Source: Blastocladiella britannica (lineage: Eukaryota > Blastocladiomycota > Blastocladiomycetes > Blastocladiales > Blastocladiaceae). Taken from it: a DNA stretch of 39,692 nt. Positions 1 through 39,692 of the stretch are shown one piece after another. The notes beneath the pieces are model-generated. The model saw only the letters and a program-made list of their open reading frames with translations, was not told the DNA's origin and did no database searches. Made by a program: the position numbers and the translations under genes. The stretch is taken from NCBI GenBank assembly GCA_025349905.2, contig MU624623.1, positions 1 through 39,692 on the forward strand, given 5' to 3'. Each line of letters opens with the position of its first letter. Positions within the stretch are counted from its first letter, which is position 1.

Positions 1-93
1 CTGAGTCACAAACTCAGTTGAGCTCCTTTTGGATGGGAAGTTCACATGTGTTCATTGAGCAGCTGTGTCTTTGAATAAACCCACTACATTACA

Positions 94-1046
94 ATGATGG
101 CGACCACGGCCGTGCCAGTGCCAATGACAGCTGCACCTTCGTTGTCGACCACTCCACGATTTGACGCGCTGGTGACGAATGTGCTTGACCAGCAATACCG
201 ACAGATCATTGTGGCCGCCAACAATAAAAATGAGCGCATGGAATCACTCAAGCGCCGCTGGGTGCGGCTGGCGCTGCTCCGCGAGCACGCTCCCCCACAG
301 AGCCTACGGCCACACGTGCCTGCAAACCCGTACTTGGCCGCCATTCCACTCTTGGCGTCGTCAAACAGGCCCGTGCCCACATCCTTTGACCGAACCGCGC
401 TGGAACGCCGGCTCCGGGCAGCCTTGGTCACCCTGGTAGAGCATGCTCGTGGCATTGGTATTATTTATCTTATCCGAGAAATGGACGCCATGCCATTGAT
501 GCATGCATTTATGTAATAGAGATCGCGTCCGAGCAGCATCTGACCGAGTCGACGCACTTGCTCCTGGCCCGGCTGCGCGATTCGAGTACATCTGACGTAG
601 TTTCGTTGACCGCAGGAGTGTCTGTGATCCCAGCTGCACTGGCGCATGCGGTAAGTGCGCTTGGGAGCACCCATCGGCTGGTAGCCGCGCATGATGCGCG
701 CAACACTGCCTCTGATGCCGCGCACGCATACTATGCGCGCGTGATTGCCATTGCCGACGCCAAACTGTCGCTGCTGGCGGCTCAAGCGCGGGATCGGTCG
801 TCCAATTCGGCTGCTGGGCATGGCGAAAACGTCTCGCATCAGCAATTGGCGCGTAATGTCACGTCTGCATTAAAGGCACGTCTGGCCGCGGCCACGGAAC
901 AGCGCGATCGCGTCCAGCATCGCGTCGACTCGTACGCGGCGCTCGGGGACCGGTTCATGCACGTGGTGCGCGGTTTAGTGCGCACACGGGCCGAGGCCGA
1001 TCGGGTTCGCGACGAGATTGCGCGGCTCCGGGGCGTGAAATACTAG
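94..1046 (+). CDS. Coiled-coil protein, possible augmin (HAUS4-like) subunit
   Basis: Two exons, 94-457 and 520-1046, are joined by a 62-nt intron (GTATTA...ATAG) that keeps frame and gives 296 aa. The start is the first ATG at 94; the next codon is also Met, and Met at 124 is possible. The protein is Ala/Arg-rich and mostly helical, with no signal peptide or membrane segment. The last 110 residues contain a Tyr-Tyr/Lys-Leu-Leu helix, then a long helix ending in an SYAALGDRF segment and a charged tail. This pattern recalls the C-terminal coiled coil of HAUS4, a subunit of the augmin complex that recruits gamma-tubulin to existing spindle microtubules. That link is a weak pattern match only; any coiled-coil cytoskeletal protein is possible. 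It converges with the P450 gene, the two stops lying 41 bp apart. The coding call is firmer than the function. Confidence 0.6.
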
Positions 1047-1087
1047 GAAAAATGGACTGTTATTCTCTATGTATTCCCTTTTTTCAC

Positions 1088-3173
1088 TTAATTGCGGCGC
1101 TTCATGCGCAACTGGATGTCGATCGGGTGCAACAGCGTCCCTGGAACCGTGGTGGGCTCGCCAGCGACCGCATCAGCGTTCCCAGCCACGGTCCACTCGT
1201 ACCGGACCAGCATCAGCGCGAGCACGACGCGCTGCTCGATCAACGAGAACTGCTGCCCCAGGCAAATCCGCTGCCCACCGCCAAACGGCGTCCACGAGTA
1301 GTTGTGCGCGGACGGGTGCAGCGGCACCCCTCCGTCTGCCGTTAGCGTGTCTGAGACCGATGATTCCCACCGCTCGGGCCGGAACTCGTTGGCATCGGGA
1401 CCCCAGACTGCCGTCGACCGCTGCACGGCCAAAATGTGGCCCGAAACCAGCGAGCCCTGCGGAAGAACCGTGCCATCCGCCAGCTTGGCTTCGCGCGTCG
1501 TGATGCGGAACGGCACCTGCGCGAGCGGCGGGAACAGGCGCATGGTTTCCCTTTAAACACATAGTTTTGTGAGTATTTCATAAGCCAGAGAAAGCTATAT
1601 ATAAACGCACTTGATGATCATGGTCAGGTACGGCATTTCCTTTTGCTGCTGGTCGTTGGTCGGGTACGGAAGATCCTCGACCGCAGTTCCCATTGCAGCG
1701 TCTCCAGTGGCAGCGAGCACCTCGGCGCGGGCCTTGCGCTGGACCTCGGGGTACTGGCCGAGCAAGTACATGGCGAATGTAAGCGCATTCGCGGTAGTAT
1801 CGTGTCCCTAATACATTGATTATACGATCCAGTGTGAAAAGTCAGAAAAAAAAAGTTCCCATCCAATACTTCAGTCCGAGAGGAGAGATGCAAAACGTAC
1901 GGCAATGAAAAAGATGACAGTGTTGGCACGCAGCTCCTCGATGGTGGTGGCGCCCGACTCGGCCGCGTCAATCATGAGCTCGAGCAGATCGCGGGTGTCT
2001 TCCGCGCCCTCGTCCTGCATCTCGCCACGAGAACGTCGCGCTGCAATGGCCTTGGTCTTGGCGTTGATCATGTCCAAAATGTACCTGAATGTATTTTGTA
2101 ACAAGTCCATTTGAATGGATCAAAATACAAAAAGGGAATGGTAAACGAACCCATTGAACTCGCGGATGCGTCCAACAGCGCGGATCTGGCTGGGAAAGTA
2201 GTTGGCGAGGCGGCCAAACATGAACCCGACAGGCGCCACCAGCGTGCCCATGACCTGGTGGTACAGGGTGACCAGGCGGCTGTCCGGGTTCCCGATCGAA
2301 TCAAAGTTGGCGCCGAACCCGACCGTCGACAACGCGTCGAGAGTCAGCCGGCCCATCCACGCCGAAATGTCCACGTCAGCCCCCCGGTCGGCCAGATCGT
2401 CAAACTTGTGCAAGAGCGGGAACGTCGGGTGCGCAAACAGCGACGTGGCCCATCCACGCCGGAATGCCGGGTTGACGACCTTGCGCTGGTGCTTCCATGC
2501 GTGCATCTGTTCCAATCTTTCATTAGCCCCTTGTTTTGCCGTAAAGTAGAGGTTTGGAAAATCAAAGTAATGGTACCGGCGCCAGTGCCACATTTTGGCC
2601 CAGGAGCTCGCGGGAGCTAATGAGGCCAAGCTTGGACATGTCCACCTTGTCGTACAGATCGTGCTGGGTCAGCATCGCCTTCATGTCCTCGGGATTGGCC
2701 ACGTTGATGGCGTACTTGCCGAGTCTGTTTCCATCATTTATGAGATCGCTGAACCTTAAAAATAATGAATGCGATCATAAGTACAGCCAAGACGCCCACA
2801 CGGCCGGGGTATCACCGCGAGAGGCATCGCGAGCCGACAAAGTTCCCTTGGCGACCGCCTCAGCGCGTAACACGACCATTTGCTCGTGGTGGCGCTGCAG
2901 GTACCCTCCCTTTGCGCCGGATCCGCCGTTCCTGACCAGAAAATGGATCACCTGGGAAGCGTTGAGGATGGGCAAGTGGCGCAGGTGGCGGGGCACCGTG
3001 AACAATGCTGCGATCCGCATGCCAAAGTAAGCTACGGCCAGGGACACGGTCAGCAGACGCGCATTGCGGGGTCCACCGAGTGTGGCAATCAGGCGCGCAA
3101 TGAATGGGGCCGAGGTGGCCGAGAGGCGCTCCAGTGGGGCCAGGAGCTGTGCGGGGATAGCGACCAAGCTCAT
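1088..3173 (-). CDS. Cytochrome P450 monooxygenase
   Basis: Six exons (3173-2785, 2724-2577, 2506-2151, 2084-1901, 1807-1611, 1550-1088) join in frame to give 578 aa. The five introns are 60-93 nt. Motifs in order: a hydrophobic N-terminal anchor within residues 20-60, a C-helix WKHQRK with NPAF following, the I-helix AGHDTT (residues 359-364, oxygen activation), the K-helix ETMR (ExxR, 426-429), FRPERW, and the heme loop FGGGQRICLG with Cys521 as axial ligand. All catalytic landmarks are intact. This is a microsomal-type monooxygenase that takes electrons from NADPH-P450 reductase at the ER. The layout resembles the CYP3/CYP4-like broad group rather than the sterol enzymes CYP51 or CYP61, but the substrate cannot be read from sequence. 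It shares a 195-bp divergent upstream region with the PPR gene. Confidence 0.95.
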
Positions 3174-3368
3174 TTTTTTCGTTGTGCTTCTTCTCTAGAG
3201 TGTGAGGGGAGGGGAGCGTTGGTATATATGTACCTTCAGATTTAGACAGCACGTCGCATTGGGGGCCATGCGGAGCGGAAGGATGCGAGTTCCCGCAACG
3301 CGATCCGCGTTTCGTTGACAAAGCGCGAGCGTAATTAATTGCAGAGTCCCACGTGTACCAAAAATACC
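3174..3368. promoter_or_regulatory. Divergent intergenic region between P450 and PPR genes
   Basis: These 195 bp separate the start codons of two outward-facing genes, so both promoters or 5' leaders must lie here or overlap the neighbours. A TA-rich stretch (GGTATATATG) near 3220-3230 is the only TATA-like element seen. No binding-site motif is recognised. Confidence 0.4.
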
Positions 3369-5450
3369 ATGCATCCAACGACGACGCGTCCACTGGCTCT
3401 GGCTCTGGTCCTGACACGGCAGGCACTGACCGTAGCGCGCCTGGGATGGTCATCTTGCTTTTCCACACTGCCGCCCGCATTGGCTGCGTCGACTGCATCG
3501 CAACCGAAAGCAACTTCAAAGCCGTCGAAGACGCGTCGACGCGGTCCAAAAGAGCAACTTCAGCCACGCGTCGTATGGCCCTCCTGGCGCGACCGGCTGG
3601 CTCCACCCGCGGAAGAGTCGCCAATAGAGCCCCCAGTGCAACTCACGCTCACGACAAAACCGGCAGCAACAACAACAACGGCTAACAAGGACAAGGCTCC
3701 CAAACAGCGCCGATACATTGACGCGTTCCACCTGTCGTCTGCAGTGCAGGCGTCCATCAAGCGCACGGGGAACGTGGACGAGGCGCTCGAGTGGCTGCGG
3801 GGCTCTCCACGCGCGAATCGCGCCGCGCCGGCCTGGAATCCGGTCCTCTTGCACCTGGCCCGCAGCGGGCGGTACACGGCCGCACGCGACCTGTACGGCG
3901 AAATGAAGAAGCGCGGGGTGGCGCCCGACAATTACTCGCACGCGCACGTGTTTGCGGCCCTGGCCCGGTCCACCGCGATGCCGGCCGACACCAAAGCGCA
4001 AGTCGCGACTGAGCTCTTTGCCAAGCTTGCCAACGTCTCTTCTAATTCTTTTTCTGGCAGTCGTGGTGCCGGTACCGGTGCTGCTGGTGCAAAGGTACAA
4101 CCAAAGAAGCAGCCGCCACTGAGCCCGCACACGGTCAACGCGTATTTGACGGCCCTGTCGCGTGCAGGGAACGATGCGCCCACCAGCGCCCGACTCGTCA
4201 CCGCCGCGTTTCTGGGCCTCGCGTCCGCGCAGTCGACACACGTACCCTTGGACGCTGCGTCCGCGACCATTGCCCTGCAAGCGGTGGCTCGTGACTCGAG
4301 CCGCGATGCAGCACCCGTTCTCCGCGTGGCCCTGGTCAATGTGATGCGGTCGCAGCCCCCGCGCGCATGGGACGCCGATTTGCTGGGTGCCGTGGCGGCG
4401 GCCGCGCGCCGCGCCAAGGATCCAGCTACGGCAACCGTGGCATTGTGGCTGGCACGAGAGCTGGGCGTGCGCAAGCACCTGGTGGTTGACCGGTCCATGC
4501 TTCCCGACTGGATTTTTGGGACCACAGGCGATGACAACACTACCACCAAGGCGCTTGTCCCACCCGGCGCAACCGCCATGCCCTTGGACGCCAAGACCGC
4601 CAACTGGGTGATGCTGGCAGCACAGACCGCCGACCGACTTGCTCCACCGCAAAGAAAGGAGGAGCAGCAAAAATTGCTGATGACGGAGCGCGCGTACGCC
4701 GGGCTGACCGCATCGGTCGCCAGTGGGAAAGGACTGGATGACTTGGCTACCATTATCCTGGCCACGTCGCTCGCCAACACGCCGGACCTGCGTGGCCCGC
4801 GGGTGCTGGTGGGCATGTACGCCGCCACCAAGGGCATTGCAGTCGGGTTGACTCCAGCCAAGAGCGGTTCGGCTCAACAGCCACCCCAATGGCCAACATC
4901 TCCAGCGCGTCTGCCGGCACACCTGACGCTTCCGGCGGGTGTGATGTCGGCGGTTGCGGTAGCGCTGCGCCGGTGCATTCACGACGTGGTGCGTGCTGGT
5001 CAGGCACCAAGCTCCGTCGCACAAGAACTGGTGGCAGCGCTGACCGCCGAGCCGGCGCTGCTGTTAGGTAGTATATTGAATGCGGTCCCGGCCGAGGTTA
5101 AGCGCGCGCGGTCCGACCTGGACGTGCAGCTGGTGCTGGCGGCGCGGGCTCTGGTAGCCCCACCATCTAGCAGCGGGACTCCCGTGCTGTCGCTTGGAAC
5201 AATGGGTGGTAGTGACGCGGCCGAGGCCGGCGACGTGTGGCAGATGCCGCCGCACGACCCCACGGTAGCCGTGGCGAGCTTGGCAGCCCGGCGAGCGCTG
5301 GCCAACTTGCCGACGCTGAGTGAGCCGGTGCTGGCGGCGCTGAGCACGGTGATCGAGTGGCTGCAGCGCAAGGATCGGTCATTGGGGACAGAGCCGTGGG
5401 ATGTGGCACGGGCGGCAGTGGGGCAGGCCATTCAGGGTCGTCAATCGTAA
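3369..5450 (+). CDS. Mitochondrial pentatricopeptide-repeat (PPR) protein
   Basis: Single exon of 693 aa. The start is the ATG at 3369; the frame is open slightly further upstream but without an ATG. Residues 1-40 are basic and Ser/Thr/Ala/Leu-rich without acidic residues, as in a mitochondrial presequence, followed by a Lys/Arg-rich linker. Near residues 154-190 is a classic PPR unit: AWNPVLLHLARSGRY, then ARDLYGEMKKRGVAPDNYS. A second, more divergent helical repeat (SPHTVNAYLTALSRAG) lies about 80 residues later, and the rest is helical Ala/Leu-rich sequence probably holding degenerate repeats. PPR proteins of fungi bind single-stranded organelle RNA and act in processing, stability or translation of mitochondrial transcripts. 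The RNA target is unknown. The long antisense frames across it reflect GC-rich codon use. Confidence 0.85.
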   Translation: MHPTTTRPLALALVLTRQALTVARLGWSSCFSTLPPALAASTASQPKATSKPSKTRRRGPKEQLQPRVVWPSWRDRLAPPAEESPIEPPVQLTLTTKPAATTTTANKDKAPKQRRYIDAFHLSSAVQASIKRTGNVDEALEWLRGSPRANRAAPAWNPVLLHLARSGRYTAARDLYGEMKKRGVAPDNYSHAHVFAALARSTAMPADTKAQVATELFAKLANVSSNSFSGSRGAGTGAAGAKVQPKKQPPLSPHTVNAYLTALSRAGNDAPTSARLVTAAFLGLASAQSTHVPLDAASATIALQAVARDSSRDAAPVLRVALVNVMRSQPPRAWDADLLGAVAAAARRAKDPATATVALWLARELGVRKHLVVDRSMLPDWIFGTTGDDNTTTKALVPPGATAMPLDAKTANWVMLAAQTADRLAPPQRKEEQQKLLMTERAYAGLTASVASGKGLDDLATIILATSLANTPDLRGPRVLVGMYAATKGIAVGLTPAKSGSAQQPPQWPTSPARLPAHLTLPAGVMSAVAVALRRCIHDVVRAGQAPSSVAQELVAALTAEPALLLGSILNAVPAEVKRARSDLDVQLVLAARALVAPPSSSGTPVLSLGTMGGSDAAEAGDVWQMPPHDPTVAVASLAARRALANLPTLSEPVLAALSTVIEWLQRKDRSLGTEPWDVARAAVGQAIQGRQS

Positions 5451-5494
5451 AACTTTAAAGTCTCAGTGCGCGATCTCTCTTTCGACCCCCTAAA

Positions 5495-7396
5495 ATGCAA
5501 CCATCACCATTACCACTGGCCATTGTCGGCACGCGCGTGCACCTGGCAGGAGGAGTGCCGCCGACCGAGATATTCTCGGATGCATCTGGTCACCGTAACC
5601 ACCCGCGGTCCCCTCACGACTTGGTCACGGGCATGGGCCTTAATGGACAGCAAGAACCATATCCTCTGGTCGTCGAGTGCCTGTGGGCGTCTGGGCATGC
5701 GCCGCGCCCACCGCCGCCACTACTCACAGACTGCATTGTACTGTCCCCAACTCCACACACGATGACGGCCGAGCTAGTGTCCCACGCGTCCCTCTATGTG
5801 GTCCTCGCGCCGCTGGACTGGGCACGAAGGCACGCGGTCCCCGTGGTGGTGGGCGGCGTGACCGCTGTATTGTCTGCCCCGCCGAGTACGGTTCTTGCGG
5901 AGTGGCCCTGGGGCGCCGATTCCATTCACGCGGTGCCACGGCACGCTGCCACGTTTTACACGCGCGCAAGGTCGATTGCCAAGCACCCGACCTGCGCGTT
6001 CTTGGTCCCTGGTGCCAGCGAGCCATGCGAGTCGCTCCCACGGTCGCTACTGCGGGTGTCGCTGGCGTATGCTATTGCTGGGAATCTCGACGCGCCGCCC
6101 GCGCTGGCGGTCCGCGGCCTGTTTCGCTTTTCGACGCGACTTGCTACTCCATTCGATGATAGTGCTGCCGGAATTCCCGTGCAGTCGCCTCCTTTGCCAC
6201 ATCATGGAGACAATGAGGATGCGTCCTCGTTGAATAGCCAGCAGCAACCGGGACGACGACGATCAGTCCGCATTATGGTGCTCCCCGACGTGGAGGTGTG
6301 GCAGCCCGAATCGGGGCGGCTGGGCCTGGCCGACTTTTCAGTTGCGGTGGAAGATGATGGCGGCCCGTCCGCATGCGCATGGACGGCCATGATGCGCTCT
6401 CGAGCAATGAGTGCTGCTGGAGTCGCCGGAATGCCCGCTCCCGGATACGTGGTCCATGTGCCCGACGCTTTCTTATCCAGCGCGATGTATTCTTCCTCGT
6501 CTTCGTCCCTCTCAGCAACAGTAACAACAGCTTGGGACTCAAAGCAGCCGCTTTTTGGCGCGCAATGGGATGCTTCGACCCATACGTTCGACGGCAACTT
6601 GGCCTACTTTGACCCGGGCTGCTTGAGCATACACGCCAACGGCGAGAGCATTGTCCTGTCGGTCGCCCCGACCACCTCCCAAAAAAAGCCGTACGCGGCT
6701 GCCGAGCTGCGCACACACGCATTACTCCCACCGCGCTCGGTCCCGACAGCGCACCGCACGCTATTCTGGAGCGCGGCGACACTGAAGGCGTCCAATGTGT
6801 CCGGGATCGTGTCGGCGTTCTTTCTGTACCGCGACCCATCGCCGATCGAGGAGATTGACGTGGTGGAAGTCACGGGCAACATGCCGCGGTCGGTGCAGCT
6901 CAACTATTTTGCCGCCAATGTCGGGACCGCGGCGCCGGCAGCCCACGGGTTCCCGCAGCGCGTGCAGTGCGGGTGGGACGCGTCGGTAGATGCGCACACG
7001 TACGCGACGGCGTTGCGGCCCGGGCGCGCGATTGTGTGGTGCATTGACGGCCGGCCCGTGGCCAGGGCCAAGGGACGGCAAGCGCAGGTGCCCGAGCACC
7101 CGACCAGGGCCATGACGAGCGTGTGGCCGAGCGGGAGTGGGGTCGGGTGGGCGGGTGCCGTAGATGCGGATGCGATCGCGCGCGGTAAGGCGTGGGTTCA
7201 GCTTGATCTGGTCGAGGTGTGGGAGGAGGAGGTAGGGAAGGGTGATCGATCCCGATCGCCTTTTTCCTCTGTGAGCAGCACGAGTCCGAGTCCAAGGAGT
7301 GGATCTACTGGAGGAAAGGGAGCGCGCAGCCGCATGAAACGTGCCTTGGGGCGGCCATTCCAGGCACTGGCCGCACGCTGGCGGCGAGAAGAGTAG
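5495..7396 (+). CDS. GH16-type glucanase/transglycosylase-like protein with a novel N-terminal region
   Basis: Single exon of 633 aa, starting 44 bp after the PPR stop. Residues about 350-600 resemble the GH16 fold of fungal Crh cell-wall transglycosylases. The catalytic signature E-I-D-V-V-E (residues 453-458) is present, followed by a QLNYFAAN strand, a HTYATALRPGRAIVWCIDG segment typical of the concave-face strands, and a MTSVWPSG strand. GH16 Crh enzymes cut and transfer beta-glucan or chitin chains in the wall. Residues 1-340 match nothing I recognise. No signal peptide is visible at the N terminus, and no upstream exon is possible because the PPR gene ends there. The C terminus is Ser-rich, then basic (GRPFQALAARWRREE). 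Secretion by a non-classical route, or loss of wall function, are both open. Confidence 0.7.
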   Translation: MQPSPLPLAIVGTRVHLAGGVPPTEIFSDASGHRNHPRSPHDLVTGMGLNGQQEPYPLVVECLWASGHAPRPPPPLLTDCIVLSPTPHTMTAELVSHASLYVVLAPLDWARRHAVPVVVGGVTAVLSAPPSTVLAEWPWGADSIHAVPRHAATFYTRARSIAKHPTCAFLVPGASEPCESLPRSLLRVSLAYAIAGNLDAPPALAVRGLFRFSTRLATPFDDSAAGIPVQSPPLPHHGDNEDASSLNSQQQPGRRRSVRIMVLPDVEVWQPESGRLGLADFSVAVEDDGGPSACAWTAMMRSRAMSAAGVAGMPAPGYVVHVPDAFLSSAMYSSSSSSLSATVTTAWDSKQPLFGAQWDASTHTFDGNLAYFDPGCLSIHANGESIVLSVAPTTSQKKPYAAAELRTHALLPPRSVPTAHRTLFWSAATLKASNVSGIVSAFFLYRDPSPIEEIDVVEVTGNMPRSVQLNYFAANVGTAAPAAHGFPQRVQCGWDASVDAHTYATALRPGRAIVWCIDGRPVARAKGRQAQVPEHPTRAMTSVWPSGSGVGWAGAVDADAIARGKAWVQLDLVEVWEEEVGKGDRSRSPFSSVSSTSPSPRSGSTGGKGARSRMKRALGRPFQALAARWRREE

Positions 7397-7585
7397 TGGT
7401 TGCGTTTAACTTTTTTTGTTCCGTGCTTTTTGCTTGTTTTTCTCTCTTTCTCGCCTTAAAACCCTCGCCGCAGCAGCAGCCCTTTTTAATTATTTTGTTT
7501 CTTGACCAGCAGAAAAAGTGAGAGCAAGATACACTCCAGCACCCATCCCACAAATACCATACCACACACGCATCAATCAATCATC

Positions 7586-9036
<1,451 letters not shown>

Positions 9037-9281
9037 TTTCGAACGACTGGTTTCCTTCTTTGAGCAGTCTGGCCTGGGAATTGATTGATTTCTTTTATTT
9101 CTACTTTTTGACAGAAAAAGTCAGACTACATTTTTCTGAAGCACGCCACAACCGGTTTCAATTTCACGCAAAACGCGGACAAAACAGACTCCAAAAAACT
9201 TCTCCGCTCACAGCAACCAAGCAGTACGAAGAAAAGAACTGGCCGCAATATATAGTAGAATAGCAAATCACAGTAAAATAA

Positions 9282-12200
9282 ATGTTCACGGTCCTCCGCC
9301 GGCTCTTCCTGCCCGCGGTCTCGCTGGTCCTGGGCTGCGTCCTCTTGTTTGTGGCCTTTGTGCTGTACCCGGTCTTTCTGTGCGCCTCCGACACGTTCAC
9401 GTCCAAGCAAATCCAGCGCCATGGCTACGTGGCCTTCCACGGCCTGGTCGCCGACCTGTCGCAGGCCACCACCAATCGCACCGCCTACATCCACTCCCAA
9501 TTCGCTGGCATGGACATTTCGTCGCTGGTCCCGCGCATGCTGTGGCTCGCACGCACCCCGGACGGGTCTTACGCCGACAAGGACATTCGCCAGTGCGTCA
9601 ATGACCCGGTGGTGGCCGACGCCTGGCTGAAACTGGCCCTGGCCGACGCCAACGGCACCACGCTGGCATTTCAATCCCCGCAGCCGCAACAATCCGGTAC
9701 CAGCGGCACATTCACCACGCTGTCCAAGTGCGCGCGCCCCCGCCCGCTCGCCGTAACCGTCCTGGATACCCGGCGTCGCGCCAACTTGCTGATGCTCGCG
9801 CACCAGCTGTGGGGCTTGGGAGAGCTTAGCCCGGTGCCGGATGAAGGCGCCATTGACGCACAAATCACCGCCACCGAGCGGTCCGACCTGCCCAAGCCGC
9901 AGCCGCCGCCCGTGGATCTGTCGGTGAACTGTTTGGTGGAGCCCGACGCGCTGCGGGACTTGTTCCACAACGTGGTGGGCCATGTACGCATCGACTTTGA
10001 CGCACTGGGTCTCGACAACGATAAAGTGCAACAGCAGCGCGAAGCCGCGATCGCCAGAGCGGTACCCTCGTCCCCGGCCAAGGACGACCTGCGCGGCGGA
10101 TTCGTCAACATGACGGACCCCGTCCCCGGGTTTGGTGGGCTGGTGGCCATCAACGACATGGTGTTTGATGTCGCGCAGTACCTAGCACACGCCACCACGT
10201 ACCTGTCTAGCAACGCCGCGTCGCCTTCGACTCGCTCGTCCGAGTACGCTGTCCCGCGCGAGGGCGATACCATGTTCTTGTCCCGCAGTGTCACCGAATT
10301 GCTCTCGCACGCGCACGGCCGCATGCCGTTGCCGGGCGGCGACCGCGATCTGGGTTGGCAGCGTTTAATTAGATCGGACACGGACGCGAAAGGGATCACG
10401 GCTCGGAGTTGCTTGGTCAAGCTGTTTTACATTGGGTATGTCTTTTTTTTTCTTTTCAATGGGAGCTCACCCCTGCAAAAATATAAATTAGAAAACTCTC
10501 GACCACGTTCTGCCACTCGTGCTTTGCTCGCAACTGGCTGCTGGCGGCCACTGCGATTCTCACGGCCCTGATTGCGTTTGTCGAAACCTTGGTCGCGTTT
10601 GCCGCGATCCACCCGCGAGTCCTGAGCCCCGTGCGCACCCTCAGTGCGATGCTGCGTCGTGGGGCCGCGCCCAAGGACGCTGACAAGAACACGCGGTCGC
10701 TGCAGTCGCGCGGGCACGTGCTGTTTGTGGTGCCCGTATTTGCAGAGCCCACTGCGGTGGTATGCCGGGCCCTGGCCAGCGTGGTGCGGTCGCACGTCAC
10801 CAATAAAGTACTGGTGGTGGTGTGCGACGGCAACGTGCGGCCCAAGGGCGACGTCAAGGACACGTGGCGCGCGGTGCTCGAGCAGCTGCGGTACCGCGCG
10901 CCGGCCACGTCGGCGGCAGCGGCGGCGGCGGCGGCGCCGGGCGCTGGAGACGCGGGCGTGCCGCTGCGGTACGGGTCGCTGGGCCAGTCGCGCAAGCGCA
11001 CCAACTTGGCCCGGATCTACTCGGGGTTCTGCACGGCCGAGGACGGCGCAAGCGTGCCGTACATTGTGGTGGTCAAGATCGGCCACCCGTGGGAGCGCAG
11101 CGCCAGTGCGCCGGGTAACCGCGGGAAACGCGACTCGACGCACTTGGTGGCGCGGTACCTGCACAATGTACTGACGTACCCGGGTCTGAACCCGCGCACG
11201 GTGCTGTCGCCGCTGGAAGCAGCGATTCACGACGCACTGACCGGCGCCAATGTCGACCCGCGCCGCATCGAGTTTTTGGTCAATGTTGACGGCGACACGA
11301 GCATTGCCCGCCGCGCACCTGGTGTTCTGCTGGATATTCTCAACACGAACCGCGACGTGGCCGCCGCTAGCGGGTCCATGACCATCACCAACTCGTTTGC
11401 GTCCCCGTGGGCTCCCGTCGCGGCTCTGCGGTCGGCGATCGACCAGCACGCGCGCCCGGCGTCGCAACAGACGTTCTCGCGGCTCGCCATCATCAACACC
11501 GCGTTCGCGGCGTACCGCGTCCAGAACCCGGTACCCGCACCCGCCGATCTCGACCCCATGAGCGGTGTCACTGCTTTGGCCCACGACCCGATCCCGCCGC
11601 CGTCGCCCGACCTCCGTAATTGGGGTGCCAATGGAACCGGGTCCATCAACTCGAGCAACGCGGCGCCGGCTCCGCGGTCGCCCGCGGACCTAGTCCTGTC
11701 GCACCCGGCGGTGCTGCGGCGCATGTCGGCCCCCGAGCTAGCGTCGGCGTTCGAGCAAAACCTGTTTTTGCTTGGGGACGACCGGCACATTGCCACCACG
11801 CTGGCTCTGGTGCACCCGCACACGCGTGCCGTCTACGAGCCGCGCGCACGCGCATATACCACTGTCCCAACGGGCCTTACCGGTGTGGTCATGTCCATGG
11901 TCAAGGACTGGGCTGCCAACTTGTTTGTGGCCCTCGACCAGGTGTTTGCGCCGATCGGCCAGGTCCGTGTCGCTGGTCCTCCTGCAGGCGCGACTGCGGT
12001 CGTGTCGCCATCCGGGCGTCTGGGAGAAAAGACCGAAAAGCCTGCCACCGGCAGCCTGGACCGTGCGTCGATTGGTAGCTCGGCGGCGAGTGCTACCGGT
12101 ACCCGAGGCGACAATGTGCGTGCACCGCCGTCATTCCTGGCGCGCATGAGCACCGCGCTCGGCCGCGGCATGGCCCGGCTGTACTCGGTGGCGCAGGTGA

Positions 12201-13537
12201 TGATTGCACTGACGCTGCCGTTCATGGCGCTGGCCATGGTCGCGGTCGTGTACCAGGCGGTGTTTCTGCGGCAACCGGCGTCCATGGTCTCGCTGGCATC
12301 GTGGGTGCTGGTGGCGCTCGTGCACTGCTTGCTGCTCGCGATCTCACGGCACCACGCGCGCATTCTCGAGCTGCTGGCCGTTGCGCTGTACGGATGGGTG
12401 CTGCTGTGGGTAGTGGTACCCGTGATTGGGCTGGCCGTGGTCACGCGCGCGCGGTGGGTCGACCAGTGGCAGGCCGAGGGCGCACCCTGGATCAGGGTTC
12501 CCGGAGCGATCGCCGACCCAGTCGCCGAGCGCGAGGCCGACGCAATGCTGGCGGCGGTCGCGGGGCCTAATGGGTCGTTTGGGTCACTGGGCAGCGGCGG
12601 GAGTGGGTCGTTGGTCCGCAAGGGCGGCATGGTCTCGGCGCCCTCGGCGGCCGTCACGCGCATATCAGCGGGCGGTAACAATGGTGGCAGTTTGCCGCGG
12701 CCCGGCTCGGGATCGGCGATGGTGGCCGCGGCGGCCATTTCGCGGCCGCGCGCGCCCAGTCTGCGGCTGAACGTCACGGTGCCATCGTCGTCGTCCCCCG
12801 CGTACCATCACCGGCGCAGGTCGCCGTCGCCCAACAACGTGACCAGCCCCAACCGAAGCAGTCCCGGGACCACTCCACCGCCGCCGCTGGTCACGCCGGG
12901 CGGGCACGTGTTGTCGCCGATCTTTGGCAGCAGCGATATTGTGTCTGCTGCAGGGTGCGGGAGCGACGCATCGGCCACGCCGTCCATCATTGGTAGCCCA
13001 GTGATTTCGGCGCTGTCGCCGCTGGACGTGGCCAGCGCCGCTGCATCCCGACTCCGCGACCAGCAGCATGGATCCTCGTCGTCGCCGCACCAGGCGTACT
13101 CACCCGGTCTGCCGCTATCACCGGCGGCCCTGATTCCGAGTCCGTACAGCACCGATCTGCAACAACAGGGGCTGCCGTCGTCGCCATTCTCGCCCATGCG
13201 TTTGCAGTCATCGACTGCTGCTGCTGCTGCGGTAGTGGTGCTGGAGGACGAGTCGCCCGAGAAATTGCTGGGGATGCGTGCGTCGGCGTTCCGCACCCGT
13301 GCCGCCCAGGCGCTGGCACGCGAGCTGGCACGCACGCCGCTGGCGATGGTGTCTCTGCCGCTGGCACCGGAACAAGTGCAGGACCTGGCAGACCGCGTCA
13401 CGGAGCGGCTGGTGACGGAGCTGCGGTCCGACAAAGTGGCGTTGCTGGATCACTTGGTGCTGGCCGAAGTGCAGGCGCACCTGGACGGGCTCTGGCGCGA
13501 GCGGTCCGCGATGGCGGCCAGTGCCAGTGCCGTGTAG
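9282..13537 (+). CDS. Divergent chitin synthase-like glycosyltransferase (GT2)
   Basis: Two exons, 9282-10435 and 10492-13537, with a 56-nt intron, give 1399 aa. An N-terminal membrane segment (about residues 9-33) is followed by a roughly 350-aa non-cytosolic region with NRT and NGT sequons. A second hydrophobic stretch follows the splice site. The catalytic core then shows VVPVFAEP, YIVVVKIGHPWER, GNRGKRDS (593-600), the metal-binding DGD (651-653) and GDDR (813-816) where chitin synthases have GEDR. Three membrane helices (about 952-978, 986-1003 and 1011-1040) and an R-W-V-D-Q-W segment follow, as in class IV/V-type enzymes. The C-terminal 350 residues are Ser/Pro-rich with a helical end. 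The expected QRRRW motif reads MVKDW (854-858), keeping only Trp. It may be an altered or inactive chitin synthase relative. Confidence 0.85.
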
Positions 13538-13646
13538 ATTGGAATATATGCAAAAAGATCTGTTTTTATTGGCAAGAGGACACAACCCCCACCCGCAGGT
13601 GGCGACTCCAGCCCGCCTCAAACGGCGCCTGGGTGTGTCTCGGGTA

Positions 13647-14554
13647 ATGGCACCGTCTGGGGTTTTTAAGCCTGGTGCTCCGCCAAGTCCAACTCCAGGA
13701 CGGCCTGCGCCCTGTTGAAGATGTTGAGGGCGACCGATTCGCTCTTTACTGGCTCGCCAAGGCAAACCTGGGCGGGCAGCTGGTGGACGAGGACGTTCCC
13801 AGGGCTCTCGAGTTCTTGGAGCGCGCGGCCATGCTTGGTTTCGTGGACGGTATGTTCCTCGTTTTTTTTTTGAATGCAACGGCATGCACATTTAATAACG
13901 GACTACACGTACAGAGATGGAGATGCTCGCGGACCAGTACCTCGAGGGTGGTGTTGCAGAGGAGGACGCCGATCTGGCGTACGAGTGGCTCAAGAAGGCG
14001 GCGGACAAGGGCTTGGTGTCGGCGATGTGCACGATGGCATGGATGCACGCAGAGGGGAAGGCGGCTGATGCCTCCTCCGCCGAGGCCGTGGTGCTGTACA
14101 AGCGCGCGGCTGAAAAGTACGGATCCTCCGCGGCCCGAGTGGGTCTGGCGGCGATGTACATGTTTGGCACGGGCGTCACGCAAAGCGTGTACCAGGCGCG
14201 GTTGCTGCTGCACCGGGCGGCGGGGCTGGACAACGACGCGGCCATGTTGATGTGTGGATTGGCAACCAAGTACGAGGCAAGGTCCCGCTGCCATCAAGAA
14301 TCAACACGGGCATATGTCCAACAGTGTGCATCGGGTTTGGCGTCCGGCAGACAGTCAACGCGACATTGGTCATTACCGTAGATGGTGCCGTCGCGTGGGA
14401 GGGAGAGCGGCCAGATCCGATCCTCTTCCCGGCAATTGGCGCATCAGGAACCATTGTCGCTGGCGGGATGTACGTCTTATCGGCCAATTTCGGCCTTGCC
14501 TTGTTCAAATGGGAGACCGCCAACGTCGAGCGGGCCGGCCTGGAGCGAATGTAA
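13647..14554 (+). CDS. Sel1-repeat protein with C-terminal partial SPRY-like region
   Basis: The core is firm. 13699-13849 and 13915-14253 carry about four Sel1 (TPR-like) repeats, for example ADLAYEWLKKAADKG and ARLLLHRAAGLDNDAA, split by a 65-nt intron (13850-13914, GTATGT...ACAG). A later open stretch to 14554 in another frame encodes CIGFGVRQTVNATLVITVDG, then LFPAIG and NFGLALFKWE, resembling the second half of a SPRY domain. An intron 14254-14324 (GTGGAT...CAACAG) would join them in frame. The 5' end is uncertain: the first exon lacks an in-frame ATG, and the best candidate is ATG 13647 with a very short 37-nt intron (13662-13698). The gene starts only about 110 bp after the chitin synthase-like stop. 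Sel1 repeats are protein-interaction scaffolds. A truncated or partly decayed gene is possible. Confidence 0.5.
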
Positions 14555-14634
14555 AATTTTGTTTCTGCTACTCCGAGATCCAGAGGCTGGAAGTGCACCA
14601 ATTTGGAGAAAAAGAAGAAAAAACAGAAGTTCAT

Positions 14635-15573
14635 TCAGTCCTTCTTGCGGGCGACGCGCATGATGATATCCCACTCGACCGTGACGGGCATGAGCACCTT
14701 GGTGTTGGCATCCTTGGGCCACGCGGCTTCGAACCGCGGCTGCCATTCTGCCACCGGATCGAGTCCCGCCGCCTTCGCGTTCCCAACCGCGCTCCACGAG
14801 CTAATGAACCCGATCAAGTGCTCGAGCTCCCATGCATCCACGACCGTCCACGGCTTGGGTGCAGGTACCACTTCGACCAACTCGTCCACCACCGGGAACG
14901 GCAGCGCCGTGTACCGCGAGTCGACGTACTTGCGGATGATGCCGTCCCACCAGTGACCCGCGTGCAGCATTTCGTAGAACGCGTCAAACTCGGCCTGCAG
15001 TGCGGTGCTGGTGAGGCGCGGGATCGGGTACGTCCACACCGCCAGGTGGCCGCCCGGACGCAACGCGGTGGCTGCGGCGCCGTAGAACCGCGGCAAGTCG
15101 AACCAGTGCACGGCCTGGGCGACCGTGACCAGGTCGGCGGCGGCCTCCGGTACGTGGTCGGCCAGATCGGTCGCGGTGGCCACCGCGAACTGCACGTTTT
15201 TTGGGCCACCAACAATTTCGTTGGCCTGGGCGATCTGCCCGGGGCTGCCGTCGAGGCCCAGGACGCGCGAGTACCGCCGCGACAGCTCGAACGTCGCTTG
15301 GCCCGTGCCGCACCCGACGTCCACGGCCAGCGTGTCCTTGTTTTGATTGGTAGACGTAGAGGTAAGCGACCCAAGGTAGTCGTACATGGCGGCCGGGTAC
15401 GTCGGACGGTACTTGGAGTAGTGGGTCGCCAGGCCGCCGAACCGGTCCAGGAACTCGGCCGGTTTCATCGCGTCGGTGTTGCTTTTGGTCATTGTGATGG
15501 CGGTCTTTGAGAGGGTGCGGGTCAGGGGAAGAAAGAGAGTGGGTGCGGCACGCTGGACAGTCCGGGCGAGCAT
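14635..15573 (-). CDS. SAM-dependent methyltransferase, Tmt1/Crg1-like
   Basis: Single exon of 312 aa. It is a class I methyltransferase: motif I VDVGCGTGQ (residues 84-92) binds S-adenosylmethionine, the acidic LGLDGSPGQI follows strand beta-2, and TVAQAVHWFDLPRF is the hallmark segment of the trans-aconitate methyltransferase / Crg1 group. RPGGHLAVWTYP follows. The C-terminal strand (VEWDIIMRVARKKD) also fits. Yeast Tmt1 methylates trans-aconitate and Crg1 acts on small toxic molecules; the substrate here is unknown. Residues 1-27 are basic and Ser/Thr-rich (TVQRAAPTLFLPLTRTLSK) and could be a mitochondrial presequence, with translation from Met28 giving a cytosolic form. It converges with the Sel1 gene (80 bp between stops). 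Confidence 0.9.
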   Translation of the reverse strand: MLARTVQRAAPTLFLPLTRTLSKTAITMTKSNTDAMKPAEFLDRFGGLATHYSKYRPTYPAAMYDYLGSLTSTSTNQNKDTLAVDVGCGTGQATFELSRRYSRVLGLDGSPGQIAQANEIVGGPKNVQFAVATATDLADHVPEAAADLVTVAQAVHWFDLPRFYGAAATALRPGGHLAVWTYPIPRLTSTALQAEFDAFYEMLHAGHWWDGIIRKYVDSRYTALPFPVVDELVEVVPAPKPWTVVDAWELEHLIGFISSWSAVGNAKAAGLDPVAEWQPRFEAAWPKDANTKVLMPVTVEWDIIMRVARKKD

Positions 15574-15713
15574 TTATCTTTACCTTGAGTCAATAAGCGA
15601 GGAAGGGGAAGGGATCCACACGGTTGACTTATACGCTCAGCAGAGGATCACGTCGAGTCGAGCCGAGTTCCCGTTCCCGCCCCCACGGATGATTCCGCCA
15701 CTGCATGAATGGA

Positions 15714-17745
15714 TCATTTTATTCCCGGCCGCACGAGGAAGAGCGACTCAGAAATGGAAAAGACGGAGGAATCATAGAAGACACACGTCGCATTAAAGGA
15801 TCCGCTGCCGATCCCGAGCATGGACAGCATCCGCTGGGCTATGGAAGGCGCAACAATCGGCACTGGTTTCACGGGCTCCGTTTCCTCCACGACGATCCAG
15901 TCCGGGTGAGCAAGCACTCCCTGCTCCCACCAGCGGACCACCTTCGAATCGATCACTTCGTTTCCCAACCGGTCCCGAACCGCGTCACTCACTGGTCCGA
16001 TCTCTTGGCCGTGCACCCGCCGAACTTGGGCCCGGCGGGTCTCGAGCAGCGTTGGGGTGACTTTGATTGGCAACTGACGCGACCCCACAACGCCAGCGCA
16101 GGCAAGTTGCGCGCGAACCGGGAGTCATCGAGCACGTGGGCCGAGTACTTGAGCGGCAACCCACTGGTACGCCACCACTCGATCGCGTCCGTGGCAGCAT
16201 GGTCGGTCGCGTTCTTGAGCGCTGCATCCGAGAATAGAAGCGGGTGACCGTAGTGTCCGTGTCCGCGTGACATTCACCACTCGAGCAACACGTACGCATT
16301 GCCCGAGCTGGGGCTGTCCATAGAGCTCGCGTTGTACAGGAACGGCACCGTGACAGGGTTCCGCGCGTGCTGGCTCGCCCAAAATTCCAAACCTGAAGTG
16401 CTGCTGTTGTTTGTTGCGAGGCGGATCGCGGCCGGGCTACATGGCATGACCTTTTTAGCGGCCACGTACTCGGCCAAGATCCAGTCAAGCAGAGCCACGT
16501 TCCCGCTCCCGCTGGCAGCAGCAACGTTTCTTTATTAATCTTGATGGTAGCCCCGTGCGCCTTGAGCCACTGCAACACTTCCAGGTGGCCGTTCTCAAAG
16601 ATCTCGGTCTGGGATCTCGTCGACGCGCGGAACGGCGGAATGGGCATCTTGTGCTCGACGATCACCCACTCGAGCACATCGATGCGGCCCGCGTATGCGG
16701 CCTGGAGAGCCAAAAACGGAATCACTTGGCGCTGGAGCTTGGCCCAGAACCAGTCAAGCGTCGCGATCGGGCATTTCCACAACTCTGGGCCATCGGCAAT
16801 TCGTTTAAGGGTGTGGAGTGGCACCTGGCGCGCCGAATAGTACCAGTCGAGAGCGTCGGTACGTCCCGCCAGCGCGAACCCCTCGATCCAGATCCGGTCG
16901 TCGTGGCCCATCCTCACGGCGGTCCCTGTGGTCTCCATCTCGGACACCAGCAGGTCCATGGGCGCGGTCATGGCGAAAGCGACTTGGTCAGCGCGGTCCC
17001 AGGTCATGGGCCGGCGCATAATGTCGGTATCGTGCGCAAATTCGTGGAACCACCGGGCAAGCGTGTCGGAATGGCGGCTGCGCGCGATTGCCTGGCCGTA
17101 GAACGCGGCCGAGAGCCGGTTGGACTGCGCCGCCGGAAGGTGCAGTCGCCACCACTGCAGTACCGTTAAGTGGCCCGCGGTGGTGCTGGCAAACAGGACC
17201 ACGGACGGAGCACCGTATACGGCGACTTGGGCAAGCGAGAGATCCATTGTCGTGGTCCGCCACCAGTCCAGGACTGCAGTGTGGTTGCCCTCGGACGAGG
17301 CGGCCATGGCGTCGGCAACCGTGCCTAGCGCCGACAGCCTGATGATCGCCTCGTTGGTGGTGGCGGGACCGAAGGACCGCCCCGGCGTATAATGCCCGTG
17401 CGCCACCAGCCACGCCAGGACCGGCATAATGGCCTCCGCGCGACGCGTGGACGACCAGCTGGTGGACCGGGTCGCCTTTGTCTATCAAGGGAAGCCCAAG
17501 TTGGACCGCAGCACCAGGAGGTCGACGCGACCAGCACCTGCGGCCGCGACCGCCGTGCCTTGTTCCAGGAGCAACAATGCCATGCGTGCGGTGCGCGGAA
17601 GGGTGGCGGCGGCCGCGTTGACATTGAGCAGACACGTAAGCCGGTCCGGGTCGCTCACGCCCGCGGCCATGGCGTGCAGTAAATGACACACGGGCAACGC
17701 AGCGGCGAAGGCCAGGACGCGGTCAATGACGTCGAATGGAAGCAT
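15714..17745 (-). pseudogene. Broken ankyrin-like repeat gene (W-rich family)
   Basis: Read from 17745 towards 15714, the sequence encodes an N-terminal helix (MLPFDVIDRVLAFAAALPVC) and then imperfect repeats of about 30-35 residues such as GHLTVLQWWRLH, GRIDVLEWVIVEH and GHLEVLQWLKAHGATI. The frame is broken several times. There is a double stop (TGA TAG) near 17475, with the missing segment in another frame before returning near 17427. A one-base shift lies near 16513, an in-frame TGA at 16274-16276 sits where the family has a second Trp (LEW-stop), and another shift lies near 16090. Neighbouring genes have no such breaks, so these look like real decay rather than poor sequence. It is related to the intact gene at 18451-20169 and points away from it. 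The function of the family is unknown; ankyrin-like arrays usually bind proteins. Confidence 0.75.
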
Positions 17746-18001
17746 TTATTTTTATATCGACGAGGGCGAAGAGAACGGGAGCTCGGTGGGCGTCCAAGGG
17801 CGGACGAAGGGACACGGGCACGGCACAAGAGGGTGCAGTGGTGTCAGAGATGACAAATCTGCAGAGGACGCGAAGGAACGCGTACGCAGAGTCGTCGGCG
17901 GGAACGCGCCAGACGTCCGAAGTCAAAAAGCAATGTGACTTTGATCCAACTCCCATGCATCCTCCTTTGTGCCCACCGCAGAATAAAAAAAAGGTAGAGC
18001 C

Positions 18002-18072
18002 CAATCTCGTCGGGATTCGAACCCGAGTTTCTCGCACGGCAGAAGAGTGTCGTACCACTGGACCACGAGGTA
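18002..18072 (-). tRNA. tRNA-Gly(GCC)-like sequence, probably degenerate
   Basis: The minus strand reads as a 71-nt tRNA closest to tRNA-Gly with anticodon GCC in the loop CTGCCGT. The T arm is perfect (TCGGG / CCCGA around TTCGAAT). A good A box (TGGTCCAGTGG) and B box (GGTTCGAATCC) are present, and a run of eight T downstream could terminate Pol III. Against function: the acceptor stem has two mismatches (positions 1-72 and 3-70) and the anticodon stem one (30-40). It could be a weak tRNA gene, a tRNA pseudogene, or the head of a tRNA-derived SINE. Confidence 0.5.
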
Positions 18073-18356
18073 GGGTGAAATTGAAATGTCCTCCTCACTA
18101 CCACGTCTTGATCGAAATTGGAGATCAAAGATAATAATTCGCGAATAATTCACTCCCGTCATGCTTTCTGCTTCGCCTTCAGTGATTTTTTTTCGTTTAA
18201 CAATGTACTTGAGAAGCAAAGCGTAGTCGGATTACATTAATAAAAATTCTGTGTGACGACTCGGCTTACGCGAGCACTGTTTTGCAGAAAAGTTGGAGAA
18301 AATATAAAGGTTGTGGGGAGAGGGAGCCGTAATTGAAACGCATACACGGCATCCAT

Positions 18357-18430
18357 GCGCCTTGAGCCACCAATGATCAAGACGCTATCCTGCCGTGCTA
18401 GAAATTCGGGTTCGACTCCCAAAGGGATTG
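18357..18430 (+). tRNA. Second tRNA-Gly-like sequence, degenerate
   Basis: This plus-strand copy shares CTGCCGTGC, the GGTTCGA B box and the 3' GGATTGGGCTC with the tRNA-like sequence at 18002-18072. It also has the same 30-40 mismatch in the anticodon stem and a T6 run after it. The acceptor and T stems are poorer and the A box is not conserved, so it is unlikely to be a working tRNA. It ends 20 bp before the start codon of the ankyrin-like gene, so it may sit in that gene's promoter or leader. Confidence 0.35.
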
Positions 18431-18450
18431 GGCTCCCCATTTTTTATACC

Positions 18451-20169
18451 ATGAGGGTGTGCTTGGCCATCGATATGTTGGTGGACGCCGTGGCGGTGCT
18501 GGCGTCGCGGCACACTTTTGCTCTGGTTAACGCAATACAGTTCCTGGCGATCCTGCCCCGCGCGCGCATTCCACGAGCACACCGTGCCATCCTTCGCCGA
18601 TTCATGGCACGCACACACCTCGGCGCCTTGGGCCAACTCGACCTTCTTGCTCTCGTTTCACCATCAACCGAGTTTGAGCTCAACCGGATCGCCCTTGGCG
18701 CGTGTGCGCAAGGCCACATCCCGATCCTGACCTGGGTTTATGGCGTGCACCCACGCTGCTCGGTCTTTTTGCCGCCACCACAGTCGTTTCTGGACGAGGA
18801 CACGCTATTTTCCGAGTTTCTCGCGACTGCCTTTTCGCACCACCAACTGGGCGTCCTGGACTGGCTCTCGGCGACGCTCGGTGCCGAAGTTCTTGCGCCG
18901 TTTGCCCCGCTCATGGCTCAATGCGCGACACAGTGCTTTGATGTGCCAGCGCTGAAATGGATCAGGCGCCAGCCTCACATATCCCCGTTGACCTTCGATT
19001 TCGCCGCGCTACCGCAGTCCACGCAATGCACCACCACGACTGCCGGCGCGATCGTGGCCACGCTCGAGTGGTGGAAGGCCGAGCACGCTTCGCGCGGTCA
19101 ACTTCTCGTCGAAATTGGAGCAGACCCGTTTGAGGCCGCCCTGGGCATGTGCGAGGTGCCAGGGGTCGACCGCGTGATCGAGTGGTGGTACGCGTACTAT
19201 GCACGGCACGGGCTGGCCTGGCCCGCGTGCTACCAGTCCGATCTGACCGACATGCTGCGCAATGGACAGTGCAACCAGTTTATATGGTGGTGGGCCACTG
19301 CTTCCCCCACGAGCCCGTGGCTGGTCATCGACACCCAAGTGGTACAACTCATGTGCGACTACGGCACGGTAGAGTTGCTGGACTGGTGGTGGGCACTCGA
19401 TAGCGCAGCCAACAAAAAGACTTGGCGCCCGCGCGAGTGCTTCACACGCGCGCCGATCGCCGAGTGGTGGTACCAAAAGGCGCTGGCGGGGCTCTGCGAT
19501 ATGGCGGTGCTCGAGATCCGGCCCGAGTTGGCTGGCGTGTCCAAATTCGAGTGCCTCGTCAACCGTATCGGCGGTCCCCCTGCTGATCTCTCGGCTTTGA
19601 AATGGTGGTGGCAAGAGAACCACCGGACGATACTTGGTTTGGAGCTGGCACTGAGCGAGAGAGCACTGTTCAAGCTGGTGCGGTGGGGATGGGCCGACTG
19701 CATTAGGTGGTACTTCGAGTCGGTTTGCTCCGAGTCTGCTCGTATCCCCGACATCAGCGCCCGCATTGTACTAGCACTCATTTGTGACCGGGAGCCGCGG
19801 TTGGATCTGGTCGAGTGGCTGTGGCAGCTGCACATTGATCACAACGTGCCCTTTCCCTTGCCGGCCACAGCAAAGACCATCATTGACGTTTTTTCGAGTG
19901 AGAACGGGTCTGCATCCGTGGCGCTCGACTATCTGTGGGACCTGCACGCCCGTGCTGGTGTCCCGTTCCAAGCTGCCACCGCCACGGCCAGCTGCGTCCA
20001 CGCCTGGCGACTGCTGCACTTTGATCAAGTCGACTGGTGGTATGCCATGCACCGAGTCCACGGGTACGTGTTCCCTACCGCTGCCGAGCTCCGGAACGAG
20101 ATTGTCGCCGATCAAGGGCAGGCCGCATCTGAAGCGTGGTTGGATCGGCATTTTTATATTTCGCAGTAG
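18451..20169 (+). CDS. Ankyrin-like W-rich repeat protein
   Basis: Single exon of 572 aa from ATG 18451. The frame is open further upstream to 18355, but that part reads through a tRNA-like sequence and is not family-like; Met at 18475 is also possible. Helical repeats of about 30-40 residues end in Trp-rich motifs: GVLDWLSAT, ATLEWWKAEHA, RVIEWWYAYY, ELLDWWWALD, ALKWWWQENH, DLVEWLWQLH and QVDWWYAMH. This matches the style of divergent ankyrin-like repeat families that are expanded in some early-diverging fungi and oomycetes. No signal peptide, F-box or enzymatic domain is evident; the N terminus (VDAVAVLASRHTFALVNAI) is helical. It is related to the broken gene at 15714-17745. The role is unknown; scaffold or protein binding is likely from the architecture. 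Confidence 0.8.
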   Translation: MRVCLAIDMLVDAVAVLASRHTFALVNAIQFLAILPRARIPRAHRAILRRFMARTHLGALGQLDLLALVSPSTEFELNRIALGACAQGHIPILTWVYGVHPRCSVFLPPPQSFLDEDTLFSEFLATAFSHHQLGVLDWLSATLGAEVLAPFAPLMAQCATQCFDVPALKWIRRQPHISPLTFDFAALPQSTQCTTTTAGAIVATLEWWKAEHASRGQLLVEIGADPFEAALGMCEVPGVDRVIEWWYAYYARHGLAWPACYQSDLTDMLRNGQCNQFIWWWATASPTSPWLVIDTQVVQLMCDYGTVELLDWWWALDSAANKKTWRPRECFTRAPIAEWWYQKALAGLCDMAVLEIRPELAGVSKFECLVNRIGGPPADLSALKWWWQENHRTILGLELALSERALFKLVRWGWADCIRWYFESVCSESARIPDISARIVLALICDREPRLDLVEWLWQLHIDHNVPFPLPATAKTIIDVFSSENGSASVALDYLWDLHARAGVPFQAATATASCVHAWRLLHFDQVDWWYAMHRVHGYVFPTAAELRNEIVADQGQAASEAWLDRHFYISQ

Positions 20170-20336
20170 ATATGGCATGATTGCGCTGCTGCGGCCAGAT
20201 TATTTCACACCGCAGTGCGCTTCAGATCATTTTCCCATCATGCATATTGTTTGAACTCTCGCATTTTCCCATCAACTCTGAACCTCTTTGCCACAATACC
20301 ACTCGTCGTCGACCGATCTTGATAAATTTAAAGATA

Positions 20337-22015
20337 ATGCGCCTACTTGCGTTCCTGGGCATCCTGACACTGTGTCTGACGGCGTCCGTGGCGGTCCATG
20401 CCGATGGAAACAACCAAGACGCGCACCCAATCCCCGTGACCACCGACATAGCCGCTGCCCAAAGCTTGTACTCGGATCTGCTGTCGGCGGATCAAGTGGC
20501 CGATGCGGCCGAAACGGCAGCACGCACGTTGGCGGGTCTGCTCAATCTTGCCGCCCAGGGACAAAACTACATTGTCGTGCTTAATCCCAACGCAGATGTT
20601 GCCCAAAGTACGTCTCCTATTATACAACGCGGATCTTCCTGAATGCTCACATGAAAAAATTAAAAGTCCTGGACCACCACAATTGGCTTGCCGAAAAGTT
20701 ACTCTCGCTGGTCGGCCTGGGCCACGTAGTTCACAAGTACCACTTGGAGCCCGCGGTGGCATCGTCATCAACGCCATCCTCCGAAGCAGGCACCGCCGAA
20801 GTTTCATCGTCGGGAACCGGCGGCGCGTTTTACGGGTACAGCGGGACCTTCCACCCGTCGATCGTGCAGTTCCTGTCGGGCCTGCCAATCGTGTCGGTGA
20901 TCGAGCCCGATGCAATTGCGTCGATCGGGCAGTCGACGACGCTGGCCAGCACCAACACCCAGACGCGCACGTCGTGGTCGCTGGCGCGGATTTCGCGCAA
21001 GTCGCGGCCCAACTACAACGACCCGAACCAGATGACGTACACGTACAATTTCCGGCGCGGGCTCGGGACCGAGGTGTATGTGCTTGACACTGGAAGTATG
21101 TCTTCAAACCTTTTTCTCTGCGGGGACTGTACAAATACTGACATGTCTTCAATGGATGAAGTCTACACGCAACATGCTGACTTTGGCGGCCGCGCCAAGA
21201 CCACGACGGTTCCGGGAGTGCCGCAGACGGGCGGCGATCCAAACGGCCACGGAACGCATGTGGCCGGGATCATAGGATCCGCCACGTTCGGCGTGTCCAA
21301 GGCCGCGAGCCTGTTCGCGGTACAGGTGCTGGGTGCCAGTGGAACGGGGCCGTGGTCCAATATCATTAAAGGGATCGAATTTGTGGTGCAGCGCCGGCGG
21401 GCGTCGGGCAAGCCGACGGTGATCAAGTGCGTTGTTCTTCATCACTGGGGTATTGTGTGAGACTCAAACTGACGATATCGTGTACCAGTATGTCGGTCAC
21501 GGGCACCCTGAGTACGTCGCTGGACAATGCGCTGGTGGCCGCGACCAACAACAACGTGCACGTGGTGGTAGCGGCCGGCAACGAAGCGTCCGAGACTTGC
21601 AAGCAGTCCCCCGGTCACTTGGGCGGCGGCACGTCGGCAGTGATTGTGGTGGGATCCATGGGCCAGTCCGATTCGTTCTCGTACTTTTCCAACTGGGGTG
21701 GATGCAACGATATCAATGCCCCGGGAGAGTTTATTGACTCGCTGGGCACGTCGGGGGTCACTTCGCGACGCACCATGTCGGGCACGAGTATGGCTAGTCC
21801 CCATGTTGCGGTACGTTTTGATCATTGATCTTTTGTTGAGACTGATCTTACCGGTTTGAAATACGGAACAGGGCGCCGTGTCGCTCCTGCTGTCCCAAGT
21901 GCCGTCGTGGTCGCCGATGCAGGTGAAAAACTACCTCAAGGGTCTGGCGCCCATGGCCATCACCAACACGCGCGGATCCACCAGCAAGATGCTCTATGTC
22001 GCCCCTCGCGTGTAG
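20337..22015 (+). CDS. Secreted subtilisin-like serine protease (S8, proteinase K type)
   Basis: Five exons (20337-20607, 20667-21095, 21162-21426, 21489-21810, 21872-22015) join in frame to 476 aa; introns are 59-66 nt. Residues 1-22 form a signal peptide (MRLLAFLGILTLCLTASVA). Residues about 75-165 are an I9 propeptide: YIVVLNP, then HHNWLAE and FYGYSGTFHPSIVQFL, ending at VSVIEPD. The catalytic triad is intact: Asp231 in VLDTG, His263 in NGHGTHVAG and Ser422 in GTSMASPHVA, with AAGNEA supplying the oxyanion Asn. This order is that of fungal extracellular proteases, made as zymogens and self-cleaved after folding. It would degrade external protein for nutrition or host and cell-wall remodelling. 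It converges with the histidine kinase, whose stop is 110 bp away. Confidence 0.95.
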
Positions 22016-22124
22016 AGCAATGAAGGGAACGACGACAGGTCGCTGCGGAAAATATTTACCATCCACTTCTTTTTAAGGCAGGCATAATGAGCAAATGAAT
22101 AAATAATTTTATATCATTGTATTT

Positions 22125-25100
22125 TCATCGAGCAACGACCCGCCATGGGTTAAGATATTGTCGAGCAGGCCGAAGCAATGGTGGAGATGGTGCCAGTGGA
22201 GGAGCCACGAACGCGCTCAAGTCCGTGATGGGGGACACTGCCGGAGATCCGAGCCTCGGCTCAGCGGCAAGCGGCGCCGATTGAATGGAGTCAGTGCGCA
22301 AGTACGGGAACGTTGCTGGCAGTGCGCTTGGCGAAAAGTGGCCATGTGAACTTGCAGCCGACCGCGTGGTCGCCGGGGGTGGCAGAGGCGATACAGACGA
22401 GGGATGTGGCCGCGGCGCGATCTGTCCACTCTCAGACACCCACGCGCCGTGCATGGCCCCGACCACGCCGTCCAGCAACGCCACGGTCGAGCCGATCATG
22501 GACTCGACCAGCACCAGCTGCTTCCACGCACCGACTCCACCGTCCGCGTCGCTGTCACCGTGGTCGATTCGTGACCGCTCGTCGTCGGCCCACCCTTGCA
22601 CCACATACAACGGGTTGCGCAGCTCGTGCGCCAAGTACAGCAACAAGTGGTGTTGTGACGCGTGCAGCCGCGCCGACTCGCGCACGGTGGCGGCTAGAGT
22701 GCGGTCGCGCACGCGCATTTCCGACACGTCGGTGAGCACCACCACGTGCGAGACGTGCGGGTGCCCCGGGGTCGGGGCCACGCCCGCGGTCATTTCAATT
22801 GTGGTCCGCGGCGCCGCGCATACCAGGTGCACGTCGAGCCGCGCGGCCTCGGGGGGCGTCGGGTACGTGCTGCTGGGCCGCACGAGCGCGGGGGACGGGT
22901 ACCGGTGAACGAAGTGGGGCTTGGCCTGTTGTTGTTGGTGACAGGTCGGTGCTGCTGGTCGTGGCAACTCGCACGATGGTGCCGCCGCTGCCATCGTGGT
23001 ATTAGTAGCAGCAGCAGGTAAAGCGCCCGACATGGTCAAGGCTGAAGGGCGCGTCGCCGACAATCCCAAGAGCGTCGCAGTGAGCGAAGACGATGGCGAG
23101 GTGGACGGTTGAACACTGGCGGTAGTGCCGCTGATTCCCGGCGGCTGAGGCACCTGGTTGAGAACCGACGCGTGCGGCGTCTTGCTCGGATCTTCGGGCG
23201 GCGTGTGCAGCGCGTCGGTCCCGTCCTTGCACTGGGTCGCGACCACGCGCACTAGCGCGTCCAGCGACGCAATCTCGGTCACCGCCGACCGACCCGTCAG
23301 GTCCAGCAGCGGCCCATTGACGCCCTGAATGTCGCCAGCCTTGTTGATCAGGATCATTGGGTTGGGCAGGGCTGCCAGTACCGCTTCGGCCGACACGCGC
23401 CATGCGTCCAGGAGGGATTCAACCTGTCCATTGTTTTTGGTTTAGTGTTAATCAACGTACGGTGAGATGAAAGAAGCATGGTGCACATACCTTCCACAAT
23501 GCCAGCATCCGGTCCATGGCGCGGTACGCCAGCCACGCGACCACCAGTGCCGCCGCCGATGCCAAGTGGCTGGCGACTACGGGTGCGCCGCCAAAATACT
23601 GGCTGACAAACGACTCCAGCGGCGTGCACGCGACAGTCCAGGTGGTGTCGGCGACGCGGAACGCCACCAGCTGCGTCTCGTTGTGCCCGTCGACGCGCGA
23701 GACCACGCGCTCGTGGTGCACGCTGCGGGCCACGTCCATGCCACTGACCGACAGCGACATTTGCATGCGCAGCCGCGTCGCCGCTGGCTGCATGGTCGAG
23801 TGCGCGTACGATCGAAGCTATCACATTAAGTTTAGTTTTTGGTCCATGAAAATGCCAAAATATGAAGAACGCACATCCAAGACCGTGGTGACCATAAACG
23901 TCACATTGTCGGCCGCCCGATCAGCCGGATGCGAGAACAGCAGCATCCCCGGCACCAGCGCGGTACCGTCGTCGTCGTTACCCGTCCCATGTCGGCGCCG
24001 ATCTCGAACCGACCCCGAGCCCTCGTCTAAGGTCGGAAATGCAAGCACCACGACGGTGGTGGCCGCCACCTCGGCCGTGGATCCGGGGGCCGCCACCGTC
24101 GAAATGGCAGGGACGCGCACGCCGCTGTTCAAGTTGAGCCCGTCGATCCCGGGGGTCAGCGGCACGGACGTGAGAATGGGCCAGTACGCGGCGTTTGGGT
24201 CGTTGTCCCATCCCAGGACCGAGGGCGGGTACTCGGGGACCAGGATGGGCGACTTGGACAATGGTAATTCTGGATCCATTGTTGATGTCGATGCATTAGC
24301 ATACAATGGCACTACTGCTATTAGTATGGACTCTTGTTGGCGATGGTCATGGTGGCCATGGTGAGCAAACAAGTCTCGGGCGGGCGGGTCGTTGAACAGG
24401 GCCGATCGGTACCGCGAGATGGCAGTCCCGTGCAGTTGTTCCCACTGAGCACGGTCGGCGACTGCAACGCGCTGGGCTACATTGAACCGAGCAAATGCAA
24501 ACTGGGGTAGCGAGGCTCCAAATGCGGCAATGGCACCTATTATTCCCATTTGAAATGAGTGATGAGTCAGACTCGAATAAGGTTTCAATAAGGTTAAATG
24601 CATGTACCCCGATTCGGCAGAGACACGGACGCGACCAAGTACGACCGCAGCACCTTGGGCAAGTCCACCACCAGCGTCTGCAAGTCAAATTCGAGCCGTG
24701 TGGCCTGCTGACGGCAATGCGATGCCACCACCGCCTCCAACGCATGCCGCTGGGCCGCACGCACCGCCGACTCGGTGGCCATCGCCAGCACGATCGCCGC
24801 GGCCAGGGTCAGCAGAGGCGCGCCCCACAGGAACGCGCGGGCCATCCAGTCGGCGCGCGTCACGACCGTGGTGGTAGGCGATTTCGCAGGTCGCAATGGT
24901 GCCGCTGATCGCCGCGTCCCCGAATCACAATCGCGGGATCTGCGCCGTCGATGATGTGGCGGTGGCGGGAGTGGTGGAGGTGGCGCAGCCGCGGCAGAGG
25001 CGAATGGCGACGCATTGGGCGCGGAGGTGGCAAAGGTGGTCCCTGCCGACATCTCAAACCGTGGCGACGCCGCAGAGCCCCGAGCCAAGCCAATGCTGAG

Positions 25101-25262
25101 GCTGGTGATGCTGCTACCACTACTTCCCCGGCGCCGGCTAGCTCGGCGGTGGCGGAGCAGGGCGGCGGTCGTCATGGGCACTGGAGAGGCAGCAATAGCC
25201 GAATGCTGGGCGGCGGCCGCTGCAAGATCGTCCAGCAACAGTCGGCCGGCGTCTTGAGGCAT
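22125..25262 (-). CDS. CHASE-PAS-HisKA sensor protein lacking the HATPase domain
   Basis: Four exons (25262-24608, 24536-23875, 23817-23491, 23423-22125) join in frame to 980 aa; introns are 57-71 nt. Order: a cytosolic Pro/Ala/Arg-rich head (1-140), TM1 (about 142-163), an extracytosolic CHASE-like sensor (about 180-515, with ASLPQFAFARFNVAQRV and WEQLHG), and TM2 (about 519-537). A PAS domain follows (NPMILINKAGDIQGVNG, then a 140-residue low-complexity insertion, then HVVVLTDVSEMRVRDRTL). Next is a HisKA helix pair with the H box LAHELRNPL (His814) and a second helix to about 875. The last 110 residues are Pro/Ser-rich. No N, G1 or G2 box and no receiver domain are present, and the subtilase end leaves no room for more exons. 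It may need a partner kinase for phosphorylation or act as a dominant regulator. Confidence 0.85.
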
Positions 25263-25736
25263 GGTAATAAAGAATCTGATTGTTCAGCTACTTGCTACAC
25301 CAGAGCAAGTTATGGCAAGGGAACGGTGTGAGAAGTGGGGTATGGTCGTCGCTTTTCGCGGATGGTTTGTGATGCTTTGTCTTGTTGTAATACTCTTTGT
25401 CTCCGGCCACTCTTTTTTTTTGGGGGAGTGGTTTTTTTTTTCTCAATTCGCCACAAGACAGGCAAGAGATGGAATGGATGGAATCGAGAAACAAGGGCTC
25501 GGTCGGTTTCGCCGGGTGCCATGGGTCAGAAAAGGAAAGAAAACGCATAATGCTAGTACAAGGGGGGGTATAGATCAAGGCAGGGCCAGTGTTTCTTCTC
25601 GGCACTGCGAGCGAGAGTGGGAGAACCAGAGTTATGACATTGATTGACTCTTAAATTGATTAAAGAAGGAATCGAAAGAGTGAATGTGCTTAACTTCCAG
25701 TTCGCAAGTTCTCACACGAAATAAAATCAAACAAGT
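25263..25736. other. Intergenic, no gene seen
   Basis: This lies upstream of the histidine kinase start and before the left edge of the proposed transposable element. It is AT-richer than the flanking genes and contains T-runs near 25410-25440. No conserved coding sequence or RNA fold is recognised; it presumably holds the kinase promoter. Confidence 0.5.
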
Positions 25737-25850
25737 CATCAGCAAACAGGAAAACCGGGTTTGGGAGCCCTGAAACAAGAATAACGACTCCCAAACTGAA
25801 TAACGGCCCTCTTTGCCTAATAAGGCTTTTCTCCTAATCAGGCACTAATC
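25737..25850 (+). repeat. Left terminal/subterminal repeat cluster
   Basis: Contains CATCAGCAAAC (25737-25747), CTAATAAGGCT (25817-25827) and the overlapping CTAATCAGG / CAGGCACTAATC block (25834-25850). Each has a partner at the right end of the proposed element, some inverted and some direct. Confidence 0.5.
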
Positions 25851-26393
25851 TGGTCCGTCACGACGCTGTAAAAACCACAATGTTTTAGTGCAAGTCGATT
25901 GGCCATACCGCATGCTGCAACCTATCCTTCAGGTCCCGCGCTGCAAATGTCCCCCATCGTCGTGGGGTGGGCAATGTTTCCGACTTGAATGCGTAACGCC
26001 GCTGGCCGGTCTTCTCGGCTTCCCGCGCCTTAAGAATATATTATATAGTATTACTAGGGTATTTCCCCTGTATATATGGCAAAATACTGCGTATCCCGCG
26101 ATATTTTTTTTTTCCTGGCGATTCAAGTCTCCAGCGTGCTGTAATGAATGCGCTCCGCCGCAAGCTCCGGTCCGGCCGCTCACACGTTGTCTAGCTGTTA
26201 GTACCATAATATACCCGTCCATTTTTATGTAAATTGTTTGTTTTTGTCCGTGGTCGCAGTGGCGATCGGTTGCTCTATTCCGTACCAGCGTTTTTCTTCA
26301 GCACATGTTCGAGATCGCGGTCCCCCTGGCTGTCGCCGGTATGCGATTCTTCTTATTTCGGTGGTATGAGCGATCGCACGAGCATTAATCCGT
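25851..26393. other. Non-coding left part of the element
   Basis: About 540 bp between the left repeats and the transposase stop. It is AT-rich, with no conserved coding sequence or RNA seen. Confidence 0.5.
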
Positions 26394-27554
26394 TTATTTC
26401 AACATGGCAGTGATCTTTTCATCCTCCAGCAACTGAAAGGTGTGCTGCTCAGCGTAGTGGTTGAGCACATAGACGCTAGGACCAAAACCCGTCCGTGCCC
26501 GCTTCGCCGTTGGCTCACCATCCGCGTCCCGCTCGATATGCACAACATGCGCGGCAGACACAATTGCACTGGCTGGGAGCAACAAGAACTGCCGTGGGGC
26601 CAATGCCGCCAACTGGATCATGCCGCCAAGCGACTCGTCGCACCGCCGCGCCATCTTCTCGATATACACAAAGTCGCGCACGTCACCTGATGGCAGGACG
26701 CATCGAGCGCAAATGAGCAGCCGGCCCACATACAGGGTCTCATTCTGCCCGTCGCCTTGGAGAAAGAGCAGGCCGCCCATCCGCGTCGCGTTCGCCGCCG
26801 TCTTGCTTGCGCCATACTCTGCCGCCACGTACTGGTGCACCGGGTCCAGCGCATACGGCGAATTGATGGTCAACAGGAAGCGGCGGAAGTAGTGGACTTT
26901 GGCGTCCTCGTCCGCAACCTCAGCCATGAGCAGCTGGTGGAACACTGGGTCAAACGATGCGGTCGCGTTGATCGTCTGGATATTGGCATTGCCTGTCCAG
27001 AGCTTGTGCGACAGCTTGTAACCCGTCACGTTGCGCTTGTCGCCGGTCGCAAGCCCGGTTTGGTCGCGCATGAGCTCCTCTACGTTGGAAAATCGAGCGA
27101 GGGTATCCTCGTCGAAAACCTCGTGCTCATTGCCATCCTTGTCGGTGTACGTGGGCTCGAACCGTGCCACCACGTCGCGGAGATGGTCCGACAGCGTGTT
27201 CCGCATCGACTGCCACGCGAGCATGTCACGCTGGTACTTGTTGGCGGAGAAATTGGTGCGCTGGGAGGCTGGCTTGACCGACACCGAGTGCTCGTGCTCA
27301 CCGCGCTGGGTCGACTGTGTCGAAAGCGGCCCGAACCGACGAACAAGTGTCGTATAATGCGACAACATGTGGAATTTGAGCGGGTACGAGTCGTCCAGTT
27401 TCAGCGATTCAGCGACTTGGACAAACACTGCCATAAATGTCGCCAAGGCCTCGTCCGCCTTGTCCAAATGCTCGTCCGTTGGAAGACGCACTGACACGAG
27501 CTTGTAAAATCGCGTGTAGGCAACCATCATCTCCAAGACCGGAATCATGACCTG
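26394..27554 (-). CDS. Plavaka-like transposase, C-terminal part (after frameshift)
   Basis: This open frame of about 385 residues continues the transposase core after a one-base shift in the A10 run at 27565-27574. It opens with MIPVLEMMVAYTRF and then DSYPLKFHMLSHYTTLVRRF, followed by GPLSTQSTQRGEHEHSVSVK. Plavaka and related transposases have a helix-rich segment with a conserved Glu/Arg and His motif in this position. The remainder (SANKYQRDMLAWQSMRN, then a beta-rich C-terminal region) fits the accessory end of the family. Without a frameshift or slippage this part would be translated only by internal initiation, so the element is either disabled or uses slippage. The stop at 26394 is about 540 bp from the left repeats. 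Confidence 0.75.
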   Translation of the reverse strand, partial: QVMIPVLEMMVAYTRFYKLVSVRLPTDEHLDKADEALATFMAVFVQVAESLKLDDSYPLKFHMLSHYTTLVRRFGPLSTQSTQRGEHEHSVSVKPASQRTNFSANKYQRDMLAWQSMRNTLSDHLRDVVARFEPTYTDKDGNEHEVFDEDTLARFSNVEELMRDQTGLATGDKRNVTGYKLSHKLWTGNANIQTINATASFDPVFHQLLMAEVADEDAKVHYFRRFLLTINSPYALDPVHQYVAAEYGASKTAANATRMGGLLFLQGDGQNETLYVGRLLICARCVLPSGDVRDFVYIEKMARRCDESLGGMIQLAALAPRQFLLLPASAIVSAAHVVHIERDADGEPTAKRARTGFGPSVYVLNHYAEQHTFQLLEDEKITAMLK

Positions 27555-29272
27555 GTTGTTGCTCTTTTTTTTTTCGGCCGCGTGTTTTGGCTTTCGGCTG
27601 GTCCTTCTTGTCCTCGTCGTTTGCCGCCGCTTCTACCTCACCATTTTCATCGGCGATGGCGACGACCGCCGTCACCATGGCGTTGAAGAGGCCGGCCACC
27701 TCGTACGCCTTCATCTTCGCGCCCTCGGACTTGAACGGCGATGAATTGCGGTTTGGCCAGGCATGGTACGGTTGAACCTTCTCACCCGTAAGCGAGAGAA
27801 ACCGCTCTTGGGTCGCCTTGCTCACCGCCAGATACCAGACTTTGCAGACGGCGTCCGTGACACCCAAATGCACTTGGTGGAGGTCACCGGCGGCGATGCA
27901 CTCGTGCACATTGCGGACGAGCTTGTAAAACGCGTTTTCCGAGTCGTACCGCCCCAGCTGCTCTTGTTCCTCGGGTTTGGTGGGTTCGTGCATGTGGACC
28001 CGAGTCACGGCACCTTTGTGCACCGAAAGCTCGCCGGAGATCACCTTTTCAAGAGGCAGCTCGCAAATTGCACATGGGCACTTCCCACGGCACCCGCGCG
28101 TGTTGGTGTACATGGCGGCCTCGGGCAGATCGCACGACGCATACAGAATATCGGGGAACAGCAGCAGCTTGCGACCGTTGAGCTCGACAAGGATGCCATT
28201 GATGCGCGCTGCTTGCCACGACGCGCCAAAGAGCACCGCCAGGCACGCGTGAAATACGCCACGCTGGCACGTTGAATGCAAGGCAGTCGGAAACTTCGAT
28301 TTTTTGAGGTCGTTCTTGGACACGATGGGAAAGTACCCGGCAGGCGTGAACAGGCGGTGCTGTGCCTTGGCGACAAGGTGCGCAGGCAAGTTTGCCAGCC
28401 CGATCATGACAGGGTGCGCCGATTTCTTGTTGGACACATCCGTCTTGTCCGAGTACATGGTGATCGGCACGTAAACCACCTCGTACTCTTTGTGTTCGGG
28501 CCTGACAAAACGGCAGACCCTCTCACCACGCCACTTGAGTTGTTTGCCTTTCTTACGACACATTGCCGATTTTTCCTGATCGATTTCCAGCAACCTGCGC
28601 CCTTCTTCGACGCCGACGCTGGACATGGCGTCAACATACGCGCGCGCGCCGTCCGCCGTCGTGGCCCGGCGCGGTTTCTCGATGAGGCACGCGGAAATGA
28701 CCGGATTCGTGATCCACGCCTTGATGACGTCGACCGGGTGGCAATAATAGAATGTTTGCGTGACCAGCTCCAGCGTCTCGGTCCGCGGCGGGGCCATCGA
28801 CCTACCCCTCGGGCGTACTTGGCGCTGGAGCGAAAAATCGATGGGGGATGATTGGACTGGATGCATTGACGGCAATTTCTGGGCGAGCGTGCGTGCTTGG
28901 TCGAAGTTCTTGATACCAATCGGGATGCAGGTACAACGCGCCTTGTACTTGTCCTTGATGCGCTTGTTGATAGTTGAGATGGGATCGAAATCATTGACCC
29001 CGTCCTCTGTGATCTCCAGCGAGCAAATATCCGGAAACGGCGCAATCGCTCGGCGGAGCGCCTCGCCCCCGCTAGGCTGCTTCGTCGGTGGCACGAGCCA
29101 GACTCTTGATGGCTCAACTTGGATACGGTGGGAATCCAGCACCGAGTGGAATCGTGACGACTGGCTGTGGGCGTCAGTCGTCATTACTTCCGTGTCCTCG
29201 AAACGCTCGTCGTGCAGGCCGTCGCTGTCGAACTTGTCGCAGCCGGTTTCATCGCCATCGCCATCGCCATCG

Positions 29273-29308
<36 letters not shown>

Positions 29309-29831
29309 TCATCGTTGCCGACATAAGAATTGAGATCGTTGTTGGTCTCGCCGTCGACCTCACCCTTGTCGTCGGTGTCTGCAGCGGACTCCTCTTCAAG
29401 ATCGTGTCCAATACAAGCGTGCAGGTATACGCTCGACTGCGGGGCGCGAGCTCAATTCCGGCAACTGCGACTTCGACCTCCGCGGCGCGATTCCCTTGCG
29501 TACTGGCGTGGGGTTCAGGATCGATGATTTCCAGCACATGCGTCAGCTCTGATCAATGTGGAACGTGTCAGCAAGGGCAGCTTCGTTTAAGGTATGTGAG
29601 TTCTTTTGTATATATACCAGGGTCCGACTCAACAACTGACAGAACCGGGACACGATTGCTTCGAGTGGCGCAAGGTTTTGAGGACGGCAATGCTGCCCCA
29701 GGCAAAGTTGTTCGGTTGCGTTCAGAGCAACCTTTGTGCACCATGCCGATGTGCGTCTTCAGTCCATTGGGGCCGAATGACTTTTCGCAATAGGTGCACT
29801 TGGCCTTTCTCGCCAGGTCTCCCTTGGTCAC
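27409..29831 (-). CDS. Plavaka-like transposase, N-terminal and catalytic part
   Basis: Exon 1 (29831-29618, 5' end uncertain, no ATG in frame) encodes a C2H2 zinc finger: CTYCEKSFGPNGLKTHIGMVH has the C-x2-C...H-x4-H spacing. A 69-nt intron (29549-29617) leads to a short exon from 29548. A further small intron or shift near 29440-29490 leads into an acidic Asp/Gly run and then the main frame (MTTDAHSQSS at 29184). The core carries landmarks of fungal Plavaka transposases: VVYVPITMYSDKTDVSNKK, AHPVMIGLANLPAH, RGVFHACLAVLFGAS, DLPEAAMYTN, a CPCAIC cluster and VRNVHECIAAGDLHQ. The family cuts and pastes DNA with a DDE-type catalytic domain. True homology to the next part is lost at the A10 run at 27565-27574; codons from there to 27409 are out of frame. 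Confidence 0.8.
29250..29313 (-). repeat. Asp/Gly-coding microsatellite in the transposase
   Basis: Plus-strand ATCGCC repeats run into a GTC trinucleotide run. On the minus strand this encodes a run of Asp followed by Gly-Asp pairs in the acidic linker between the zinc finger and the transposase core. It is likely length-variable. Confidence 0.8.
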
Positions 29832-30088
29832 TCACGTGAGTGCACCCGATCAGCCAACCACCGCAACACCATTACCGCCCATTTCTCTCCTCGTCCAACC
29901 TCCCGGCTCACAGCAGCATCACCTACACCATCAACTGCCCACCATCCGCTGGCACCAACAAAGACAAAAATGGTACGCTGTCACCCACTTTTTTCGTTCG
30001 TCTCCGTTTTCTTCGTCCTTCCTTGTGCTCACCGTGCCCCATTGTAAACGTTCGCTTTGTTTATCCCCCTTGTCGTCTCTACACACCA

Positions 30089-32347
30089 ATGACAATGACC
30101 ATCGATTCCGCCTTGGCCACGACACCAAACAAGGCCACCACCGGCAAGAAGAAGACCAACGCCAAGAGCACGACCACCGGCGGCAAGAAGAAGACCACGG
30201 CTGGCAAGAAGAAGACCATGCCCGCTCCTGCTCCCACACCGGACAAGCCTGCTACCAAAAAGCGTGCTCGAGCTGCCCCCACTAGTGGCGAGACCTTGGC
30301 CGCGGACACTGATGATGGAGGTAGTAACGTCGATACCACCCCTTTGGGCAAGGAAAGTGCCCCGACATCCAAGCACCCTCGCCTCTCGAAGAAGGCCACT
30401 GCCGCCGCTGCTGCCGCCGCCGCTGATGCTGCTGCCGCTGAGGCTGCCGCCGTCGCCACTAAAGAGCCGCGCGGCTTCATCTCTGGTGTGTCTCGTTTTC
30501 ATTTCCTTTATTTGTCCTCTCGAAGCTCACTACCTGCTCCTCACTTCAAATGTCAGGTGTGCACACATGCAAGCATTGTGGAAACAATACTTCACCCATA
30601 TTCATTTGCCAGCCACTTGACCGCAACTGCAGCAATAAGCTGTGCAGCGAGTGCATTGGCCCGAACGCCGAGTACTGCCGTGGCTGTGATAAGGACAAGT
30701 TTACCGACGCACCCGCAATGGGCAATTCCAGCCCCTGCAGTTCGTGCGGCGCGCTTGCGGTCCTTGAGCGCTGCGACAACTTTGCGGACAGCTGTAGTGC
30801 AATGTTGTGCTCCGGGTGCATTGCGGGATCCGCCTGCAAGAAGTGCGCTGATGCACCAGATGACGAGGGTGAAGAGGAGGAGACGCCTGCACCTGTAGGC
30901 ATCAAATGCGACATGACGCTCGCATGCAAGCCGATTCCGGCCCTGTCTGGAGACGCCGTTGGCAACGAGGAGAGCACGCTGGAAGGAGTATGTCATGGCC
31001 CTCATTGTTTTCGGCATCTTTCACGGTCTCATTACCCTGAATTAACAGCTTCGCGCGTCCACTGTTCTCCGCGCTGTCTTTCTTTTTGTTGGAGGCTGGT
31101 GGTGGTGCCCTGGCATGTTGAATCTCGAAGGCTCAGCGCTTGAGTGGGATAAGCACCTCGTCTGCCAATTTGAGGCAATCATGAACAAGTCGTTCCCCCC
31201 AAAATTTGTACGTTATTATACTCCTTCCTTGGCAAACTGATCCCGCACAATTTGGCGCTATTTCTGTCAGTACTCTGACCAAATTTCTAGCCTCCGCACC
31301 GAAATGAAGAAGCGTGCTGGCGACGTGTTCAAAGATCTCGTCCGGTCTGGCGAGTTGAGTAACGAGAAATTCATCAAGGCACGTGCAGGTCACCCCGAGG
31401 TGGTGGCCAAGATCACAAAGTTGTACCCGCGATTCAAGCAAACGCCCTTGTGGGCGTTCAGCCTGCCACTGAACCAGATCAGCTTGATTGTCTCGGAATA
31501 TTCCGCATACTTTGCCTGGCCACGCAAGTTTGCTGGAGATCGAGTGATCGTGAATGGTGCGCACCCTCGAATCAGGATGTTTGCACAGCAGATGATTCGG
31601 GGTACAGCAGCTACGACGCGTATGTATTTTATTGCATTTTATTCTGCTCAACTCACCATTTTTTTTCACAGGAATGACGATGATGGGCGCCGCATTTGCG
31701 TCTTGGGCAAAGGGAAAGGGTTCAGCCGACAAGGGGGTGGGCTCCAGTCGCCGCCAATGCCATGCCGACGACCCTTGACTCTCAATACTTGGCGAACGTG
31801 ATCGCGTCAATGTTATGCTTTGTACGACCACCAATTTTTATTCAATGCATCTGCAGTGGGCTCACAATCATTAATGGGACAGTTCCATCTCGGAAACATG
31901 GGCAAGCTTGATGACGACACGAAAGGCCGCATCCAAGATGTTTTCTTGCAGGTCACCCACGGGTTGCGGGCCTATCCGCCCCACGTGCAGCGGTACCTCT
32001 GGAAACTGTGGCACCCAGTAATTTTTGGCGGGTCTACGCGTGCTCCGGCTCAGGCTCCTCGTACCGAAAGGATCGACGAAGCCGCCTGGGACCAAATGGA
32101 AGCGACCAACGCAGCTGCCGATTTTTCTGGGGCAGAATCGTCGGACGATCACGACGAGCATGATGCCGGCGACGATCACGACGAGCCTGGCGCTGACGGC
32201 AACCGCGACGAGCATGGCGCTGGCGACGAGGAAGAGGGCGACGAGGAAGAGGGCGACGAGGAAGAGGGCGGCGAGGAGGAGGGCGACGAGGCCAGTGGGA
32301 GCGAGAGCAGTGGGGTCAGCGATTGTGACTGGAATATAGATTATTGA
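30089..32347 (+). CDS. Element-encoded protein: Lys/Ala-rich head, duplicated 8-Cys zinc-like module, acidic tail
   Basis: Six exons (30089-30485, 30557-30987, 31049-31207, 31271-31619, 31748-31821, 31883-32347) join in frame to 624 aa. The fifth acceptor (31747) is chosen because the nearer CACAG at 31671 leads to an early stop. Residues 1-130 are basic with GKKKT repeats and an Ala run. Residues 137-176 and 193-229 are two copies of a module: C-x2-C-x8/9-C-x6-C-x4-C-x2-C-x5/7-C-x2-C, the spacing of a cross-brace zinc fold (RING/ZZ-like) but not one I can name. A helical middle (MKKRAGDVFKDLVRSGEL) follows, then a tail rich in Asp/Glu/Gly tandem units. It is divergent from the transposase inside the same repeats, so it may be an accessory transposition protein, like the second protein of CACTA elements, or cargo. 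Function is not known. Confidence 0.65.
30149..30220 (+). repeat. GKKKT-coding tandem repeat
   Basis: Three imperfect copies of GGCAAGAAGAAGACC encode Gly-Lys-Lys-Lys-Thr in the basic head of the element-borne protein, possibly a nuclear-localisation or DNA-contact segment. Confidence 0.7.
32223..32290 (+). repeat. Acidic-coding 15-nt tandem repeat
   Basis: Four to five copies of GACGAGGAAGAGGGC (last ones varied) encode the Asp-Glu-Glu-Glu-Gly units near the C terminus of the element-borne protein. Confidence 0.85.
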
Positions 32348-32424
32348 TCTGACTATACAATGATTATGCGGTATTGTGGTATTATGGAAGCAGGGCAGGA
32401 TTAGGGTATACCCAGCGGAATAGG

Positions 32425-32574
32425 GCCTGATTATGGACGGGAGCCTTATTAGCCAAACTGACATGAATAGGTTGGTTGTCCTGATCAGGAAAAAGGGTTG
32501 GGGGTTGCAAGTCGTTGCTGATCAGGTAAAATCGCTAATCAGGTACTGTTCAGGCACTAATCCGTTTGCTGATG
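32425..32574 (-). repeat. Right terminal/subterminal repeat cluster
   Basis: Holds the inverted partners of the left cluster (GCCTGATTA 32425-32433, AGCCTTATTAG 32442-32452, GTTTGCTGATG 32564-32574) and direct copies CTAATCAGG (32535-32543) and CAGGCACTAATC (32551-32562). A CTGATCAGG-type motif also recurs between them. Confidence 0.5.
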
Positions 32575-32592
32575 TCAAGGCGCATTTGTATT

Positions 32593-33916
32593 TTAGTGAG
32601 GAGGAGTGTACAGTCGGAGTCCCAGGACACTGCGCACGTCCTCGGCAAACCGCAGGGCGTCCAGGAAGGGGAGCAGCTCCAGCAGTGCCTCGTCGTTGCT
32701 GTCCGACACCCATCCTTCGATTGGAATGCCATTTGCTAAGTATTTTTAAATCAGTCCATGCTCACAAATTAAAATAATGAAGAAAGGTACCTTGGTTGAT
32801 GGCAAAAGAAATCGGGGAATTGTCAAGCAGGCAGACTTGCGACAAGTCTGCGTCGATCACGCGAAGGTCCTTGAGGTATGTCGTTCCATGCTGGATGCAC
32901 GACTACATCACAGAAAAAAAAATCATGTCAGAAACCAAAGCTCAAAAAAAAAAAATAATAATAATGATAAATAAACGAACCTGACGGAAATACCGGCCTC
33001 GCACAAGCCGCTTCCCTCCCTCCAGCCAATCAATCACCGGATCCGCATACTCTTGCAAACTGGCGGTGAAAATCACCACTTTATACCACTCGGCGACTTT
33101 GCGCAGAAAGAAGTCTACGTGCGGCCGCTTGTACACGTAGTACATGCACTTGTGGCCGTCGATCGACACCTCAATCAGGTGGTCGGACCGGCGCGTCGGT
33201 AATCCGCGCGACGTGCTGTGGATCAGCGTCTCGTCCAGGTCCAGCACCAGGGTCTTGCGCCGGAGCGCCGGGTGGTGGCTGCGTGCGGTTGGGTTGCGGG
33301 CAATCGAGCCCGACGTGGATGGGGGGATACCGATCCGTCGGCGGGCGCGCACGGTCGTCGTTGTGGTTGATGGGCTCGGAGGATTGGAAGACGACAAGAG
33401 ACTATCGGCATCGACCCGCGACTGCTGCTGTCGTCGTCGCGGCGGCGGCGATTGGGATGAAGGTATTGGTGACACTCCTTCTCCCCCTTCTGCAGCAGTG
33501 GCACCGTCGTCAGCTGCCATTGATCCGTGTGGTGACAAAAGGGACCGACGCCTGGGCGTAGTCCCCTGCAGTCGCGGCGAGCGTGGTGGTGGCGAAGTGG
33601 ATGATGACAGCAAAGACACAGAAGGAGCAGCAGTAGATGACCGGTAGAGGCGGCGGCGGTCAGCGGCAATAGTCGAGTCCAGTCCCGGCAAATGGGCGGC
33701 CAAGAATGGAGGCAGCCACGGCAGCACAAACGAAGCGAGCCACGAGACCAAAGCCAGCACCAGAGCCGTGAACGAGGGCATGCTTTGCGCAGCTTTTGCA
33801 GTTGTTGTCTTCCTTAAGGGCGAAGAGGAAGAGGTGGTGAACGAAATACCAAAGAAGGCCGACAGGATCAGTTGCAAGGGCGACGACGATGTTGGGCGAC
33901 GCGTCGGCGGACCCAT
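32593..33916 (-). CDS. NEM1: NEM1/CTDNEP1-type protein phosphatase (FCP1/NIF domain)
   Basis: Three exons (33916-32981, 32902-32791, 32735-32593) give 396 aa. The start is the ATG at 33916; the frame is open further up but without an ATG. A hydrophobic segment (about residues 48-75, with [18 protein letters not shown]) anchors it in the ER/nuclear membrane, followed by a 140-residue Ser/Pro/Arg-rich linker. The catalytic domain starts with the HAD signature DLDET (Asp226, Asp228, Thr230) in [12 protein letters not shown], then [39 protein letters not shown] and [20 protein letters not shown]. These are typical of Nem1/CTDNEP1. With Spo7 this phosphatase activates the phosphatidate phosphatase Pah1 (lipin), controlling lipid synthesis and nuclear membrane growth. 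The 3' side abuts the proposed transposon end. Confidence 0.93.
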
Positions 33917-34179
33917 TCGTCGTTTTTTTTCGTTTTGATTGTATTTCTTGTCAGAGCTCTGTCCTCTGTCCGTGCGCACGCTCTCTCGCTCGTGTGTGTT
34001 CTACAATGAAGTGCGTGGTGGTTATGGTCTGGTATACTCCCTTGGAAGAGCGACGCCGCCGCCTCAAAAAAGCGAGTATGCGATGATGTCAGGGTATGCG
34101 TGGCGCTGAAAGAAAATCCCAAATGTGAAATGCCTTTCCTCTTTTCCCATCAAGTGCGGCCCCATTCTAAAAAGAAACA

Positions 34180-35160
34180 ATGCGCAACAATAATATCTCA
34201 TGCCCACGCCGCCTGCCGCTGCTGCTGCTGCTCCTGGCCACGGTCGCCGTCGCTGCACTGGTCGGCCTCGCCGTCGCCGACCCCGCTCCGTCGCCTAGCC
34301 CGGATCCCGAGGCGTACGTGATCCGCCGTGCTCCGTCCGACGCCGCTGTCGCCGAAACGACCGTCGCCGACACGGTCGTGCCATCTATTCTGGCCGAAAT
34401 TACCGGCCCCACCACCATCACTGGCTCAACGACTGTCCCTCCGCAACCGACCACGGGCGGCCCACTGTTTGCCGACAACAATGGCGGTATTAACAGCAAC
34501 GTGTACGATCTGGGCGACCCGCACAGCGCCATCTTTGCTGACCCTGTTGCTCCTGCTGTCTTGGCTGCTCCCGAGCTGGTGGATATCGAGTCGCATCCGG
34601 TTCCGAGCCAAGAGACAAAACATGAAGATGCAATCGTGGATCCGACCGTACCGCGGCACCCACTGGCGGCGCGGGGGACCCAGCAGCAGCAAGCGCCGCC
34701 GGCGGCGGAGGTTCCCGTCATCGAGGACATTCAAGACAACGATCCCGACGTTGAAGACCAAGCGGCATCCGTGGCGGTGATTGATTTGGCGTCCACCGCG
34801 TCCACTGATACCGGCGCCGACGGCCCCTCGGTGATCAACGCGCCGCCCGCCATCATCATTGAAGTCAACCGACCCGGTGGCGGTGGATCCGGCAGTTCAG
34901 GTACGGGCACGAGTGGGGGTGGCGGTGGATCATCGCGTCCTGGCGGTGGGGGCGGCGCGCCTATTGTGTCGATCCGTGGGCCCGGGGTCTCGGTCGTCAC
35001 TACTGTTGCCAGTGGGACCGCGACTGCGTCCACTACTTCTTCGACCACCACTACCACCAAGACGACGACCTCGGCGACATCGACTACAATGGTGCAGTCG
35101 ACTTCCACTTCCTCCACTCGTCCTACCACCAGCACCAGTACAGTAACGACAAAAAGCTAG
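34180..35160 (+). CDS. Secreted Ser/Thr/Pro-rich low-complexity protein
   Basis: Single exon of 326 aa, start ATG 34180. Residues 1-34 have a basic N terminus and a strong hydrophobic core (LPLLLLLLATVAVAALVGLA), a signal peptide probably cut after AVA. The mature part is acidic and Pro/Ala/Val-rich, then Gly/Ser-rich (GGGGSGSSGTGTSGGGG) and ends in a long Ser/Thr tail that would be heavily O-glycosylated. It has no Cys after the signal region, no C-terminal hydrophobic tail for a GPI anchor, and no enzyme motif. It is most likely a cell-wall or extracellular matrix protein; no specific family is recognised. It is divergent from the NEM1-like gene (263 bp between starts) and convergent with GAPDH. 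Confidence 0.75.
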   Translation: MRNNNISCPRRLPLLLLLLATVAVAALVGLAVADPAPSPSPDPEAYVIRRAPSDAAVAETTVADTVVPSILAEITGPTTITGSTTVPPQPTTGGPLFADNNGGINSNVYDLGDPHSAIFADPVAPAVLAAPELVDIESHPVPSQETKHEDAIVDPTVPRHPLAARGTQQQQAPPAAEVPVIEDIQDNDPDVEDQAASVAVIDLASTASTDTGADGPSVINAPPAIIIEVNRPGGGGSGSSGTGTSGGGGGSSRPGGGGGAPIVSIRGPGVSVVTTVASGTATASTTSSTTTTTKTTTSATSTTMVQSTSTSSTRPTTSTSTVTTKS

Positions 35161-35309
35161 GACTGATCGATCCGCTTTGATCCAACTCTTCGACTTTTTG
35201 AATAAAAACTTGTTTTTCATTTCCGAAATAAAAAGGGGGGATCTTCCGAAGGCATCAAATGGACACTGCACGCCAGAGAAAAAAAAAAAAAATAAACAAA
35301 GGAGCGCTC

Positions 35310-36565
<1,256 letters not shown>

Positions 36566-36663
36566 TTTGTTGAGTGAAAAGTTGTTTGAGGGGAGTGTGC
36601 GAAAAGCAAGCGACTTGGTTTAAAAATCGAAAGAGGATCAGCAGCGGCAGAGGGGCACTGGGA

Positions 36664-36670
36664 CTTTATA
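36664..36670 (-). promoter_or_regulatory. Possible TATA box of GAPDH
   Basis: TATAAAG on the minus strand, 99-105 bp upstream of the GAPDH start codon. Placement suits a highly expressed gene with a short 5' leader; no transcript data are available to confirm it. Confidence 0.45.
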
Positions 36671-36967
36671 CGTTTTGAGGAGAACGCTTGGGGAGTCTCG
36701 TAAAGTTTCGGCGAATGAACGCGATTCCACAATCGGGCACCCTAAACGGTGACGATATCACTCCAAAACTTTCCCCTGACAAAGGCACGATTGGTTTGGG
36801 TCCACCTTTGTGCGCGTCCGAGGGTACGGTCGTCTGTGTGTCTTTGTGCGTCGTTGTAGTCGGACTCATTGCAAACAACTTGATCTTATCACCACCCAAA
36901 AAAAAAACTTTATTTCATACAATATCTGTGAATGATTCCCATGAGCAGTGGGAACTCGTCAATACGA
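36671..36967. other. Intergenic region between GAPDH and the right-edge gene
   Basis: This is the rest of the GAPDH upstream region and the 3' side of the neighbouring minus-strand gene. On the minus strand an AATAAAG-type signal (plus CTTTATT, about 36908-36914) lies about 55 bp past the right-edge gene's stop and could be its poly(A) signal. No gene is seen. Confidence 0.4.
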
Positions 36968-39692
36968 TTACGCCGCCTGGGTCGAATGGTGCAGCGGTGG
37001 CGACTGCACGTCGTCCAGCGTGACTGTCCACTCGTCGTCCTGCCCGCCGTCGTCGCGATCGGCATTGGTCGTGGTGGTGGTCAACACCTGATCCTCGCCG
37101 CCCGAGGACCCATCAATCACCCGCAGCGGTGGCAACGGCGGCAGCCTTGGAAGCGATACAGGTGGAGGTGCCGACTGCGCCATTGATCCACCAACCGCCG
37201 CAGCACCGGAAGTGTCAATGAATGCCGCATGCAGGTTCTCACCGTTCCCCGTGGTCGTGGTACCAGAGCTCGGTGCGGGCGAGTGCGTCCCTGCAGTCGA
37301 GTGGCCCGTGGCGACCGTGACCATGGACATGCGGTACGTTGTACCGGGAGGTGGCGCAGCCACGCCCGACGGCAAGTGCGCGTGGTCGAGCGGGTTGCGC
37401 AGCACGGTCGGTGTGCCGTACGCCTTGATTGGGACGGGCACCACCACGGGCACCGTGGACAGGGACGTGCGCTCGGGTGTCAGCATCGTGGGCGGGTAGT
37501 AGTTGCCGCCATTACCAGATGTAGTGACCAGCACGTCCGGGTGCGACGAAAACAAGAGCCCGGACGACCGCCGCTGCTGCTGTGCATCGGCGGTACCAGC
37601 GGTCGGATAGAGCGCCGGCGCCGAAAAAGTTTTCACGAGCGGCGTCGATCCCGGATACCACCCACTACCACCTCCACTGTTGGTGATGGGACTGGGCCGA
37701 TCACGCACTAATGAGGAAGAGGATGAGGACGTAGAGCCGACGGGCATCCACTCTCCCGGGACCGGATGCGAGGGCGGATCGGCGGGACCACCACCACTAC
37801 CTGTGTGATGCTGAGAAGGAGATTGGCCCGCCGCCGCTGACCGATCCCCGTCCACTCGACGCCGGCTACCACTGCTGCCGCTACCGGTCAAGTACGACGA
37901 CGAAGCAGGCGAAAACGAGGGCGGCTGCTGCTGCTGTAATTGGGGGGCTCCAACACGCATACCTGTCGACCCCAGCGAACTACTGGACTGCTTGGCCCTT
38001 GGTCCCGATGACGGGCACGCCGGCGGGAACTTGGTCGAGGCCGATCGTGGCGACCCCGAGAACTCGGGTGACGAGGCGGTTAGAGCGTTGCCGCCGCCGG
38101 ACGACGACCACGTCGCTGGTGAGGAACCGGGCAGGGTCAAGCTACCGCTGGCGGCGGCGGCAGGAGACGAACCAGGTAGATCAAGTTGAGAAAGACTCGA
38201 GTCGCGCTTACTGGGCGGACTGCGGCCGGCCGTCGAGAGCCGAGCGCCCATTTTGGTGAACATGGTCGAGAAGGACTTCCATGGCTAGCGGATTTCGATT
38301 TTGTGGTTATCGGTAAGACACAACATAAAAGAATGAAAAGTACCTTGCTTTTCTTGTGGCGACTGCCCTTTTGGTCCTCCTGAGTGACAACAATGGCGGC
38401 CGGTTCTGCAGTGACAGAATCCGCCAACGACACCACGAGCGGGTTCGGCGCCGTCATGGAGTCGCGCATTTGCTTTTGGAGCTTGCGATCGTAGAGGGTA
38501 CCACTGCTGCCGGGTTGAGGAGCTGCAGCTGCTGAAGTAGTTGTAGGAGTGAAGTACCCTTGCGCGGCGCTGGCACTCCCGCCGGCACTGACAGTGGTAC
38601 CGTGGATATAACCGGGAGGCGCCGGGGGTGGGACGGGTGCCGAGCGCGTGGCCAGGGCCGTACTCGGGTAAACGGCAGGTCCAAATGCCGCCGATGCGCT
38701 GGTAGTCTGGGCGGGTGCAGGCGATCGAGGCTGCTGCCATTCAGCAGCAGTGGCAACTCCACCAGGCACATGCGGCATTGGCTTGTCGGAAGCAGTCGAG
38801 GCCGGCACAGGTGGTGGCAATGGGGGTGATGGCATGAGGTGATCCGAGACGGTGGAAGAAGCGCTGCGGCCGCTGATCGAGCGCGAAGCTTCCGAGCCTC
38901 CTCCGCCGTTGTTTGCAAGTGCCAGTGGCCATCTCATGGGGATCGGAGCACCGATCTGGCTGTCCGAACCGGCCGAGGCGTCCGACAATCCGCGGCGACG
39001 TTGCTGTTGATGGTGCTGGTGCTGCAGGTGAGGGTGGTACGAGTCCCCAGCGGATGCCAAGGAGGAAGATGACGATGAAGAGGACGGCAGCGGCGATCCG
39101 GGGGTCGCCGGCCGTGGGGGCGGAGCGTTCCGCGAATGAGCGCTGGGCAGCGGCGGGGTTGGGGGTGCCATGGGCAGCGCAGCGCCGGTATCCTCGTCCA
39201 TGTCGTCATCCTGGCCAATGTAATGTGGTGAAGACGGTCGCGGCATGACCGGTGACGAACCCGCGTCGGCGTAATTGGAGGTGGTGGTGACGGAAATGGA
39301 CGATCGAACCCGCGCACGCGCCGTGGCCGGGTCGCTGTACACGTATGTCGATGGCAGCTGCTGCCTTGGCGCCGGCTCATATCCTCCCGCAAAGGATACA
39401 TTGGGCGACACGCTCCCGTAGCGGATGCTGCCCGAATCGTGGACCGCATAGGCAATCGAGACGTTGTCGGGTGGTGTGATGGCGTGAACCCAAGGCGCGT
39501 GCGAGACGGGATCGGTGGGCGATATGATAGGCTGAACTCCCGCCGTCGTCGTTGCAGCAGCAGCAGCCGTGCTTGCAGTCAAGAGTGCGGCGAGGGTGGA
39601 CGAGTGGCTGGCGGACTTGCCTTGTTGCTGTTGTTTTTGTTGCTGCCAAGCATGAATATGATATAAACGGCCAAGGGAGAAGAAGAAAAAAA
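36968..39692 (-). CDS. Pro/Ser/Thr/Gln-rich low-complexity protein, 5' end outside the window
   Basis: Two exons, from the right edge to 38344 and 38284-36968, with a 59-nt intron (38285-38343). The frame stays open to the window edge without an ATG, so the gene is 5'-partial unless an acceptor near 39645 starts the exon. At least 850 residues are visible. Composition is dominated by Pro, Ser, Thr, Gly and poly-Gln/His runs (LQHQHHQQQRRR). Less biased spots are WVHAITPPDNVSIAYAV near the visible N terminus and HKKSK-PWKSFSTMFTKMG across the splice site, which is basic and possibly helical. The C terminus is acidic (DEWTVTLDDVQS). No signal, membrane segment or named domain is visible. It could be the disordered tail of a regulatory or cortical protein whose folded domain lies outside the window. 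Confidence 0.7.

What the first reader, a model, noticed from the sequence alone, without database searches (positions are those of the whole stretch)
25737..32574. A two-gene, repeat-bounded Plavaka-like element in an early-diverging fungus
Seen: a transposase with Plavaka landmarks and a divergent six-exon gene sit between AT-rich edges that share short inverted and direct repeats. Known: fungal Plavaka belongs to the CMC group, where CACTA-type members encode a second, repeat-binding protein. Inferred: the plus-strand gene is the functional counterpart of that second protein, or a cargo gene, giving an element architecture that may not have been described.
Basis: partly seen in the sequence, partly recalled or inferred. 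Interest (0 to 1): 0.75.

Follow-up and report, generated by a model that had tools for sequence, protein, structure and literature searches.

The report
Two-gene Plavaka transposon in Blastocladiella
A jumping gene in an early-diverging aquatic fungus carries, besides its cutting enzyme, a second and fast-changing gene of unknown type that travels with it, an arrangement that may be a new version of a helper-protein system known from plant transposons.

Summary
The window is a Blastocladiella britannica contig, and 25737-32574 is a Plavaka DNA transposon: exact 11-bp inverted repeats fitting published PlavakaB termini, a PF18759 transposase (minus strand), and a six-exon "gene 2" (plus strand). 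Both genes change frame in this copy. Other copies in the genome show that the two genes belong together. Of 8 contigs with transposase sequence, 4 (C84, C275, C177, C195) have gene 2 head-to-head beside it; 2 end before they could show it; 2 are short 3' remnants in which none was found. C177's transposase is only 38-45% identical; C195 keeps just the outer part of each gene. Three elements have their own short repeats outside both genes. Gene 2 diverges far more than the transposase, and two capped protein searches found no relative outside this species. Most likely gene 2 is an integral second protein that binds the subterminal repeats, a functional counterpart (homology not shown) of TNPA of En/Spm. 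That it is integral is well supported; the binding role is inferred. Not shown: a target-site duplication, DNA binding, expression, or occurrence in other fungi.

The parts
25737..32574 (.). whole element, CATCA..TGATG termini, 6838 bp
   Evidence: Exact 11-bp inverted repeats; termini as published for PlavakaB (PMC12730594); left end also recognisable in C275 and right end in C211.
25737..25747 (+). left terminal inverted repeat CATCAGCAAAC
   Evidence: C275 left end reads CTTCAGCAAAC.
32564..32574 (-). right terminal inverted repeat
   Evidence: C211 right end, 206 of 233 aligned bases identical over 32341-32574.
25817..25842 (.). left subterminal repeats (2 sites, CTAATAAGG and CTAATCAGG)
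32444..32543 (.). right subterminal repeats (4 distinct sites)
   Evidence: none of the motif between 25871 and 32399.
26394..27590 (-). transposase, C-terminal frame (holds HMLSH and the RGEHEHS region)
   Evidence: Open frame; C275 copy 94% and 82% identical in two pieces; motif positions.
27412..29448 (-). transposase, core frame (YSDKTD 28438-28455, CPCAIC 28063-28080)
   Evidence: PF18759 E 2.1e-22; C275 copy 86% identical over 414 aa; NCBI BC828DRAFT_376688.
27565..27574 (.). T-run at which the transposase changes frame in this copy; the C275 copy is open here
   Evidence: NCBI's model bridges the place with a predicted intron.
29568..29831 (-). probable upstream transposase exon with a C2H2-like zinc finger
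   Evidence: zf-C2H2_4 E 0.0024, below its curated cut-off; counterpart in C275, 28% over 54 aa, E 3e-6. How it is joined to the core was not worked out.
30089..30485 (+). gene 2 exon 1 (basic, Lys/Ala-rich)
   Evidence: Exon model with GT..AG introns; not covered by the NCBI proteins.
30557..30987 (+). gene 2 exon 2 (two Cys-rich repeats)
   Evidence: second repeat also in C275; NCBI BC828DRAFT_376694 begins inside this exon.
31049..31207 (+). gene 2 exon 3 (LFVGGWWW)
   Evidence: C275 44% over 52 aa; C177 LLVGADWW.
31271..31619 (+). gene 2 exon 4
   Evidence: C177 IIAGHHPVLRQIAEHVLGG against IVNGAHPRIRMFAQQMIRG. NCBI uses a later acceptor.
31672..31821 (+). gene 2 exon 5, with a frame change inside it in this copy
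   Evidence: Two overlapping frames; NCBI splits the gene here; likeness to other copies on both sides (profile E only 0.15).
31883..32347 (+). gene 2 exon 6 (YLWKLWHPVIFG, acidic tail)
   Evidence: Found by a profile built without the window, E 8.5e-8, next segment 0.12; junction as in BC828DRAFT_287064.

Best explanation
The feature is a two-gene cut-and-paste transposon of the Plavaka group (PlavakaB-like ends), about 6.8 kb long, in Blastocladiella britannica. The minus-strand gene is the transposase, probably with an N-terminal zinc finger. The plus-strand gene, which points away from it across a shared central region, is an integral second element gene and not passing host DNA. The most likely mechanism is that the transposase acts at the short CATCA ends, while the second protein (basic N-terminus, Cys-rich, possibly zinc-binding repeats, acidic tail) binds the element-specific subterminal repeats and helps bring the ends together or regulates transcription, as TNPA does beside TNPD in En/Spm. 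Shown here: the anatomy, the repeated head-to-head association, the element-specific subterminal repeats, and more synonymous than nonsynonymous change in the transposase and, over 52 codons, in gene 2. Inferred: the binding role. I put about 0.9 on gene 2 being integral and about 0.5 on it also being a TNPA-like binder; the figure given is for both together.
For: Termini and domain. Association: transposase-like sequence lies on 8 contigs (C84, C275, C177, C195, C12, C53, C150, C371); gene 2 lies head-to-head beside it on 4 of 8 (C84; C275; C177; C195). C177's transposase is only 38-45% identical to the window's, so the pairing is old. C195 keeps the last transposase exon and the last gene 2 exons, as an internally deleted derivative would. 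Independence from the window: a profile of exon 6 from C177, C195 and C223 finds window exon 6 at E 8.5e-8 among 2236 segments. Repeats outside both genes: C177 has TTCTAAATCAGA-like units x5 right of gene 2 and a like motif x2 left of the transposase, likeness of the two sides judged by eye; C195 has CCCTCAACAGAA left and its exact inverse right; the window has its own set. Rates: the C84/C275 transposase core is 86% identical, dN/dS 0.20; gene 2 is 34-44% identical, exon 3 dN/dS 0.23 on 52 codons with dS near saturation. AT-hook-like motif in C177's gene 2, 15.8 bits, under the 17.4-bit cut-off. TNPA precedent: PMC2613891, passages.
Against: No Pfam family matches the gene 2 pieces that were scanned from the window (one chance-level row at E 4.8), and no DNA-binding fold was shown. 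The transposase's own finger could do the end recognition. No gene 2 was found on 2 of 8 contigs, both short 3' remnants (C150, C371). C160 has a gene 2 piece on the same strand as a short stretch shared with C12 beside its transposase, so it is rearranged. C275's gene 2 lacks roughly its first 180-190 residues. No 2-3 bp duplication flanks the window copy. Both genes change frame in the window copy, which may be dead or mis-sequenced there. Synonymous divergence also rises towards gene 2 (0.38 core, 0.91 N-terminus, about 2.3 in exon 3), so part of the contrast may be module exchange or gene conversion rather than fast protein evolution.
Confidence: 0.5

Rival explanations
1. Gene 2 is integral but is cargo or an anti-silencing/regulatory protein (as the TET/JBP dioxygenases carried by some Plavaka), not a repeat-binding partner of transposition.
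For: Some PlavakaB families carry an extra gene, TET/JBP (PMC12730594, passages and one section). Gene 2 has a long acidic tail and Cys-rich repeats that could serve regulation.
Against: No Pfam match to TET/JBP or to an enzyme in the pieces scanned. Kept beside transposases only 38-45% identical, longer than a recent capture would be.
Confidence: 0.3
2. Gene 2 belongs to a different mobile element or to the host, and happens to lie beside the Plavaka transposase (nested or neighbouring insertion).
For: Gene 2 pieces without a recognised transposase in the stretch fetched: C3 (E 1.1e-4 over 67 aa; 28 aa), and C211 and C223, whose contigs end inside it.
Against: Head-to-head pairing on 4 of 8 transposase contigs with diverged sequences; element repeats lie outside both genes in three elements; the C195 deletion derivative.
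Confidence: 0.05
3. The element is an ordinary degraded Plavaka whose plus-strand gene is a gene-prediction artefact.
For: Both genes change frame in the window copy; gene 2 exon 1 is low-complexity.
Against: Exons 3-6 have homologues in other copies in the same order; dN/dS 0.23 in exon 3; NCBI predicted proteins there independently.
Confidence: 0.05

Closest known systems
PlavakaB DNA transposons of Agaricomycotina (PMC12730594, 2025)
   Same: PF18759-type transposase; 5'-CATCA..TGATG-3' termini; C(2)C and H(3)H motifs present by eye (CAIC, HMLSH).
   Different: Host is Blastocladiomycota; second gene is not recognisable as TET/JBP; no duplication found at this copy; place in the transposase tree not tested.
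En/Spm (CACTA) with TNPD and TNPA (passages of PMC2613891)
   Same: Transposase plus a second protein; short subterminal repeats that differ between related elements; second protein diverges much more than the transposase.
   Different: Termini are CATCA, not CACTA; the second protein comes from a separate divergent gene (that tnpA and tnpD are alternative transcripts of one unit is recalled); no shown homology or DNA binding.
Harbinger/Nuwa two-gene elements (mentioned in a passage of PMC12730594)
   Same: Transposase and a separate second protein encoded by one element.
   Different: Their second protein has a Myb/SANT domain and they are Harbinger relatives; gene 2 has no Pfam match.
TET/JBP-carrying Plavaka (PMC12730594)
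   Same: A Plavaka with an extra gene.
   Different: Gene 2 pieces have no match to a dioxygenase family.

Membership tests
Plavaka (PlavakaB) | transposase with the Plavaka domain PF18759 | tested here: met
   E 2.1e-22, 80.2 bits, cut-off 26.3
Plavaka (PlavakaB) | termini 5'-CATCA..TGATG-3' | tested here: met
   25737-25747 and 32564-32574 exact; published termini in PMC12730594
[quoted passage not shown]
   CAIC within CPCAIC and HMLSH are present in that order, on either side of the frame change; picked by eye, and the catalytic D, D and E were not assigned by alignment
Plavaka (PlavakaB) | 2 or 3 bp target-site duplication | tested here: inconclusive
   Not present at the only copy with both ends (AGT/TCA); a CAAG repeat lies one base outside each end. 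One copy with broken frames cannot decide; the ends of C195 are uncertain
Plavaka (PlavakaB) | position in the transposase tree | not tested
   Published Plavaka sequences are in supplements that were not readable here
CACTA (En/Spm) | CACTA/CACTG termini | tested here: not met
   Termini are CATCA
CACTA (En/Spm) | second protein that binds subterminal repeats | not testable with these tools
   Repeats are present; binding needs an experiment
TET/JBP-carrying Plavaka | TET/JBP dioxygenase gene in the element | tested here: not met
   No such Pfam match of gene 2 pieces at E up to 10
DUF6532 (PF20149) proteins of basidiomycetes (resemblance recalled) | match to the PF20149 profile | tested here: inconclusive
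   No match in this genome, but no control genome rang either; no Pfam match of the spliced pieces

The most novel reading that the evidence does not exclude
Plavaka elements of Blastocladiomycota evolved, or kept from the CMC ancestor, a two-protein system in which a conserved transposase cuts at conserved ends while a fast-changing, exchangeable second protein reads element-specific subterminal repeats: an analogue of TNPD/TNPA built from an orphan protein family, with the second gene and the repeats swapped as a module between related elements.
Probability: 0.35. Interest if true: 0.65.

Novelty: new variant of a known kind. Interest (0 to 1): 0.5.

Why it matters
In the papers seen here Plavaka is described by its transposase and, in some mushrooms, a captured TET/JBP gene. 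A second gene that accompanies transposases only about 40% identical, in an early-diverging fungal phylum, suggests that a two-protein architecture is older or more frequent in the CMC group than the plant CACTA elements show. It gives a testable case of how a conserved transposase and a fast-evolving end-reading protein divide the work.

Tried and rejected
(1) Host-gene reading of gene 2: disfavoured, since its relatives in the genome are diverged and 4 of the 8 contigs with a gene 2 match that I kept (C84, C275, C177, C195 against C211, C223, C160, C3) have a transposase head-to-head beside it; none was found outside this species. (2) C325 match to gene 2 residues 38-174 (E 0.0014): dropped as low-complexity plus a GATA-like finger (my reading); gene 2 exon 2 has no Pfam match, GATA included. 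(3) Ala-rich DNA matches to about window 30387-30457 on 10 other contigs: dropped as low-complexity. (4) Match of exon 4 to the solved Euglena complex I subunit NDUEG3 (E 5e-4): two 10-bit stretches around a GD.V.VNGAH pattern, taken as chance. Exon 2 and the transposase had no convincing solved relative (best E 0.68 and 0.071). (5) DUF6532 resemblance, recalled from memory: no match, controls silent. (6) Target-site duplication: none of 2-3 bp at the window; a CAAG pair one base outside the ends, and an AGA pair one base outside candidate C195 ends, are both within reach of chance. (7) More copies by end sequence: one (C211) for the right end, none for the left. (8) Structure prediction: two jobs failed, a third was not accepted; not tried again. 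(9) Weak PF18759 match at C26:320 (E 0.014, under cut-off): not counted as a transposase contig. C160 is not counted among the 8 either: only short stretches shared with C12 and C195. (10) My first model of exons 5-6 (31672-31746, 31857-32347) was replaced after comparison with other copies and the NCBI protein.
Full report
What it is. The window is a 39,692-bp contig of a 15.26-Mb, 624-contig genome. A protein search returned its transposase as NCBI hypothetical protein BC828DRAFT_376688 of Blastocladiella britannica on a contig of that length; the species belongs to Blastocladiomycota. The transposase is Plavaka by Pfam (PF18759, E 2.1e-22).

Ends. The 11-bp sequence CATCAGCAAAC at 25737-25747 recurs inverted at 32564-32574. 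PMC12730594 (2025; author Kojima, name recalled; passages and section 3.2.2 seen) gives 5'-CATCA..TGATG-3' termini and 2 or 3 bp duplications for PlavakaB, and C(2)C and H(3-4)H motifs for Plavaka transposases; the window has CAIC and HMLSH, with the catalytic residues not assigned. The left end of the C275 copy reads CTTCAGCAAAC. The right end of C211 is 206 of 233 aligned bases identical and ends TGATG. The window copy has no 2-3 bp duplication. Its right end lies 18 bp past a stop codon on the minus strand that probably ends the neighbouring NIF-type phosphatase gene.

Genes. The transposase reads on the minus strand in two overlapping frames that meet at a T-run near 27565-27574. The C275 copy is open there but changes frame elsewhere. 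Gene 2 reads on the plus strand in six exons. NCBI annotates it as two proteins, split at a frame change inside exon 5, and its second protein places the last intron at 31822-31882; its first protein starts exon 4 later than my model, and neither covers exon 1. Whether the frame changes are mutations or sequence errors was not decidable here.

Do the genes travel together? Transposase-like sequence was found on 8 contigs. C84 (window): both genes. C275: transposase 86% identical over 414 aa and, on the other strand, gene 2 residues 181-328 at 34-44%; roughly the first 180-190 residues are missing, and the contig then ends. C177: transposase 38-45% identical and head-to-head a gene with the same order of landmarks, LLVGADWW, IIAGHHPVLRQIAEHVLGG, FLWREWYPVLFG. 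C195: last transposase exon and, head-to-head, the last gene 2 exons, which looks like an internally deleted copy. C12 and C53: contig ends 0.43 and 0.64 kb past the transposase match. C150 and C371: short 3' tails of the transposase. No gene 2 was found in the 4.35 kb of C150 and 2.1 kb of C371 that were fetched (for C371 only profiles of exons 5 and 6 and DNA comparison were run), and the C371 protein match itself is weak (E 0.04). Gene 2 also occurs at C223 and C211, where contigs end inside it (C211 by its end sequence and my reading of a short acidic tail), and at C160 on the same strand as a short stretch shared with C12 just beyond its transposase match. C3 is a possible further case (E 1.1e-4; 28 aa, E 0.003; profile E 0.7). 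A profile of exon 6 made without the window found window exon 6 at E 8.5e-8 of 2236 segments, the next at 0.12. A profile of exon 5 put the window's exon 5 first among non-members, but only at E 0.15.

Repeats. The window's motif CT(A/G)AT(A/C/T)AG(G/C) has 2 distinct sites at the left end, 4 at the right and none between; shuffles reached the counts in 0 of 5000 trials at each end, but the motif was chosen after seeing the ends. The C177 element has TTCTAAATCAGA-like units, 5 right of gene 2 and 2 left of the transposase (likeness of the two sides by eye). C195 has CCCTCAACAGAA left and its exact inverse right. So three elements have different repeat sequences placed outside both genes.

Divergence. 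Between C84 and C275, dS is 0.24-0.45 over the transposase core and C-terminus, 0.91 at its N-terminus and about 2.3 (near saturation, 52 codons) in gene 2 exon 3; dN/dS is 0.11-0.32 over the five stretches measured. The left 134 bp have 75 of 113 aligned bases identical, against 76-84% in the next three 200-bp bins; in 300 shuffles of the C275 stretch the mean was 22 matches and the largest 71, so beyond the terminal 11 bases this alignment is weak. The rise in synonymous divergence suggests exchange of gene 2, or gene conversion of the transposase, besides fast protein change.

How it probably works. In En/Spm, passages of PMC2613891 state that TNPD is the putative transposase, that TNPA recognises the subterminal repeats, that both are required, and that repeats and binding proteins diversify while transposases stay conserved. 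The anatomy here fits that pattern: short conserved ends, element-specific subterminal repeats, conserved transposase, strongly diverged second gene with a basic N-terminus, Cys-rich repeats and, in C177, an AT-hook-like motif below Pfam's cut-off (E 0.012, 15.8 of 17.4 bits). Binding is inferred. Cargo or anti-silencing is the main rival.

Novelty. Open-access searches for Plavaka with transposon, TIR/TSD, Blastocladi-, and Kyakuja/fungi/open reading frame gave no description of such a second gene that I saw. In the papers of which passages were seen (PMC12730594, PMC8290104, PMC9674265, PMC11244446, PMC11075540; [quoted passage not shown] The other papers were seen as listings only. Iyer et al. 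2014, recalled as the paper that named Plavaka, is not held, and supplements were not readable. Two searches of 5.8 billion proteins with gene 2 found nothing (single sequence, 4938 candidates scored) and three proteins, all of this species (5-row alignment, the 7994 candidates sharing most words scored). The method needs shared 5-residue words and is capped, so distant relatives could be missed.

Noticed in passing
window 32593-33979 (minus): NIF-type phosphatase gene (PF03031, E 1.6e-25, on the ORF 32942-33979); the transposon ends 18 bp past a stop codon that probably ends its last exon.
   Followed up: partly
window 10589-13537 (+) and 5495-7396 (+): Chitin synthase (PF03142) and a glycosyl hydrolase 16 (PF00722) gene close together, probably cell-wall genes of the fungus.
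   Followed up: no
window 18002-18072 (minus): tRNA gene, the only Rfam match at gathering threshold in the window.
   Followed up: no
L026 7325-7359 (C275): The transposase zinc-finger stretch and the second Cys repeat of gene 2 are only about 35 bp apart, against about 900 bp in the window: an internal loss of gene 2's 5' part, or a gain in the window copy.
   Followed up: partly
C275, C211, C12, C53, C223 contig ends: At least five of the transposase- or gene 2-bearing contigs end inside or within about 1 kb of the element, so assembly breaks may hide complete copies.
   Followed up: no
L042 4894-5292 (C325, minus): Gene with a GATA-like finger (my reading) that weakly resembles the first Cys repeat of gene 2; may hint at the fold of that repeat, no Pfam support.
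   Followed up: partly
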